Of a stretch of DNA of 64,000 nt, positions 1 through 64,000 are shown one piece after another. The notes beneath the pieces are model-generated. The model was given only the letters and a program-made list of their open reading frames with translations, was not told where the DNA came from and did no database searches. The first letter of the stretch is position 1; the number at the start of each line of letters is the position of its first letter. The stretch comes from Chloracidobacterium validum (GTDB lineage Bacteria; Acidobacteriota; Blastocatellia; Chloracidobacteriales; Chloracidobacteriaceae), in assembly GCF_018304825.1 (NCBI RefSeq), contig NZ_CP072648.1:975501-1039500 (forward strand), read 5' to 3'. Position numbers and translations under genes: made by a program.

Positions 1-1
1 C

Positions 2-1369
2 GTGTCCAGTCGAAAGCTGGACACGACCTTTGGTGAGTTTTCCAATGAAAACCCCTTTGGCGTGAACCTCGTATGCGTCAATGCCGATCAGTTCGATGTC
101 TTTACGAGCCGGGTGACCGAAGCTTTTTTTCAGGATCGCTACAACATCGGCCTCTGGGCTTGGGAGTTGCCGGATTTTCCATCTGAATGGTCTCCCTGCG
201 CCAGGTGGTGCGATGAAATTTGGACGGCCAGCCACTTCATCCGGTCCAGTCTGGAGAAAGCTATCCAGACGCCTGTTTACACCATTCCCCATGTGGTCGA
301 AATTGGACCGATCAAGCCGTTGAGCAAAGCGCACTTTGGACTACGCGAGCAAGACTTTTGCTTTCTGTTTTCATTTGATTTCAACAGCACCCTCGAGCGG
401 AAAAATCCCTTGGCGGCGGTGGCCGCTTTCAAGCGGGCATTTCGTCCCGATGAACCGGTGTGCTTGGTGCTCAAGTGCGTCAATGAACATCTCCACCCAG
501 AGAGCTTTGCGCGGCTCGAAGCGGCGGCGCGTGGGGCGAACATCCGCATTCTCAATGGCTACCTCTCGCGTGAGGAAAAGCATGCGCTGACGCAAGCCTG
601 CGATGCCTATGTGTCGCTGCATCGCTCGGAAGGCTTTGGGCTGACGATTGCCGAGGCGATGTACTTCGGCAAGCCGGTCATTGCTACGGGGTGGTCGGGG
701 AACATGGACTTCATGACGCCGGCCAACAGTTATGCGGTGGAAGCGCGTCCGACGGTCATTCGTGAAACGGTTCATGTGTACCGCGCCGGCAACGTCTGGG
801 CCGAGCCGAATGTCGAACATGCCGCCCGCCTCATGCGTGACGTCTATGATCACCCGGAGGCTGCGCGCGCGCGCGGCGAGCAGGCCGCGCGTGACATCCG
901 CGAACACAACTCCATTGCCGCCGTCGGCCGCATTATCGAGTCACGCTTGCGGGATATTGAGCAGCGCCGCCGTACGCAGGTCATCAGCCGCACTCTGGCC
1001 GCTCGAGCGGCAACAGCGGCTATGACGGCGTCGCCAGCTCCCTTGCCCGTAGATGCGGTGCCGGCGACGCAAAACGGTCATCATCCAACGTCGAGCTGGC
1101 AGCTCGCCCTGCGCTCGAAGCTCGATGTGGCTCGCCAGGCGCTGCCGCTGCCCGGCGAAGCCTACATGGACGATTCCCAGGTTGGGACGCTGGGGCGTAT
1201 CTCGAAGCGTTTTCTGGCCCGCCTGTTTCGGTTCTACATTTTCCATCAAAACAAGGTAAATCAGCATCTCCAGGCGCGGGTGGCCGAGCTGACCGAGGAT
1301 ATCCATCGGCTGAACGAAACTTTGGCTGAGTTGCGGGCTCCGGTGCTGCCGCCTGAAAAGCACCGCTAG
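2..1369 (+). CDS. Glycosyltransferase family 4, 5' end cut by window edge
   Basis: Transfers a sugar from an activated donor during extracellular glycan synthesis; donor and acceptor unknown. The GT4/GT1 C-terminal Rossmann lobe is clear: a SFDFNSTLERKNP stretch near residue 125, then HRSEGFGLTIAEAMYFGKPVIAT near residues 205-230, containing the family's E-x7-E donor-binding element. The last ~110 residues are a low-complexity linker plus a short basic, coiled-coil-like tail. The frame is open to the window edge: the GTG at nt 2 is only the first possible start, and the N-terminal acceptor lobe is short, so the true start probably lies upstream. It is followed after 25 nt by a tandem GT2 gene on the same strand. 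Confidence 0.85.
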   Translation: MSSRKLDTTFGEFSNENPFGVNLVCVNADQFDVFTSRVTEAFFQDRYNIGLWAWELPDFPSEWSPCARWCDEIWTASHFIRSSLEKAIQTPVYTIPHVVEIGPIKPLSKAHFGLREQDFCFLFSFDFNSTLERKNPLAAVAAFKRAFRPDEPVCLVLKCVNEHLHPESFARLEAAARGANIRILNGYLSREEKHALTQACDAYVSLHRSEGFGLTIAEAMYFGKPVIATGWSGNMDFMTPANSYAVEARPTVIRETVHVYRAGNVWAEPNVEHAARLMRDVYDHPEAARARGEQAARDIREHNSIAAVGRIIESRLRDIEQRRRTQVISRTLAARAATAAMTASPAPLPVDAVPATQNGHHPTSSWQLALRSKLDVARQALPLPGEAYMDDSQVGTLGRISKRFLARLFRFYIFHQNKVNQHLQARVAELTEDIHRLNETLAELRAPVLPPEKHR

Positions 1370-1394
1370 GCAGTCGTGTTCATCTTGGAAAGCC

Positions 1395-3284
1395 GTGAAA
1401 TCGCTGCTCGACTATTACCGCCGTCATCCGCACCGGATTCGGCAAGTGATGCAAACGGCGGGCAGGCTCTGGCGCACGGAAGGCGTGAGTGGCATCTGGC
1501 GTCATGTGCGAACCCGCATCGCTGAAGAAAGCGGCGCGGCGCCACCGCGTTGTCCCTACGCCCGGTGGGTTGCGCGCTATGACCGACTGACGCCCACCGA
1601 CCGGCAGCGTATCCAGGAGCGCCTCGGCAAGCTTTCATCTCACCCGCGATTTTCCATCATCATGCCGGTGTGCGACCCGGAGGTGCGCTGGCTGCGCGCG
1701 GCGCTCGATTCAGTCCGGCGGCAGTTGTACCCACACTGGCAACTCTGCCTGGCCGACGATGCTTCAACCAATCCCGAAGTACGCCGCTGTCTGACGGAAG
1801 CAACGCAAGCTGACCCCAGAATCGTTGCAGTGTATCGTCAGGCGCGCGGCCACATAGCTGCCGCGTCAAACAGCGCCCTCGAACTGGCGACCGGTGACTT
1901 CATCACGTTCCTTGATCACGACGACCTGCTGGCCGAGCACGCGCTGGCCTGCGTTGCCGTGGCGCTCGATGTGCACCCCGCAACCGATGTGTTGTACACC
2001 GATGAGGACCAGTTTGACGCACGCGGTCGCCGCTTTGCTCCCCATTTCAAGCCACGATGGAGCTTGGAGTTTCTGCGTTCCTGTCACTATCTGGCGCACC
2101 TGACCGTCTATCGGGCCGCGACGGTGCGCGCGGTCGGCGGCTTTCGTCCGGGATTTGACGGCGCGCAGGATTATGACCTGTGTCTGCGCGTCATCGAGCA
2201 AATCGAACCCGAACGAATTCGGCATCTACCCCATGTGCTTTATCACTGGCGCGTCACGGCCAGCTCAACCGCCGGAAGCGCGGCTGCCAAACCCTATGCC
2301 ACCGTGGCCGGGCAGCGAGCGCTGGCTGACCACCTGAAACGGGTTGCGCCGGAGGCCGAGGTGACCTCGATCAATCCGGGACGTTACCGCGTTCGTTATC
2401 CGCTGCCATCGCCGCTACCGCGTGTCAGTGTCTTGATGGGAACCCGCGATCAAGCGCGTTTGACGCAAGTCGCTCTGCACGGCGTTTTGGCGGCCACGGA
2501 CTATCCCAACCTGGAAGTCGTTCTGGTGGATAATGGCAGTCGTGAAGCCGAGACGCTTCGTCTGTTTGACGCGCTCCGCACCGACGCGCGGGTGCGCGTC
2601 ATTGCTTATGACGCGCCGTTTAACTTTTCCGCCATCAACAATCTGGCCGCGTCCGAAGCGACCGGAAGCGTTTTCGTTTTGCTGAACAACGATGTGCAGG
2701 TCATGCGCCCCGACTGGCTAACGGAGCTTATTCGTCTTGCCATGCGCCCGGATGTTGGCGTGGTTGGGGCAAGGCTTTTGTATCCAGATGACACCATCCA
2801 GCATGCGGGTGTGGTGCTGGGGATTCGGGGCGTTGCCGGACACGTTCATCAACGCACGCCACGTCTGGCCCGGAGTGTCCCTTCCAATGTTCAACTGATC
2901 TGGAATGAGGTTGTCCGGGAAGTCTCGGCCGTTACTGGCGCGTGTCTGGCACTTCGGCGGGAAGTCTTTGAAGCCGTGGGCGGACTCGACGCCGAAAACC
3001 TGCCTGTCGCCTTCAATGATGTGGATTTGTGCCTGCGCGTGCGCGAACGCGGCTACCGAGTTTTGTTTACGCCCTACGTTGAGTTGTATCATCTGGAATC
3101 AGCTTCTCGCGGTTCGGACCACCGGCCGGAACGCCAGGCAGCTTTTCGGAAGGAATGCGACTACATGCGCGCGCGGTGGGGTGAACTGCTTGGCGACGAC
3201 CCATACTACAACCCCAACCTGACGCTCGACCGTTTGGATGCTTCGCCGGCACCGCCGAGGCGTCCGTACTTTTTTCGGGAGTAA
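1395..3284 (+). CDS. Two-domain glycosyltransferase family 2 protein
   Basis: A 629-residue cytoplasmic or membrane-associated enzyme with two GT-A domains in tandem, as in chain-extending or bifunctional polysaccharide glycosyltransferases. Domain 1 (about 85-310) has FSIIMPVCDPE, the metal-site region FLDHDDLLAEHA and a TDEDQFD segment. Domain 2 (about 340-590) has PRVSVLMGTRDQ, VVLVDNGSREAE and a nucleotide/metal region VFVLLNNDVQVM. The first ~80 residues are basic and have no recognised fold. The start is a GTG. A HAD phosphatase follows 5 nt after its stop, so the genes are probably co-transcribed. The sugars cannot be read from the sequence. Confidence 0.88.
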   Translation: MKSLLDYYRRHPHRIRQVMQTAGRLWRTEGVSGIWRHVRTRIAEESGAAPPRCPYARWVARYDRLTPTDRQRIQERLGKLSSHPRFSIIMPVCDPEVRWLRAALDSVRRQLYPHWQLCLADDASTNPEVRRCLTEATQADPRIVAVYRQARGHIAAASNSALELATGDFITFLDHDDLLAEHALACVAVALDVHPATDVLYTDEDQFDARGRRFAPHFKPRWSLEFLRSCHYLAHLTVYRAATVRAVGGFRPGFDGAQDYDLCLRVIEQIEPERIRHLPHVLYHWRVTASSTAGSAAAKPYATVAGQRALADHLKRVAPEAEVTSINPGRYRVRYPLPSPLPRVSVLMGTRDQARLTQVALHGVLAATDYPNLEVVLVDNGSREAETLRLFDALRTDARVRVIAYDAPFNFSAINNLAASEATGSVFVLLNNDVQVMRPDWLTELIRLAMRPDVGVVGARLLYPDDTIQHAGVVLGIRGVAGHVHQRTPRLARSVPSNVQLIWNEVVREVSAVTGACLALRREVFEAVGGLDAENLPVAFNDVDLCLRVRERGYRVLFTPYVELYHLESASRGSDHRPERQAAFRKECDYMRARWGELLGDDPYYNPNLTLDRLDASPAPPRRPYFFRE

Positions 3285-3289
3285 ATCTC

Positions 3290-3919
3290 ATGCTGCTGTC
3301 TGCCGTGATCTTTGACTATGGCAGGGTACTTTGCCTACCTCAGCCGCCGGAGACGGTAGCGGCCCTGGTAACGCGGCTGGGCATCTCGGAAGATTGTTTC
3401 AGACAAGCTTACGCGCAGTTCCGGGAAGCCTATGACCGCGGCACGCTGGATGACGTTGCTTACTGGCAGGCCGTGGCCCGGCACTGCGGCCGGTCGGTGG
3501 ACGCCGAAACCGCATACCACCTGGCCGATTTGGATGCGCGTGGCTGGTCGCATCCAAATCGGCCACTCGTGGACTGGGCCGCGCGGGTGAGAGCGGCAGG
3601 CTTCAAAACCGCGATCCTGTCGAACATGCAGCGGAGTCTCCGTCAGCGGTTGCACAACCTGTGCCCGTGGTTGCCGCCGGTTGACGCGGCTGTTTTTTCA
3701 AGTGACGTCGGGATGGTCAAACCTGAATCAGGCATCTATGACCGAGTGCTGGAAGCGCTGGGCGTGCGGCCGGAGCAAGCCCTGTTCATTGATGACGTTG
3801 AAGCAAATACAGCGGCGGCGCGACAGTTGGGGATGGTTGCTTTGCGCTTTACCGAGCTGCGAGAGCTGGCGCGGTCAATTGCTGCTTTCCCCAAACTGCC
3901 ACAGCTCGACGTTTCTTAA
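3290..3919 (+). CDS. HAD-superfamily hydrolase (YihX/haloacid-dehalogenase-like)
   Basis: A probable phosphatase of 209 residues. All four HAD motifs are visible: motif I AVIFDYGRVL (nucleophile Asp near residue 9, with Gly at +2 as in YihX-type enzymes), motif II ILSNMQ, motif III lysine in GMVKPESGIYD, and motif IV FIDDVEANTAAA. The helical cap between motifs I and II makes it subfamily IA. YihX-type relatives act on sugar phosphates, and the glycosyltransferase neighbourhood makes a sugar-phosphate substrate plausible; this is inference. The ATG is preceded by GGGAG, and only 5 nt separate each end from its neighbours, consistent with an operon. Confidence 0.85.
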   Translation: MLLSAVIFDYGRVLCLPQPPETVAALVTRLGISEDCFRQAYAQFREAYDRGTLDDVAYWQAVARHCGRSVDAETAYHLADLDARGWSHPNRPLVDWAARVRAAGFKTAILSNMQRSLRQRLHNLCPWLPPVDAAVFSSDVGMVKPESGIYDRVLEALGVRPEQALFIDDVEANTAAARQLGMVALRFTELRELARSIAAFPKLPQLDVS

Positions 3920-3924
3920 CCAAC

Positions 3925-5787
3925 ATGCGTGACCAACCTGATCTCGTTGACGAAGCTTCCGGTGTAGCGTGGCGCAACTGGCTGCACCGGAGCCTATTGC
4001 TGCTGGTGCTTGGATTGTTCGCTGCCGCGACGTGGCGTAAGTCGGGTGATCCCATTGTGGACTTCGGCTGTGAGCTGTACGTGCCGTGGCAGATTACCCA
4101 GGGGAAGCACCTGTATCGGGATATGGGATGGTTGGGTGGGCCACTGGCGCAGTATGCCAATGCCTTGGCTTTTGCCTTGTTTGGCGTTTCCCTGACCACG
4201 TTGATTTGGGTCAACCTCGTGCTCCTGGCACTGCTGACCGAACTCATCCGCAGCTACTTTGCGCGCTGCGTATCGCCGGCGGCCGGACTGGTCGCCGGGC
4301 TGTTGTTTCTCACGCTCTTCGGCTTTGGGCAGTACGCGCCGCTAGCAAATTACAACTACATTGCGCCATATCGGCACGAACCGATTCGGGGGATACTGCT
4401 GTCCATCGGCGCTTTGCACGGCGCTACACAAGCCTTGGCAGCGTGGACTGACCGACCCGACCGCGCCAACTGGTGGGCTGGACTGAGCGGACTGCTGTTC
4501 GGTGGCATCCTGCTGACCAAGCTTGAAATGGTCGTGGCGACCGGGGGGGCGCTGGCGGCCGGGTTCGTCATCGGGATCCGTCGTGCGCGCATCCAGCCGC
4601 CTGCCAAACGCAAAGACGCCTGGACGTTAGCACTATGGTTCATGCTGGGCGCGATGGCGTTGCCGGTTGGGTTTGTCGCCTACCTTTCGTTGCACATGCC
4701 AATGACCACCGCTTTGCGGGGGACGCTTGGCAATCTTGTCACGATTCTATCCACCAACCCGACGCAGCAAACATTTTACCGCCACGTGCTCGGCCTCGAT
4801 GCCTGGGAGCAGCACGTCAACCACATCGCAACCGGCTGTGGCGTCGTTGGCGCGGCTGTGCTCGGTATCCTGGTTGCTGAACGCTGGATACCCCGTCGGT
4901 GGCACAGCGCACTTGGGCTGGGTGGGGCGCTCGTGATGGGGTGGCTATGCTACCAAGTCGTGCCCTGGGACTGGTTTGCCAATCCTTTCCCGGTATTGTT
5001 GGCGCTGACGGCAGCGGGTTTGGGTTACGCCTCGATGGTAGCGGAGCGCGAGTCCAAACATCGGCAATGGCTGTCGTTGTTGATGTGGAATGTGCTGGCA
5101 TTGGGGCTGCTTGGGCGCTTGGGGCTGGCGGTGCGGCTCGGTCACTACGGCTTTGCGCTGGCGATGCCGGCCTTTTTGTTGCTGGCCGTCCTGGCACTTT
5201 TTGTCTTCCCTGACGTGATTCGCCGGCAGCATGCCGGAACCGGACAACTTATGAGCGGTGTAGCGACGGGTTTTCTGATAGCGTGCACCGTGGTGCACCT
5301 CCAAGTTGCCTTTCGCTATCACGAGAAAAAAACACAGGTCGTTGGGGCCGCGGGCGACTACCTGATGACCTATGCCGCACCGTGGTCGCCGGTGGGGCTG
5401 GCGCTATCCGAAGCCATCACGGAACTCAGCCACGAGCTGCCACCGCGCGCGACACTGCTCGTGATGCCGGAGGGCATCACGCTCAATTACTGGCTCCGCC
5501 GTGAGAACCCGACCACCTTTCTCGCGTTTGACCCGTACTACTTGACCGCCCGCGGAGGAGAGCCAGCGGTCATTGCCGAGCTGGAACGCCGTCCGCCAGA
5601 TTTTATTGCCCTGACGCGGCGTGATATGCGCGAATACGGCGTCGGTTGGTTTGGCGAGGATCCAAACTATGGAAGGGACATCATGGTCTGGGTTTCACAG
5701 CGGTATGAAGTCGCCCGAATCTTTGGCGAATGGGAAGAGTTTGGCGTCGTCTTACTGAGACGGCGGGATGCAAGCCGGGGCTTGTAG
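3925..5787 (+). CDS. Polytopic membrane protein, GT-C/GT39-like
   Basis: A 620-residue inner-membrane protein with roughly ten hydrophobic segments spread over residues 20-490 and a soluble C-terminal part of about 130 residues. An early acidic pair in DPIVDFGCELYVPW sits in the first periplasmic loop, where lipid-phosphosugar-dependent GT-C enzymes keep their catalytic Asp. That position, the topology and the glycosyltransferase neighbours support a GT39-like enzyme that moves a polyprenyl-phosphate-linked sugar, but no family signature is decisive. The alternative is an uncharacterised membrane protein of the locus. It starts 5 nt after the HAD gene and is the last gene of this cluster before the kinase. 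Confidence 0.65.
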   Translation: MRDQPDLVDEASGVAWRNWLHRSLLLLVLGLFAAATWRKSGDPIVDFGCELYVPWQITQGKHLYRDMGWLGGPLAQYANALAFALFGVSLTTLIWVNLVLLALLTELIRSYFARCVSPAAGLVAGLLFLTLFGFGQYAPLANYNYIAPYRHEPIRGILLSIGALHGATQALAAWTDRPDRANWWAGLSGLLFGGILLTKLEMVVATGGALAAGFVIGIRRARIQPPAKRKDAWTLALWFMLGAMALPVGFVAYLSLHMPMTTALRGTLGNLVTILSTNPTQQTFYRHVLGLDAWEQHVNHIATGCGVVGAAVLGILVAERWIPRRWHSALGLGGALVMGWLCYQVVPWDWFANPFPVLLALTAAGLGYASMVAERESKHRQWLSLLMWNVLALGLLGRLGLAVRLGHYGFALAMPAFLLLAVLALFVFPDVIRRQHAGTGQLMSGVATGFLIACTVVHLQVAFRYHEKKTQVVGAAGDYLMTYAAPWSPVGLALSEAITELSHELPPRATLLVMPEGITLNYWLRRENPTTFLAFDPYYLTARGGEPAVIAELERRPPDFIALTRRDMREYGVGWFGEDPNYGRDIMVWVSQRYEVARIFGEWEEFGVVLLRRRDASRGL

Positions 5788-5825
5788 AAGCAAAAACGCT
5801 TTGGTTGAACAATTGGAATCACAAC

Positions 5826-7781
5826 ATGACAGACCACCCTCGCTATGACGCCCTTCCGCCGGAACTTTTGGCAGCTCTGTTTCAAGACTTTGAGCTTCCG
5901 CTCCTGCTCATTGATTACGACACCCGGCGCGTCATCGCCGTCAACAACGCTTTTGTCCTGGTATCTGGTTACACGGCCGATCAGGTGGTCGGGCAAGAAA
6001 CCAAGCAGTTTTCAATTTTTCCTTCCGACGACGAACGCGAACAAGTTTACACGCAGCTCAGTGCGCAAGGGCGCACTGCCATAACCCTGCTTGTTCGTCG
6101 TCCACGCGGTGACGTTGGCGAGATCTCCCTGCGCTTGACGCTGCTTGAAGTTGGCGGGCATCGCTACATCACCGCTCAGGTCGATGGCGTGACGGGGGTG
6201 GCCCCTGAGTCAAGGTCACAGATCGAACAATTGCGCGATGTTCTCGCCGTTGTTCCTGGCGTGATTTACCAGTACACCTTTGATGTGTCAGGTAAAGGGC
6301 GTTTTACCTACATCGGTGGAAGAAGTGATGAGTTGTTCGGTCTGTCGGCGGAAGTCATTGCCACCGATGAGCGCACTTTCTGGCGGCAAGTGCCATACGA
6401 ACATCGCCTAAGGATAAGAGATACGTTTGCCCCGGTATTTGAAAGCCAGCGTCCCTGGGGTGAGGAATGTCCTTTTCGGCACGCGATCACTGGGGAGGAA
6501 CGATGGCTACAAATCGTCGCCTTTCCCAGAGCTGCGCCGGATGGAGGAACGATTTGGACCGGCTTCTGCTCTGACATCACCGAAATCCACCGCCTACGGA
6601 CTTCTCAGATGGAAGCGCAGGACTTGCTAGAAAAAGAACGGCTGCGAAAGAGCAAACTGGAGTCGCTCGGCACGTTGGCCGGTGGCATTGCGCATGACTT
6701 CAACAACTTGTTGGCGGTTTTGACCGGAAACATTGGCCTCATCAAGCACGAGTTATCACTCAGCCCGGCAAATCAACGCCGATTTGACGCCATCGAGCAG
6801 GCGACCGAGCGGGCAAAGTTGTTGGCCAAGCAGCTTGTGACCTTTGCCAAAGGTGGCGATCCAATTTTGGAAAGCGTTTCACCGGAGGTGTTTGTCATCG
6901 AGCCAATGCGCTACATCCTGGAAGGGCGGGGCGTGCAACTCCACTCTGAGCTGGCAAGTCCACTGTGGCTCGTGCGTGCCGATAAGGGACAACTGATGCA
7001 GGTTTTCCAGAACTTGGCCACAAATGCTGCCGATGCCATGCCACAGGGGGGGAGTGTGAGCGTGACACTCCAGAACTGCGCGCTCGGCGATCAGGAAGTG
7101 CCGGGCTTGGTGGCAGGCAGGTACGTTCGGATCAGTGTCACGGATACCGGCGTTGGGATTGCGCCAGAGCATGTGGCGCGGATTTTTGATCCCTATTTCA
7201 CGACAAAATCCGGTGGGCATGGCCTGGGGCTATCCATCGGTTACTCGGTCGTCACGAAGCATGGCGGGCAAATTATTGTGAACTCGAAGGTCGGGGTTGG
7301 GACACGCTTTGATGTGTATCTACCGGCCAAACCGACAGCCGAAATTACCCTTGAAGCCTCACTACTGACGGAAGACGCTGCCGCCAAATTTCTCCAGCGC
7401 CGATTGCTGGTGATGGACGACGACGAGTTGATTCGAGACCTGCTCGGCGCGATGCTCGAGGCCTTTGGCTATGGGGTGGTCGTATCGCGCCATGGCGAGG
7501 AAGCCATCGAACGTTACCGGACGGCCCTGGAGAGCGGCCATCCATTTCTTGGCGTGATTCTCGACTTGCGGATTGCCAACGGCCTTGGCGGCCAGGAAAC
7601 GCTGGAACGTCTGCGGCAGCTCAACCCAAATGTGACGGCGATTGTGTGCAGCGGCTACCACGATGACGGGGTCATGGCGAACTACCGTGAGCACGGGTTT
7701 GCTGCCAAGCTACCGAAGCCATTTGATGTAAAAGAGCTGGGACGGCTGCTCGAGCGGCTCTTTGGTTCGAGCGATGAGTGA
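5826..7781 (+). CDS. Hybrid sensor histidine kinase (PAS-PAS-HisKA-HATPase-REC)
   Basis: A 651-residue soluble sensor with no transmembrane segment. Two PAS-type folds occupy about residues 15-130 and 140-265. The dimerisation/phosphoacceptor motif GTLAGGIAHDFNNLL has its His at residue 290. The ATPase domain (about 370-515) shows N-box NLATNAADAMP, G1 VTDTGVGI and G2 HGLGLSIGYSV. The C-terminal receiver (about 530-650) has acidic DDDE, phosphoacceptor Asp in GVILDLRI and Lys in LPKPF. It probably autophosphorylates and relays internally; no output regulator is adjacent. An in-frame start exists at 5730, but ATG 5826 clears the upstream stop at 5787 and gives the natural PAS start. Confidence 0.9.
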   Translation: MTDHPRYDALPPELLAALFQDFELPLLLIDYDTRRVIAVNNAFVLVSGYTADQVVGQETKQFSIFPSDDEREQVYTQLSAQGRTAITLLVRRPRGDVGEISLRLTLLEVGGHRYITAQVDGVTGVAPESRSQIEQLRDVLAVVPGVIYQYTFDVSGKGRFTYIGGRSDELFGLSAEVIATDERTFWRQVPYEHRLRIRDTFAPVFESQRPWGEECPFRHAITGEERWLQIVAFPRAAPDGGTIWTGFCSDITEIHRLRTSQMEAQDLLEKERLRKSKLESLGTLAGGIAHDFNNLLAVLTGNIGLIKHELSLSPANQRRFDAIEQATERAKLLAKQLVTFAKGGDPILESVSPEVFVIEPMRYILEGRGVQLHSELASPLWLVRADKGQLMQVFQNLATNAADAMPQGGSVSVTLQNCALGDQEVPGLVAGRYVRISVTDTGVGIAPEHVARIFDPYFTTKSGGHGLGLSIGYSVVTKHGGQIIVNSKVGVGTRFDVYLPAKPTAEITLEASLLTEDAAAKFLQRRLLVMDDDELIRDLLGAMLEAFGYGVVVSRHGEEAIERYRTALESGHPFLGVILDLRIANGLGGQETLERLRQLNPNVTAIVCSGYHDDGVMANYREHGFAAKLPKPFDVKELGRLLERLFGSSDE

Positions 7782-9171
7782 GCAGGGGCGGATGAGTTTA
7801 CGGGCGTGTCATATTCCCTTGACCAGTTGGGGGCGTTTTCCGGTCGCCACGGCGGAAGTGTTGCGCCCGGCTCGGCAGTCCGATTTGACGTGGCTGGTGG
7901 GTGAGCGAGTCTATCCATCGTTGATCGGGCGTGGCTACGGACGGAGCTACGGCGACGCGGCGCTCAACAGTCAGGGTGGCGTCGTGGAACAAACCTACCT
8001 GGACTGCATGCTGGCCTTTGACGAGACCACTGGCGTGCTGGTCGGTGAGGCGGGTTTGCGCCTCAAAGACATCCTCGAAGTCTTTGTCCCGCGCGGCTGG
8101 TTTTTGCCGGTAACACCTGGAACCAAATACATTAGCCTGGGGGGGGCGCTCGCCTGCGACATTCACGGGAAAAATCACCATGGCGATGGTTCGTTTTCCG
8201 GCCACGTTGAGTGGTTTGAGCTGCTCGCTGCCGACGGAAGTGTGCGCCGCTGTTCCCGGACAGAAAACCCCGACCTGTTCTGGGCGACGGCCGGCGGCAT
8301 GGGGTTGACCGGACTGATCCTGACCGTAGCCCTGAAACTCCGTCGGATAGAGACCGCCTACATTGCCGTGGATTACGTTCGCACACGGGATTTGGACGAA
8401 ACGCTGGAACGCTGCGAGGCCGAAGACGACCGTTATCGCTACGCCGTTTGCTGGATTGATTGCCTGGCAACGGGAAGAGCTTTGGGGCGGAGCGTGCTGA
8501 TGCGCGGTGACCACCTCGCCAAAGCCGACTTGCCGGCGCACCGGCGCGCCCAGCCGTTGACTATCCCACGCAAACTTGAAGTAGCCGTGCCGTTTTCCTT
8601 TCCCAATGGCGTCATCAATCCGCTGACCGTCAAAGCCTTCAATACGGTGTTTTATCACAAGCATCCAAGGGCGAAGTCCGGCGTGGTCGTGGATTTTGAT
8701 TCGTACTTCTACCCATTGGACGCCGTGTTGGAATGGAATCGGGTCTATGGTCGGCGTGGCTTCATTCAGTATCAGCCGGTGATTCCGCTCGAAACAAGCC
8801 GGGCCACGTTGATCAAGCTGCTCGAAGCGTTGAGCCAGGCCAAGATTGCTTCGTTCCTGGCCGTCCTCAAGCGCTTTGGCCCGCAGGAGGGGCTGCTTTC
8901 CTTTCCCATGCCGGGCTACACCCTGGCGCTGGACATCCCAGTGACGGATGCCCGGATGTTTGCTGTTCTGGATACGCTCGATGAGATTGTCGTCAACGCC
9001 GGTGGTCGGGTGTACCTGGGCAAGGATGCCCGGCTGAAACCACAACACTTGGCGGCGATGTATCCGCAGCTCCCGGTGTGGCAGCGAATCAAGCAAACGA
9101 TAGACCCGGAAAATCTCTTTGCGTCCGACCTGTCCCGCCGGGTGGGCTTGACGCCGGTGGCGCGCCCCTGA
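7774..9171 (+). CDS. DprE1-like FAD-linked oxidoreductase
   Basis: A 465-residue VAO/PCMH-type flavoprotein closely resembling mycobacterial DprE1, which oxidises the 2'-OH of decaprenylphosphoryl-ribose on the way to the arabinofuranose donor. Visible landmarks are RGYGRSYGDAALN, PVTPGTKYISLGG, CDIHGKNHH (residues 128-136), the FWATAGGMGLTG block, the substrate-side lysine in GRVYLGKDAR (K417) and the tail FASDLSRRVGL. The residue matching DprE1 Cys387, target of benzothiazinones, is Ala385. No DprE2 partner is adjacent. The ATG at 7774 overlaps the kinase stop by 8 nt; TTG 7762 and ATG 7792 are alternatives. The next gene, on the other strand, converges with an 11-nt gap. Confidence 0.9.
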   Translation: MSEQGRMSLRACHIPLTSWGRFPVATAEVLRPARQSDLTWLVGERVYPSLIGRGYGRSYGDAALNSQGGVVEQTYLDCMLAFDETTGVLVGEAGLRLKDILEVFVPRGWFLPVTPGTKYISLGGALACDIHGKNHHGDGSFSGHVEWFELLAADGSVRRCSRTENPDLFWATAGGMGLTGLILTVALKLRRIETAYIAVDYVRTRDLDETLERCEAEDDRYRYAVCWIDCLATGRALGRSVLMRGDHLAKADLPAHRRAQPLTIPRKLEVAVPFSFPNGVINPLTVKAFNTVFYHKHPRAKSGVVVDFDSYFYPLDAVLEWNRVYGRRGFIQYQPVIPLETSRATLIKLLEALSQAKIASFLAVLKRFGPQEGLLSFPMPGYTLALDIPVTDARMFAVLDTLDEIVVNAGGRVYLGKDARLKPQHLAAMYPQLPVWQRIKQTIDPENLFASDLSRRVGLTPVARP

Positions 9172-9182
9172 TGGTTCACCCG

Positions 9183-10958
9183 TCACGGCTTGTCTGGTCG
9201 GAACGGTCGGGCTTTTCCGGCGACGGCTTCGGCGTAAGCGCCATCCCGCACGTCACCTATGGCGATGGCGCGCTCGTAAGCCGCGATGGCTTCCGGTCGC
9301 CGGTCGGCCAAGTCGTAGAGCTTGCCGATGGCGACGTGGGCGCGGGACGCCAGCCATCGCTCGTCGGCTTGCGCTAACTTGGCCGCGCGTTCGTAAAGTT
9401 CGACGGCTAGCTCAAACCGTTCCTGGAGCGCCGCCAGCTTGTCGCTTTCGTCGGCGTCGGCATCCAGTTCGATGGCGCTGGGTTGCTTGGCCGTGAGTTC
9501 GGCGAGACCAAATGCCGCGCGAGCGTTGGTCGGTTCCTCCCGAACCAGCATTTCAAGCAACTGCCGCGCTTCGGCATACTTTTTGGCGCGCAGCAGGTCG
9601 TCGGCCTGCTCGATGCGTGACCGCCCGGCGGCCACTGGAGCCGCGCGCGCCCGCCGCCGCTCGACCCGCGCGCGTAGGTCGGCGAGTTCGGTTGGTCGGC
9701 GCCGTTCGCGGTCAGTATCAAAACTTGTCACCATGCGCGGCAGCCATTCCAGAATGTCCACGCCGGTTTCATCCAGCGCGGCAAGCTGCTCGAAAAAATG
9801 GAGCGCCAGCACGCCACCCCGTTCCCAGACGCCAAGCAGTTCAATCCGGGCTTCCTCGTCGGCCAGGATGAGTGCTGCCCGTGCATCATCCGCGCCGGCG
9901 CGGGCCGCGGCGCGCGCTTCCTGGAGGCTCAGGCGCGCTTCGATGGCTCGCCCAAGCGATTCCCGGACGATTTCAAAGACATTGTTCTTGAGTGCCGGAT
10001 CGGCATTGGGCGCACTCCCGGCCAACTTCACGATGGCCGCCCGCCGGTCGGCAATGAGTTTGGCGGAACGCGCAATGACCGGCTCCAGAATGAAGCGCAT
10101 CAGCGCCCGCCGCAGGGGGCGATTGGGCGCTTCCCGTGGGGCGCTGACGACCAGGAAAAATTCATCTCCGGGCCGCCGGTACGTGCGGCGGTCAGACCCG
10201 TCTAAAAAATCATTGCGTGTCACGACCCGTCCGACCGGGCCAAGCAGGTCCGGCAGGATGAACAGCCGGCGCGTCCGCTCACGCATTTCGCCGGCCGGGA
10301 GGCTGGCACTGGTGAGCGTGTCGAGGTCAGCGAGCGGCGGCGCGTCACGGGCCGTCACGATGGGCTGGGTGTGCAAAAACGTCAGCAGCCGAAACAGTTC
10401 TTCCTGAGCGACTTGCTGAAGAAGCTCCGCAAATGCCGCATAGTTCGCCGCATATTTGGGGAACACCGACTTGACCGGCGAGCGTGCCGCAAATTCAGCA
10501 ATCAACGGAGCCAGTCCGGCCAGTGGGCGGACATCCGGGGGCAGGCTCTCCGACGGTGGCAGTGTAAACTCTGGCAACGGGCGCGCGATGAGCGCCAGGG
10601 CGACCGCGCTGCCCAGCAAGGTCGAGCGCGTCCGCTCGGCTTCTGGGAGCTGCTTCCAGAAAGCGCGTAGCTTTTCGGTGACTTCCGGCGGTGTCGCCTG
10701 AAGGTCGCGGAGCAGTTCCGCCCGGACTTCATTCGGCGGCGCGCCCGGCGTTTCGGCATCGAACCCGGCAAGATTGAGGGCCGCCAGCGTTACGAACAGT
10801 CGCTCATCCGTGCCAACGAAGACGTTGTTTGTGGTGGATTGGGGCGACGTTTGCCCAAAGGCTTGCCCAATGAACAGGCTCAACACCAGGCAGCCCAGGA
10901 GAAACCACGGTAGTCGTCCCCGGCGCGTCCAGGGAAAGCTCCAAAATAAGCGAGGCAT
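9183..10958 (-). CDS. Secreted TPR-containing protein of unknown function
   Basis: A 591-residue protein with a signal peptide: basic MPRLFWSFPWTRRGR followed by a hydrophobic core ending near GQAFGQ. The body is alpha-helical, rich in Ala, Arg and Glu. The last ~150 residues contain TPR-like repeats, for example AKKYAEARQLLEMLVREEP and RRPEAIAAYERAIAIG. It probably acts in the periplasm or at the membrane as a protein-interaction scaffold. I do not recognise the N-terminal 400 residues. ATG 10958 gives a sensible signal peptide. A GTG at 11027 overlaps the epimerase stop as GTGA and would add 23 residues, so translational coupling from there remains possible. Confidence 0.65.
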   Translation of the reverse strand: MPRLFWSFPWTRRGRLPWFLLGCLVLSLFIGQAFGQTSPQSTTNNVFVGTDERLFVTLAALNLAGFDAETPGAPPNEVRAELLRDLQATPPEVTEKLRAFWKQLPEAERTRSTLLGSAVALALIARPLPEFTLPPSESLPPDVRPLAGLAPLIAEFAARSPVKSVFPKYAANYAAFAELLQQVAQEELFRLLTFLHTQPIVTARDAPPLADLDTLTSASLPAGEMRERTRRLFILPDLLGPVGRVVTRNDFLDGSDRRTYRRPGDEFFLVVSAPREAPNRPLRRALMRFILEPVIARSAKLIADRRAAIVKLAGSAPNADPALKNNVFEIVRESLGRAIEARLSLQEARAAARAGADDARAALILADEEARIELLGVWERGGVLALHFFEQLAALDETGVDILEWLPRMVTSFDTDRERRRPTELADLRARVERRRARAAPVAAGRSRIEQADDLLRAKKYAEARQLLEMLVREEPTNARAAFGLAELTAKQPSAIELDADADESDKLAALQERFELAVELYERAAKLAQADERWLASRAHVAIGKLYDLADRRPEAIAAYERAIAIGDVRDGAYAEAVAGKARPFRPDKP

Positions 10959-11023
10959 GGGGTCGTCAGTGATTGGTGGATCGAGGATGAAAACAGAATG
11001 TGAAAAGGCAGCGGGGAGACGGT

Positions 11024-11995
11024 TCACGTGAGCCGGCTCGCGTCTGGTTTATACACTCGGCGCATCCAGTCGGCTGTGATGCGCAAGCCTTCCTCCAGGC
11101 TGTAGGTATTGCGGTGATCGAGGTCACGAACGGCCTTACTCGTATCCACCAGCTTGGTTTTCGTCGTCAACGGCTCGGATTCGGCATAGCGCACAAGCGT
11201 TGGTGACGCGCCGGTGACCTTGAGGACCGCGTCTGAAAGTTCTTCGATTGTGTGCAGTTGGTCCCCGCCGATGTTGTAGGTTTCGCCTGGCTTGAAGTTC
11301 TCTACGATGTTGGCGACCGTCCGAACGGTATCGGCAAGGAACGTGGATGTTCGCGCATGCCCCCGATAGACCGTCCAGGGCAGCCCGTGCAGCGCACAGT
11401 AGAGAAACCGGCAATTGACGGAACGATAGGGACTGTAGTACTCGCCCGGGCCATAGGTGTTGAAGAGGCGCACCACGACGCATTCAACCCCCCGCTGCGC
11501 CGCGGCGTTGCGAATCTGCATCTCGTTGACCCACTTTGAGATGGCGTAGTCATTGAGTTGCTTGATTTCAACGTCGTCCGTGATGTGTTCGACCATCAGG
11601 TGCGGATAGTCGCCGTAGATTTCTGACGACGAAAAGTGAACGAGCCGGAATCGCTGGCTTTCCTGGAGTCGCAGCAGGTGTTTGGTTCCGATGACGTTCG
11701 TGCGCCAAAGCGTTTCGTAGAAATCCTCGCCATTCCAGCGCCCAAACTCCGCCGCGCAGTGAAACACATAGTCGAACCGGCCAAAGTGGTCGAAGAGGCG
11801 GGCGAGCTGGCGGAACTCGCCAACATCACAGCGGGCGTAGCGTGGCTCGCGTAAGTCGCCGTGAAGCCCAAAGGCCGCTTCATCTGGCTGGTGAGCCAGG
11901 TCGCAGGCGATGACCTCGTGATGCCGCTCACGAAGTTCACGGACAAGCCCGGCGCCAACCACGCCAAGCCCGCCCGTGACAAGAATGCGCGCCAT
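11024..11995 (-). CDS. NAD-dependent epimerase/dehydratase (extended SDR)
   Basis: A 323-residue nucleotide-sugar epimerase or dehydratase. The N-terminus has the NAD-binding glycine motif TGGLGVVGAG, followed by FHCAAEFGRWN. The catalytic Tyr-x3-Lys is in LNDYAISKWVNE, with HFSSSEIYG supplying the upstream Ser. The later NTYGPGEYY and YNIGGDQLHT segments are typical of UDP-glucose/GalNAc 4-epimerase relatives. It probably makes a sugar donor for the glycan genes on either side. It is upstream of the TPR gene on the same strand. The exact substrate cannot be assigned; it is an extended SDR and not the classical-SDR DprE2 type. Confidence 0.88.
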   Translation of the reverse strand: MARILVTGGLGVVGAGLVRELRERHHEVIACDLAHQPDEAAFGLHGDLREPRYARCDVGEFRQLARLFDHFGRFDYVFHCAAEFGRWNGEDFYETLWRTNVIGTKHLLRLQESQRFRLVHFSSSEIYGDYPHLMVEHITDDVEIKQLNDYAISKWVNEMQIRNAAAQRGVECVVVRLFNTYGPGEYYSPYRSVNCRFLYCALHGLPWTVYRGHARTSTFLADTVRTVANIVENFKPGETYNIGGDQLHTIEELSDAVLKVTGASPTLVRYAESEPLTTKTKLVDTSKAVRDLDHRNTYSLEEGLRITADWMRRVYKPDASRLT

Positions 11996-12097
11996 GAATC
12001 TATGGAAACTCAGGATGGAGGTAACGTGTGACTGCGCGGCGAAAAACTCGCCGCCGCCCTACGTTTCAAGGTGAGAAGCGGACGTTGAGCCACCGGC

Positions 12098-12442
12098 CTA
12101 GGCAAAGCTGGCGACGGCATCGGCCTCATTGTCGAACGTGTCGAACACCGTGAGCAGCTTCGTAATCATCAATAAATCCTGAATCTTTTTCGTCAAGTTG
12201 AGCAACTTGAGCTGCCCTTGCTGATTCTTGACCGTCGTGTAGCTGTGAACCAGTTCGCCAATGCCGGAACTGTCAACGTAGCTGACATCACCCAAGTTGA
12301 GCAGAATGTTTTTATTGCCGTTTTCAAGAAGTGACTTGACAGCGTTGCGAAGTTGGACGCTGCCCTCGCCAATCGTGATTTTGCCACTGAGGTCAAGGAC
12401 GGCAACATCACCAACATTGCGATGGGAAATGGTAAGTGACAT
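12098..12442 (-). CDS. STAS-domain anti-sigma factor antagonist
   Basis: A 114-residue single-domain STAS protein of the SpoIIAA/RsbV type. Residues 1-25 form the first strands ([20 protein letters not shown]). The phosphorylatable region is in the sequence [19 protein letters not shown], where Ser in DSSG is the residue that kinase partners phosphorylate. By family knowledge the unphosphorylated form sequesters the HATPase partner, which is encoded just upstream on the same strand at 12645-13190. ATG 12442 is preceded by AAGGAG about 12 nt away; a GTG at 12463 would add seven residues that lie over that Shine-Dalgarno, so I prefer 12442. Confidence 0.88.
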
Positions 12443-12644
12443 ACGAACGCGGGACTCCTTCACTGAAAATATCGGCCGGTGAACCGATAGGATATGGCTT
12501 GCCTTCTGCCGCCAGCTTATGAACGACGGCGCATAACCTGCGTCACACGTCCAGTTGGGTCAGAAACCCAAGCCCCGACGACCGACCGCGCGAAAGGTCC
12601 GGTCCGAAGCTGTGGCTTGCCCTGCGATGGGACGACTTGAGCGC

Positions 12645-13190
12645 CTAACTACCACCATTATGGAAACCACCGTTGCGCGTTGGACGGTGCTTGACCATAC
12701 GAACTTCAAGTCCGCCTTGCTGATGGGTCGAGAACTCAACGTCATCCATAAACGTTCGCATATAGAAGATACCACGTCCGTTCGGGTTGAGCAGGTTCTC
12801 TGGGTCGCGGGGGTCGGCCACATGACTGGCGTCAAAGCCATTGCCCCGGTCACGAATGACGACAATGAGCTTTTCATCCGTCAACTGGAAGCGGACCTGA
12901 ACCGGTTTGGAAACATCGAGCTGATTCCCATGCTTGATGGCATTGACAATCGACTCCCGAACGGCCAGTCCAACCCAGTCAACATTTTCTGTTTCAAATC
13001 CGGCAAGCTGGGTGAGTTGGTCGGCGACCGCCCCAACCATTTCGACAAACCGATAATGACTCGCGATAGTAATTTCGACGACCGTGTCGGTCTTGTCCAG
13101 AATATCGGGGTGTGTTACTTCCACCGTTGTTGCCCGTCCGCGTGATGACTGATTTTGGCCCAACACCGTGCAACCAGTGAACTCATCCAT
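12645..13190 (-). CDS. RsbW/SpoIIAB-type anti-sigma regulatory kinase
   Basis: A 181-residue protein with a GHKL ATPase fold. The N-box is AVRESIVNAIKHGN, the G1 box RDRGNGFD, and the G2 region NPNGRGIFYMRTFMD. These match the HATPase_c_2 serine kinases that bind a sigma factor or other client and phosphorylate a STAS antagonist. The STAS gene lies about 200 nt downstream on the same strand, giving a minimal partner-switching pair. No PP2C phosphatase and no sigma-B-like gene is next to it, so the client is unknown. ATG 13190 is preferred; a longer frame from 13247 would add a hydrophobic leader that may be spurious. Confidence 0.82.
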   Translation of the reverse strand: MDEFTGCTVLGQNQSSRGRATTVEVTHPDILDKTDTVVEITIASHYRFVEMVGAVADQLTQLAGFETENVDWVGLAVRESIVNAIKHGNQLDVSKPVQVRFQLTDEKLIVVIRDRGNGFDASHVADPRDPENLLNPNGRGIFYMRTFMDDVEFSTHQQGGLEVRMVKHRPTRNGGFHNGGS

Positions 13191-13416
13191 AACTGGCCAA
13201 GCTAGATAGCACGCGGTGAAAACAAGCGTCAAGGCAACGACTGGCATGGCGGGGGCGTGATTCGTGCTATAGTCTAAGTTGGTTGTGACGCGCAGGCGCC
13301 GTTGAGTCCTCGCTGCCAGTGGTGGTCGGTGGACTGCGTCCCGGCTCGCGGCCGCTTTTTGTCGCCAGGCCGCAAAACAGATATGATTCCGTGAGTTTTC
13401 TGGGGGAAATTACGAA

Positions 13417-14538
13417 GTGAATACGAAACGATGGCTGGCGGCGCTGGGCGGCGCGGTCTTGGCAGGTGGCGTTGCTTGGCAATATCTCAAGCGCCCACGG
13501 GACGTCCGCTGGATTGATTGCGTGGGCGAACTCCCGCACCCAGACGCAAGTCGCTTCCTGGTTGTGGATGGCGTGCGCTTGCACTACCAGGAGTTTGGCG
13601 CATCCGACGCGCCCGCGCTGGTGTTGCTGCATGGCTACTGCTCATCCACCTACACGTGGAAGGATGTCGCCGAGCCATTGGCGGCGGCCGGCTATCGCGT
13701 CATCGCGCCCGACCTCAAGGGATTCGGGTTTTCGGAAAAACCTGCCGACCGGCGCTATCACGTCCAGGATCACGCCCAGCTTGTGGTTGGTTTGCTTGAC
13801 CGGCTAGGGATCGAGACCGCCACGTTCGTTGGCAATTCTTTCGGCTGCGCGGTCTCGCTGGCCTGCGCGTTGATGTGGTCGTCGCGCGTGGCGGGACTGG
13901 TTTTGCTGGATGCGGCGTACAACGACGCTCCGCTACAGCAGTATCCCTTCAGCCTCTATGCGCAAATTGCCCGAACTTGGTTGGTGGGCGAAGCGACAGT
14001 GCCACTTCTGATGGCAACCCGCCAGACATCCGAAACCCTCCTGCGCGGTTTCTTTCATGACCAACAGGTGGTGACGCCTGACCGAATCACGGCTTACTTC
14101 CGTGCCTTGCGGACGGTCGAAGGTCAGCGGGCGGCCATGACGACCGCCCGCCAGTGGGACTTGAACTGGATTGAGCAAGAGCTAGACAGCATTACCGTGC
14201 CCACGTTGATTGTGTGGGGAGAGTATGATCGGGCCATTCCGGTGACGCTTGGCGTGCGTTTGCGCGCGCGCCTCCCCCATGCCGAGTTTGTTGTGATTCC
14301 AGACTGTGGTCATATCCCGGCGGAAGAGCGTCCGGCGGAAACCACAGCGCTGATCCTAGATTTTTGTCGTCGCCAGTCCCCGCGACCGGTGGCGGCTTTG
14401 GCCGGTCCGGCGGTCGCGTCGTCGGCGTCATCCGCGGTGATCAACCTGGCGATGTCGGCGTCTGCGACGCCCGCCCCATCGCTTCATTCCACGACTGCTA
14501 CCACCGTTGACCCGGCTGATGAATCGCCTGCGACGTAG
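13417..14538 (+). CDS. Alpha/beta-fold hydrolase
   Basis: A 373-residue protein with a short hydrophobic N-terminus (residues 5-20, a possible anchor or signal) and a standard alpha/beta-hydrolase domain. The oxyanion-hole motif is LLHGYCSST. The nucleophile elbow is GNSFGC (Ser), the acid is probably Asp in VWGEYDRAIP, and the catalytic His is in CGHIPAEE. It resembles haloalkane-dehalogenase/esterase relatives, but the substrate is unknown. The last ~50 residues are Ala/Ser/Thr-rich low complexity. The GTG start follows a GGGGGAA stretch. It is divergent from the anti-sigma gene across about 225 nt that contains no other gene. Confidence 0.83.
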   Translation: MNTKRWLAALGGAVLAGGVAWQYLKRPRDVRWIDCVGELPHPDASRFLVVDGVRLHYQEFGASDAPALVLLHGYCSSTYTWKDVAEPLAAAGYRVIAPDLKGFGFSEKPADRRYHVQDHAQLVVGLLDRLGIETATFVGNSFGCAVSLACALMWSSRVAGLVLLDAAYNDAPLQQYPFSLYAQIARTWLVGEATVPLLMATRQTSETLLRGFFHDQQVVTPDRITAYFRALRTVEGQRAAMTTARQWDLNWIEQELDSITVPTLIVWGEYDRAIPVTLGVRLRARLPHAEFVVIPDCGHIPAEERPAETTALILDFCRRQSPRPVAALAGPAVASSASSAVINLAMSASATPAPSLHSTTATTVDPADESPAT

Positions 14539-14699
14539 CCGCCGGCCAGAGCCTCGGTCAGCTCGCGCGCCGCAAGTTTTTACTGAAGTGTTTACCTGGC
14601 GTGGGTGGTTGCTTGGTTTGTGGTTTACCCTTGTCTGGCTTGTTTGAGGTTGGCAATTCATCAAGCCGGTCAGGTAGGGCGGTACATCGGAGAGAGGGC

Positions 14700-15869
14700 A
14701 TGGCTATTCGACAGCAAGACTGGAGCCTCCAACGCAAGGGTGTCATTGACCAGGAGCGTCACAAGGAGCGCGTCAAGGACGCCATCCGCAAAAATCTTGG
14801 TTCGATTGTCTCGAATGAGTCGATCATCCTGTCGGACGGCAGCAAAACGGTCAAAGTGCCAATCCGTTCGCTGGACGAGTACAAGTTTCGGTTTGACCGC
14901 CACAAGCAAAAGCATGTCGCCCAGGGGGATGGCAACTCGAAGGTCGGAGATGTCGTGGCCCGGGAAGGACAGCCGGGGAACGGTCCGGGCAAAGGCGGGT
15001 CGGGGCCGGCCGGGAGCGATCCCGGTCAGGACTACTACGAAGCCGAGGTCAACATTGACGACATCGCGGCACTGATCTTCGAGGACCTCCAGTTGCCTTT
15101 CCTCGAGGAGCGCGCCAACAAGGCCATGCCCGCGCGGACCACGCGCTTTACCGAAATCCGCCGAACCGGTCCCTTTTCCAACCTCGACAAACGGCGCTCG
15201 ATCATTGAAAACCTCAAGCGAAACGCTGTCGAAAAGGGACGCGCCCAAGTCGGCGGCTTCAAAAAGGAAGACTTGCGTTTCAAGAGCTGGGAAGAAGACA
15301 TCCGTTTCGAGTCGAATGCCGTTGTGTTGGCGTTGATGGATGTCTCTGGCTCGATGGGCGAGTTCAAGAAGTACATCGCGCGGAGTTTCTACTTTTGGAT
15401 GGTGCGTTTTCTGCGCACCAAGTACGACAACGTCGAAATCGTTTTCATCAGTCACCACACCGAGGCCAAGGAAGTCACCGAGGAGCAGTTCTTCACCCAG
15501 GGGGAATCCGGCGGCACGGTCGTGTCGAGTGCCTACAAGCTGGCGCTCGACATCATCGAGAAGCGCTATCCCCCGAACGACTGGAATGTGTATCCGTTTC
15601 ACTTCTCAGACGGCGACAACTATTACAGCGACAACGAGGAGGCCGTTCGGTTGGCCGATAAGCTGATTGCGACCTGCAACCTCTTTGGCTATGGCGAGAT
15701 TGGTGACGAAGGGGCGTCAAGCTATCGCCGCTCATCAGGCGCGCTGCTTTCGATTTTCAAGGAACACCTCAAGCAACAGCATCGCTTCATTGGCGTGCGG
15801 ATTGACAGCAAGGAAGATGTTTATCCCGCGCTCAAAGAGTTTTTCGGCACGCGCGGTATCAAGGTTTAG
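14700..15869 (+). CDS. YeaH/YhbH family protein (DUF444)
   Basis: A 389-residue member of the YeaH/YhbH family. The N-terminus is basic (RQQDWSLQRKGVIDQERHKE). It is followed by the conserved SIILSDGSKTVKVPIRSLDEYKF region, a Gly-rich linker at about residues 85-110, and a von Willebrand A-like half with VLALMDVSGSMGEFKK. In other bacteria this gene usually sits with prkA (a Ser/Thr kinase) and spoVR in a stationary-phase or sporulation operon. Neither neighbour is here, so it is an orphan copy. ATG 14700 follows GGAGAGAGG; the open frame begins earlier at 14601, but that part has no family similarity. Confidence 0.9.
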   Translation: MAIRQQDWSLQRKGVIDQERHKERVKDAIRKNLGSIVSNESIILSDGSKTVKVPIRSLDEYKFRFDRHKQKHVAQGDGNSKVGDVVAREGQPGNGPGKGGSGPAGSDPGQDYYEAEVNIDDIAALIFEDLQLPFLEERANKAMPARTTRFTEIRRTGPFSNLDKRRSIIENLKRNAVEKGRAQVGGFKKEDLRFKSWEEDIRFESNAVVLALMDVSGSMGEFKKYIARSFYFWMVRFLRTKYDNVEIVFISHHTEAKEVTEEQFFTQGESGGTVVSSAYKLALDIIEKRYPPNDWNVYPFHFSDGDNYYSDNEEAVRLADKLIATCNLFGYGEIGDEGASSYRRSSGALLSIFKEHLKQQHRFIGVRIDSKEDVYPALKEFFGTRGIKV

Positions 15870-15998
15870 TTCAGCCAAGGAAGTTTCCTGGTCTATGCTT
15901 GCCCAGTCTGAGTCTGCCCTGCGATCGTCCGGTGGCTTGGGCGCACCGGGTGACGCAAGCGTTCCTATCCGACGTATGGAGACGAGAAGAGCAACCCC

Positions 15999-16499
15999 GT
16001 GAAATGTCCATATTGTGGCAACCTTGAAGACAAGGTCGTGGACTCGCGTGAAAGCCGTGAGGGGGATGTCATCCGCCGTCGGCGTGAGTGTCTCAAGTGT
16101 GAGCGGCGCTTCACGTCGTATGAGCGGATTGACGAGATTCCCTACATGGTCATCAAGAAAGACGGTCGGCGTGAGCCGTTTGATCGGCAGAAGGTGTTGG
16201 CCGGGCTGGCACGCGCCTGCGAGAAGCGTCCCGTGTCAACGGCCAAGCTCGAAGCCCTGGTGAGCGCGGTGGAGAAGTACGTTCAGGAGTCCCGCGACCG
16301 TGAGCGTTCGACCCAGAAAATTGGTGAACTCATCATGCGCCGCCTCAAGGACCTCGATAAAGTCGCCTATGTGCGTTTTGCCTCGGTGTATCTGGAGTTC
16401 AAGGATGTAACCGAGTTTATGTCCGAGCTGAAGTCGCTGGTGAAGGGGAGTCCGGCGGCAGTGCGCCGAAGGCGTGACGTGGATGGCGTCTCGACCTAG
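15999..16499 (+). CDS. nrdR: Transcriptional repressor NrdR
   Basis: The repressor of ribonucleotide reductase genes, which senses ATP/dATP. It is 166 residues, the usual family length. The zinc ribbon uses Cys3, Cys6, Cys31 and Cys34 (MKCPYCG and CLKC). The ATP-cone domain follows ([20 protein letters not shown]), then [29 protein letters not shown]. The start is GTG. No ribonucleotide reductase gene lies nearby, so its targets are elsewhere on the chromosome. The gene is flanked by about 130 nt upstream and 270 nt downstream of non-coding DNA and so may be monocistronic. Confidence 0.96.
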
Positions 16500-16768
16500 G
16501 CAATCGGGGCCCTCCAGCGGCGACTTGGACGACTCAAGGCCGCCGGCCGCACGCGATGGCGACGTGGTTCGCGCGATGGCGGCGTGGTTGATGACTCGCT
16601 CGCTTGCATCTGACGCAGGGCTGATATAGCGTTTTCGCCTTGGAACGCTACTCGGTAAACAAACGGTAAAACGGCATCCGAGTCAGTACACGCTTCATCA
16701 TCAAGAGAGCTTGAGCTGGAAAGCCTGACGATGGCTGACTGGAGCAGACGTACGAGGGGGTTGGGCGT

Positions 16769-18031
16769 ATGAGTTACTTTGACTTACCACCGATCATCGA
16801 GCGCATGCTGGCGGTTGATGAAAAAATTAGCGACTTGAACTTTTCCGTTGGGCGGCCGCCGCAGGTCGAGCTGAATGGGAAGTTGGTTCCGGTGGACATC
16901 AAGGGCCTGCGCAATCTGACGCCCTACCAGACGGAAATCATTGCCATGGCGCTCTTGGCGGGCAACAGCGATGCCGCCGAAAAGTTGGTGCAAACCGGCT
17001 CGGTGGACTTGTCGTATAGCTTGCCCTCACGAACGCGCTTCCGCGTCAACATCTTCTCGCAGCGCGGCACCTACTCCATCGTCATGCGCGTCATCCCAAC
17101 CGAGGTGCCGACGATTGAGTCGCTGGGTCTGCCGCCGCAGCTAGGAGAAATCTCGCACCTCAAGAACGGGATTGTGCTACTGACCGGCCCAACCGGGAGC
17201 GGGAAATCATCCACGCTGGCCGCCATTTTGCGGAAGATCAACGAGGAAAAGTTCTACCACATCGTCACGATTGAGGACCCGATCGAGTTTCTCCATACGC
17301 ACAAAAACTGCACTATCAACCAGCGCGAACTGGGTAGCGACACGCCAAGCTTTGCGCTGGCCCTGCGCGCCGCGCTGCGTCAGGCCCCGAAGGTCATTCT
17401 CGTGGGTGAGATGCGCGACCTGGAGACAACTGAAATCGCACTCGAGGCCGCCGAGACGGGTCACTTGGTGTTTTCAACGCTGCACACCACAGACGCCTCG
17501 AAGACGGTGGATCGCATCATCGGTATCTTTCCCAAGAACGAAGAGCACGTCATTCGGGTACGGCTGGCGCAGGCCTTCCGCTACATCATCACGCAGCGTC
17601 TGATTCCACGCGCGGATGGCAAGGGGCGGATTGCCGCAGTCGAGATTCTCAAGTCCACGCCCCGCACCCGCGAATACATCGAAAAAGGCGAGAGTGAAGG
17701 CAAGTCACTTCTGGATGCAATGGAAGATGGTTCGCTCGACGGCATGCAGCACTTCGATCAAGTCATTGAGCGGATGATTCGCCAGGGCATCATTACTCAG
17801 GAAGACGGTGTGGCATTTGCCACCAATCAAAACAACTTGCTGTTGCGGTTGTCTGGGCTTGGTTCCTCGAGCGACTTTGCGGGCGCCGGCGGCAGTGAAA
17901 TCCAGCGCATACAAAAGGAGCAACAGGGGATACGCAACCCAACGCTGGGTGGCATGCGTCCGGTCGCCCCGCCAGTGCGCACCACAACTGAGACACCACG
18001 TCCGTCAATGCTTGACATCATTGAGCGGTGA
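16769..18031 (+). CDS. PilT-type twitching motility ATPase
   Basis: A 420-residue hexameric retraction ATPase of type IV pili, acting at the cytoplasmic face of the inner membrane. Landmarks in order: an N-terminal PAS-like region, Walker A GPTGSGKS at residues 140-147, the Asp-box IVTIEDPIEFLH, Walker B VILVGEMRD, and the His-box GHLVFSTLHTTDASKTVDRI. An Ala/Gly/Pro-rich tail of about 50 residues extends beyond the usual PilT length. PilT and PilU cannot be separated by eye. The ATG follows GAGGGGG. The next gene, 57 nt downstream, encodes a zinc-ribbon/receiver-like protein, which may act in the same motility system. Confidence 0.92.
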   Translation: MSYFDLPPIIERMLAVDEKISDLNFSVGRPPQVELNGKLVPVDIKGLRNLTPYQTEIIAMALLAGNSDAAEKLVQTGSVDLSYSLPSRTRFRVNIFSQRGTYSIVMRVIPTEVPTIESLGLPPQLGEISHLKNGIVLLTGPTGSGKSSTLAAILRKINEEKFYHIVTIEDPIEFLHTHKNCTINQRELGSDTPSFALALRAALRQAPKVILVGEMRDLETTEIALEAAETGHLVFSTLHTTDASKTVDRIIGIFPKNEEHVIRVRLAQAFRYIITQRLIPRADGKGRIAAVEILKSTPRTREYIEKGESEGKSLLDAMEDGSLDGMQHFDQVIERMIRQGIITQEDGVAFATNQNNLLLRLSGLGSSSDFAGAGGSEIQRIQKEQQGIRNPTLGGMRPVAPPVRTTTETPRPSMLDIIER

Positions 18032-18088
18032 TGGTGTTGGGCGTTGACCAGCGCCCTTTGGCTGTCTGATTTACGTTTTGATGGCGTT

Positions 18089-18775
18089 ATGCAAGTTGTT
18101 TGCACGCAATGCCGGGCCAAGTTCGAGATTCAGGAAAAAAACCTGCCGGACAAGCCGTTTTCAGTCAACTGCCCGAAGTGCCGCTTCGGGATGACCGTCA
18201 AACCTCCACCAAAAGCCGCACCCACGATCCGCGGCGCGCCGAAGTCCATGCAAGTCAATCAGGATGCCTTGACGCAACTCGTGGCCCTGCTCTCCGGCCA
18301 GACAACCCGCAATGCCGATGGCTCGACCGGTTCGCTGGCAAGCTGGCAACGTCGCCAGACCTTGCTGTGCCTGACTGATCAAGCTCAAATACAGCAGGTG
18401 CTCGAAAAGCTCGACCACAATGCCTATGCCCCATCCGTCTGCGAAGAAGCTGCCAAAGCGATTGAGCTGATGCGCGATTCGCAGATTGACTTGGTGTTAC
18501 TCGACCCGCAGTTTGATAGCGCCAACCAGGGGGGCATTGCCGTTCTGCGCCATGTCAACTCGCTGCCGCCCAAGTATCGGCGACGCACTTACTTGGTGCT
18601 CATCTCGCCTCAGGTCAAGACGCTCGATACCTACATGGCATTTCTGAACGGCGTCAATCTCACGGTCAACGCGGCTGATGTTGAAACCATCAATCTGATA
18701 CTGGAGCGGAGCATCCGCGATTTCAATGAACTGTATCGTTGTTACAACACTGCCGCTGGACTGAACCCCTTCTAA
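18089..18775 (+). CDS. MJ0042-type zinc-ribbon protein with receiver-like domain
   Basis: A 228-residue protein. Residues 1-35 form an MJ0042-type zinc ribbon with two CxxC pairs (VCTQCRAKF and NCPKCRFGM), followed by a Pro/Ala linker. Residues ~85-228 resemble a degenerate response-regulator receiver: LLCLTDQAQ at the first strand, LVLLDPQFDS at the phosphoacceptor strand and LVLISPQ further on. Asp is present in LLDP, but the first-strand acidic pair is missing, so phosphorylation is doubtful. Similar zinc-ribbon proteins are common in Deltaproteobacteria and Acidobacteria beside motility genes. ATG 18089 removes a leader read from intergenic sequence. Confidence 0.7.
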   Translation: MQVVCTQCRAKFEIQEKNLPDKPFSVNCPKCRFGMTVKPPPKAAPTIRGAPKSMQVNQDALTQLVALLSGQTTRNADGSTGSLASWQRRQTLLCLTDQAQIQQVLEKLDHNAYAPSVCEEAAKAIELMRDSQIDLVLLDPQFDSANQGGIAVLRHVNSLPPKYRRRTYLVLISPQVKTLDTYMAFLNGVNLTVNAADVETINLILERSIRDFNELYRCYNTAAGLNPF

Positions 18776-18777
18776 CA

Positions 18778-18803
18778 ACTGGCGTCGAGTCTGCGCCGCC
18801 AGT
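18778..18803 (+). terminator. Short inverted repeat after the zinc-ribbon gene
   Basis: ACTGGCG and CGCCAGT form a 7-bp stem with a 12-nt loop, starting 3 nt after the stop at 18775. There is no U-tract; it may end the pilT-side transcript before the DUF3299 gene. Confidence 0.3.
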
Positions 18804-18900
18804 CCAATCACAGGTGGTAAGTGGCTGTGTCGGGAGGATGATTGCCCAAGCTAGCTTGGTTGAGCTGCTTGTTGAGACCCTTTGAGAGGTTGAAGTCGCT

Positions 18901-19365
18901 GTGTCGTGGTCGAGATCGTTTGTGGTGACGTTGGTTGTTGTCGGATGCTTGCTGGTTGCCGGCCCCAAGGGATGGGCGGCGACGCTTGCGCCGAGCGCGC
19001 TTCGATTCCGCGACCTCAATGGCGTGCAGGTCAATGGCCGGGAAGTGGTGTATCCCCAGCGGGCGCAGCAGCTCAACGGCAAGCAGGTCGAAATCAATGG
19101 CTTCATGGTGCCGCTTGGCATCAGCGATGGCAAAATCCGACGCTTCATTTTGATCGAAGTGCCGTTGGCGTGCTGTTTTGGTGATGGCCCAGGCATCGAG
19201 CAAATGATTTTCGTCACACTCGCGCCGGGGCAGGAACTCAGCGCAGCCAGTGACTATCCGGTAGCCGTGACCGGAACCCTTCAGGTTGGCGTCCAGCGCC
19301 GCGAGAGTGGCGCGGTTGAAAGCCTGTACCGGATTGTCAACGCGCGCGCGCGCAAGCTGGTCTGA
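18901..19365 (+). CDS. Exported DUF3299 family protein
   Basis: A 154-residue small exported protein. The N-terminus is a signal peptide (hydrophobic VVTLVVVGCLLVAG, cleavage near GWAA). The mature part has the DUF3299 pattern: VEINGFMVPL, then IRRFILIEVPLACCFGDGP with a vicinal Cys pair, then VAVTGTLQVG. The CC pair could bind metal or haem, but no function is established. The GTG start is used; no strong Shine-Dalgarno is visible. It stands alone after the zinc-ribbon gene, with about 125 nt between them containing a short inverted repeat. Confidence 0.75.
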   Translation: MSWSRSFVVTLVVVGCLLVAGPKGWAATLAPSALRFRDLNGVQVNGREVVYPQRAQQLNGKQVEINGFMVPLGISDGKIRRFILIEVPLACCFGDGPGIEQMIFVTLAPGQELSAASDYPVAVTGTLQVGVQRRESGAVESLYRIVNARARKLV

Positions 19366-19536
19366 CATTGGTGGTGCGGCTGGTCAAACAAGCCAGGGTT
19401 GACGCTGGTTGCCTTTACGCCACCGGGCTGCCGGGTGCGCCCTGGTTCCCCACCCGCACGCTTCCGGGAGAACTCGTAGCGTGCCGCTGATGTGCCGAAC
19501 AAGGTTGTCCCATCAGCAAAGAAGCGCGCTTGATAG

Positions 19537-20568
19537 CTAGCCGGCTTTGCTTACTGGTATCGGCGCGCCATGCTGCAAAAGTGATGCCTGAATGGCTTCG
19601 AGCGTACGGACGACTGCCAAGCCACTTTTTCCGTCCGAGACGGTGATGTGTCCCCGGCGCAGGCCGTCGAGGAAGTAACGGGCCTGGGCCTTGAGCGGTT
19701 CTTCGAGTTGAATCCGGGGAATCGCAATGTCACCCTCGCGGGCGAGGAGTTGGAACTGCCCGTAGTCTTCGTAATACGGTTCACGCACAACGCCTTTGTC
19801 GTAGATACAGATGGGGCCGACCGTCGCCAGGTCATCCCAGACGAGCATCTTCTTGTCGCCGACAACCGTAATTTCGCGGACCTTGCGTGGGTTGAGCCAC
19901 GACACATGAACGTGCGCCAGCAGGTCATTTGGATAGCGCAGCGTAATGAAGGCGAGGTCTTCCACGCCGGGCTGTAGGTAGGCCGCGCCAGAGGCGGATA
20001 CTTCCAGCGGCGTTGCGCCCGTCAGGAAGTCGAAAATCGCAATGTCATGCGATGCCAAATCATAGACCGCGTTGACATCCTTGCGAATCGGCCCAAGGTT
20101 GGTGCGGGTTGAAACCAGGGTGTAAATCCGTCCCAGGTCGCCAAATTGCAGGTATTCCTTGAGCTTGAGAATGCCGCGATTGAACAGGAACACCTGCCCT
20201 ACCATCAGCAAGCGTCCCCGCTCGGCGGCGAGGGCGACGAGTTCCTCGCCTTCTTCAGACGTTCGGCAGAGCGGCTTTTCAACGAGAACGTGCTTATCGG
20301 CCAGCAACGCATCGCGGACGATGGCATGATGCGTACTCGTCGGCGTCGAAATGACAACCGCGTGCGCTTCTGTTTCCGCCAGCATGCGGCGGTAATCTTC
20401 AAACAGCGCCAGGCTCGGATAAGCCTTGCCCACCCGTTCCAAGTTAGGGCGACTCACATCGGCTGCTGCGATAACCCTGGCCTCCGGGAACGAAGAAAAC
20501 GTGCGAATATGGTTTGGTCCCCAGTGACCGCATCCAATAATGGCAATGTCAACCGTAGCCTGGCCCAT
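19537..20568 (-). CDS. Gfo/Idh/MocA family oxidoreductase
   Basis: A 343-residue NAD(P)-dependent sugar or nucleotide-sugar dehydrogenase. The N-terminal Rossmann motif is IAIIGCGHWGPNHIR, and the family EKP motif is in HVLVEKPLCRTSEEG. The C-terminal alpha/beta dimerisation domain follows (YDLASHDIAIFDFLTG with the catalytic-site His). Homologues next to polysaccharide genes often oxidise UDP-GlcNAc-type sugars at C3, so it probably makes a precursor for the locus. ATG 20568 is chosen; an upstream frame to 20628 lacks family sequence. It is the last gene of the minus-strand glycan block, separated from the acyltransferase gene by 312 nt with a candidate promoter. Confidence 0.88.
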   Translation of the reverse strand: MGQATVDIAIIGCGHWGPNHIRTFSSFPEARVIAAADVSRPNLERVGKAYPSLALFEDYRRMLAETEAHAVVISTPTSTHHAIVRDALLADKHVLVEKPLCRTSEEGEELVALAAERGRLLMVGQVFLFNRGILKLKEYLQFGDLGRIYTLVSTRTNLGPIRKDVNAVYDLASHDIAIFDFLTGATPLEVSASGAAYLQPGVEDLAFITLRYPNDLLAHVHVSWLNPRKVREITVVGDKKMLVWDDLATVGPICIYDKGVVREPYYEDYGQFQLLAREGDIAIPRIQLEEPLKAQARYFLDGLRRGHITVSDGKSGLAVVRTLEAIQASLLQHGAPIPVSKAG

Positions 20569-20880
20569 GCGTGTGTTTGCACTTTCCAAAACTTTCAGCC
20601 CAAGAGCAAGTAAACCGGGGCCGCTCACATGGTCGCCCGCTTCTGCTCCAGGTTGCGTTGCGTGCTGTGGCAGTATCGTCGTTGTCCGGTAACTGCGTCA
20701 ACCACTAGGCCATAGCCAGTCGCTGGCGCGGAAAGAGCGACGGAAAGAGCCATGGAGCGTGGGAGCCGTTGACGCGCTGCGCCGGGCGTAACTGCCAACT
20801 GACCAAGCTGGTTGGCGGGTCGTGGTGTCTCCATCACGAGCGCGAACGACTGTGCCGCCTCGGACTTTTTTCGACGCGCT
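20569..20880. other. 312-nt intergenic region without a gene
   Basis: No open frame here carries recognisable protein sequence. On the minus strand it contains one candidate sigma-70-like promoter (listed separately) and a short direct repeat GGAAAGAGC near 20737-20755. Nothing else stands out. Confidence 0.6.
20672..20701 (-). promoter_or_regulatory. Candidate sigma-70-like promoter for the Gfo/Idh gene
   Basis: On the minus strand TTGACG (20696-20701) and GATACT (20672-20677) are separated by 18 nt, about 105 nt upstream of the ATG at 20568. Five of six and four of six bases match the consensus. The sequence was found by eye, so it may be chance. Confidence 0.3.
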
Positions 20881-21420
20881 CTAAACCAGAAAGGGCGCGT
20901 AGTTGAAGGCATAGCGCAGGTTGGCTTCCCGGGTGCCGATGGGCCGCGCCGGAACGCCTCCGACAATCGTGTAGGGCGCGACATCTTGCGTCACGACGGC
21001 CCCGGCCGCCACCACGGCCCCTTCGCCCACCGTCACGCCCGGCATGATGATGGCGCGGTAGGCAATCCAGACCCGGTCGCCGATGACGATGTCGCCGCCC
21101 TGATCGGCAAAATCCGGCGATTGGGGATCGTGCCCCAGGGTGAGCAGCGTGGCTTCGGGCCCAATCGAGACATCGCTGCCGGTGCGAATCGCGTAGCGCC
21201 GACCGTCAAACAGACAGCCGAAGTTGATTGAGTTGCGCGGACCTAGAAAGACCTTCCGTCCGTTGAGAAACCGGCACCCCATCTGTACCCAGGTGCGGTC
21301 GCCACACGCGCCCAGGTAGGCGCGCAGGTAAGCGCGGCGGATGTGGTGCGAGGGCACATGCGTGAGCCAGTGGTTATAGACGTAGCTGAGCAGGCTTCCG
21401 GCAAGCACACGTGGGGTCAT
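20881..21420 (-). CDS. Hexapeptide-repeat acyltransferase
   Basis: A 179-residue left-handed beta-helix acyltransferase of the WcaF/LacA/maa type. It shows hexapeptide rungs such as [50 protein letters not shown]-type repeats (residues ~70-160) and the GHDPQSP loop with the catalytic His. It probably O-acetylates a sugar of the exported glycan, using acetyl-CoA in the cytoplasm. Its start overlaps the stop of the SIS gene by 4 nt (ATGA), so translation is probably coupled. No membrane segment is present. Confidence 0.87.
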
Positions 21421-22031
21421 CGTCCGGCCTCACCCAGGGTTCGCTCAATCACGTCACACAGAACGTGTCCGATGAAGATGTGCATTTCTTGAATGCGCGG
21501 CGTGGCGTCGGACGGGACACACAGGCACAGGTCACACAGCGGCAACAACGCACCGCCGGTGCGGCCGGTCAGTCCCAGAACGGTCATCTGTCGGTCGCGG
21601 GCAACTTCAGCCGCGCGGATGACGTTCGGACTCTGTCCACTGGTTGAAATTGCCAGCAGAAGGTCGCCGGGCCGACCCAGCGCCGCCAGTTGGCGGGCAA
21701 AGACTTCCGTATAGCCAAGGTCGTTGGCAATGGCCGTAAGGGCCGAGGTGTCGGTGGTCAGGGCCAGGGCCGGGAAGGGGCGTCGGTCGCGCTCGAAGCG
21801 TCCGACGAGTTCCGCCGCAATGTGCTGGGCATCGGCCGCCGAACCGCCATTGCCACAGAGCAACAGGCGGCCGTCCCGCCGGATGGTTTCAACCATCCGG
21901 GCTGCCAAATCGGCAACGGTCGGCAGCAAGGGCATCAGCGCGGTCACGACCGCGGCATGATCGCGCAGTGCCGCTTCGGCTACTGTCAGGGCATCGTTTA
22001 CCGGAAGCAAGTCAGAAGATTGGGACGACAT
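21417..22031 (-). CDS. SIS-domain sugar isomerase, GmhA-like
   Basis: A 204-residue phosphosugar isomerase resembling sedoheptulose-7-phosphate isomerase, the first step of ADP/GDP-heptose synthesis. The SIS core is clear: [26 protein letters not shown] (residues ~53-78), [28 protein letters not shown] and a C-terminal helix with [13 protein letters not shown]. The helical N-terminus is family-like. It suggests that the glycan contains a heptose, but SIS proteins also act on other sugar phosphates and no hldE/gmhB gene is in this window. It is 4-nt coupled to the downstream acyltransferase. Confidence 0.85.
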
Positions 22032-22102
22032 AGCTGAAAACCAGGGTCCGGCGCTCTGCCGCGCTCACTCCGCCAGTGTAGCGCACTTCTGCGCTAGCCC
22101 CA

Positions 22103-23284
22103 TCAAAAAGGCCGGTGACGACCAGTCTCAGGGGACAGCTTGGCAGAACCCCCGGAGACGGGCGGGGCGTCCGCCGGCGGAGGAGCCTGAAAGATGGCTT
22201 CGAGGATTGCCGCGGTCCATAACCCGGCCGCCGCCCTGGTACCCTCCGCGTTGAAGTGAACGCGGTCAGGCTGGCGCAGTGCAGGGCCGAGCTGATCGGT
22301 ATCCGGCCCGCGCCGGGCCAGTCCAGACGCCCACACCTGCTGCTGGCCGGCGCGGACGCCATCGTAAGTCTGCCCATCCTTGAACGACGCCTGCGCCACC
22401 ACCCACGGCACCGCCGAAGTACCCAGCGCCTGGTGGGTCGCGGTGATGAGCGCGCGCAAGTACCGGGCATAGTCATCCGCGGTCATGCCGGCGTCACTTT
22501 CACCCTGGTGCCAGAGAATGGCGCGCGCGCCGGTCGGTCCGAGGGCGCGCAGCGTTTGCACCAGGCGCGTGAAGTTAGCCGTTCCCGGCTGCCAGTCGCG
22601 GATGCTGCTTCCGCCAACAGCAAGGTTGACAAAGCCGACCGGTACCTCGAGGCGTTCCACCAGGGCGTCCCCGACCAGCGGCCACACCGAGCCGCCGCCG
22701 TTTGCCGTCTGCGGATCATCGCCGAGCTTCCACACCAGGCGGTCGGCATCGTCCAGTTGTCCGGTCCGAACGAACGGCGACCGGGCGGTAAACAGGGTCG
22801 CGCAGCTTCCGGCGGCATTGGACTGTCCGGCCACGACGAACACCTCACCCACGCACACTTCGCACGTTTCAACGTGATTGAACGCCTGTGGGGGGCGCGG
22901 CTCCCCAACCCGGACAAACAACCGGGAGCAACCGGTCGGGAGCGCCAAGCGCCCTTGGAACGAGGTTCGGGTTGGACTGCCCAGCACCTGCCATTCGTGC
23001 TCGGCAACGTCCAGGTCGTCGGCCTGGGTCGTGGCGACTTCGACCGTGCGGGCCAGCCACCCCACGCGCCCGGTCAGGGGGACGGTCGCCAGGGCGTCCG
23101 CGCCGCGCTGGAGCACCTGGCCCGGCTGCGGGAAGGTCAAAGCGTGGATGCGCCGGTCGAGGTAGAGCATCCGCCGCAGGCCGAACCAGTTCTTCCAGAT
23201 GCCGAGCGCAGCTACGACCAATCCCGTGGACAGGATGACGCCGACCACCAGCCCGCGGGATGAGAACCGGCCGACCTTCACCAT
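22103..23284 (-). CDS. SASA-type (sialate O-acetylesterase-like) SGNH esterase
   Basis: A 393-residue protein with one N-terminal hydrophobic segment (residues ~12-30: signal anchor) and a periplasmic SGNH esterase domain. Landmarks: block I VFVVAGQSNAAGS with the nucleophile Ser, then ILWHQGESDAGMT, and the catalytic Asp/His pair in QPDRVHFNAEGT. This is the family of sialate O-acetylesterases (PF03629-like), which generally remove acetyl groups from carbohydrates. With the acyltransferase nearby it could edit acetylation of the exported glycan. ATG 23284 overlaps the end of the upstream GT2 gene by 7 nt; the longer frame to 23380 only reads that gene in another frame. Confidence 0.82.
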   Translation of the reverse strand: MVKVGRFSSRGLVVGVILSTGLVVAALGIWKNWFGLRRMLYLDRRIHALTFPQPGQVLQRGADALATVPLTGRVGWLARTVEVATTQADDLDVAEHEWQVLGSPTRTSFQGRLALPTGCSRLFVRVGEPRPPQAFNHVETCEVCVGEVFVVAGQSNAAGSCATLFTARSPFVRTGQLDDADRLVWKLGDDPQTANGGGSVWPLVGDALVERLEVPVGFVNLAVGGSSIRDWQPGTANFTRLVQTLRALGPTGARAILWHQGESDAGMTADDYARYLRALITATHQALGTSAVPWVVAQASFKDGQTYDGVRAGQQQVWASGLARRGPDTDQLGPALRQPDRVHFNAEGTRAAAGLWTAAILEAIFQAPPPADAPPVSGGSAKLSPETGRHRPF

Positions 23285-24339
23285 GGCGAGACTCCGGCGC
23301 GGCGCAAGCGGACGCGGCAGTCGGCGCAGCGTTGGCGGCCGGACCACCAGCCGCGCCAGTAGCCACGTAGGGCCGCCCATTTGACTGCGTATTCAAACCA
23401 GGGCAGCCGCCACCAGCCGCCGCGTCCACCGCGGGCGTGATAACGTGCCACGGCGGGCGCCAGTTGCCAGAGGCGAAGGCCCAGCCCACCGGCCCCGACC
23501 AGCCACACCAGTCCACCGCCGATGGGCGGCCGGCCCAGGCCCCAGATTTCAAAGCCACCGACCAGCAGCCCGACCGGCCAGGCAAGCCACTCGACCAGCA
23601 GCCTTCCGCCAACCAACAAGCCATGCTTGCGCCAGATGTCGGCTTCCCCGGCCCCGAAAAAGTTCCGTTCGGCTTCGCGCCGAAAACGGCGCAGGGTCGC
23701 CGGACGTTCCCAGAAGCAACGCGGCGTCGGGGCGCTCGTCACCGCCTTCGTATGCGCATGGAGCAGGAGCGCAAACACCATGTCGTCAGCCGCCAGCGTG
23801 AGGTCTTCGGGATACCCACCGAGCTGTTCCCAGAGGCGCTTGCGGTAGGCAATGGCGCGCGATGAGGCATGCGAATCAGGCTGCGCCCGGAGCGCAAACT
23901 CAGGGTAGCAGGCAAATTCCACCCGCGCCCATGCATCCGGCAAATCTTCATAACGCACCATCCAACTGCCCATCACGGCGTCGAGGGCCGGATCGGCGAG
24001 GAGGGGTGTTGCCAGCTCTTCCAGCCACCGGTCGTCCCACTGGCAACCGACATCCGTTGAAACGATGATGTCGTGCGTCGCGCGCGCAATGGCCAGATTT
24101 CGTCCGCGGGCGACGTTACAGCCGACTTCCTGCGCCACGATCAGGCGGTAATCGCGGCGTGGGCAGTAATCCTGCAAAAACGCCCAGGTGCCGTCCCGCG
24201 AACCACCATCTACGATGACGATCTCCCGCGGACAAAGCGTCTGTGCCTCCATAGCCGCGAAAAACGCCTGGCAACCGGCAAGGTCATTGAGCACCGTCGT
24301 CACGAGTGACACCGGCGCATAGCGGGCTTCCGTCGGCAT
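23278..24339 (-). CDS. Glycosyltransferase family 2
   Basis: A 353-residue GT-A enzyme. The N-terminus has VSLVTTVLNDLAGCQAFFAAME and the nucleotide site EIVIVDGGSRDGT; the metal/DxD-equivalent region is IIVSTDVGCQWDDRW. A C-terminal segment with two or three hydrophobic stretches (around residues 245-300) probably anchors it to the inner membrane. It is 3 nt downstream of the GT75-like gene and overlaps the esterase gene, so it belongs to the same transcript. Substrates are unknown. Confidence 0.85.
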   Translation of the reverse strand: MPTEARYAPVSLVTTVLNDLAGCQAFFAAMEAQTLCPREIVIVDGGSRDGTWAFLQDYCPRRDYRLIVAQEVGCNVARGRNLAIARATHDIIVSTDVGCQWDDRWLEELATPLLADPALDAVMGSWMVRYEDLPDAWARVEFACYPEFALRAQPDSHASSRAIAYRKRLWEQLGGYPEDLTLAADDMVFALLLHAHTKAVTSAPTPRCFWERPATLRRFRREAERNFFGAGEADIWRKHGLLVGGRLLVEWLAWPVGLLVGGFEIWGLGRPPIGGGLVWLVGAGGLGLRLWQLAPAVARYHARGGRGGWWRLPWFEYAVKWAALRGYWRGWWSGRQRCADCRVRLRRAGVSPW

Positions 24340-24342
24340 GGC

Positions 24343-25479
24343 TCAGTCGAGTTGGCGACAGACGGCGACCCACCGGCGCAGGTTGGCCGCCACATTCTGA
24401 AAGTAGCCCTGCAGGGCCTCGCTCCACAGAAAACCCTTCTGGCCGGCGGCCCAGGCCTCGATCCGGTCGGCCAGTTCCAAGGCCGCCGTGCCGTAGTCGG
24501 ATGCCGGCGTGAGCGGCGTTTCCAGCAGGGGCAGCATGTCGTCGAGCACGACCATCCCGGCCAACTCGTGCCACAGGTCAACGTAGAGGTTGTGCGGCGT
24601 CCGGCGATGCTCCACCACCGGCGAGCCAACGCGCACCCAGTGGCCGACGGCCTCGGCGCACTTCTGGACGAAATAGCCGCTGAAAATGTCGCCAAACCGG
24701 TCGAGCTTCAACCCGGCCAGGGAAACCCCCATTTTGACGTAGTAGTACGCCGGTAGCGCCGCCCGCATCAGCGCCGTGTTCTGCGTGTTGATCGGAGACC
24801 GCACCCCGCGCCCAAGCAAATAGCTTTCCGTGAAGTTTTCGCTGGTTGCGCAGCGCGTCACCAGGCGCGTAGCGGCATCCACGTCGGGGTCGCCCGACCA
24901 TAGCCCGGCATTGATCGCAACCTGCCCGGTTGCGAGCTGGTCGCTCACCGTGCCGCAGGCGAGCGTCCGGCGCGGATAGGGAAAACCGCGCGGATAGACC
25001 GTCTGACCGCCGCCCAGTGACGGACACCTAACCGCCATCATCGAGCAAAGGTTGAACCAGCCCTGGTCGCCAACGGCCAAGCGCAGCGTGACTTCGCGCC
25101 CGACGACGGCATGTTCGCCCAGGAAATCCCATCCCTCCGTCGGGTAGTTGTCGTCGTCAATGCTGATAATCGGATCGCAGCCGTCACGGTAGGCCATCAG
25201 AAACCCAACGTTGCGCCGGTTGTCACTCCGCCATGGGATTTCGGCCGCCAGTTCCGGGAAATCGGCCAGAAACGCTTCCTGGTCGTCCGGCGTGAGAAAG
25301 AACCAGGGCAGCCCACGGCGGGTATAGGCCCGCACCCGCTCGGCACAGTCAGCCGGTGTCGTCAGGTCGCCCACGACGTAAAACCGTGCGTCTTCGAGCC
25401 GGCCGTGACGGTCAAAGTGTTCATAGTAGGCGTCAATGAAAGCGCCATCGTAAATGGTCGTGACGACGATTCCAAACAT
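24343..25479 (-). CDS. RGP/GT75-like (STELLO-type) glycosyltransferase or sugar mutase
   Basis: A 378-residue soluble protein. Its layout matches plant reversibly glycosylated polypeptides (UDP-arabinopyranose mutase, GT75) and STELLO proteins. It has the metal-binding SIDDDNYP (DDD) motif, a YPRGFPYPRR segment, INAGLWSGDPDVDAAT, then RFGDIFSGYFVQKCAE and GSPVVEHRRTPHN, in the same order as the plant RGP blocks. In plants the enzyme interconverts UDP-arabinopyranose and UDP-arabinofuranose. Here it could supply a furanose donor or act as a transferase; this is inference from fold similarity. It lies 3 nt from both neighbours' ends in the operon. Confidence 0.68.
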   Translation of the reverse strand: MFGIVVTTIYDGAFIDAYYEHFDRHGRLEDARFYVVGDLTTPADCAERVRAYTRRGLPWFFLTPDDQEAFLADFPELAAEIPWRSDNRRNVGFLMAYRDGCDPIISIDDDNYPTEGWDFLGEHAVVGREVTLRLAVGDQGWFNLCSMMAVRCPSLGGGQTVYPRGFPYPRRTLACGTVSDQLATGQVAINAGLWSGDPDVDAATRLVTRCATSENFTESYLLGRGVRSPINTQNTALMRAALPAYYYVKMGVSLAGLKLDRFGDIFSGYFVQKCAEAVGHWVRVGSPVVEHRRTPHNLYVDLWHELAGMVVLDDMLPLLETPLTPASDYGTAALELADRIEAWAAGQKGFLWSEALQGYFQNVAANLRRWVAVCRQLD

Positions 25480-25482
25480 GCG

Positions 25483-27420
25483 TTAGTCGTCCTTGAGTGG
25501 AGTGAAAGTCATTTGGCGAAGCCGCCACGATAGCCGATCCTGCTTCGGCCGCAAGCCGATTTGTTCGGCGGCAACTGCCTGGTCGGCCACGAGGCGAAGT
25601 TCGATGGCCTGCCGCGGCTGAATGACCGGAACGGTCACTTCCCACCGCAGGGCCGCGCCGGGCTGAAGCGTCTGCTCATGCGTGGGCCGGCCATCCACCA
25701 GGCAGCGCAGTCGTACCGGGGCCGGCATTGCCGCCGGAAGTTCACCGGCAATGACGAAACGCCCCGGCTGATGGACGAGCAGAGTCAGTTCGGGCCCTGT
25801 CCAGTCATCGGTTCGCCACAGGCCGCCGTTGAGGGCGAAGCGGACCGGCGGGGCCGCCTCCAGCCGGTAGAGGGCGTGTTCCATGACAACCCGTTGCCCG
25901 ACGTCGCGCCCCGGTATGAGGTTCGGCATGCCAAAGTCGTATGTTCCCATCGGCGTCAGTTTCCAGCCCAGGTTGGCCAGGCGGGGCAGAAGGTTGACCG
26001 TCGCGCAATCTTCAAACAGCCGGACATGCTTGCCAAAGGCATGCGCGTAGCGCCGAAGGGCAAGGTAATCACCGGCGGTCGGCTGCCGGAGTTCGTCCGG
26101 CTTCGGGTCCTGCCCCAGCGCCAGCGCGCCGGCGCCGGGCAGCGCGCCAAGTCGCCGGCCGCCATACACGTGCTTGACTTGGTTGTTGACTTCGATGGGG
26201 ACTTCTTCCTCGGTGATGTTTTCCGGGAAAAAAAGCCGTGAATCGGGCGCGCCGGTTTGCGCATAGGTCTGGGTGAACATCCCGAAGCCCTGCCAGCAGG
26301 CGCGTTGCAGGCGGGCCGTCTGCGCGAAGCCGACCACGTTGAGCGCCAGCCACAGGCTGCCCACGCCGGCTGCCACCGTTTGCCACGGTCGGGCAAGCTT
26401 GCCAAACGCCTCCCCGGTGAGCAGGAGCGCCGCCAGCCAGCAGGCATTCACCGGCATCAGAAAGTAGCCACAGGGCCATTTCCAGACAATCAGCAGCCCG
26501 AGCGCCGCGCCACCGGAAAGCCACGCCGTTGCGCCGAGCAGCCAGATTGGGTCACGCCGCCGCGCTTTCTCCCATTCCAGCGCCAGCCCGATCAGCGTGG
26601 CCGCGCCCAGCAAAGCCAGCTCAGGGTATTTCGTCGCGTAGGTGTAGCCGTTGAACGCCATGCCACGCAGTGACAAATCGGCAAGTGTCAGCCGGTAGGT
26701 CGTCGGTTGAATGAGGTACTTGGACGGCAGCCAGTACGCGCCGAGGAAGAGCAGCCCGGCCGCCAAGTGCCAGCTCAGGAGTCCGCGCACTTTCCAGCTT
26801 TGCGCGACATATCCGGCAATGCCGATGAGCGACAGCGTGCCCAGCGCCACCAGGCCGCTTTCCTTGCACAGGATCGCCCCTCCCGCGCACAGACTCGCCC
26901 AGCCCATCCACCAGGGCAGCCGGTGTGGTTGGGTAAGCGCAAACAACCCGGCCGTGATCGCGCCCAAAAGGCCGAGCGCCACCATCCAATCCGCTTTGCC
27001 AAGGGTATAGGCGTTTTCGGCCAGTGGCGACTGGATGAATAGCACGGCCGGCAAGCTCCAGCCCAGCCAGGCGGGGGCGTTCATCCGGCGTGCCAGAAGT
27101 AGGAGATACCCGCCACCAAATCCCAGCAGCGCGAGCGCCTGGACGATGTGGTGGGCCGCGCGTGACATGCCGAGTCCGTTGGCCATGGCGGCGTAATACA
27201 GCCAAAAAACCGGGCGGTAACGTTCCCCGTCGTTGCGGCTGAGCGCCACGTCCACGAAGCCATGACTCGTGGCCATGTCCCACAGCCGCCAGTCGTCCAG
27301 GGCGGCCCAGGGCCGTGGGAGCGCCGACGGCAAGATGGCAATTGCCCACACGAAAAGCACAAGGAGCAGGGCCGGCGGCCAGGGCGTGGGTTTCACATCT
27401 GCTGTTGAACGTGAAGACAT
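25483..27420 (-). CDS. Polytopic membrane protein, GT-C/GT39-like
   Basis: A 645-residue inner-membrane protein with about ten hydrophobic segments (residues ~15-400) and a C-terminal soluble beta-rich domain of ~230 residues. An early loop carries DDWRLWD, acidic residues in the place where GT-C enzymes bind polyprenyl-phospho-sugars. The C-terminal domain looks like a carbohydrate-binding or Ig-like module (VRLRCLVDGRPTHEQTLQPG). A role as a periplasmic sugar transferase is likely but unproven. It sits between a GT2 gene (8 nt upstream) and the GT75-like gene (3 nt downstream). Confidence 0.62.
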   Translation of the reverse strand: MSSRSTADVKPTPWPPALLLVLFVWAIAILPSALPRPWAALDDWRLWDMATSHGFVDVALSRNDGERYRPVFWLYYAAMANGLGMSRAAHHIVQALALLGFGGGYLLLLARRMNAPAWLGWSLPAVLFIQSPLAENAYTLGKADWMVALGLLGAITAGLFALTQPHRLPWWMGWASLCAGGAILCKESGLVALGTLSLIGIAGYVAQSWKVRGLLSWHLAAGLLFLGAYWLPSKYLIQPTTYRLTLADLSLRGMAFNGYTYATKYPELALLGAATLIGLALEWEKARRRDPIWLLGATAWLSGGAALGLLIVWKWPCGYFLMPVNACWLAALLLTGEAFGKLARPWQTVAAGVGSLWLALNVVGFAQTARLQRACWQGFGMFTQTYAQTGAPDSRLFFPENITEEEVPIEVNNQVKHVYGGRRLGALPGAGALALGQDPKPDELRQPTAGDYLALRRYAHAFGKHVRLFEDCATVNLLPRLANLGWKLTPMGTYDFGMPNLIPGRDVGQRVVMEHALYRLEAAPPVRFALNGGLWRTDDWTGPELTLLVHQPGRFVIAGELPAAMPAPVRLRCLVDGRPTHEQTLQPGAALRWEVTVPVIQPRQAIELRLVADQAVAAEQIGLRPKQDRLSWRLRQMTFTPLKDD

Positions 27421-27428
27421 CGTCGTAC

Positions 27429-28406
27429 CTATGCCGGCCAGAGCCTTCGGTAGCGCAGGAAGCGGGACAGCCCAAGCCAGCGCCGAAAGCGCATGGCCCA
27501 GGCCGGCTCATCGGCAATGGCAAAGTAGCGCGCAAGCCACTGTTCGGCGCGGGCCAGCGCCGCCTGCGCCGTGCTGGAATCGTTGATGCGGCCGGCGGCT
27601 TCATACACGCTTGAATAAGCGCGCATCAAGGCCGCCGCTTGACCGGGCGTTGGCTGGCGACCGCGTTCGGTCAGCCACCGCAGGTTGTACTCTGCCGCTA
27701 AATCAAACTCGCGCAAGCGTTTGGCGGGGTCGTCAAGCTGGTTGCGGGCCGTTGGTGTCTGCATGCGGTAAAAGGCTCCGGTCGCCGAACTAAAAGCCGT
27801 CGAGCACGTCATGACCAGCCGAAACCAAAAAACGGCATCCTCGTTGGAGAAGCGGTCGAGTTCTTCCGGCCAGAGGTACTCTTCGGTCAGCGCCTCCCGG
27901 CGGACGAGCGCCGCATGGACGGCCCAGGGAGGGAAGGCAAAGGCGGCATCCTGGAGCGCCAGTGGCCCCTGTCCGTAGCCGGCCGGCCGCTGGACAACCA
28001 CCTGTCCGGGCCGGTCGTCGCGTACCTCACGCCATCCGCCCGCGATGAGCGCCGCTTCTGGGTGCCGCGTGGCAACGGCAAGCTGGCGCTCGATGTGGTC
28101 TGGGGCCAGCCAGTCATCGGCATCGAGAAACTGAATCCAGTCGCCCCGCGCCATTCGGATGCCGTAGTTCCGCGCCGCGCCTGGTCCCTGGCGAGGCGAC
28201 GTGACCACCTGCACGCGGGCGTCGTCGAAGCCGCGGGCCAGCTCGGCGCTGCCATCGGTCGAGCCGTTGTCCACCACCAGCAGTTCCCAGTCGGTGCAGG
28301 TCTGCGCCAACACGCTGCGGAGCGTGTCACCCACATAGGCGGCCTTGTTGTAGAGCGGGACGACAATCGAAATCAAAGCCAACGTATCGCACTCAATAGC
28401 TGACAA
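27429..28406 (-). CDS. Glycosyltransferase family 2
   Basis: A GT-A transferase of up to 325 residues. VVPLYNKAAYVGDTLRSVL, the nucleotide site LLVVDNGSTDGS and the metal motif FLDADDWL are all present, followed by a helical C-terminal half. The first open codon is a TTG at 28406 with no visible Shine-Dalgarno; TTG codons at 28382 and 28376 are also possible, so the start is uncertain by up to 10 residues. A perfect 9-bp inverted repeat lies immediately upstream (28414-28439), between this gene and the preceding GT4 gene. Confidence 0.83.
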   Translation of the reverse strand: MSAIECDTLALISIVVPLYNKAAYVGDTLRSVLAQTCTDWELLVVDNGSTDGSAELARGFDDARVQVVTSPRQGPGAARNYGIRMARGDWIQFLDADDWLAPDHIERQLAVATRHPEAALIAGGWREVRDDRPGQVVVQRPAGYGQGPLALQDAAFAFPPWAVHAALVRREALTEEYLWPEELDRFSNEDAVFWFRLVMTCSTAFSSATGAFYRMQTPTARNQLDDPAKRLREFDLAAEYNLRWLTERGRQPTPGQAAALMRAYSSVYEAAGRINDSSTAQAALARAEQWLARYFAIADEPAWAMRFRRWLGLSRFLRYRRLWPA

Positions 28407-28413
28407 ATCGTAT

Positions 28414-28439
28414 CACCGGCCGAACCCGTCCGGCCGGTG
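28414..28439 (-). terminator. Perfect 9-bp hairpin between two glycosyltransferase genes
   Basis: CACCGGCCG and CGGCCGGTG flank an 8-nt loop in the 44-nt gap between the GT4 stop (28451) and the next GT2 start. It is GC-rich and lacks a clear U-tract, so it may attenuate transcription within the operon or protect mRNA ends, and may not terminate fully. Confidence 0.4.
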
Positions 28440-28450
28440 TGTCTGCCAAG

Positions 28451-29647
28451 TCAGGTTGTGGAAAGAGCCGTTTGGTAAACCTCTATGTATCGCTCGATGA
28501 CCTGTTCCCAAACGAACCTGGAAGAAATCTGAAAGCCGCGCTCTCCAAGCTTGGAGCGAAGCGACTGGTTTTGAGCGAGCCGGCAAAGCGCTTCGGCTAC
28601 GTTTTCTGCGGTCTTGGCTTGGTCTCCAGTGTGATCAACCAGGATACCACCTGGATCATCTCCGTTGATTTCCTCCAGGACCGGAAGCTTTCTCGCTATG
28701 ATTGGCTTTTTGTACCGCCAGGCTTCCATGTACACGATGCCAAAAGACTCTCCTTCGGATGGTACGCACAGGACATCGCAGGCCGCCAGGGCATCGTGCT
28801 TGTCGTCTTCTCCGACGTGGCCGACTTCGATGATCCGACTCGCATGAGGCAGCGGCACGTGGACTTGCGGCATGTCAGCCGGCCCGATGACAACCAGTGT
28901 CGCATCCGGGTGGTGCTTGAGGAAGTTCAGGAAAGCTTCGACGGCAACTGGATAGCCCTTGTCCTTCGACCGCCTGCCAAGAAAAAGCACCATGAAGCCC
29001 TGGACATCGTGCTTTTTTCTAAATCGTGAGCCGTTGCCGTCGGTACGGTCCTCAAAGCCGTGGATGACGTGGATTTTTGGGGATGGAATCCCACGGCTGA
29101 TGAGAAAGTCCTTTTCAAAATTGGTGTGCGCGATCAGGGCATCCGCCTGGTGATACAACCTCAAGTCAACGGCCTGGTCGCCCCACTGTCCTGGATGAAC
29201 GCACGGTTCGACGATGAAAGGTTTTCTCAGCGTCGTTGCGCTTTTTAGGCCTGCGAAACCGAGCAGCTCCAAACCTTGACCCAGGAAGTGAACGACATCG
29301 GAGGCTTTGATTTTTTCGGTTATTTTTTCTCTGTAAAGGAACTCGAAAAGTCGAATGGGGATGGTCGCGGTTCGTTCCCTGAAAAGCAATTTGTAGGAAC
29401 TTTTCAGAAGCCAGCCGGACAGTTGACCGTGGCCGACGACGTGGGTTTGGATGCGCGCGCTTTCGATGGTTTGCTCTCGTTCTGAGCTGACCAGGTGGTT
29501 TTCCAGTGGATGGCGCTGTTGGGTAAAGCGGGTGATGACTTCAAACTCATGGTGTCTTTTTTTGAGTTCGTGGCCAAGCTGGGCTGCCAGCACTTGCAAC
29601 CCGCCGGTGAGTGGAAAGAACTCGCGTGTGACCAAGGTGATCTTCAT
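28451..29647 (-). CDS. Glycosyltransferase family 4, lower GC than neighbours
   Basis: A 398-residue GT-B retaining transferase. The N-terminal acceptor lobe starts MKITLVTREFFPLTGGLQVLA. The C-terminal donor lobe has VLFLGRRSKDKGYPVA, VIGPADMPQV and the E-x7-E element in VPSEGESFGIVYMEAWRYKKPII. By eye its GC is close to 50%, below the ~62-65% of the genes around it, so it may be a more recent acquisition. ATG 29647 overlaps the upstream gene's stop by 4 nt (ATGA). A hairpin follows its stop. Confidence 0.86.
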   Translation of the reverse strand: MKITLVTREFFPLTGGLQVLAAQLGHELKKRHHEFEVITRFTQQRHPLENHLVSSEREQTIESARIQTHVVGHGQLSGWLLKSSYKLLFRERTATIPIRLFEFLYREKITEKIKASDVVHFLGQGLELLGFAGLKSATTLRKPFIVEPCVHPGQWGDQAVDLRLYHQADALIAHTNFEKDFLISRGIPSPKIHVIHGFEDRTDGNGSRFRKKHDVQGFMVLFLGRRSKDKGYPVAVEAFLNFLKHHPDATLVVIGPADMPQVHVPLPHASRIIEVGHVGEDDKHDALAACDVLCVPSEGESFGIVYMEAWRYKKPIIARKLPVLEEINGDDPGGILVDHTGDQAKTAENVAEALCRLAQNQSLRSKLGERGFQISSRFVWEQVIERYIEVYQTALSTT

Positions 29648-30906
29648 GTCAACTCCGCAACTTCGGATGCCGATGGTTGGTCGGCGCATGGCGCGGTTTG
29701 TCCGGCATAGGCCGCCAGGTACTTGCCGGCCTGGGGTTGCAGTCCAAATTCCCGCTCAACGAAGTGGCGCGCACGGGTTCCCAAAAGCCTTCGTTCGTCA
29801 TCACGTTCGATGAGGCGAAGGATGGCATCGGCAAGCTTGGCCGTATGTTCCGGTTCGACGGTGATACCGGTCTCTCCATCGCGCACAAGGTCTGGCATGC
29901 CACCAACCCGGAAGCTCAGGCAGGGAACACCGCAGGCCATGGCTTCCTGAAGGACAAGCCCAAAGGCCTCTTCGCGCGCCGGGCTGACGAAGACATCTGC
30001 CGCCGAGTAGAGGCGCGCCTTGAGATGGTCGTTGAACACGCGCCCGGTGAGTACCATCTGGCAGCCCAGACCGGTGCAGTCGTCCGGTCGGGTATCCCCC
30101 AGCACCAGCAGCGTCAGGCGCTGCCGATGGTGGATGGGCAACTGCCGGAGCGCCGCTACCAGCAGGTCACTGCCTTTGCGTGGATCGTTGACGTTCATCG
30201 CGGCAAACATCAAAACGAAGCGGTCATCTGGAATCCCAAGTAGTTGCCGACAGGCCAACCGGTCATGCGGACGATACACCGCCGTGTCGAGGCCGGCCGG
30301 AATCCGATATACCGGCAGGTCGCCCAGAAAACTGGCCTTGGCAATGGCTTCCATCCACTGACTGAGCACGAAGACGCCGCTGAGGGTCTGGGCGAAGACG
30401 CGCCGTTTGAGCCGCCATTCCAGGGCCGAGGTGTCAAACCGCATGGCCGGGTACGCCAGGGGATAGGGACACCGCCCGCAACCGGTCTTCCACCGCTGGC
30501 AGTCGGCGCTGTAGCTACAGTGTCCGGTGACGGCCCACATGTCGTGCAGGGTCAGAAATGCCCGCTTGCCGCGGAGCAGTTTCGGCAGCGCCAGATAGTT
30601 GAAATAGCCATGGTGCAGGTTGTGCAGGTGAATGATTTCGGTTTCCTGAAACACCGGCTCCCGCGCCAAGTCAAAGGTGCTGGTGATGAGCACATCGGGA
30701 AACCGCAGCCAGCGTCCAAGCCGCGCCAGGTGGTAGTCACGTCGCCGCCAGCGTGGTAGCGGGTGAACGTCCACCGCGTCGCCGCTGATGCGGGCCGCCA
30801 GGATGCGTGAGTTGACGCCGAGCTGACGCAGTCCGCTATGCAGCCGCCACATGGCCGTAGCCGCTCCGCCGATCTGGTCAAACTCGTTGATGTGCAGCAC
30901 GTTCAT
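29644..30906 (-). CDS. Glycosyltransferase family 4
   Basis: A 420-residue GT-B enzyme. It begins MNVLHINEFDQIGGAATAMWRL, with the Gly-rich loop of the acceptor lobe. A LHDMWAVTGHCSYSADCQRW segment with several Cys, then CGRCPYPLAYPA, is typical of a GT4 subgroup with a Cys-rich insertion. The donor lobe carries VSPAREEAFGLVLQEAMACGVPCL (E-x7-E). ATG 30906 overlaps the stop of the GT2 gene upstream by 4 nt, so I choose it over the longer frame to 30987, which reads that gene in another frame. Confidence 0.87.
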   Translation of the reverse strand: MNVLHINEFDQIGGAATAMWRLHSGLRQLGVNSRILAARISGDAVDVHPLPRWRRRDYHLARLGRWLRFPDVLITSTFDLAREPVFQETEIIHLHNLHHGYFNYLALPKLLRGKRAFLTLHDMWAVTGHCSYSADCQRWKTGCGRCPYPLAYPAMRFDTSALEWRLKRRVFAQTLSGVFVLSQWMEAIAKASFLGDLPVYRIPAGLDTAVYRPHDRLACRQLLGIPDDRFVLMFAAMNVNDPRKGSDLLVAALRQLPIHHRQRLTLLVLGDTRPDDCTGLGCQMVLTGRVFNDHLKARLYSAADVFVSPAREEAFGLVLQEAMACGVPCLSFRVGGMPDLVRDGETGITVEPEHTAKLADAILRLIERDDERRLLGTRARHFVEREFGLQPQAGKYLAAYAGQTAPCADQPSASEVAELT

Positions 30907-31922
30907 GCCGGGCGTCGCTTCCATAATCGGGTCTTGAGCGGACGCAGCGTCCGCCGCAGACAGGCCGCGCCCAGGGGCCAGGACCACAGCGCCGGTCGCC
31001 GCAGCATTTCACGCCACCTGCGCCCGTGGTCGGGTTCGTGGTCGGCAAGGATATGCGCCCAGGTCTCAACCAGCAGGCGGTCGAGTTCAACTGGGTCGTA
31101 GCGGTGAACCCGCTGGTTGGCCCGCCGGATGCGCTCAAACAAATCGCCGATGAGGGCGGTCGGCGGATTGCCGGTGGCTTCGTTGACGAAGACATAGGTC
31201 AATGTTTCGACGTCGGTTTCCTGAAGCTCGCCCAGTAGCGCCGCCAACTGTTGGCGCAGCACCAGCCGCGTGCCGGCGAGTTGGGCGGCCCGCCGGGTCG
31301 TCGTCGTTTGGCCGGCATGCAACCGGTACTTCAGCAGCACAGCCGGCACGTTGGCGACGGCGGCCCGGTTGGCGACGGCTACCCAGTAGGCGTAATCAAA
31401 GGCTAACCCAAAGGCGTCGAAGTCGAAACCGCCCGGAAGCCAGGCGTCCCGGCGCATGACGACGGTAGGCGTGGAAAAGGGACACGCCATGAGCAGCCGG
31501 ACGGCCAAAGCCGCCGGTTCGGTCGGAAAGCAGCGTCGTTCCTGGCGCGCGCCAAAGGTTTCCACCCACGCCCCGCAGAGCGCCACTTCGGGATGGCGTT
31601 CCAAAAACGTCACTTGCCGCTCCAGCCGCTCCGGGAGACTGATGTCGTCGCTGTCCATGATGGCCAGGTACGCGCCACGCGCCAGGGCAAAACCACGGTT
31701 GAGCGACCCAGCATGCCCAAGGTTGGTCGCGTTGCGGACGTAGCGCAGGCGGGCATCGGCAAATCCCTGGATGACGCTTGGCGTGGCGTCGGTCGAGGCA
31801 TCATCCACGACGATGAGTTCAAGGTCGGTAAGGGTCTGGCGCAGGATGCTCTCGATGGCTTCCGCCACGTAGGCTGCCTGGTTGTAAACGCATAGCACTA
31901 CCGAAACACACGGAGAAGTCAT
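30903..31922 (-). CDS. Glycosyltransferase family 2
   Basis: A 339-residue GT-A transferase. It has SVVLCVYNQAAYVAEAIESIL, LIVVDDASTDATPSV and the metal site LAIMDSDDISLPERLE, followed by a family-typical LCGAWVETFG block and a basic helical tail. It overlaps both neighbours by 4 nt (ATGA), a tight arrangement repeated across this operon. Nothing indicates its donor. Confidence 0.88.
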   Translation of the reverse strand: MTSPCVSVVLCVYNQAAYVAEAIESILRQTLTDLELIVVDDASTDATPSVIQGFADARLRYVRNATNLGHAGSLNRGFALARGAYLAIMDSDDISLPERLERQVTFLERHPEVALCGAWVETFGARQERRCFPTEPAALAVRLLMACPFSTPTVVMRRDAWLPGGFDFDAFGLAFDYAYWVAVANRAAVANVPAVLLKYRLHAGQTTTTRRAAQLAGTRLVLRQQLAALLGELQETDVETLTYVFVNEATGNPPTALIGDLFERIRRANQRVHRYDPVELDRLLVETWAHILADHEPDHGRRWREMLRRPALWSWPLGAACLRRTLRPLKTRLWKRRPA

Positions 31923-33061
31923 GCGAAAATTTCCCTGAGCTTATCGGCGAACACTTGCGCCGGATCGGAGGGCAGACGGTGGCGAATCATCTCCGCGGCG
32001 CGCTCGCCCATGGCGCGCCACGTGGCACGCCGGTCGTAGGCTCGTTCCAGGGCTTCATCGAGCGAGACTACATCCGGCGCGCGCGCGATAAAGCCGGTGA
32101 CCCCATCTTCCAGCAGTTCGGCGTTGCCGGGTACGTCGGTCACGATGGCCGGCCGGCCGCAGAGCATGGCTTCGATCAGGGCCAGTGGCATCCCTTCGTG
32201 GCGTGAAGGGAGCACCAGCGCGTGATGCTCCCGCCAGAACGTCGCCATATCCGACACGAAGCCGGCGAAGTGAACCGATGCCAGCCCTAGCTGCTCGGCA
32301 TATCGCCGCAGTCCGCCTTCCCAGGGGCCTGTTCCGGCCAGCGTGACGCGCACCTCCCGCGCCCGCCACTTCGGCAGCGCCAGGGTTTCCAGCAGGATGT
32401 CCTGCCCCTTGGCCGAGGGCTCCATTCGCGCCACGCAGCCCAGTCGCAGCGGGCAATCCGTGTCCGGCCAGGGTGGGCGGGCCTCGGCATCCACGTTGAA
32501 CGGGTTGAAAATGACCTCGGCATTGCCGAGGGGTTGTCCGATTTGTTTTTCGAGGAGCTGCCGGTTGCCTTCCGACACGAAATACGCCCGCGCTGCCTGG
32601 GTGAACATTCGTGTGACCGGCGCCACCAGCGCATCCGAGGGCATCCAGAGCAGGCTGTTGGCCTGGGTGAGGATGGCGTACGGACGTGCCAGGCGGTGGC
32701 ACTCTTCGGCAAAGAACAGCGACCACTCATCGAAGTTGGCCCCCTGGGAGATGACGACGGCTGCCGGACGGACCCGCTCCAGCCAGCGGCGGCTCGCCAG
32801 GTGGACCGGCGGCACATAACCGCCTCCACCCAACCGATGGAGCAGGCTCTGGAGTTTTTTGTATCGGTCGAGCCGCCGAAACGCGACCTGGATACCCACT
32901 GCCGCCAGCGCTTCGATGGCCGGGGCCGGTGTTGGCCAATACTTCACATTGGCGTGAACTTCCCATCCGGCTTCGAGCAAGTGGCGCGCGGCGCGGCTCC
33001 ACAGTTCTTCGCTGCCGCCCCACGGGCTGCCTTCCATCGTCGAGATGAACGCGATGTTCAT
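31919..33061 (-). CDS. Glycosyltransferase family 4
   Basis: A 380-residue GT-B transferase. It begins MNIAFISTMEGSPWGGSEELWSR, with a glycine-rich acceptor-lobe loop. The donor lobe contains LGCVARMEPSAKGQDILLE and VLPSRHEGMPLALIEAMLCGRPAIV (E-x7-E). ATG 33061 overlaps the methyltransferase stop by 4 nt and fits the family N-terminus; the longer open frame to 33154 reads the upstream gene. It is part of the compact minus-strand glycan operon. Confidence 0.88.
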   Translation of the reverse strand: MNIAFISTMEGSPWGGSEELWSRAARHLLEAGWEVHANVKYWPTPAPAIEALAAVGIQVAFRRLDRYKKLQSLLHRLGGGGYVPPVHLASRRWLERVRPAAVVISQGANFDEWSLFFAEECHRLARPYAILTQANSLLWMPSDALVAPVTRMFTQAARAYFVSEGNRQLLEKQIGQPLGNAEVIFNPFNVDAEARPPWPDTDCPLRLGCVARMEPSAKGQDILLETLALPKWRAREVRVTLAGTGPWEGGLRRYAEQLGLASVHFAGFVSDMATFWREHHALVLPSRHEGMPLALIEAMLCGRPAIVTDVPGNAELLEDGVTGFIARAPDVVSLDEALERAYDRRATWRAMGERAAEMIRHRLPSDPAQVFADKLREIFA

Positions 33062-33807
33062 GTTTTTTCGAGGACGACCACGTTGGCTTGATAAAACGTA
33101 AACGGGCTGTGCCAGCTCACCCGTGATTGCAGTTGCCTTGATTTCAGTCCCCACAACAGCAGGCGGTGAACCGACCAGTAAGCGCGATTGACCAGCCGAT
33201 TGACCAGCGACCGTCCAACCGGCTGCGGATAGCTGCTGGCCAGGAGCGTTCCTAGAATGTCCCAGCCGTCCCCGGCCGCTTTCTGAAATTTGACCTCGAA
33301 GCCATACTTGGCGGCAAAGTGTTGAAAGGCGTAGGGTGTCGGGCGCCAGAAGTCGTTTGGTTCCTCATGCAAAAAATAAAAATGAGGGCAAGTTACAAGG
33401 GCGCGTGCGCCGGAGCACATCAGGCAGGCAAAGTTGGCAAACGACGTTTCCCAGTCGGCCACGTGTTCGAGGACTTCCAGGCACAGCAGAAAATCAAACG
33501 GCCCGGCCGCCAGCAAGGCCTCCGGCAGTGGACGGTCAATCTCACAGAGGAAATCCACCGTCCCTTCGGGATTCTGGGCGACATCGAGGCTGACATACCG
33601 AAAGCCATGCGCTTCCAGCCAGGGGCGAAAGGGCTGCCGGCCGCACCCAACATCCAGGGCGCGGCCGGATGGTGATTGGGGCAGGTAAGCTTCCGGCATG
33701 GCTTCAATCTCCCGGCGCAAAAGCGGAACCATGAAGGCTTCGTGAGGGGCTGCGGGCCGGTAGTCCGGGCGTTGGATGTCGTTCTTACATTCAAGCATGG
33801 CTGCCAT
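33058..33807 (-). CDS. Class I SAM-dependent methyltransferase
   Basis: A 249-residue Methyltransf_11-type enzyme. SAM-binding motif I is ALDVGCGRQPFRPWLE, with the acidic end of beta-2 in VSLDVAQNPEG and motif IV in FDFLLCLEVLEHVADWE. In polysaccharide loci such enzymes often O-methylate a sugar, sometimes to cap the chain. The start is ATG 33807 or ATG 33798, three codons downstream. It is separated by 9 nt from the upstream GT4 gene and coupled by 4 nt to the downstream one. Confidence 0.85.
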   Translation of the reverse strand: MAAMLECKNDIQRPDYRPAAPHEAFMVPLLRREIEAMPEAYLPQSPSGRALDVGCGRQPFRPWLEAHGFRYVSLDVAQNPEGTVDFLCEIDRPLPEALLAAGPFDFLLCLEVLEHVADWETSFANFACLMCSGARALVTCPHFYFLHEEPNDFWRPTPYAFQHFAAKYGFEVKFQKAAGDGWDILGTLLASSYPQPVGRSLVNRLVNRAYWSVHRLLLWGLKSRQLQSRVSWHSPFTFYQANVVVLEKT

Positions 33808-33816
33808 GGTGACATA

Positions 33817-35118
33817 TCAAGGTGAGGCAGGCTGGCGGCCGGTCCACAGTCGGCGGGTCAGGGCTATCAGCTTGGCCCGCGCCACCCGGCCGTAATACAC
33901 GAGCGGCGGCGGTTCGCGCCAATGATCTTCTTCCAGATTTGGATGTGGCGGCGGCAATCCAAGGCGGCGCGACCGGCGGCGCAGCAGCGGTTGCCCCTGA
34001 TAGGTTGCTTCCCGGTTGCGGCGGTCAAGTAAGTCCAGCCACTGCCGATGGCAGGTTTCCAGGTCGTAGCCGGAAGTAGTGATCTGTCGCCGGGCCCCCT
34101 GTGCCAGCCGCGCCCAAGTCTCCGGCTGGCCGGCCAGGCGGGCAACTGCCGCCACGAAGCCGTCGCCACGGTCGGGGACGATGAGGCCGGTTTCTCCGTC
34201 CACGACGAGTTCGCCGATGCCGCTGCGCATGGGCGTGCAGATGGGCACGAGTCCGGCCGCCATGGCTTCCATCAGCGCAATCGGCAGTCCTTCATAATCC
34301 GAGAGCAGGACGAAAACGTGGTGTTCGGCCATGAGCGCCTGGATGCGGGCGTTATCCACCAGCCCTACGTAGCGCACGCGACCGTGGCTTTCCTGGGCAA
34401 TGATGCGCTCAACGGCAGCGCGACCCCGTCCGTCGCCGGCGATGGTGGCCGTAACGTTGGGAAGCTGCGCCGCCCGACACAGGGCGCGGGTGACATCCGA
34501 AATCCGTTTTTGTTCCTCTTCGAGCCGCCCGGCATAGAGCAGCCGGAGCGGACCCTGTGTCCACTGCGCGGTCGTGGCCGGGAGGGGGACACCGTAGGGG
34601 ATGCCCCAAACGGACGTTTCGGGCGCGGCCTGGGCTTGCGTGGCTACCGTGAGGTAGCGCGAAACCGTCACGATGTCGGTGGGGCGAAAGCGCGCCGGGC
34701 CGGCAACAAACCTGTCCACCAGCGCGCGATGGTAATCGTCATCAGAATGGAGCACGCCCACCGTGGGGAGACCGGCCGGGCGCGTCCAGGCGGTGGCATA
34801 GAGTCCGGCAATGACGAAGTTCGGGATGAAAACGCTTGGTTGGAGGGCTTCGAGCTGGGCCAACAGCCAGAGAAGCTTCTTCTCGATGGTTTCCCAGTGG
34901 GGAAAGGTCACGAAGCCGATGCCTTGGGCAGCAAGCGCCGCAAGCAGGGGATAATCGTCTGGAATCCGATGCGCATGGGGATTGAGGATGAACGCAAGCA
35001 CCCGGACCTCGAAGCCACGCACCGTGACAAACGCGCTCCAGCGCCGTAGCCAGCTATTGGGGCCGCCGGTGAAGCCCGGGGCATCGAAGGTGCAGATTGC
35101 AACTCTTGGTTTCTTCAT
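33817..35118 (-). CDS. Glycosyltransferase family 4
   Basis: A 433-residue GT-B transferase. It begins with KKPRVAICTFDAPGFTGGPN and has RLLYAGRLEEEQKRISDV and VLLSDYEGLPIALMEAMAAGLVPI (E-x7-E) in the donor lobe. A Pro/Arg-rich C-terminal tail of about 60 residues follows. It is the last GC-rich gene before the AT-rich island: composition changes within a few tens of bases of its start codon at 35118. Its upstream promoter, if any, would therefore lie inside the island; several AT-rich -10-like hexamers there cannot be told from chance. Confidence 0.86.
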   Translation of the reverse strand: MKKPRVAICTFDAPGFTGGPNSWLRRWSAFVTVRGFEVRVLAFILNPHAHRIPDDYPLLAALAAQGIGFVTFPHWETIEKKLLWLLAQLEALQPSVFIPNFVIAGLYATAWTRPAGLPTVGVLHSDDDYHRALVDRFVAGPARFRPTDIVTVSRYLTVATQAQAAPETSVWGIPYGVPLPATTAQWTQGPLRLLYAGRLEEEQKRISDVTRALCRAAQLPNVTATIAGDGRGRAAVERIIAQESHGRVRYVGLVDNARIQALMAEHHVFVLLSDYEGLPIALMEAMAAGLVPICTPMRSGIGELVVDGETGLIVPDRGDGFVAAVARLAGQPETWARLAQGARRQITTSGYDLETCHRQWLDLLDRRNREATYQGQPLLRRRSRRLGLPPPHPNLEEDHWREPPPLVYYGRVARAKLIALTRRLWTGRQPASP

Positions 35119-35177
35119 GGAAAACTTGATGAGTACGTATGTATCAGATTTTTTACGTTTAGTATATTTTGAAAATT

Positions 35178-36908
35178 ATGATAGCAGTCATTTTATCATG
35201 GATTACGGTGTTAGCGATTGCTTACGTTTTTGGAAGCATTTTTGTAACAGAAAAATTATTTGAACGGATGGGAGACCATTTTTTAGTTTCTATTTGGGTA
35301 GGGTTAACAGTTATTTCTAATTTTTGGATCTTGTTGGCATTTTTTATTCCACTAAAATTTTTCTCGACAATGTTCTTTACCTTTGTAGTAGTAGTGTTGC
35401 TATCTATTCGTTTTAAGATAAAATATAATTTTAGATTTTTTAAGGATTTATTGAGGTATAAGTATTTTATAATTTTGAGTTTTTTTATCCTGAACATTGT
35501 TGCATTTTTAGCTTCCCAGGAAGTGAAAAATATAGACACAGGTGGTTATCATTATCCAATAGTTCGCTGGTTAGTAGAGTATGGGGTCACATATGGTTTA
35601 GCATTGCTTCAGTTGCAGTATGGTTACATCTCCACTTGGTATGCATTGATAGCCCCATTTGAAGCTGGACCTTGGCAAGGGCACATCGGCGGGATTGGCG
35701 CTTTTCCAGTTTTCTTACTCTCACTTCATGGTTTACTTAGCATCTTTCGAATACATAAAGGCGAGGAATGTTTTTCAGATTGGTTTATACTTGTTTCCTG
35801 GTTTCTTGGAACTAGCTTAATTGTTCTCTCACCAGTTGTTGTTGGCATGTCTACACTTTCAACTGATATACCAATTGCTGTAACTGTTATTGTTACAACA
35901 TGGATGCTCATTTATCATTGCAATAAAGAAGATTCAGACAATCTAACCAGTAACCTTAGAATTGTGGTGATCGCTTTACTCGCTTTTGGAGCTTTTGCGA
36001 TAAAATTTTCGTCATTTCCACTAGCTCTATTTGTAACGTTGTATATCCTCTTCAATCTAGGTAAACGGAAATTTAATAGAATAACTCTCTTAGCGTTGAC
36101 TCTTGTTTTTTCTTTAGCTCCAACTATGGCAGCTAGGTTTGTTGCATCAGGTTATCCACTTTGTCCCTCAACACTATTTGGCTTTGACTCAGTGGAATGG
36201 GCTGTTGATCGCCAAGTCATAGAGAACGCAACTGTAGAGATTAGAGACTTTGCCCGTTGGCAATGGCACACTTTATCATCTCCGCGTTATAGTCTTGGAT
36301 GGTTTGACCTGTCTTGGTTACAGTATTGGGTAAAGTTTGAAATCTTGATGGCTGCCTATCTAGTTGCTTCTATTTTTTCAACACTTTTCTTAATTTTCAG
36401 ACGAAAATCCGAGCTAAATTTATTTGCAGCGATCTTTATTGGATTAACAGGGACTTTTTATATCTTTATCTCTGCACCCTTCTTACGTCTAGGCATAGGA
36501 TTTTTGGTCATTTTACCATCTTTACTTTTATCTTATCTTTTGTGGATGAAGAAATTAAAATTAGCTTACACAGCAGTTGGAATTATTGTTTTACTTACAA
36601 GTTTATCTGTTTTTTGCAGACAGCCACCTGGAAAGTTTTCGGTTTTGGTTTTCATTTTTATTCTACTTACGCTCTGGCTTTTTGCGATTTGGAGTGGTAA
36701 GAGATGGTCAATGCTAACAAGGGTTGTCATAATAGGGGTGTTGCTATGCTTGCCGATGCTTTTTACTGGTGTTGCTATGCTTGCCGATGCTTTTTACTGC
36801 TGTGCGCATGCGTCCCAAGTTATACCTCGTCAGGCCAGCAAAGATGCCATCTTGGCCAACCACGGTAATTATAGTCAATGGAATCCAGGTTCACCGTCCG
36901 ATTATTGA
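35178..36908 (+). CDS. Polytopic membrane protein, C-terminus frameshifted by a 31-bp duplication
   Basis: As read, a 576-residue inner-membrane protein rich in Ile, Leu, Phe and Lys, with about twelve hydrophobic segments and little soluble sequence; probably a GT-C-like or LIC_10190-like membrane protein of polysaccharide loci. ATG 35178 is used; a TTG three codons earlier is possible. An exact 31-bp tandem duplication at 36737-36798 changes frame, so the last ~45 residues are out of register. Deleting one copy joins the frame to the one ending at 37032, giving 607 residues whose tail contains LCWGSPLPC and PNLALRNP. The gene may therefore be inactive or phase-variable. Confidence 0.75.
   Translation: MIAVILSWITVLAIAYVFGSIFVTEKLFERMGDHFLVSIWVGLTVISNFWILLAFFIPLKFFSTMFFTFVVVVLLSIRFKIKYNFRFFKDLLRYKYFIILSFFILNIVAFLASQEVKNIDTGGYHYPIVRWLVEYGVTYGLALLQLQYGYISTWYALIAPFEAGPWQGHIGGIGAFPVFLLSLHGLLSIFRIHKGEECFSDWFILVSWFLGTSLIVLSPVVVGMSTLSTDIPIAVTVIVTTWMLIYHCNKEDSDNLTSNLRIVVIALLAFGAFAIKFSSFPLALFVTLYILFNLGKRKFNRITLLALTLVFSLAPTMAARFVASGYPLCPSTLFGFDSVEWAVDRQVIENATVEIRDFARWQWHTLSSPRYSLGWFDLSWLQYWVKFEILMAAYLVASIFSTLFLIFRRKSELNLFAAIFIGLTGTFYIFISAPFLRLGIGFLVILPSLLLSYLLWMKKLKLAYTAVGIIVLLTSLSVFCRQPPGKFSVLVFIFILLTLWLFAIWSGKRWSMLTRVVIIGVLLCLPMLFTGVAMLADAFYCCAHASQVIPRQASKDAILANHGNYSQWNPGSPSDY
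36737..36798 (+). repeat. Exact 31-bp tandem duplication
   Basis: Two identical 31-bp copies, 36737-36767 and 36768-36798, lie back to back near the 3' end of the membrane-protein gene. Each begins GGTGTTGCTATG and ends TTTTTACT. Because 31 is not a multiple of three, the second copy throws translation out of frame. Both copies read the same peptide (VLLCLPMLFT) in the frame each would use if the other were absent. Confidence 0.97.
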
Positions 36909-37032
36909 ACCCGGAATTTATCCTTTATGTTGGGGAAGTCCACTTCCTTGTGCCGTATCTCCTGACCCAAATCTTGCACTGCGCAACCCAAAACGGGGTT
37001 TAGCAAGTGGTTTTAAACGCTTATCTAAGTAA
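36769..37032 (+). pseudogene. Displaced C-terminal segment of the membrane-protein gene
   Basis: The +1-shifted frame from the second repeat copy to a stop at 37032 encodes about 87 residues. They contain VRPAKMPSWP, IQVHRPIIEPGIYP, LCWGSPLPC and DPNLALRNPKRGLASGFK. This looks like a real C-terminal domain: it keeps the island's composition, has no internal stop and reads like the conserved CW-x-x-PLPC ... NPNL ending I recall from large bacterial membrane proteins of polysaccharide loci. It is out of frame with the upstream part only because of the 31-bp duplication. Confidence 0.7.
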
Positions 37033-37034
37033 GA

Positions 37035-37979
37035 TTATTGCTTAAATCGAAATACAACTAGTAGGTTTCTCGGTATTGCTAAACTTGTCATAAACCATGC
37101 CAAGGCTTTTGTTAACCATTGCTTGGAATTCTGTCTTTGTTGACTTTGGTAAAAGTTCCATAGCAACCAATCACGCTTACGAAAAAAAATGGAATTATTA
37201 ACTAACGAAAATGTAAGATACCGATTGTATTCCCCGATTTCCATAGGTATGGTATAGGTATTCCTAAGTGTCATTGGAAAGACGTTAGCCAATGCTTTTA
37301 ATGATTGGCGATTCCAAAGCCCCATGTGGTGAGGTGGGGCATTGAGTGCAAAGTATAAGTCAAATTTGTAGGCATAAGGATCACTATTTGGAACAGCAAT
37401 AACTAGGCATCCGCCAGGTTTAAGAAGAGTCAGCGTTGAACTGAGAAAATTGTGAACATTTGTAATGTGTTCAAGGACATGAAAAGCACAAACGACATCA
37501 TAGGAATGTGCGTGCGCGTTCACGTGAGCTTCAACTGTTTCCAGTCGAACATCCAGCCCATCGGCGCGACACTGGGCGACGGCCGCGCGGTTGAGGTCGA
37601 GTCCGACCGCCGCCACCTGGCGGGCTGCCAGGCGTTTCAGAAAGAAGCCGCGGCCGCAGCCGATTTCAAGCACCCGGTCGGATTGTCGGATATGGCGTTC
37701 GGCCAGGGCATGTTCCGGGCGGTCGGTGTAGTACCACGGAAATTGGGCAAGCTGCGCGTAGAGGTCTTCGCGTCCGGCCAGCGTGAACGGGTAGTAAAAG
37801 CGGTAGCCCGTCACCGAACAGGCGTAGATGTCAACCTGGGGCAGTCCGTGGAAGTAATCGGCGACGTCCACGCCGTAATCGCGCTGATAGCTTTCAATCA
37901 ACCGGGACGTGTCGAGCGCCTCCACGCAGCGTGCCGGCGCGCCGGGAACGACTGGGCTGGTCAGTTGGCGGCTTCCCAT
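37035..37979 (-). CDS. Class I SAM-dependent methyltransferase, compositionally chimeric
   Basis: A 314-residue methyltransferase. SAM motif I is VLEIGCGRGFFLKRLAA, the beta-2 acidic residue is in AAVGLDLN, and motif IV is in YDVVCAFHVLEHITNVHNF. A Methyltransf_23-like C-terminal half follows. The 5' half (down to about 37520) is GC-rich like wzt, while the 3' half is AT-rich like the island, so the gene joins two sources at about codon 150 without losing its frame. ATG 37979 overlaps the wzt stop by 19 nt; the longer open frame to 38201 only reads wzt. It ends 2 nt beyond the displaced membrane-protein tail on the other strand. Confidence 0.83.
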   Translation of the reverse strand: MGSRQLTSPVVPGAPARCVEALDTSRLIESYQRDYGVDVADYFHGLPQVDIYACSVTGYRFYYPFTLAGREDLYAQLAQFPWYYTDRPEHALAERHIRQSDRVLEIGCGRGFFLKRLAARQVAAVGLDLNRAAVAQCRADGLDVRLETVEAHVNAHAHSYDVVCAFHVLEHITNVHNFLSSTLTLLKPGGCLVIAVPNSDPYAYKFDLYFALNAPPHHMGLWNRQSLKALANVFPMTLRNTYTIPMEIGEYNRYLTFSLVNNSIFFRKRDWLLWNFYQSQQRQNSKQWLTKALAWFMTSLAIPRNLLVVFRFKQ

Positions 37980-39262
37980 ACCACTCCCTCGACCGGCCGG
38001 ACGGCCGACCACACCGTGTCTTCGACATAGGCTGCTTCGCCCGCATGCCGTTCGTATTCCGCGCGCGGTTGCGCGAGCATCGAGACCTCGAAGGCGAGAA
38101 TCCCCGAAAGCTTTTCGATGAGTTGATTGGAGCGCCGATTGGCCAGCCAGGTGGTCACGGTATAGCGCCCCATGTAGAGCCGCGGCCGTGGCAAGTGGCA
38201 CTCAAACTGATGAGCGCCGCGCTCCAGTGGGCCGAAGTCATAGTCGGCCCCAGTCACCGGATTGACGTAATGGCAGTGAAGCACCGGGCGTTCCTGCTCG
38301 TCCAGGACCTGAAAGGTGAAGGCGAAGTGCCGGCTGGGTTCGTCACAGTGCAGGACGAAACGGAAGGTAAGCGGTTGTCCCCAGTCGTGCTGGCCGCGCG
38401 GCCCGGAGGTCAGGACGCTGGCCCGCGCGACATGGCTGTGACGGGGCGGTGGGTTGGCGACGTAGTTCGACGCCGTATCGGTTGTCAGCCGTTGGCGCCG
38501 TTCGTATTCCTGAATCGCGCCGCCGGTAGGACCGGCATAGACGACTTCGCCGCCTGAAAGGACGAGGCAGGTCGTCGTGAGCCGCCGGACGGCCTGCATG
38601 CTGTGGCTGACAAACAGGACGGTTCGCCCATGCTGGGCGATGTTCTCCATCTTGCCCAGACACTTTTTCTGAAAGCCGGAGTCGCCCACGGCCAGGACCT
38701 CATCCACGATGAGGATTTCAGGTTCGAGGTGGGCCGCCACGGCAAAGGCGAGCCGCATGTACATCCCGCTCGAATAAAAGCGCACCGGCGTATCGAGGAA
38801 GCGCTCCACTTCGGCAAAGGCGACGATTTCATCAAACTTGCGCGCAATCTCGGTCCGGCGCATGCCGAGGATCGCGCCGTTGAGAAAGATGTTTTCGCGT
38901 CCGGTCAGTTCCGGGTGAAAGCCTGTGCCGACTTCCAGCAGCGAGCCGACCCGCCCGTGCAGCTCGACCTGTCCGGTGGTCGGTTCGGTAATGCGGGATA
39001 GCACCTTGAGCAGCGTGCTTTTTCCGGCCCCGTTGCGTCCGATGACGCCGACGGCCTCGCCCCGCTTGATCTCGAACGACACATCTTTCAGCGCCCAGAA
39101 GGTGGTTTCGCCGTCGTCCGGGTCGTGGTTCGACCGGCGGCGCAGGGGAGACAGGAGCGTTTCCTGAATGGATTCCCGCAGTGAGCGATAGGGGCCGCGG
39201 TTGCCGCCGCCAATCCGGTATCGTTTGCCAAGTCCGCAAGCGCGAATCGCAATGTCATTCAT
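37961..39262 (-). CDS. wzt: Polysaccharide ABC transporter ATP-binding protein (Wzt)
   Basis: A 433-residue ATPase of an ABC polysaccharide exporter at the inner membrane. The nucleotide-binding domain (1-245) has Walker A GRNGAGKST, the Wzt-type signature YSSGMYMRLAFAVAAH, Walker B ILIVDEVLAVGD and the switch His in LFVSHSM. Residues ~275-430 form a beta-sandwich carbohydrate-binding Wzt_C-like domain (LTFRFVLHCDEPSRHFAF ... GRYTVTTWLAN). In this family that domain recognises the finished, end-modified chain, which fits the methyltransferases beside it. It is 24 nt downstream of wzm. Confidence 0.93.
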   Translation of the reverse strand: MNDIAIRACGLGKRYRIGGGNRGPYRSLRESIQETLLSPLRRRSNHDPDDGETTFWALKDVSFEIKRGEAVGVIGRNGAGKSTLLKVLSRITEPTTGQVELHGRVGSLLEVGTGFHPELTGRENIFLNGAILGMRRTEIARKFDEIVAFAEVERFLDTPVRFYSSGMYMRLAFAVAAHLEPEILIVDEVLAVGDSGFQKKCLGKMENIAQHGRTVLFVSHSMQAVRRLTTTCLVLSGGEVVYAGPTGGAIQEYERRQRLTTDTASNYVANPPPRHSHVARASVLTSGPRGQHDWGQPLTFRFVLHCDEPSRHFAFTFQVLDEQERPVLHCHYVNPVTGADYDFGPLERGAHQFECHLPRPRLYMGRYTVTTWLANRRSNQLIEKLSGILAFEVSMLAQPRAEYERHAGEAAYVEDTVWSAVRPVEGVVWEAAN

Positions 39263-39286
39263 CGGGGTTGAGGTCGCGTGGGTTGG

Positions 39287-40171
39287 TCATACCCGGTCGG
39301 CAAAGGTTTTTTCCATGCGGCGGAAATAGAACGCTCCGGTGAGCAGCAGGCCAAGCGCCGCCGCGCCGGACACCAGCAAGGGGAGTCCGGGAGGGGCGCC
39401 TGTGCCGAGCAGCGCCCACCGGAAGCCGTCCACCACCCCGCTCATTGGGTTGAGGTGGTAAAGCAGCCGCCACCGGTCTGGCACGAGGCTACTGGGATAC
39501 ACCACCGGCGTTGAAAACATCCAGATTTGGGTCAGGAACGGTATCACGTGGCGCACGTCGCGGTATTCGACATTGAGCGCCGACGCCCACAGCCCAACGC
39601 CCAGCGCCGTCACGGTTGCCAGTCCGACCAGACCGGGCAGCCAGATGACCTGCCAACCCGGCATGATGCCGTAGTAAAGCAGCATCGGCACGAGAATCAG
39701 GCAGGCAATGGCCAAATCCACCAGGCCGCCGAGCACGCTGGCCAGCGGAATGACCAGTCGGGGGAAGTACACCTTGGCAATGAGGTGGGCGCTGTTGACC
39801 AGGCTGTTGGACGATTGACCCAGCGCGTTGGCGAAGAACGTCCAGGGAATGAGCGCCGCCAGCGCAAACAGCGGATAGGGAACGCCTTCGGACGGTATCC
39901 CGGCCAGCCGCCCAAAAAAGACGCTGAACACCACCATGGTGAAAAGCGGCTGGAGAATCGCCCAGGCCGCCCCCAGAACGGTTTGCTTGTAGCGGACTTT
40001 GACATCGCGCCAGATGAGAAAGTAGAGCAGTTCGCGGTAGGCCCACAGTTCGCCGAGCTTGATGGCCGTCCACCCGCGCGATGGCGCAATGCGGATGGTC
40101 GGGTCGGCAGGCGCGTCGGAAGCGTCCAGACGCTGGTGAACCGGCTTGTCAAGCGGAGCGGTTGAATCCAT
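39287..40171 (-). CDS. wzm: Polysaccharide ABC transporter permease (Wzm)
   Basis: A 294-residue ABC-2-type membrane subunit that, with Wzt, exports undecaprenyl-linked polysaccharide to the periplasm. A ~45-residue cytoplasmic N-terminus is followed by LWAYRELLYFLIWRDVKVRYKQTVLGAAWAI-type ABC-2 sequence, six hydrophobic segments and the conserved periplasmic loop FSTPVVYPSSLVPD near residue 210. It is the first gene of the minus-strand glycan block. A promoter-like sequence sits so close upstream that the transcript may have almost no 5' leader. Confidence 0.93.
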   Translation of the reverse strand: MDSTAPLDKPVHQRLDASDAPADPTIRIAPSRGWTAIKLGELWAYRELLYFLIWRDVKVRYKQTVLGAAWAILQPLFTMVVFSVFFGRLAGIPSEGVPYPLFALAALIPWTFFANALGQSSNSLVNSAHLIAKVYFPRLVIPLASVLGGLVDLAIACLILVPMLLYYGIMPGWQVIWLPGLVGLATVTALGVGLWASALNVEYRDVRHVIPFLTQIWMFSTPVVYPSSLVPDRWRLLYHLNPMSGVVDGFRWALLGTGAPPGLPLLVSGAAALGLLLTGAFYFRRMEKTFADRV

Positions 40172-40179
40172 ACGTGGCG

Positions 40180-40209
40180 ACTATACGCAATCGTCTGAGT
40201 TGGTCTCAA
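40180..40209 (-). promoter_or_regulatory. Candidate promoter at the head of the glycan export operon
   Basis: On the minus strand TTGAGA (40204-40209) and TATAGT (40180-40185) are 18 nt apart, each matching five of six consensus bases. Transcription would start about 40173, only 1-3 nt before the wzm ATG at 40171, so the mRNA would be leaderless or nearly so. Confidence 0.5.
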
Positions 40210-40250
40210 GAGACGCAATCTAAGTGCAACAACTGCCTGGCTGGTCAGCC

Positions 40251-41642
40251 TTACTTGCCGATGCAGAAGGTGGCAAACACCCGGTCGAAAATCGCCTCGA
40301 TGTTCGTTTCGCCGGTGATGTCGCCGAGCGCCTGAAGCGCCTGGTGGAGGCCGGCCAGCGGGACTTCCTCGGAGTGTCCGGCCTGAAGGGTCTCCCGCGC
40401 CTGGCGAAGGGCAGCGGCGGCGGTCGTGAGGGCTGCGGCATGCCGCGCCTCGGTGATGAGCCAGTCATGGCCGGCGTCGAAGGTTGTGCCGACGGCAACT
40501 TGCTGGATGGTTGCCTTGAGCTGATCGAGGCCGGCGCGGGTGTGCGCCGAAACCCCAACCACCGGCAAGTCGAGGTGATGCTGGCGCAGTAGCTTCTGGA
40601 ACGAGTCAACGGCCGGCACGAGGTCGCTTTTGTTGACGACGCAAATGGCTTGCCGTTGGCGCAGGTGGTCAAGGACGCGCTTTTCGTCCGGGTGCGGGCC
40701 GGCGGCGGCATCGCCCACGAACAACACCACATCGGCGTCGGCCAGGGCGGTGTAGCTTCGCTCGACGCCCATGCGTTCGACGATGTCGGAGGTGTCGCGG
40801 ATGCCGGCCGTGTCAATCAGGCGAACGGGCAAATCGCCAATCGTAGCCGTTTCCTGCAACGTGTCGCGGGTCGTTCCGGCAATGGCAGTGACAATGGCGC
40901 GGTCGGTGTCCAGAAGCGCGTTGAACAGGCTGGATTTGCCGACATTCGGGCGACCGATGATCGCCAGCGAGACGCCTTCCCGAACCAGTCGTCCGGTGCG
41001 GTAGGTGGCGGCAAGGCCGTGCAGCTTGGCTTCGAGTTCGGCCAGGTCCGCGACGAGCGCCGTCCGGGAGCGGGTATCGAGTTGCTCCTCGACGAACTCA
41101 ACCGCCGATTCCAGGTGAACGATGGTCGTCAGCAGTTGTTCCTTGAAGGCGTACAGTTGGGTGGACAGCGCGCCACGCGCCTGCTGCGCGGCCAGCCGCG
41201 CCTGGTAGGTCGTTTGAGCAGCAATGAGGTCGCGGATGCCTTCGGCCTGGGCCAGGTCGAGGCGTCCATGGCGGACGGCGCGCAGGGTAAACTCTCCCGG
41301 ACGCGCGGCCCGCGCGCCTTCCCGCAACGCGCAGGCGACGATGCGCCGGAGCACCACTGGCGAGCCGTGCGCGTGCAGCTCAACGACGTCCTCGCCGGTG
41401 AACGAACGCGGCGCCGGAAAATACACGGCCAGGCCGTCGTCAATGGTTTCATCAGCGGCCATGTCAACGAAGGTGCCGCGGAGCGTGCGGAACGGATGCT
41501 TTGCCAGTGACCGCCGCCCGCGGAACAAGGTTGAGCCAATTGACTGCGCCTGGTCGCCGCTGATCCGAACGACACCAATGCTGCCGTGTCCGGGTGGGGT
41601 GGCAATCGCAACGATGGTGTCTTGCCAGTCGTAAGTCGGCAT
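40251..41642 (-). CDS. mnmE: tRNA modification GTPase MnmE
   Basis: A 463-residue GTPase that, with MnmG, places the cmnm5 group on the wobble uridine of several tRNAs. The N-terminal tetrahydrofolate-binding domain starts [22 protein letters not shown]. The G domain (~215-375) has G1 [13 protein letters not shown]2/G3 GTTRDT and [10 protein letters not shown], and G4 NKSD. The C-terminus ends FCIGK, the conserved C-x-GK tail holding the modification-site Cys. mnmG is not in the window. The neighbouring glycan operon begins about 80 nt downstream on the same strand. Confidence 0.97.
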
Positions 41643-41667
41643 GGCGGTTCAACGCGGGGCGAAAAAA

Positions 41668-42402
41668 CTACGGTTGGGGCTGGGGCGTCGGGGTGGCGGC
41701 CTGCCGGGCGACCGGCTCCAGCACTTTCCAGACATTTTCGGCGACCAGGGCCGCACCTTCTTCGTTGGGGTGAATACCGTCTTTCTGATTGAGGTTAGCT
41801 TTGCCGGCAACGCCTTCAAGCAGGGAAGGGATCAGCGGAATTTGGTACTGCTGGGCAAGCTTGCGATAAATCGTCTCGAAACGCGCGCCGTAATCCGGGC
41901 CGGCCTCGGTCGGCGCTTTGAGTCCAGCCAGAATGACGTTGGCGCCCCGCGCCTTGGAACGTTCAATAAGCGCGCGCAGGTTGGCTTCGAGTTGGTCCAG
42001 CGGCAGACCCCGCAGGCCATCGTTCGCACCTAGAGCAATGATGACAATCCGCGTGTCACCTTCCACCGACCAATCAAACCGCTCGACGCCGCCGGCCGAG
42101 GTGTCGCCGGAGATACCAGCATTGACGACCTGGTAGGCCAACCCGGCCCCGTCGAGTTTGCGTTGAAGCAGCGCCGGGTAGCTTTTATCGCGCTCCAGGC
42201 CAAATCCGGCCGTGAGGCTGTCACCGAGAATGACGATGCGGGCTTTGGGCGCGGCGGTGGTCTCGGTCGCCGGTGGAGCCAGGACGGGCAGGGCTTCGGG
42301 GCCGTCCGTCCCGGAGCGGCCGCACCCGCTCAATCCCAAAACGCCACTGACGACCAGTCCCCCGATGACCAGTCCAAACCCTCCGGTGTATCGTGCGCGC
42401 AT
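41668..42402 (-). CDS. GDSL lipoprotein esterase (TesA/arylesterase-like)
   Basis: A 244-residue SGNH hydrolase. The N-terminus is a lipoprotein signal: MRARYTGGFGLVIGGLVVSG followed by the lipobox LSGC. The mature domain has block I VILGDSLTAGFG (Ser), block II Gly in NAGISGDT, block III GANDGLRG and the Asp/His pair in KDGIHPNEEG. It resembles E. coli TesA and arylesterases that hydrolyse acyl esters in the periplasm. ATG 42402 gives the lipobox; the longer frame to 42486 overlaps the next gene's end. It is 25 nt upstream of mnmE. Confidence 0.88.
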   Translation of the reverse strand: MRARYTGGFGLVIGGLVVSGVLGLSGCGRSGTDGPEALPVLAPPATETTAAPKARIVILGDSLTAGFGLERDKSYPALLQRKLDGAGLAYQVVNAGISGDTSAGGVERFDWSVEGDTRIVIIALGANDGLRGLPLDQLEANLRALIERSKARGANVILAGLKAPTEAGPDYGARFETIYRKLAQQYQIPLIPSLLEGVAGKANLNQKDGIHPNEEGAALVAENVWKVLEPVARQAATPTPQPQP

Positions 42403-42472
42403 CTGTCCGTTCCTATGCCACGCCGTGGCTCTCGAAAGTTCTAGTAACCAGAATAGTAGCGCAAGTTTGCCT

Positions 42473-45400
42473 TCAGCCAACGCCATCTTCGCCCGGTGCT
42501 AGCCAAGTCGGCAGGTCGGCGGTGTCATGGGCGGTGTCTGGTTGTGCAAGGTGCGTGGGGCGGGCGGGGCGTGTCGTCACGACTGGCCGGGTCGCCTGAA
42601 GGGACGTCAGTTGCTCTTTGACTTCCTGAGCGGACGGACGCCGCAGCGGGTCTTTCGTGAGCATGCGGGCCACCAAATCCGACAGCGCCGGTGGCACATC
42701 TGGCGACAGGTCGTGCAGCCGGGGCGGGATGGTCTTCAAATGTGCGTTGATGACTTGCCAAAAGTGTCCTTTGGCTGATGGGAAGGGTGGCTCGCCCGTG
42801 ATCATCTCGAAGAGCAGTATCCCCAGGCTGTACACGTCGGTTCGTCCGTCGAGCGTCCCGCCTTCGATGCCTTCCGGTGACATATAGACAGGTGTGCCGA
42901 GCAAGCCGCCGGTTTGGGTTAGTTTGGCGTCTGGACCCTGGCCGTCCGCGTTAGTGAGTTTGGCGATGCCAAAGTCCACGACCTTGACCACCTGGCCGGC
43001 AGTGGACTGGTGCAAAAAAATGTTCTCTGGTTTGATGTCGCGGTGGATGACGCCTAGCCGGTGAGCTTCGGTGAGGGCGTCGGCTACGTCCCGCGCAATG
43101 CCCATGGCTTCGCCAAGCGCAAGACGAAGCCTCTGGCGCAGTTCGTCTTTGAGCGAATGCCCGATGAGCAACTCCATGGCGAGGTAGGCGATTCCATCGG
43201 TTGAGACGCCGGAATCGAAAACCGTGACAATGTGTGGGTGGGTCAGGCGTGATGCCGAGACACCTTCGCGCTTGAAGCGCTCAATCGCTTCGGCTGAGTC
43301 GTTGCTGCTGGAGGGGCGAAAGACCTTGACGGCAATCGGGCGGTTGAGCGCCAGATGACGCGCTCGAAAGACCACCCCAAAACCCCCAGCGCCAATCTTG
43401 ACTTCAAGGTGATATTTACCGTCGAGTGTCGTTCCGGGGAGAGCTTCGGCCAGGGCTGAAAAGATACGATCCGCTTGCTGCTGTGAAGCGACTAGGTTTT
43501 GATTGGCTTGCTCCAGGTCATCGTTGGCCTGCGCCAGCTCACGGTTGACCTGAGCCAGTTCGTCATTCATCCGCGAAAGTTCGTGGTTGCGGGCTTCGAG
43601 CTGGACGGCTGCTTCGGCCCGAATCCGGGCTTCGGTCAGGGCGGCGCGTTCGCGCAGGCGTCCCATCTGAAACCGGAAGGCGATGGTCAGCAGGGCCGCC
43701 CCGGCGAGGGCATAAAGCGTGTAGGCCCACCAGGTTTTCCAGGGCGGCGGCATAATTCGCAGGCGGAGTGCCGCGCCGCGTTCATTCCAGACGCCGGCAT
43801 CGTTGGCTGCCCGGACGCGAAAGACATACGCGCCAGGGGCGAGGTTGGTGTAGCTTGCGAAACGCTGCGTTCCGGCTTGAATCCAACCCTTGTCATAGCC
43901 TTCCAGACGATAGGCATAGCGATTCTTTTCACTGTTGACGTAGTTCAACGCCGTAAACTCGAAGGCAAAGTTGTTGGCGTCGTAGGTGAGCGCCAAGTCA
44001 TCCGGCACGGGACGGCTCTCGGGCTGATCGAGCTGGCGAAAACCGGTGATGATGACCGGCGGCGGCGTCTGGTTTTCAAAGATATGCGCCGGGTGGAAAA
44101 CCGTGTAGCCGGCAATGCCGCCAAACAGCATCGCCCCGGTCGAAGTTCTGAAGAAAGCGTTCGAGTTGAACTCGTTGCTCTGGAGGCCGTCTTGAGCGTC
44201 AAAGTTACGAAACGTTTTCGTGTCGGGTGAAAAGCGCGACAGTCCGTGGTTGGTGCTCAACCACAAGTCCCCGGCATCATCCTCCAGGATTCCATACACG
44301 ATGTCGTTAGCCAGTCCATCGCGGGTGGTGTAGGCCACGCACTGCCCCCCGGCCGGGTCGAGTTGACAGAGGCCGCCACCGTTGGTTGCCACCCAGAGCT
44401 GTCCGCGCCGGTCTTCATGAACGGCGTTGATTTCATTGGTCGGAAGGCTATTGACATCCTGTGGGTTGCATCCAAACCGCGTGATGGATTGGGTTGCCGA
44501 TTCAAAACGGCTGAGGCCGCGGTTGCTGCTGACCCAAACGTTGCCACGGCGATCCCGCTGAATCATCCAGGGTAGCGGGGCGCTGAGACCGGTGGGCGAT
44601 GTGGGCGCAGGCTGGAAGTGGGTCTTGGTTTTTCCGGTGGCAGGCTCAATCACATAGATGCCTTCTGGCGTTCCTAACCAGAGCTGGTCGCTGGCGACCA
44701 GCGCAAGCGCGAGAATGTCATCCGCCGGTAGCTCCTTTGCAAGCGGCACGGGGCGGGCGCGCCGGGTTCGGCCATCCACACGGGCCAACCCCTGCTCATA
44801 GCTGACCCAAAGGTTATTGTCCGAGTCAATCTGAAGCGCATTGACCCGGCAACTCCCGTTCAAGGGCTGGGCCGGAAGTGGAATAGGTATCTGCCGGTCC
44901 GCTATCCGGTCATGCCAGAGCAATCCATCCTCAGTGCCAATCCACCAGTTGCCGTCACGGTCTTCAGCGAACGCCCAAACGTTGCGGCGGCTCAGTTGCT
45001 TCCGGCTCGGCTGGTAAACGAGGTGTGAGGTGAAGGCGCGTGGGCGCAGGCTCAGGCAGTTTACGCCCCCCGTCTCTGTGCCAATCCAGAGACCCTGGGC
45101 GCTGTCTTCACCAATGCACCAAATACGGTCGCCGCCCAGGCTGGCCGTTTCACTCGAAACGACCGGAACGCGCTCGAAGGTTTGGGTGCCGCCGTTGAAG
45201 CGATAGAGTCCGGCGGTGTAGGTGCCTACCCACAGCGTCCCCAGGCTGTCCTCATAAATGGATAGAATCGCATGGCTGCCTGATCGGGAGGCCAGTCGTG
45301 GATCGAGCGAGAGCCGGCGGAACTGGCCCGTCTCCGGCAGAAACTGGCATAGCCCCCCTTGCGTTCCAACCCAGAGTATTCCACTGCGTCCCACGTGCAA

Positions 45401-46150
45401 GGCGCGTACGCTCCCTTCGCCAAGGGTGCCGGGCTGGGCTGGGTTGTGCCGGTAATGGGTGAACTGGCCGGTTTCCGGGTCGTAGCAACTCAGTCCCTGG
45501 GACGTACCGGCCCAAAGCCGCCCGGCGTGGTCAAGCGCCAGGCTCAGAACGCGCTTTCCAAGCAACGCCTGTGGCGTCTGGGTGTCTGCCGATGGGAAGC
45601 GGGTGATGTGTCGCCGCTCACGGTCAAGGCGGCACAGCCCTTCGGAAGTGCCAATCCAGAGTTGACCTTGCCGGTCTGCGCAAAGGCTGCGCACCTGCCC
45701 GCCATAGAGGCTGGTTGGCTGGTCGGGGTGATGGGCGTAGCGGGTGAAGCGTTCGGTGCGCGCGTCATAGCGACTGAGTCCGCCCTCGCTCGTGCCGACC
45801 CACAGCACGCCAGTGTGGTCTTCACACACGGCATAGACCAAGTTGCCGGCCAGGCTGTCGGGCTGGCGCCCGTCACGACGAAACACCTTGAACCCGTAGC
45901 CGTCATAACGATTGAGACCATCCGCCGTCCCAAACCAGAGAAAACCGGTTCGATCCTGTAGAAAACAGGTCGCCGTGCTCTGGGATAGCCCGTGCTCGAT
46001 GGAGAGATTGCGAAAGTGGACCGGGGTTCGGGTTTGCGCCCAACCCAACCCATTCCACAAAACCAGCGTGGCAAAGCAACTCATCACGCTGAGAAGTCGC
46101 TTCACCCAAGGGCGTCTATTTTGCTCCTGACTGGTGTTACGTAACCTCAT
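42473..46150 (-). CDS. Regulator-propeller sensor fused to Ser/Thr protein kinase
   Basis: A 1225-residue transmembrane receptor. After a signal peptide (ends near GLGWAQ), residues ~45-760 hold about a dozen regulator-propeller repeats of the form LWVGTSEGGLSRYD / LWIGTSEGLCRLD. These are followed by a Y_Y_Y domain (YRLEGYDKGWIQAGTQRFASYTNL) and one TM helix (TWWAYTLYALAGAALLTIAF). A long coiled coil (EAAVQLEARNHELSRMNDEL) leads to a complete Ser/Thr kinase: GAGGFGVV loop, AVKVFRP lysine, IHRDIKPEN, DFGIAK, APE-equivalent SPEG. Such propeller receptors usually end in a histidine kinase. It probably phosphorylates cytoplasmic targets in response to a periplasmic, perhaps glycan, ligand. ATG 46150 follows AGGGA. 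Confidence 0.9.
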   Translation of the reverse strand: MRLRNTSQEQNRRPWVKRLLSVMSCFATLVLWNGLGWAQTRTPVHFRNLSIEHGLSQSTATCFLQDRTGFLWFGTADGLNRYDGYGFKVFRRDGRQPDSLAGNLVYAVCEDHTGVLWVGTSEGGLSRYDARTERFTRYAHHPDQPTSLYGGQVRSLCADRQGQLWIGTSEGLCRLDRERRHITRFPSADTQTPQALLGKRVLSLALDHAGRLWAGTSQGLSCYDPETGQFTHYRHNPAQPGTLGEGSVRALHVGRSGILWVGTQGGLCQFLPETGQFRRLSLDPRLASRSGSHAILSIYEDSLGTLWVGTYTAGLYRFNGGTQTFERVPVVSSETASLGGDRIWCIGEDSAQGLWIGTETGGVNCLSLRPRAFTSHLVYQPSRKQLSRRNVWAFAEDRDGNWWIGTEDGLLWHDRIADRQIPIPLPAQPLNGSCRVNALQIDSDNNLWVSYEQGLARVDGRTRRARPVPLAKELPADDILALALVASDQLWLGTPEGIYVIEPATGKTKTHFQPAPTSPTGLSAPLPWMIQRDRRGNVWVSSNRGLSRFESATQSITRFGCNPQDVNSLPTNEINAVHEDRRGQLWVATNGGGLCQLDPAGGQCVAYTTRDGLANDIVYGILEDDAGDLWLSTNHGLSRFSPDTKTFRNFDAQDGLQSNEFNSNAFFRTSTGAMLFGGIAGYTVFHPAHIFENQTPPPVIITGFRQLDQPESRPVPDDLALTYDANNFAFEFTALNYVNSEKNRYAYRLEGYDKGWIQAGTQRFASYTNLAPGAYVFRVRAANDAGVWNERGAALRLRIMPPPWKTWWAYTLYALAGAALLTIAFRFQMGRLRERAALTEARIRAEAAVQLEARNHELSRMNDELAQVNRELAQANDDLEQANQNLVASQQQADRIFSALAEALPGTTLDGKYHLEVKIGAGGFGVVFRARHLALNRPIAVKVFRPSSSNDSAEAIERFKREGVSASRLTHPHIVTVFDSGVSTDGIAYLAMELLIGHSLKDELRQRLRLALGEAMGIARDVADALTEAHRLGVIHRDIKPENIFLHQSTAGQVVKVVDFGIAKLTNADGQGPDAKLTQTGGLLGTPVYMSPEGIEGGTLDGRTDVYSLGILLFEMITGEPPFPSAKGHFWQVINAHLKTIPPRLHDLSPDVPPALSDLVARMLTKDPLRRPSAQEVKEQLTSLQATRPVVTTRPARPTHLAQPDTAHDTADLPTWLAPGEDGVG

Positions 46151-46347
46151 GTCCCTGCCTGCCAAAAGCCACGGGTTTGCGCGTAAGCTCTGGTTAAGCC
46201 GCGTGATTCAACGTCGCTGGTCAAATTACTGGTCAACCGGTGACGAGAATGTAACACTGCACGTCATCTCGCCGTGTAAACCTGACGGCGGATACATCCC
46301 GGTCGTGAGTGCGGTGTTCAAGGTTTTTTGAAGATCAAGCGTTTTGA

Positions 46348-47046
46348 ATGATTGAACTGAAAGAACTCTCAAAGCAAGCCATCAGTGGACAAAGTCGGTT
46401 GACCATTCTCCATCCGCTCGACCTGCTGATTCCAGCCGGGCAATTCGTGGCCATTCTGGGGCCTTCCGGCAGTGGGAAGTCCACCCTTCTGGGGCTGATG
46501 GCCGGATTGGACACCCCGACGACCGGCGATGTCATTCTGGCCGGAACCTCCATCACCCGCCTTGGCGAAGATGCGCTGGCGGCATTTCGGAGTCGGACCA
46601 TCGGATTTATTTTTCAGGCGTTTCACCTCGTGCCGACGGCAACGGCGCTGGAAAACGTCCAGATTCCCATGGAGATTGTCGGGCGGCGGGACGCCAAACG
46701 GCGGGCCAGGGACCTCCTTGCCGCCGTCGGCCTGAGTGAGCGTGAACATCATTATCCATCCCAGCTTTCGGGCGGAGAGCAGCAGCGCGTGGCGATTGCC
46801 CGCGCCTTTGCCAATGAGCCATCCATCCTCCTGGCGGATGAGCCGACCGGCAACCTCGACTACACCAACGGCATGCGGATTTTCGAGCTGCTGCGCCAGC
46901 TCAACCAAGAGGCTGGGACGACGCTCGTCATGGTGACGCACAACGAAGAACTCGCGCGCGCGGCTGACCGGGCCATCACGTTGCGCGATGGGCGGGTGGT
47001 CCGCGACAACCCCACGCTCTCCATCGAACCCCTCCCATCCGGTTAG
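46348..47046 (+). CDS. LolD/MacB-type ABC ATPase without adjacent permease
   Basis: A 232-residue ATPase of the LolD/YbbA/MacB family. Walker A is GPSGSGKST, the Q-loop is [10 protein letters not shown], the signature is [15 protein letters not shown], Walker B is [12 protein letters not shown] and the H-loop is MVTHNEE. These ATPases normally pair with FtsX-like permeases in lipoprotein or antibiotic export. No permease gene lies within the flanking sequence: the next gene, 50 nt downstream, is a converging LysR regulator. The partner must be encoded elsewhere, or the protein serves a shared complex. The ATG is preceded by a TTTTTTGAAGATCAAG stretch with no strong Shine-Dalgarno. Confidence 0.9.
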
Positions 47047-47097
47047 AGTCTGCCTAGGCCATCGAGCAGGTGGCGGGTGGACTGGCGGAATGCCTGT

Positions 47098-48009
47098 TCA
47101 GGCGCATGGTTCGTGATCGGCCGTGCCGGACTCGCGCACCAGCGTAACAAACGCTTGCGCCGCTCGTGACAACGACGCCGGTTGCCGATAGACGACGCGC
47201 AGCTTGCGGGCCAGGCGCATTTCCCGAACTGGAATCGCCACCAGTTGCCCCCGCGTGGTTTCCGCCGCCACACACAGGCGAGGGAGGATACTGACACCAA
47301 TCCCGGCTTCGACCATGCGTTTGATGGCCTCGATGGATGGCAACTCAACGGCGATGCGGAGTGGCGTGCGGTGGCGGGCAAAGGCTTCAACGACTTGCAA
47401 CCGGTACCGCGACACAATGTTGTGCGCAATGAAGACTTCCTGGCCCAGCTCCCGAATCGAGACCTCGCCGCGCCCGGCAAGTGGATGCTCCGGCGCCGTG
47501 ACCAATGCCACCGCATCGGTGGCAATGGTCACGGCGCGCAAGCCGTCCTCTGGCGGCGCGAAGCTGATGACGCCCAGCTCAACGCCGTGCCGCAGCACTT
47601 CGGATGGCACGTCGCTGGCCCGGCACCGCTTGACCTCGACCTGCACGCCCGGATGCGCTCGAATGAAGCGTTCCAGCCAGGGCAGGATGTAGGTGACGGT
47701 TTGTTCATTGGCTCCGATGACCAGCCGCCCGGCAGTGAGCGCATCGAGTTGATGCATCGCGTGCAGGGTTTCGTCGCGTAGATCGAGTAGCCGCCGGGCA
47801 TAGTCGTAGAGGAGGCGGCCGGCTTGGGTAGGCGTGACGCCCTTGGAGTTTCGGTCAAGGAGTGCCGCGCCAAGATCACTTTCGAGCTTTTTGATGGTTT
47901 GGCTCACGGCCGCCTGCGTCCGCGCCAGGCGGGTCGCCGCGCGGGAGAAATGCTTCTCCTCAACGACGGCAGTGAAAACTTCGAGGTAAGACAGTTCCAC
48001 AGGCTTCAC
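47098..48009 (-). CDS. LysR-family transcriptional regulator
   Basis: A 303-residue LTTR. The N-terminal winged helix-turn-helix is VELSYLEVFTAVVEEKHFSRAATRLARTQAAVSQTIKKLE, followed by the linker helix and a periplasmic-binding-protein-like effector domain (residues ~90-295; GRLVIGANEQTV, GVELGVISFAPPEDGL). GTG 48009 is chosen from the position of the HTH; a longer frame to 48060 and a GTG three codons later are possible. It is divergent from a stand-alone receiver gene across about 240 nt, the usual place for LTTR autoregulation. Effector and regulon are unknown. Confidence 0.88.
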   Translation of the reverse strand: MKPVELSYLEVFTAVVEEKHFSRAATRLARTQAAVSQTIKKLESDLGAALLDRNSKGVTPTQAGRLLYDYARRLLDLRDETLHAMHQLDALTAGRLVIGANEQTVTYILPWLERFIRAHPGVQVEVKRCRASDVPSEVLRHGVELGVISFAPPEDGLRAVTIATDAVALVTAPEHPLAGRGEVSIRELGQEVFIAHNIVSRYRLQVVEAFARHRTPLRIAVELPSIEAIKRMVEAGIGVSILPRLCVAAETTRGQLVAIPVREMRLARKLRVVYRQPASLSRAAQAFVTLVRESGTADHEPCA

Positions 48010-48248
48010 TGATGGCAAGCTACGCAGCCTAGCGCAACTTTGAGTGGACAGTTCACGCACAAGTGTGAGAGTGTTTTCATCCGAAAGTCATAAAATTTCA
48101 GCGTTGGCCGTCCCTTCACTTGACCGCGTTTGTGCACGCTAGGCAAGCTTGGAAAAAGCTATGCTTGGCCAGGACTGTGGCTAGCCGCAACGACCTGGCT
48201 GCTGCCCCATTGTGTCCTCTCGTTATTACACACTCCGGTGATTGCGCC

Positions 48249-48620
48249 ATGCCGCCATACACGATTTTGATTGTGGACGATGAGTCGTACATCCGTGATT
48301 TGCTGGTTTCTGTGCTGAGTCTGGAATATAGCGTCCTCACTGCCGAGGATGGGGTTGAAGCCTTTGAGGCCTACAGGCAGCACCAGGATGTCATTCGGTG
48401 TGTGATTACCGACTTGTTCATGCCACGCATGGACGGCGAAGAACTCATCGGACGACTTCATGGTGAAAACCCTGACCTGCCCGTTATTCTCATCACAGCC
48501 CTCCAAGATGAAGCTCGACTCAATCAACTGCGCGAGCGCCCAAACGTAACAGTGATGCCCAAACCGTTTAACCTTGGGCAGTTACGTAATACGCTCCGCC
48601 AGTCCACGGTGGCCCAGTGA
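48249..48620 (+). CDS. Single-domain response regulator
   Basis: A 123-residue CheY-like receiver with no output domain. It begins YTILIVDDESYIRDLL (acidic DD pair), has the phosphoacceptor Asp in CVITDLFMPRMDG, Thr/Ala in ILITALQ and the conserved Lys in VMPKPFNL. It probably works in a phosphorelay or by protein contact; the hybrid kinase at 5826-7781 and the kinases elsewhere are possible donors but none is adjacent. ATG 48249 sits just ahead of the receiver; the frame upstream to 48120 reads intergenic sequence. A strong hairpin follows the stop. Confidence 0.9.
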   Translation: MPPYTILIVDDESYIRDLLVSVLSLEYSVLTAEDGVEAFEAYRQHQDVIRCVITDLFMPRMDGEELIGRLHGENPDLPVILITALQDEARLNQLRERPNVTVMPKPFNLGQLRNTLRQSTVAQ

Positions 48621-48654
48621 GGGACTGGTGAACGACCTGAACCGGTCGCCGGTG

Positions 48655-48678
48655 CGGCCGGTTGCTGAAAACCGGCCG
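48655..48678. terminator. Perfect hairpin between converging genes
   Basis: CGGCCGGTT and AACCGGCCG form a perfect 9-bp stem around the 6-nt loop GCTGAA, in the 69-nt gap between the receiver stop and the dnaJ stop. Its symmetry suits a bidirectional terminator, although there is no long U-tract on either side. Confidence 0.55.
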
Positions 48679-48689
48679 GGCGCGGTGGG

Positions 48690-49835
48690 TTAGCTACCGA
48701 AGATGGCATCTTTGACGCGGTCAAAAAAGCCCCTTTCCTCGCTTTTGCGGACGCTGTTACGACGCTCACCCCTGGGGCTGAGTGCCGCGAACTCTTCAAG
48801 GAGCCGCCGCTGCTCGCGGGTGAGATTGGTGGGGGTGACAACATTGATGACAACAAACAAGTCTCCCACCTCGCCTGAAAGGGAAGTAATGCCCTTGCCA
48901 CGCAGCCGAAAGGTCGTCCCGGTTTGGGTGCCTTCGGGTATTTTCAAGCTGGTCTGACCTTCGAGGAGCGGAACTTCGATGTCGGCGCCAAGCGCCGCTT
49001 CGGCGATATCAATCGAGACTTGGCAGAGCAGGTTGTTATCCTGGCGTTCAAAAATCTCGTGTTCACGAATGTGAATGACAACCTGCAAATCGCCCGGCGG
49101 CCCACCACCCAGCCCCGACTCGCCTTCGCCGCCAACGCGCAGGCGCATGCCGTCGTCAACTCCGGCAGGGACTTTGAGTTCAATTTTCTTCTCTCGCCGC
49201 ACGCGGCCCTCGCCGCGGCAAGTCCGGCAGGGGTCTTTGATGGTTCGCCCCACGCCACGGCACTGCGGGCAAGTTCGGGTAACACTGAAGAAGCCCTGTT
49301 GATAGCGTACCTGGCCGAGTCCCCCACAGGCCGGGCAGGTCTCCGGCGCCGTTCCAGGCGCGGCCCCACTGCCGCCGCAATCATCGCAGGTTTCTAGGCG
49401 CGGCACGCGAATTTGTGTGGTCACGCCCTTGGCCGCCTCTTCGAGTGTCAGTTCGAGGTCGTAGCGCAGGTCGGCGCCGCGCTGGACCTGGCTGGTGCGC
49501 CGTCCCCCGGCCCCACCGCCAAAGCCGAATCCGAAAAGATCCCCTAAAATGTCCTCGAAGTTTTGGAAACCGGCAAACCCACCCCCGAATCCGCCGGCCG
49601 CCGCCGCGCCGACGCCAGCGTGCCCGAAGCGGTCGTAGCGCGCGCGCTGCTCGGCATCCGACAGAACCGCATAGGCTTCAGCCGCTTCCTTGAATTTTTC
49701 TTCGGCGGTGGTGTCACCTGGATTTTTGTCTGGGTGATACTTCATCGCCAAGCGGCGATAGGCTTTCTTGATGTCTGTTTCGGTCGCATTGCGAGCGACG
49801 CCCAGCACTTCATAGTAGTCCCGTTTAGTTGCCAT
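48690..49835 (-). CDS. dnaJ: Chaperone protein DnaJ
   Basis: A 381-residue type I Hsp40 that stimulates the DnaK ATPase and delivers substrates. The J domain has HPD at residues 34-36, followed by a Gly/Phe-rich linker with [10 protein letters not shown]. Four zinc-binding CxxCxGxG motifs are visible: [24 protein letters not shown] and CRTCRGEG. The C-terminal substrate domains are full length. The ATG is preceded by GGAAGGA. It is the last gene of the hrcA-grpE-dnaK-dnaJ series, 137 nt downstream of dnaK, and converges on the receiver gene across the hairpin. Confidence 0.97.
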
Positions 49836-49972
49836 GCCTCAATCCTTCCGAAGCCAAGCTACGTGCCACGGTCTGAGCGACCTCTGGCGGAGCAGCCGCC
49901 GCTGGCAGGCCGCGCCGCAGTCGTCGCGGAGCTATCGGCCATCCGCCTAGTCCCTACCATTTCCGACGGCGG

Positions 49973-51835
49973 TCATTCCGTCAACATCTTTACGCCGCCG
50001 GTTTCGGATGGTGGGGGCGTATCCCCGGTTGGCGCATTGAACATGGCGTTGGTGATGATTTGAGCGGCATTTTCAAGCGCATCGAGCCACTGCTTGACAA
50101 CCGCCGGGTCCTGGATGCTCAACACTTCCTTGGCGCCGGTCAGCGTTTCACGGACCAGTTCTTGTTCTTCGGCGGCCAGCATCCAGCCAAATTCACCAAA
50201 GGAGCGCTGGGTGTTTTGCAGCAGTCCATCCAGGCGACTCTGCATCAGCAGCAGCTCCTTCATTTGGCGGTCGCTTTCGGCGTTGCGCTGGGCTTCGGCA
50301 ATGAGGTTGGCAATCTCGCCCGGCGAGAGACCTGACGACGGGGTAACGCGCATGTTTTGCTCAAGTCCAGTGGACTTGTCACGCGCCGATACTTGCACGA
50401 TCCCGTCGGCATCAATCTCGAACGAGACTTCAATCTGCGGGACACCACGGGGGGCTGGCGGAATCCCGATCAACTCAAACTTGCCCAACGAGCGATTACC
50501 CTTGGCGATTTCACGCTCACCCTGGAGTACATGAACCTCGACGCTCGATTGGTTGTCCACAACGGTGGTAAAGGTCAATGCCTTGCGGACTGGAATCGTG
50601 GCATTGCGCTCGACGATTTTTTGGAAGAGTCCCCCACGGACTTCGATGCCGAGCGAGAGCGGAATCACGTCCAACAGCACCAAGTCCTTGACCTGGCCGG
50701 TAAAGACCCCGCCCTGAATGGATGCCCCAATAGCCACGACTTCATCGGGGTTGATGCTCGCGTTGGGTTCGCGCCCGAAAATCTTCTTGACGCACTCATG
50801 AATGATCGGCGAGCGCGTTTGTCCACCAACGAGCAGCACTTGGTCAATGTCTTCGGGCTTGAGCCGGGCATCCCAGAGCGCTTTTTGGCATGGCTCGACG
50901 GTGCGTTCCACCAAGTCCTTGACCAGCTCTTCAAACTTGGCGCGGGTGAGGTTGAGGTTGAGATGCTTGGGGCCGGTCGCCGGATCGGCCGCGATGAAGG
51001 GCAGATTGATGTTGGCTTCGAGGGTGGATGACAGCTCGCACTTGGCCCGCTCGGCCGCTTCTTTCAGGCGCTGGAGGGCCAGCCGGTCGGCGCGGAGGTC
51101 AATGCCGGATTCGCGCAAGAATTCTTGGATGAGCCAGTCGATGATGCGTTGGTCAAAGTCCTCGCCGCCCAGAAACGAGTCACCGCACGTTGACAGGACT
51201 TCAAATACGCCGTCATTCATTTCGAGCACCGAGACGTCGAACGTGCCACCGCCTAAGTCATAGACTGCGATGCGCTCCGATTCGCGGCGACCCGATCCAT
51301 AGGCCAGTGCCGCTGCCGTTGGCTCGTTGATGATGCGCTGAACGTTGAGGCCGGCAATCTTGCCCGCGTCTTTGGTGGCTTGACGCTGGAAGTCATCAAA
51401 GTAGGCCGGGACGGTAATGATGGCTTCTTCGACCGGTTCGCCAAGAAAGTCTTCGGCCGAAGCTTTCAATCGCTGCAAAATGATGGCTGAAACTTCGGGC
51501 GGGCTGTAGGCACGGCCCTGGGCGCGCACCCACGCATCCCCGTTGGAAGACTCACAAATTTCGTAAGGGCAGGTCTCACGGGCGCGTTGGACTTCCGGTG
51601 AATTGAACTTGCGACCGATCAACCGCTTGACGGCATAGATGGTGTTGGCGGCATTGGTAATGGCCTGCCGCCGCGCAATCTGTCCCACCAGCCGCTCACC
51701 CTTGTCGGTAAAGCCAACGACCGATGGCGTGGTGCGGCCACCCTCTTTATTGGGGATGATTTGCGTTGTGCCACCTTCCATGACGGCTACGCAACAGTTA
51801 GTTGTGCCAAGGTCTATGCCAATAACTTTGCCCAT
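49973..51835 (-). CDS. dnaK: Chaperone protein DnaK (Hsp70)
   Basis: A 620-residue Hsp70. The ATPase domain has the phosphate-1 motif GIDLGTTNCCVAVMEGG, YDLGGGTFDVSVLEM and VLLVGGQTRSPI. The substrate-binding domain begins near LLDVIPLSLGIEV and carries the usual NATIPVRK segment. The C-terminal lid is shorter and ends PSETGGVKMLTE, lacking the acidic EEV-type tail seen in many DnaKs. A variant CGDSFLGGEDFD replaces the common GDTHLGG. ATG 51835 gives the standard MGKVIGIDLG start, but an in-frame ATG at 51853 lies in an inverted repeat just upstream. Confidence 0.97.
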   Translation of the reverse strand: MGKVIGIDLGTTNCCVAVMEGGTTQIIPNKEGGRTTPSVVGFTDKGERLVGQIARRQAITNAANTIYAVKRLIGRKFNSPEVQRARETCPYEICESSNGDAWVRAQGRAYSPPEVSAIILQRLKASAEDFLGEPVEEAIITVPAYFDDFQRQATKDAGKIAGLNVQRIINEPTAAALAYGSGRRESERIAVYDLGGGTFDVSVLEMNDGVFEVLSTCGDSFLGGEDFDQRIIDWLIQEFLRESGIDLRADRLALQRLKEAAERAKCELSSTLEANINLPFIAADPATGPKHLNLNLTRAKFEELVKDLVERTVEPCQKALWDARLKPEDIDQVLLVGGQTRSPIIHECVKKIFGREPNASINPDEVVAIGASIQGGVFTGQVKDLVLLDVIPLSLGIEVRGGLFQKIVERNATIPVRKALTFTTVVDNQSSVEVHVLQGEREIAKGNRSLGKFELIGIPPAPRGVPQIEVSFEIDADGIVQVSARDKSTGLEQNMRVTPSSGLSPGEIANLIAEAQRNAESDRQMKELLLMQSRLDGLLQNTQRSFGEFGWMLAAEEQELVRETLTGAKEVLSIQDPAVVKQWLDALENAAQIITNAMFNAPTGDTPPPSETGGVKMLTE

Positions 51836-51849
51836 GACGTACGTCCATT

Positions 51850-51868
51850 GCATGTCTTCCCGACATGC
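51850..51868 (-). promoter_or_regulatory. Inverted repeat at the dnaK translation start
   Basis: On the minus strand GCATGTC and GACATGC form a perfect 7-bp stem with GGGAA in the loop, 14 nt before the dnaK ATG. A second palindrome GACGTACGTC (51836-51845) lies between it and the start. The hairpin exposes a purine-rich stretch and contains an alternative in-frame ATG (51853) in its 3' arm, so it could affect start choice. Confidence 0.4.
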
Positions 51869-51975
51869 GCAAGGGAAATGTCTTTACGGCACGCCAAAAG
51901 CGCGCTGGTCGGCGCTGCGCCAGTCGCCAGGCGTCAGTTGTTCCACCCGTCGTTCACCCATTGGCCACTACGCCG

Positions 51976-53076
51976 TCAGGTAGATGCGGGACGGACCGCG
52001 ACCCGCACCATTGCCGGACGCAGCAGCCGGTCGCCAAGCTTGTACCCACGCTTGAGTTCTTCCAGTACTGTATTTGGTTTGTACTCGTTCGTCTCATCGG
52101 TGGCAATGGCTTCGTGAACCGTGGGGTCAAAGATTTCACCAATGGCTGGAATTGAAACGACGCCCATGCTCGTCAAGCTGTCCGTCAGTTGGCGGTGGAT
52201 AAGCTCAACGCCGGCGAGGAAATCCACCAAACTGCCACCCTCGTTCCGCCCGGTTGCCAACGCGCGCTCGAAGTTGTCAACGACTTCCAGGATGCTCAAG
52301 ATCACGGCCTGCTTGCCCCGCTCGACCGCTTCAGCCTTTTCACGTTCGACTCGCCTGCGATAGTTGTCAAACTCGGCCATCAGCCGCTGGAGCTGTTCTT
52401 GAAGGGTCGTTTTCTCGGTGGTGGTCTTGGCCAGTTGCTCCTTGACAACCTCGACGTGCCGCCGCGCTGAGTTGGTTTGCTCACGCGCACGCTCCAGGTC
52501 TTCCTGCAGGCTTGCCAGGTCCATCAACAGGCGAATGGTTTCATCATCGGAAAATGCTTGACGCCCGCTGGTGCTGGCATCCGGGGTGACCGGTTCATCC
52601 GCCAGGACTGGTTCATCCGCCAGGACTGGCTCATCCGCCAGGACTGGCTCATCCGCCACGACTTGGGCTGGGGGAGCGGTCACGTCCGGCGTCGCTTTGC
52701 CTGCGCGAGTGTCATCCGCCGGCGGTGGGGCAGACTGTGGTGCGGACTGGGCAGGCGGAACATCCGTCGGCCGTGTTCGGTCAGCTTCCCCGCCGAGCCG
52801 AAACGCTTGTGGACGTGGTGGGACGTTAGTTGCCACCTCTGGTGTCTCATCCGTTGAAGAAGATGAGACCGTGGAACTTGTCGTGACAGGCTGTTTGTCA
52901 TCCGACCTGACAAATGGTGGCACAGCGGAAGCTGTGGCGGGATCCTTGGTTGAGGGCGCGACTTCCGTATGGTCATCTAGAATGTCTGGCGTTGTAGGAA
53001 GCTCCAGTTCCATCGTGCGGTGCACCGACGGCCTGACGCCAAACTTGGGCATGACGTTACCAACAGGCGTATTCAC
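51976..53076 (-). CDS. grpE: GrpE nucleotide exchange factor with long N-terminal extension
   Basis: A 366-residue GrpE, about twice the usual length. The conserved part is the last ~180 residues: a long coiled coil (LQRLMAEFDNYRRRVEREKAE), the four-helix region (ILEVVDNFERAL) and a C-terminal beta-wing ending near KLGDRLLRPAMVRVA. The first ~185 residues are acidic, Pro/Thr-rich and low-complexity, and include ADEPVL repeats encoded by an 18-bp tandem repeat. The GTG start at 53076 is supported by GAGGAGG at 53085-53091 with 8-nt spacing; an ATG at 53052 has no comparable site. It releases ADP from DnaK. Confidence 0.93.
   Translation of the reverse strand: MNTPVGNVMPKFGVRPSVHRTMELELPTTPDILDDHTEVAPSTKDPATASAVPPFVRSDDKQPVTTSSTVSSSSTDETPEVATNVPPRPQAFRLGGEADRTRPTDVPPAQSAPQSAPPPADDTRAGKATPDVTAPPAQVVADEPVLADEPVLADEPVLADEPVTPDASTSGRQAFSDDETIRLLMDLASLQEDLERAREQTNSARRHVEVVKEQLAKTTTEKTTLQEQLQRLMAEFDNYRRRVEREKAEAVERGKQAVILSILEVVDNFERALATGRNEGGSLVDFLAGVELIHRQLTDSLTSMGVVSIPAIGEIFDPTVHEAIATDETNEYKPNTVLEELKRGYKLGDRLLRPAMVRVAVRPAST
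52593..52664 (-). repeat. 18-bp tandem repeat inside grpE (ADEPVL units)
   Basis: Four 18-bp units run back to back at 52593-52610, 52611-52628, 52629-52646 and 52647-52664. The first three differ by one base and the fourth has extra changes. They encode ADEPVL three times and then ADEPV in the disordered GrpE extension. Because 18 is a multiple of three, copy-number change would keep the frame. Confidence 0.93.
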
Positions 53077-53264
53077 CGTGCCATCCTCCTCAGGTCGTGG
53101 ACCTTCCGCTCGGCCAGGTCACAGGACTTTGCATTGCACTTGTCCGCAGCTAGCTTCAGTCGCGCCAGCTCGTTTGGGTAACGGTGTTTGCACCGCCCGT
53201 CCGGTTTCTGCCTACTGCGCAATACGTTTTTGACGACCAGCCCCAGTTTGGCTCCAAACAGCTT

Positions 53265-54434
53265 TTATCTAACACTGCGTGGAGGTCCACCACTAGGCAA
53301 GTTTACGACCTGAATCTGCCCGGTTGGTTGTCCAACGAGTGCTGGGGGGAATGGGGACTGGGTCGTATCACTCAAAAGTTGATTAAACATTTTCGCCATG
53401 TAGCCAACCAGCCGCATGACGCGCCCATACCTCATGCGCATCGGACCCACCACCGTTACGCTGCCAACCGAATCAGGCCGATAGTAGTATGGTGCCGTGA
53501 CGATGGCACAGTCCCGCAATCCGGGTACGTGATGCTCCGTACCAATTTGGACGACGATACCACTGGTTGTATCAGCTTGCGATAGGCAAGCGTTGAGGAT
53601 TTTGACCAAGCGCCCTTTTTCCTCGAACATGCGAAAGATGGTTCGCATCCGGGCGGTATTGGCAAACTCTGGGGCGTCGAGGATGTTGACCGTCCCATCC
53701 ACATACACATCGGTTTCCGAAGCACTTGTCCCAAGGTCTTGATTGCACAGCACCAGGGCGTTTTTGAGCAACCGATCATAAAGGCTTTTTTCTTCCGACA
53801 TGCGTTTGAGCAATTCCACGCGAATGTCGGCAAGGCTGCGCCCGGCAAAGTTTTCGACGATGTAGTTGGCCGTCCGTTCCAGTTCACCGAGGGGAATATC
53901 CTCATCCACGCGAACGACAAAGTTGCGCACAAGCCCAGTTCTCGACACGGTGATGACCAGGATACGGCGTGCTTCGAGCCTGACGAAATCAATGTGTTGC
54001 AGGATGTCGCGGGAGAGCGGCGGCGACAACACGACGCCTACGTGGGAGGAGAGGTTTGACAGCACATGGGAGGCACGCGCCAGCACATCCTCGCTGGTAA
54101 CGTTGGGGTCGGAGAATAGGCTGCGCTGGATGATTTCCTCATCCGTCTGTGATGGGCGCGCATCAAAGTCCGCCACGAGGTTGTCCACATAGTAGCGGTA
54201 GCCGCGATCCGTCGGAACGCGGCCGGCTGAAGTGTGCGGCTGGACGACGTACCCTTGCTCTTCCAGGTCCGCCATGATGTTGCGGATTGAAGCCGGACTC
54301 AGCGTTTGCCCAGCCTGCTTGGAGAGCGTCCGCGAGCCAATCGGCTCACCAGTGGCAATGTGGAGGCGCACCAAGGCTAGCAGTAGCTCGTGGCTACGTT
54401 CATCCAGCCCGTGAGTCGCTCGCCGCTTGCCCAT
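53265..54434 (-). CDS. hrcA: Heat-inducible transcription repressor HrcA
   Basis: A 389-residue repressor that binds CIRCE operators and is kept active by GroEL. The N-terminal winged helix is GLDERSHELLLALVRLHIATGEPIGSRTL... followed by LSPASIRNIMADLEEQGYV and the conserved HTSAGRVPTDRGYRYYVD. The GAF-like and insertion domains follow, with the C-terminal NYRYYRPDSVGSVTVVGPMRM-type block (here YYYRPDSVGSVTVVGPMRMR). It is the first gene of the hrcA-grpE-dnaK-dnaJ cluster. A TTGACA promoter and a degenerate CIRCE-like repeat lie upstream. Confidence 0.96.
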   Translation of the reverse strand: MGKRRATHGLDERSHELLLALVRLHIATGEPIGSRTLSKQAGQTLSPASIRNIMADLEEQGYVVQPHTSAGRVPTDRGYRYYVDNLVADFDARPSQTDEEIIQRSLFSDPNVTSEDVLARASHVLSNLSSHVGVVLSPPLSRDILQHIDFVRLEARRILVITVSRTGLVRNFVVRVDEDIPLGELERTANYIVENFAGRSLADIRVELLKRMSEEKSLYDRLLKNALVLCNQDLGTSASETDVYVDGTVNILDAPEFANTARMRTIFRMFEEKGRLVKILNACLSQADTTSGIVVQIGTEHHVPGLRDCAIVTAPYYYRPDSVGSVTVVGPMRMRYGRVMRLVGYMAKMFNQLLSDTTQSPFPPALVGQPTGQIQVVNLPSGGPPRSVR

Positions 54435-54458
54435 AAACCATTGTTTTTCTTGGAAGAA

Positions 54459-54476
54459 AGGTTTTTCAAAAAACCT
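54459..54476 (-). promoter_or_regulatory. AT-rich palindrome in the hrcA leader
   Basis: AGGTTTTT (54459-54466) and AAAAACCT (54469-54476) are an 8-bp perfect inverted repeat with a 2-nt centre. It overlaps the inferred -10 region of the hrcA promoter and lies about 25 nt upstream of the start codon. It could be an operator half or a leader hairpin. Confidence 0.4.
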
Positions 54477-54501
54477 AGCACCAGTTTAAAAAAGGTGTCA
54501 A
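54471..54501 (-). promoter_or_regulatory. hrcA promoter with degenerate CIRCE-like operator
   Basis: On the minus strand a perfect TTGACA (54496-54501) is followed after 18 nt by TAGGTT (54471-54476). Within this span TAGCACC (54476-54482) and GGTGTCA (54494-54500) are separated by 11 nt, the same geometry as the CIRCE core TAGCACT-N11-AGTGCTA. The left half differs by one base and the right half by three, so HrcA binding is plausible but unproven. Confidence 0.5.
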
Positions 54502-54580
54502 GACAGAGGTTCTCAAACTGTACCACAGCAATCATTCGTCGCCGTCGGCGATGACGCTTGGCCGTCCCGTCCGGCTTATT

Positions 54581-54609
54581 CGGCTTGCCGCCCGGTGGCG
54601 GGCGAGCCG
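54581..54609 (-). terminator. GC-rich hairpin downstream of the cupin gene
   Basis: CGGCTTGCCGCC and GGCGGGCGAGCCG pair with one bulge around a short CGGT loop. It lies in the ~290-nt gap between the cupin stop (54727) and the hrcA start, about 120 nt past the stop, and has no U-tract. The rest of the gap holds only the hrcA promoter region; I see no gene in it. Confidence 0.35.
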
Positions 54610-54726
54610 ATGGCCAAGGCGCGCACAGACATTTCGAGTCAGTCTGCCACGCATGACATCCAAGCTTGCCTGTAGGGTGGTATTCGTTCTCCGCCGCTTC
54701 AACCCCAAATGGGATGCATTAGGACG

Positions 54727-55320
54727 CTAATCCAGTGAGGTGGTCTTGCCTGACTGGGTCGGCTGGGGTGCGCCCTGGACTCCCCCGCGCTGAATCAGGG
54801 CTGCCAGGGCCGGGTTGGTCAGTAAGTCGGGGACATCCGCTGGGCGCAGTCGGCGCGGACGGTCGCGCTTGGCATCCACGATGCACAGAAACCCGAAGGG
54901 TGTAGGTTCATCGTTGACCAATCGGTGCACGCAGTTCGGGCCGATGTAGGCCAGGTCCAGAAACCTAAGCGTTTGAACGGTATCGCCCAGCAGCACCTTA
55001 CCCACGCCACGCAAGCCAATGACGGCATGCGCGTGCCCATGGCACTCAAGCGATGACCATCCGCCGGGCGCAATCTCGAAGTAGCGGACTTCAAAGCCAA
55101 TCGTTTCACCGGACTGGCCGAACAGTGTCTGCCGGGTGATGCCGGCAAAGTCAGCGGCCGTGGCTGGCGTGCGCTGGTAGGCGGTGACCGGTATGTTCTC
55201 CCACCGGAAAGGCTCGGTCGTGGGCGTGAAGCGGTGGTCAGGGGCGAGAGGGGGGCGCTGTGTCGTCTCCGGCGAGGCTGCCATTTCTAGCTGGTCGGCC
55301 GGTTGGGTCAGGGTTTCCAT
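54727..55320 (-). CDS. Cupin-domain protein
   Basis: A 197-residue single-cupin protein. Motif 1 is GGWSSLECHGHAHAVIGLRGVG, with the Glu and three His residues that would ligate a metal; motif 2 is YIGPNCVHRLVNDEPTPFGFLCI, with its His. The first ~70 residues and the Pro/Gln-rich tail are probably flexible. Function is unknown: cupins include dioxygenases, isomerases and small-molecule sensors. It is 8 nt downstream of a small hypothetical gene on the same strand and is probably co-transcribed with it. Confidence 0.78.
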   Translation of the reverse strand: METLTQPADQLEMAASPETTQRPPLAPDHRFTPTTEPFRWENIPVTAYQRTPATAADFAGITRQTLFGQSGETIGFEVRYFEIAPGGWSSLECHGHAHAVIGLRGVGKVLLGDTVQTLRFLDLAYIGPNCVHRLVNDEPTPFGFLCIVDAKRDRPRRLRPADVPDLLTNPALAALIQRGGVQGAPQPTQSGKTTSLD

Positions 55321-55328
55321 GACTGATT

Positions 55329-55748
55329 TTACTCCGTTCCGTCCTGCGTCTGGGGCGAGTCTGTCGTTGAGGGCGATGGATCGGTTTCCAAGTCACGGCT
55401 GTCAAGGGCAAAGCTCGCCCGAAACTGTTGGGCCTCGCTGCGACGCGCGGACTCACTTTTGACCAGTGCTGCAAAGTCGTCAATGCTGTAGTCTTCGGCC
55501 ACGACATAGGCCCGCACGACGAGCGCAACGCCAAAGTTATGCTTCGGGTCGAGTTCGTAGCCAAACCGAGTGCGGGTTGCAAGCTCGTACGTTTCACTTC
55601 CGCGCAAACGAATGATTCGGTCGTACATGGCACGGCATGCGATGCGGCAACCCAAACGGTGGTTTTCTACCTCCACATGCACACTGACTTGCTTCCGGGT
55701 CTGGGACCGCCGCGTTAACCTGGTGTTTCCCCTGGAAACGTTGCACAT
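55329..55748 (-). CDS. Hypothetical protein
   Basis: A 139-residue protein that I do not recognise. The middle, RAMYDRIIRLRGSETYELATRTRFGYELDPKHNFGVALVVRAYVV, looks like a compact alpha/beta or beta domain; the last ~35 residues are Ser/Thr/Asp-rich and probably disordered. ATG 55748 is chosen because GGAG precedes it by 8 nt. The open frame extends to 55805, and ATG 55628 would leave a 99-residue protein. It is followed by the cupin gene after 8 nt and is divergent from the secreted protein gene at 55865. Confidence 0.5.
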   Translation of the reverse strand: MCNVSRGNTRLTRRSQTRKQVSVHVEVENHRLGCRIACRAMYDRIIRLRGSETYELATRTRFGYELDPKHNFGVALVVRAYVVAEDYSIDDFAALVKSESARRSEAQQFRASFALDSRDLETDPSPSTTDSPQTQDGTE

Positions 55749-55864
55749 CTGGGTTGCTCCAGGATGCGCTACAAGCAAGGTGAACGTCTGTCTCATCGCT
55801 GTCAAATGACATTGCCTAGATCATTGCCCAGATACAAGCTTGAAACCAACTAGAGCAATCCATA

Positions 55865-56938
55865 ATGATGATACGTATGCATCCTGTCACATTCATTCAA
55901 ACGCTAGCACGAGTCTTTCGTTTCCACCTTCTTCGCCCAGTTTTTGTCCTTGGACTCAGTGGGTTATGCGGTTTGGTGAATCCGACCTTTGGACATCGGC
56001 CTGGGTCACCAACCGCATCTGGTTTGGTGGTTGGCCCAGGGGCTATCTCAAAGCCGGTTCCAGCATCGGCGCAGCGCGCCCGCGACCTGCGCCCGGTGGA
56101 TATTGTCGCTGCCTGCGTCGAGGCCTTCTTTCGGGGCGATGACCCGGCCATCCGGGCGTTTTTTACCGAACGCGCCCAAGCGACACTCTCTACGCTGGCA
56201 ACCAATGATAACGCGGCCTACAACGACATTCGACGGGCGCTGTTGGGCGACCATCCACTGAGCCGGCTGGCTGAGCGTGGCGTCCGGGTGGAGTCCATTA
56301 CAACCGGCACTGGCGCACGCGAGATGTTGCTTCGCTCAGGAACGCGCATCGTTGGCAACATCGCGTTCCGGGATGTGACAGAGGAAAACCTCGCTTCGGT
56401 CGAGCTGCGCGCGTCACTCAACACTGAAGAGGCACAGCCGCTCGTTATCAACGTTATTCTGACCCGCGACCGGAAGCTCAAAACCTGGCGGATTGTGGCG
56501 CTTTACGCGGCAACGTTTGGCGGACAGACGGATGATGTATTTGACCTGGATCGCTTGTTCGAGGTCCGCATTGCTGCCAATGAGGCGGCCATCCTCCCCT
56601 TGCTTGACCAGTTGCAAGAAGCCCAGGCCCGGTATGCGCTGGGGGTTGGTCAAAACCGCTTCGGAACCCTAGCCGACTTGCGCCGCGCGGGTGAAATCAC
56701 GGGCCTCACGGATGGTCAGTACCGCGGCTATCGGATTGAAATGCTGGTCAACAATCAGGCCGTTCCCCCAACCTTTCAAATCCATGCCGTGCCAGAGCGT
56801 TACCGTGAGACAGGCCGCCGCTCGTTTTTGATGGACGATAGTGGCGTTTTGCGTGGGGCGGATCGCCAAGGCGAACGAGCGCGGCTTTCCGACCCGGTTC
56901 TCAAGGGGAAGGACAGTGACTCTGCCGAAACTGACTAA
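55865..56938 (+). CDS. Exported hypothetical protein with pilin-like C-terminus
   Basis: A 357-residue protein with an N-terminal hydrophobic segment (FRFHLLRPVFVLGLSGLCGLV) that probably serves as a signal peptide or anchor. Residues ~75-240 are an NTF2-like or otherwise mixed alpha/beta region. The C-terminal ~110 residues (QARYALGVGQNRFGTLADLRRAGEITGL ... FLMDDSGVLRGADR) resemble the globular part of type IV pilin-like proteins seen in Acidobacteria, including the late Asp-Asp-Ser-Gly turn. I cannot assign a function. It is 82 nt upstream of the DUF4388 gene on the same strand. Confidence 0.6.
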   Translation: MMIRMHPVTFIQTLARVFRFHLLRPVFVLGLSGLCGLVNPTFGHRPGSPTASGLVVGPGAISKPVPASAQRARDLRPVDIVAACVEAFFRGDDPAIRAFFTERAQATLSTLATNDNAAYNDIRRALLGDHPLSRLAERGVRVESITTGTGAREMLLRSGTRIVGNIAFRDVTEENLASVELRASLNTEEAQPLVINVILTRDRKLKTWRIVALYAATFGGQTDDVFDLDRLFEVRIAANEAAILPLLDQLQEAQARYALGVGQNRFGTLADLRRAGEITGLTDGQYRGYRIEMLVNNQAVPPTFQIHAVPERYRETGRRSFLMDDSGVLRGADRQGERARLSDPVLKGKDSDSAETD

Positions 56939-57020
56939 CGTGCTGTAGAGCTAACTTGCCTGGGCCGCAGGTCTCCGCGCATGCGTGCCTGCTCCCCTGG
57001 CTTTTTCGGAGGAACGCGCC

Positions 57021-58613
57021 GTGACAAGTCCACTTCTACAAGGTGATCTCGTTCAAGATGGGCTGCCAGATGTGATCCGGCGGATTTACACCCGCCGCCT
57101 GAGCGGTGAACTCGTCGTGCGTCAGCAAGCCATCAGCAAGGCGATTTACTTTGAGCTGGGGGCGATTGTGTTTGCGCGGAGCAATGACCGCGCGGATCGC
57201 ATCGGCGAAAGCATGATGCGCAACGGGCTGCTCTCGCAGGCTGATTTTCTGCGCGCTTCCGAAGCCATGGGCCGTGGAAAAAGATTTGGCCGCGTGCTGG
57301 TTGAGTTGGGCATTGTCTCGGAGCGCGACCTGTCAAACGCTGTAACTTTTCAGATTCTGGGTATCATCTACTCGCTGTTTGAATGGACGAGTGGGGAATA
57401 CCAATTCACGAAACAGGAAAAGCTGGTGCCCGACGATTTGCGGCTTGAACTTTCAACCGCCAACATCGTCTTGGAGGGCGTTCGGCGCATCCGCGATTTT
57501 AGCATCATCCAGCGGGGCATGGGCGACCTGAACCGACTGATCGGCCCATCGAGCAATCCGTTGCTGCGGACACAATCACTTTCACTCAAGCCCATCGAGC
57601 GCCAGCTTATCGCAGGCATCAACATTCCAATGAATGTCTTGCAGGCGATGATGCTCGTCAACGGTCCGCCCAATGCCACGCTCCAGGCGCTGTATGGACT
57701 TATCTCCGCCGGAATTTTGGAGCGCCAAGCGGCCCCGGTGGTCAATCGTGAAACTGGGCAGATGGAAATTCCTGCCGAAGTGGTGGAGCAGGCCGTGAGC
57801 GCGCCACCGGTGATCCCCCCAAAGGTGGCGGACGCGGCAGCCAAGCGAACCGGCTCGCTCAAGGCCGTAAACATGCTGCTGGCGATGCAGGCCCGACTTG
57901 ACACCACCAACGACCCGCATGAGATTCTGGGTGTCTCGCCGCACGCCACCCGCGATGAAATCCGAGATGCTTACTACCGGTTGGCAAAAGATTTTCACCC
58001 TGATCGCCATTTGAACGCAACACTAGAGACCCGGCGCCAAGTAGATGCTGTTTTCGCGCGGGTCACGGAGGCCTATGAGGCGATTCGAGATGGTGGTCAA
58101 AAGCCAACCGTGCTGTCCCCGATGCCGCTGACGGCGGTGACGCCATCGCCGCGTGGAAGTGCACCGCTGCCACCACCCACCTCGCCTGCGCTCGCCGGGG
58201 AGACCACGGCGCAACGTGAAGCTCGCGCCGAGAAGGCTTTTCAAGACGCCCGCGCCAAAATTGCGAATCGTGACTTTGTGGGGGCGGTCACCTTGCTCCG
58301 TGAAGCCGTGACCCTCAATCCAGACGCTGCCCGCTACCACCTATTGCTTGGGACGACACTTGCTGCCCACCCAAAAATGCAGCGGGATGCGGAAAACGCC
58401 CTGAAAAAGGCTGCGGAACTCGACCAGTTCAACACGGCCCCACTGGTGGCGCTGGGGCAGCTCTATGCCCGGGCCGGCATGAACATTCAGGCTGAAAAAA
58501 TGTTCAATGAAGCCCTGCGTCTGGACCCAGACTCGAAAGTTGCGCGTAAGGGACTAGAAGCCATCAAATCCACCAAGGGCGGTGGTTTCTTTGACAAGCT
58601 GTTCAAAAAGTAA
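57021..58613 (+). CDS. DUF4388-DnaJ-TPR protein
   Basis: A 530-residue cytoplasmic protein with three modules. Residues ~1-190 are a DUF4388 (PATAN-like) domain (IRRIYTRRLSGELVVRQQAISKAIYFELGAIVFARS and ILGIIYSLFEWTSGEYQF). Residues ~300-360 are a J domain with DPHEILGVSPHATRDEIRDAYYRLAKDFHPDRH containing HPD. After an Ala/Pro linker, residues ~405-520 are TPR repeats. In Myxococcus and Acidobacteria such proteins occur with motility and signalling systems, so an Hsp70 adaptor role is plausible. GTG 57021 is preceded by GGAGG at 57008-57012 (8-nt spacing), which decides the start over GTG 56985. Confidence 0.85.
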   Translation: MTSPLLQGDLVQDGLPDVIRRIYTRRLSGELVVRQQAISKAIYFELGAIVFARSNDRADRIGESMMRNGLLSQADFLRASEAMGRGKRFGRVLVELGIVSERDLSNAVTFQILGIIYSLFEWTSGEYQFTKQEKLVPDDLRLELSTANIVLEGVRRIRDFSIIQRGMGDLNRLIGPSSNPLLRTQSLSLKPIERQLIAGINIPMNVLQAMMLVNGPPNATLQALYGLISAGILERQAAPVVNRETGQMEIPAEVVEQAVSAPPVIPPKVADAAAKRTGSLKAVNMLLAMQARLDTTNDPHEILGVSPHATRDEIRDAYYRLAKDFHPDRHLNATLETRRQVDAVFARVTEAYEAIRDGGQKPTVLSPMPLTAVTPSPRGSAPLPPPTSPALAGETTAQREARAEKAFQDARAKIANRDFVGAVTLLREAVTLNPDAARYHLLLGTTLAAHPKMQRDAENALKKAAELDQFNTAPLVALGQLYARAGMNIQAEKMFNEALRLDPDSKVARKGLEAIKSTKGGGFFDKLFKK

Positions 58614-58703
58614 GCGTACCCGGCCGCCCTGCGAGCCGAGTCGTTCGTCATCGAGAACCGCCGGTACTTCAACCCGACATCGCGCATCTGCCGCGAGCTG
58701 GCC

Positions 58704-59279
58704 ATGGACACAGACGAGGACCTGCTGCGCGCCTTCCAGCAGGGCGACGAACAAGCGTTTACACAACTCTATCAGCGCCACCGGGCGCCCGTGTATCGTT
58801 TTCTGGCGCGGCGGTTATCCTCACCCGCGCGCGCTGAGGAGCTGTGCCAGGATGTCTTTGTCGCGCTGGTCGAGCACGCCGGCAGTTGGCGCGGCGAGGC
58901 ATCCGTCAAAACGTACCTCTACCGCATTGCTTTCAACCGTTTGGTCAGTGATGCCCGTCGCCGTGAGCACCGCGTTATGGCAGCCTCACCGACGACGCCC
59001 GACGATGAGCCGTTGCCAGCCGTTGAGCCGACTGCGGTAGAGCGCCCCGATACTGTGTTTGAGCTCAACGAGCGCGCGCGTCTGGTGCGCGATGCGCTGG
59101 TTGAGCTGCCCCCCGACTTTCGGGACACGCTGGTGATGAAAGAGTACGACGGGCTGAGTTGTGAAGAAATTGCTGATATTTTGGGCGTGGCAGTCGGAAC
59201 GGTCAAATCCCGCCTGTTTCGCGCTAAACTGGAACTCAAGCGTCGTCTGACTGACTTTTTTGCTTCGCCAACCCGCTAA
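58704..59279 (+). CDS. ECF-family RNA polymerase sigma factor
   Basis: A 191-residue sigma-70 of the extracytoplasmic-function group. Region 2 is DLLRAFQQGDEQAFTQLYQRHRAPVYRFLARRL ... YLYRIAFNRLVSDARRRE; after a Thr/Pro/Glu-rich linker, region 4 is LPPDFRDTLVMKEYDGLSCEEIADILGVAVGTVKSRLFRAKLELK. No anti-sigma factor gene with a zinc-binding or membrane domain is next to it; the following gene encodes a soluble helical protein of unknown function. How it is controlled is therefore unclear. ATG 58704 is the first start in frame and lies 90 nt after the DUF4388 gene. Confidence 0.92.
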   Translation: MDTDEDLLRAFQQGDEQAFTQLYQRHRAPVYRFLARRLSSPARAEELCQDVFVALVEHAGSWRGEASVKTYLYRIAFNRLVSDARRREHRVMAASPTTPDDEPLPAVEPTAVERPDTVFELNERARLVRDALVELPPDFRDTLVMKEYDGLSCEEIADILGVAVGTVKSRLFRAKLELKRRLTDFFASPTR

Positions 59280-59410
59280 CTGCGCCTTGGGCTTGGTGGG
59301 AGACGGGTGCTATACAAACTTCAGTCGTTTGAATTATGTTTCAGCCTTGCCACGCTTGGTGTTGGTTGTCTGTCACCCGCACGGTAGCTTTAGCCCACAG
59401 GCATTGACCC

Positions 59411-60790
59411 ATGAATGATGTTCAATCCATCACAACTACAGTAGTGGAAGATACGGCTTCATCGGTCATCGCCCCACCGCCACCACTTGCCCCGGAAACC
59501 TCGCTGGCGGGTGCAGGGCAACGCTGGCTTTTTGAACTAGACATGCTCGTTCAGAGCCTGGGGCATTTTTTTCGAGTTGAGCTTCATCCACTTCCAGAGT
59601 CGAGTTGTCCTGCTCTAAGGCAGCGTGATTTCACCGAAGAGTTGCGCATCATTCGGCAGACCGTGTTGCGGATGAATTATTTGTCCACGGAGGTCATTAC
59701 TTTCCTTCAGGCTTCTATCGCCAAGGGCGATACCGGGCGACTAACCAAATCGGCCACCCCTGATATGCCGGGGGTGGCTGGTTCGCCATTGGTGGCGGCG
59801 CTGTATCAACTGACGGAAGCCCTGTTTGATGTCCGAACCATTATTGACGACCTCATCCGTGCCAAGCCAGTCGGGTGTCATACCTTTACGGCGATCGGGC
59901 GATTACTCAATCAATCTATTGAGCAGAGTGGCTTCCAACCGGCGGTTCGCCAGATGATCGTGACGCCAAAGCCGGAAATCAGGTCTGACGCCTTGCACAA
60001 GCTCGTCGCCGCATTGCCCGACCCGGCGCTGCGCCAAGACTTACGTTACATCTTTAGTTGTTTTTACCGTTTGCTCCGCTATCTGGACTTTATCCAGGAT
60101 GACCTGCGCCAGGACCGGCCGCTCAAGAGCACGTTGCCGATTTTTATCCTGGTTCGGGCCGAGGCCGAGGCCCTGATCGAGTTTATCGAAACCCGCCCCA
60201 TGCGGCTGCCCAACCTCCTCCCAGATGTCACCGATGCTTTTGACGCAACGGTGTATGCGCTCGAAATGGAGCTTCAAAAGATTTACGGGCGGGAACTGGT
60301 CGGCTTTGCCGAATTGCATCAAGCGCCACCGATTTACGCCCGGACGGAAAACGCCCATGGCTTGCTCCGCGATTGCTTCCAGCAATCACTCGTCGCGCTG
60401 GCAGTCGTCTTTGACCCGGCTTTTGATGGCGCCGCCGCCTTTGACATGTTTCAGACCAAACTCGAACAGTCACTCCACTTGCGCGATGACATCTGGCGGT
60501 TGCTTTGCCACTTGCGGCGTTTTGAGTCCAGACCAGACAAAACTGCCGTCGCGCCGTTGATCGAGCGGATCACGCTCTTTCGGGATACATCGCTGCGGTT
60601 CCTCATGTACAAGGATTGGGATGAATATGACCGCTTCCTGGACGAAGTCCAGTCAGCGCGCAACCTTGAAGAGCTTCTCAAGACTATCCACCTGCTCTCG
60701 ACGTTTCTTGAAACCCTGCTTGGGCAAATCAACATGCGCGCGGTACTCGCCAATCACCCGTTTGATTATCCATCCCTCGATGATGCGTGA
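59411..60790 (+). CDS. Helical hypothetical protein overlapping tilS
   Basis: A 459-residue protein that I do not recognise. Apart from a Pro/Ser/Thr-rich first 35 residues it looks almost entirely alpha-helical (for example RQDLRYIFSCFYRLLRYLDFIQDDL and LEQSLHLRDDIWRLLCHLRRFES), with no signal peptide, membrane segment or catalytic motif. Its stop overlaps the tilS start by about 8 nt, so the two are probably translationally coupled. It follows the ECF sigma gene by about 130 nt; a link to that sigma factor is only positional. Confidence 0.65.
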   Translation: MNDVQSITTTVVEDTASSVIAPPPPLAPETSLAGAGQRWLFELDMLVQSLGHFFRVELHPLPESSCPALRQRDFTEELRIIRQTVLRMNYLSTEVITFLQASIAKGDTGRLTKSATPDMPGVAGSPLVAALYQLTEALFDVRTIIDDLIRAKPVGCHTFTAIGRLLNQSIEQSGFQPAVRQMIVTPKPEIRSDALHKLVAALPDPALRQDLRYIFSCFYRLLRYLDFIQDDLRQDRPLKSTLPIFILVRAEAEALIEFIETRPMRLPNLLPDVTDAFDATVYALEMELQKIYGRELVGFAELHQAPPIYARTENAHGLLRDCFQQSLVALAVVFDPAFDGAAAFDMFQTKLEQSLHLRDDIWRLLCHLRRFESRPDKTAVAPLIERITLFRDTSLRFLMYKDWDEYDRFLDEVQSARNLEELLKTIHLLSTFLETLLGQINMRAVLANHPFDYPSLDDA

Positions 60791-61835
60791 CAGGTCCACC
60801 CGGTCGGCGACTGAGCGTTTGGCGCGTCAAAGTGGAAGGCGGCAAGCTGCCGGAAGCCCGCTCAATATCGAATGGCTGCGGCACGTGGTTGGTTTTCCAG
60901 AGCGTGGCGTGGTGGTGGCCGTGTCGGGCGGGCTTGACTCGATGACGCTTTTGCATGCGCTGTCCGCTTGGCGAGGGTCGGCCGGGAACTGGCTGCACGT
61001 CGCCCATCTCGACCACGGGTTGCGGGGGGCAGCGTCAGCGGCGGATGCTCGGTTGGTGGCTGAAACGGCTGACCAGATGGGCTTGAGCTGGACGGTGGAG
61101 CAAGTGGATGTCGCCCGGTTGGTCGCCGTCGAAGGCGGCAATCTGGAAGCCGTTGCCCGGCGAGTGCGCTATGCGTTTCTCCAGCGGACGGCCGAGCGCC
61201 TCGGCGCGGCGTTTGTGGCCACCGCGCACACGCAGAACGACCAGGCTGAAACCATTCTGCTCCGACTGGTACGGGGAACTGGCCTGGACGGGTTGACCGC
61301 AATTGCTCCAGTGCGTCGGCTGGCGCCTGGGTCGGCGGTACAGGTGATCCGTCCGATGCTGGCAACCCCGCGTCACCGGATTGCAGCCTATGCGCAGCGG
61401 CACGGCATAAGGTTTCACAAAGATGCGACGAATGACGACCTCTCACGGGCGCGCAATCGGTTACGCCAGATCGTGATTCCAGAGCTGGCGCGGCTCAATC
61501 CACGCTTGGGCGAGTCGCTCGCTAGGCTGGCGGCACAGGCGCGAGAGGATAGTGACTATTTGGCAAGTGTTGCGCAGGGGTGGTTGCAGCGACATGCCCG
61601 CCGCGTTGACCGGCGACTGGCGCTGCCGGTCACTGAGTTGGCGGCGCTTCCGCCCGCGATCCGTCGAAGGGTCTTGCATACGGTCGCGCAACAGGATGAT
61701 TATCCGGCTGTGGCGTTTCGGCACATCAACGCCATCGAGCAAACCCTCCTTGCCGCCGACGCGGTCGGAAAGTGTCTTGATTTGACCGGCGGACGCACGG
61801 TACGGCGCGTCGCTGATGCGCTCGTGTTCGCCTAA
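60783..61835 (+). CDS. tilS: tRNA(Ile)-lysidine synthase TilS
   Basis: A 350-residue PP-loop ATPase that converts the wobble cytidine of tRNA-Ile2 to lysidine, which is essential for reading AUA. The pyrophosphatase loop is GVVVAVSGGLDSMTLLHAL, and the following HLDHGLRG and FVATAHTQNDQAETILLRL blocks are the family signature. The C-terminal half is the shorter helical type without the full second domain of the E. coli enzyme. The start is ATG 60780 or 60783, both inside the end of the preceding gene; the longer frame to 60621 reads that gene. An ftsH gene follows after about 200 nt, a frequent pairing in bacteria. Confidence 0.93.
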   Translation: MRDRSTRSATERLARQSGRRQAAGSPLNIEWLRHVVGFPERGVVVAVSGGLDSMTLLHALSAWRGSAGNWLHVAHLDHGLRGAASAADARLVAETADQMGLSWTVEQVDVARLVAVEGGNLEAVARRVRYAFLQRTAERLGAAFVATAHTQNDQAETILLRLVRGTGLDGLTAIAPVRRLAPGSAVQVIRPMLATPRHRIAAYAQRHGIRFHKDATNDDLSRARNRLRQIVIPELARLNPRLGESLARLAAQAREDSDYLASVAQGWLQRHARRVDRRLALPVTELAALPPAIRRRVLHTVAQQDDYPAVAFRHINAIEQTLLAADAVGKCLDLTGGRTVRRVADALVFA

Positions 61836-61936
61836 GCTTATATTGAAGGTAGGTAGGCCACGCCGCCTGCCGCAGGAAAACGCGCGATGACTTTTCTTTG
61901 GAAAAGCCATTCGTGTAAACTCACGCTCCCATGCGC

Positions 61937-61958
61937 GACAGGCGCCCCAACGCCTGTC
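61937..61958 (+). terminator. Perfect hairpin between tilS and ftsH
   Basis: GACAGGCG and CGCCTGTC form a perfect 8-bp stem around CCCCAA, about 100 nt after the tilS stop and 77 nt before the ftsH start. Without a U-tract it may be a weak terminator or a structured ftsH leader. Confidence 0.4.
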
Positions 61959-62034
61959 ACAGCTTATTCAACCGAATCTCTCGGTCATCCACACAGAGAC
62001 AACCGACGACCGAAACGGAAAGGCAGGCGCGACG

Positions 62035-63951
62035 TTGAATACGGCAGTCCGACAAGTAGTTCTTTGGATCGTCATCATTGCTGGCGGCGTGTTGTTCTGG
62101 AGCTTGCTCCATCGCAACGGACCACTCAAGGAAGACAACCCCGATTACGCGACCTTGGTCAAGAAGATTGACGCCAAGGAAATCCAAGAAGCCGTCATCT
62201 CGGATACGGAAGTCACAGGCAAGTACGTCAATGGGAAACCCTTTCGTACGGACATCGTGGCTAACGTATCTGGCGACCTGATGAAACGCATGGCGGAAAA
62301 AGACATCAAGGTCCAGGGCAAGCCGGCCACCAGTGGTATCTGGCTAACCATCTTGCTCTACTATCTGCCGGTGTTCCTGCTGATTGGATTCGTTTTCCTG
62401 ATGATGCGTCAGATGCAGGGCAGCGGCAACAAGGCCCTGTCCTTCGGACGCAGTCGGGCGCGTCTGCTCTCGAACCAGGCCAAGCGCATTACCTTCAAGG
62501 ACGTGGCCGGCGTCGAGGAGTCAAAGGAAGAGCTTCAGGAAATCATCGAGTTTCTCAAAGAACCCCAGAAGTTCCAGAAGCTGGGTGGGCGTATTCCGAA
62601 AGGCATTTTGATGATGGGCCCGCCTGGTACGGGCAAGACCCTGTTGGCGCGCGCGGTGGCCGGTGAAGCCAATGTGCCGTTTTTTTCCATTTCGGGGTCT
62701 GACTTTGTTGAGATGTTCGTTGGCGTGGGCGCGTCGCGGGTCCGCGATCTGTTTGAACAAGGCAAGAAAAACGCCCCCTGTATCATTTTTATTGACGAAA
62801 TTGACGCAGTGGGTCGCCATCGTGGGGCCGGTCTGGGCGGCGGCCACGATGAGCGTGAGCAAACGCTCAACCAGTTGCTGGTTGAAATGGATGGCTTTGA
62901 GTCGAACGACGGCGTCATCTTGATTGCCTCGACCAACCGGCCGGATGTGCTTGACCCGGCGCTGCTGCGTCCAGGGCGATTTGATCGGCGGGTGGTCGTC
63001 AATCGCCCGGATGTCAAGGGGCGCGAGGGAATTTTGGCCGTCCACACGCGCAAGATTCCGCTGGGCGATGACGTGGACATCTCCGTGATTGCGCGTGGTA
63101 CTCCCGGCTTCACCGGGGCTGACCTGGCCAATCTGGTCAACGAAGCTGCGCTCAATGCGGCCCGCAACAACCAGAAGTTTGTTACCATGCGTGACTTCGA
63201 GTGGGCCAAGGACAAGGTCATCATGGGCAGCGAGCGGCGCTCGATGGTGATGTCAAATGAAGAAAAGCGCAACACGGCTTATCACGAAGCCGGACACGCG
63301 CTGGTTGGCATCAAAGTGCCGAATGCCGACCCGGTTCACAAGATTACGATTATCCCCCGCGGCATGGCTCTGGGACTCACGCAGCAACTGCCAGAAGCGG
63401 ACCGCTATTCGCACACCCGTGAGTACATCGAAGGGCAAATTGCCATTTTGATGGGTGGCCGCTTGGCTGAGGAAATCTTTCTCAACCACATCACCACTGG
63501 CGCGTCGAATGACATCGAACGGGCCACGGAAATGGCGCGGCGGATGGTGTGCGAGTTTGGCATGTCGCAGTTAGGCCCGCTGACCTTTGGCAAGAAGGAG
63601 GAGCAAATCTTCCTGGGACGTGAAATCGCCCAGCATCAAGACTACAGCGAAGACACGGCCATCAAGATTGATCAAGAGGTCAAGCGAATCGTCATGGAGC
63701 AATACAATCGGGCGCGGCAAATCATTTTGGATAACAAGGACGCGCTCGTTCGGCTGGCGGAGGCGTTGCTAGAGCGCGAGTCGCTCGATGCCATCCAGGT
63801 TCGCCGGTTGGTTGCCGGTCTCCCGCTCGATGACGATGAGCCGACTGGCAGCAGCGATCGCGACGACGCCAAGCCGGATGCGCTGCGCCCGGCGGTCGTC
63901 AAACCCTTGATTCCACCGGTTGCCGCCGGTGACAACCCGGCAACGGCATAG
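62035..63951 (+). CDS. ftsH: ATP-dependent zinc metalloprotease FtsH
   Basis: A 638-residue membrane-anchored AAA+ protease that degrades unassembled membrane proteins and regulators. Two transmembrane helices bracket a small periplasmic domain ([18 protein letters not shown] near residues 8-25 and a second around 105-125). The AAA module has Walker A GPPGTGKT (195-202), Walker [13 protein letters not shown] and the second region of homology with [12 protein letters not shown]. The protease site is HEAGH at residues 417-421. The start is TTG, preceded by GGAAAGG. The gene ends 50 nt before the window edge. Confidence 0.97.
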
Positions 63952-64000
63952 CGCCTGGCGCAGTTTGCTGGACCACGCCCTGCGACGTCCGTTTTCGAGG

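Follow-up and report, generated by a model that had tools for sequence, protein, structure and literature searches.

A 31-bp tandem duplication moves the conserved C-terminus of a LIC_10190-family membrane protein out of frame in Chloracidobacterium validum

Results

The DNA analysed here (the window) is a 64,000-bp stretch of the genome of Chloracidobacterium validum BV2-C, a hot-spring phototroph. It contains an ABC-transporter-type polysaccharide locus with Wzm-like and Wzt-like genes, two methyltransferases and several glycosyltransferases (Table 1). The original prediction had likened the C-terminus of the membrane protein studied here to those of large membrane proteins in polysaccharide loci and had described the composition of its displaced reading frame as island-like. 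Both points were borne out: Wzm/Wzt-type neighbours were found, and the GC content of the island is 37.4%, versus 60.0% for the window, the composition changing stepwise near 35080 and 37550. The gene (35169-37032) is on the plus strand, whereas the rest of the polysaccharide operon is on the minus strand; the island therefore breaks the run of minus-strand genes. The methyltransferase gene at 37035-37970 is a mosaic: its GC content is 37.8% over the 3' half (37035-37500) and 63.8% over the 5' half, which suggests a recombination boundary inside this gene, at the island edge. No terminator-like site was found between the two convergent genes.

Table 1. Features of the duplicated gene and its surroundings (window positions)
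Feature	Position	Strand	Basis
Glycosyltransferase, family-4 type, upstream neighbour	33817..35118	-	
AT-rich island, ~37% GC, covering the membrane protein gene plus the 3' half of the adjacent methyltransferase gene	35080..37550	.	
LIC_10190-family membrane protein gene as assembled, cut short, with a non-homologous tail after the duplication	35178..36908	+	NF047510
31-bp tandem duplication, copy 1, GGTGTTGCTATGCTTGCCGATGCTTTTTACT	36737..36767	+	Read from sequence
31-bp tandem duplication, copy 2, identical to copy 1	36768..36798	+	Read from sequence
Displaced +1 frame with conserved C-terminal tail, CWGSPLPC...LALRNPKRGLASGF	36769..37032	+	tblastn, invariant columns, homologue-only profile
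Out-of-frame tail now translated, last 36 residues of the shortened protein, no homologue match	36799..36908	+	
SAM-dependent methyltransferase gene, convergent	37035..37970	-	
ABC transporter ATPase, Wzt-like polysaccharide exporter	37961..39262	-	
ABC-2 permease, Wzm-like polysaccharide exporter	39287..40171	-	

As originally predicted, two exact 31-bp copies lie back to back in the 3' part of the gene, and translation through both copies ends at 36908 with a tail that resembles no domain and matches no homologue. Since 31 is not a multiple of three, the frame shifts after the second copy and runs into this stop. A search of the window that tolerated three mismatches found no further occurrence of the unit GGTGTTGCTATGCTTGCCGATGCTTTTTACT (chance expectation 0), and no other site in the 3.66-Mb genome matches its first 23 bases. 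Translation could begin at TTG 35169, and ATG 35178 is the conserved start, the start column being invariant in 16 sequences. Counted from this ATG, a one-copy gene would encode 607 residues, the length given by the original prediction. Read in the displaced +1 frame, the sequence has no stop between 36736 and 37029 and ends with a stop codon at 37030-37032. This stop is 2 bp from the stop codon of the convergent methyltransferase gene, so position 37032 fits the original end of the gene. Under a composition model of the gene, a stop-free tail of this length arises by chance in about 2% of cases. The openness of the displaced frame alone is therefore weak evidence, and homology provides the stronger argument.

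The upstream frame belongs to the LIC_10190 family, with an NF047510 match at E 1.9e-54 and 185.1 bits (cut-off 100). The match spans residues 5-443 of the protein and positions 1-423 of the 424 in the model, which ends about 100 residues before the conserved tail motif. Neither frame matched a Pfam model, a search of PDB sequences yielded no credible relative, and a literature search for LIC_10190 found no paper naming the family. The nearest relative by sequence shares 33-38% identity. The NF047510 search found family members in every Chloracidobacterium genome examined, and a DNA search of those genomes found no nucleotide-level ortholog of the gene. A scan of genome contigs with the single protein found no relative; a contig scan with a 7-row alignment found five loci, two of them cyanobacterial. 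The AlphaFold2 model of an intact homologue had a mean pLDDT of 62.5, with the tail below 50. Submitted to Foldseek, this low-confidence model gave ArnT, ALG3, OST and Emb as top matches, with probabilities of 0.72-0.99 and E values of 0.05 or worse. The similarity to GT-C glycosyltransferases (ArnT, ALG3, STT3, Emb) lies in a multi-pass fold with weak structural resemblance and in a conserved Asp within a D-T-G-x-Y-H motif (D120), while a sequence match is missing and the Foldseek E value is 0.05 at best. As a modelled fold, this is a lead towards a GT-C-type enzyme and not proof of one.

Several comparisons bear on which frame carries the authentic C-terminus. By tblastn, the displaced frame was 40-45% identical to the C-termini of the eight closest homologues (E 3e-13 to 7e-16). 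A C-terminal alignment of 12 sequences has 12 invariant columns, all of them present in the displaced frame. We also built a C-terminal profile from homologues only, leaving the window sequence out, and searched it against all stop-to-stop pieces of at least 25 residues in the six frames of the window. The displaced frame was the sole match (68 bits, E 6e-20); the next piece had E 0.66. The tail motif C...PLPC...R..(K/R)G...GF, in this form or as a close variant, is in frame in every full-length homologue examined as well as in both cyanobacterial proteins. In the present gene this tail sits in the displaced frame, unlike in its full-length relatives. These results bear out the proposal that the displaced frame encodes the conserved C-terminus and, as judged from these alignments, it is the true one. 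Homologues ending like the 36908 frame, named beforehand as evidence against the proposal, were looked for, and none was found among the full-length homologues examined, cyanobacterial ones included. Position 36908 was therefore rejected as a natural gene end. The annotation needs correction: this is a LIC_10190-family gene with a disrupted frame, and it originally ended at 37032. Across the loci inspected, the motif, written C..xPLPC ... R..(K/R)G...GF, was seen in L003-L013, L018 and L084-L088.

The two frames overlap from 36736 to 36905, and a +1 shift within this overlap would join them, so that programmed frameshifting or transcript slippage could restore the full protein. However, the gene contains a single run of seven or more A/T, a T7 at 35480, a long way upstream, and none of the homologues depends on a shift. 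We regard such rescue as scarcely conceivable. Alternatively, the shortened protein with its new tail might be functional, making the duplication neutral or a change of C-terminus, and the entire NF047510 profile region is indeed kept upstream of the lesion. Against this, residues that do not vary among Acidobacteriota homologues of this family lie in the lost tail, and the same motif is kept in the two cyanobacterial proteins. A functional truncation is accordingly highly unlikely. With the conserved tail replaced, the protein would probably be inactive.

We also considered whether the second copy is an error of a long-read-only consensus, in which case the gene would be intact in the organism. 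Typical errors of long-read assemblies are 1-bp indels at homopolymers, not exact 31-bp duplications. The BV2-C genome comes from PacBio Sequel reads that were assembled with Canu 1.8 and Circlator, and the assembly section mentions no short-read polishing of this strain (PMC8245765). Repeat statistics were collected from 400-kb samples of two genomes. In the sample from the same genome, the longer exact tandem repeats located in genes have periods divisible by three; among exact tandem repeats with other periods of 13 or more, none clearly interrupts a long ORF. Genome completeness is 99.95%. The repeat control in particular makes an assembly artefact unlikely. Other repeats were noted along the way. 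At window positions 52595-52663, an 18-bp unit is present in 3.8 repeats with 96% match, and its period keeps the reading frame. A region of chromosome 2 without long ORFs (L048:629-1064, G000:C2:100629-101064) contains repeats of 10, 21, 22 and 43 bp, most of them based on GTCAATAG/TTTATGTCAAA.

The original prediction further proposed that replication slippage could toggle the gene on and off. This part was not upheld. In the inferred one-copy sequence, the start of the unit and the right flank share 1 bp of identity, and the other end shares none. With so little microhomology there is no built-in tendency to duplicate, and the OFF event should not be specially frequent. DNA folding found no hairpin in the repeat that could promote slippage, the repeat folding less well than its shuffles. 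No full-length homologue examined has a tandem repeat within the gene, and the lesions that break related genes are of other kinds. Collapse to one copy is nonetheless plausible. A review defines phase variation by three features: a change at a single locus, reversibility that has been observed, and a rate detectable without selection (PMC11868660). As to the single locus, we found one duplication in one gene of a single assembly, with no second allele seen. The 1-bp microhomology and the presence of two copies only are sequence hints against a switching rate detectable without selection.

Frame disruption in this family was also seen elsewhere in the genus. In BV2-C itself, a second LIC_10190-family gene, on chromosome 2, is distributed over three frames (L080:6542-7932, G000:C2:686542-687932); its breaks carry no tandem repeat, and its C-terminal motif, QCWDAPLPC, is intact. 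One C. thermophilum gene lies in two frames (G001:C1:170282-171456), and one of a metagenome-assembled genome, G004, is frame-broken (G004:C10:4793-6067, L017:1489-3437). The best family match in the BV2-C genome (G000, C1:166410) is intact. The lesions in these three other family members differ from the 31-bp duplication, and some of them could be sequencing errors. Repeated, unrelated lesions of this kind suggest that selection on polysaccharide genes is relaxed or fluctuates, and they fit recurrent gene loss.

Discussion

Our results suggest the following sequence of events. The gene product is a membrane protein with multiple passes, probably an enzyme of the GT-C glycosyltransferase type or one related to it, and the gene belongs to a polysaccharide locus that appears to be horizontally acquired and fast-changing. 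A 31-bp tandem duplication, presumably spontaneous, would have arisen near the end of the last transmembrane segment. A conserved, soluble C-terminal tail of about 65 residues is thereby swapped for about 36 unrelated residues, and the shortened protein keeps the family model region and lacks the conserved tail after the last membrane segment. The copies are exact, and the displaced frame is both open and conserved, so the duplication is probably recent, in line with the original prediction. Reversion by slippage or recombination between the copies may be possible in principle. Overall, we consider it likely that this is a spontaneous, probably recent duplication representing passive, recurrent loss of a polysaccharide gene, and not an evolved ON/OFF switch.

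The closest known systems are the pneumococcal capsule genes cap3A, cap8E and tts, for which reversible duplications are described (Waite et al. 2001, 2003, as cited in PMC4022640 and PMC4243769). As far as those citing accounts go, the likeness is that an exact, spontaneous tandem duplication disrupts a polysaccharide gene and could revert by loss of a copy. The differences are that changes in both directions were reported in culture for the pneumococcal genes, whereas one assembled allele is known here, and that neither the bacterium nor the membrane protein family of the present case is related to the pneumococcal ones. For an insertion of up to 9 bp, one of these accounts puts reversion at about 1e-5 at most (PMC4022640). 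Phase variation by simple sequence repeats, as in contingency loci, is similar in that copy number changes the frame of a surface-related gene. It differs in using a hypermutable tract of short repeats, while here one long unit is present twice and one allele is known. Frame-disrupting duplication is thus a kind of event already described in capsule genes, and in our analysis the present case is probably a loss allele with incidental reversibility.

An evolved phase-variable switch, with slippage alternating between one copy and two so that the gene is regularly switched ON and OFF, would draw on the exact direct repeat inside a surface-polysaccharide gene, on the pneumococcal precedent as relayed in PMC4022640 and PMC4243769, and on the growth of BV2-C as aggregates (PMC8245765). 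However, the low copy number, the near lack of microhomology at the unit ends, the uniqueness of the repeat among homologues and the different lesions of related genes all speak against it, and we judge such a switch very improbable. In a bolder version, also quite improbable, the duplication would be a standing, reversible OFF allele, variable within BV2-C populations, and would govern a surface polymer tied to aggregation. If true, this would be phase variation by long-unit duplication in an environmental phototroph. Should the duplication prove mixed in culture, it would give simple experimental access to aggregation in a phototrophic acidobacterium that can be cultivated.

On the preferred reading of passive loss, the duplication adds a case to the recurrent inactivation of LIC_10190 genes in Chloracidobacterium, which now stands at a minimum of four (at least 4), by different lesions. 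For the family itself, the displaced tail, shared with its members in the genus, points to a conserved C-terminal motif that lies outside the current NCBIfam model.
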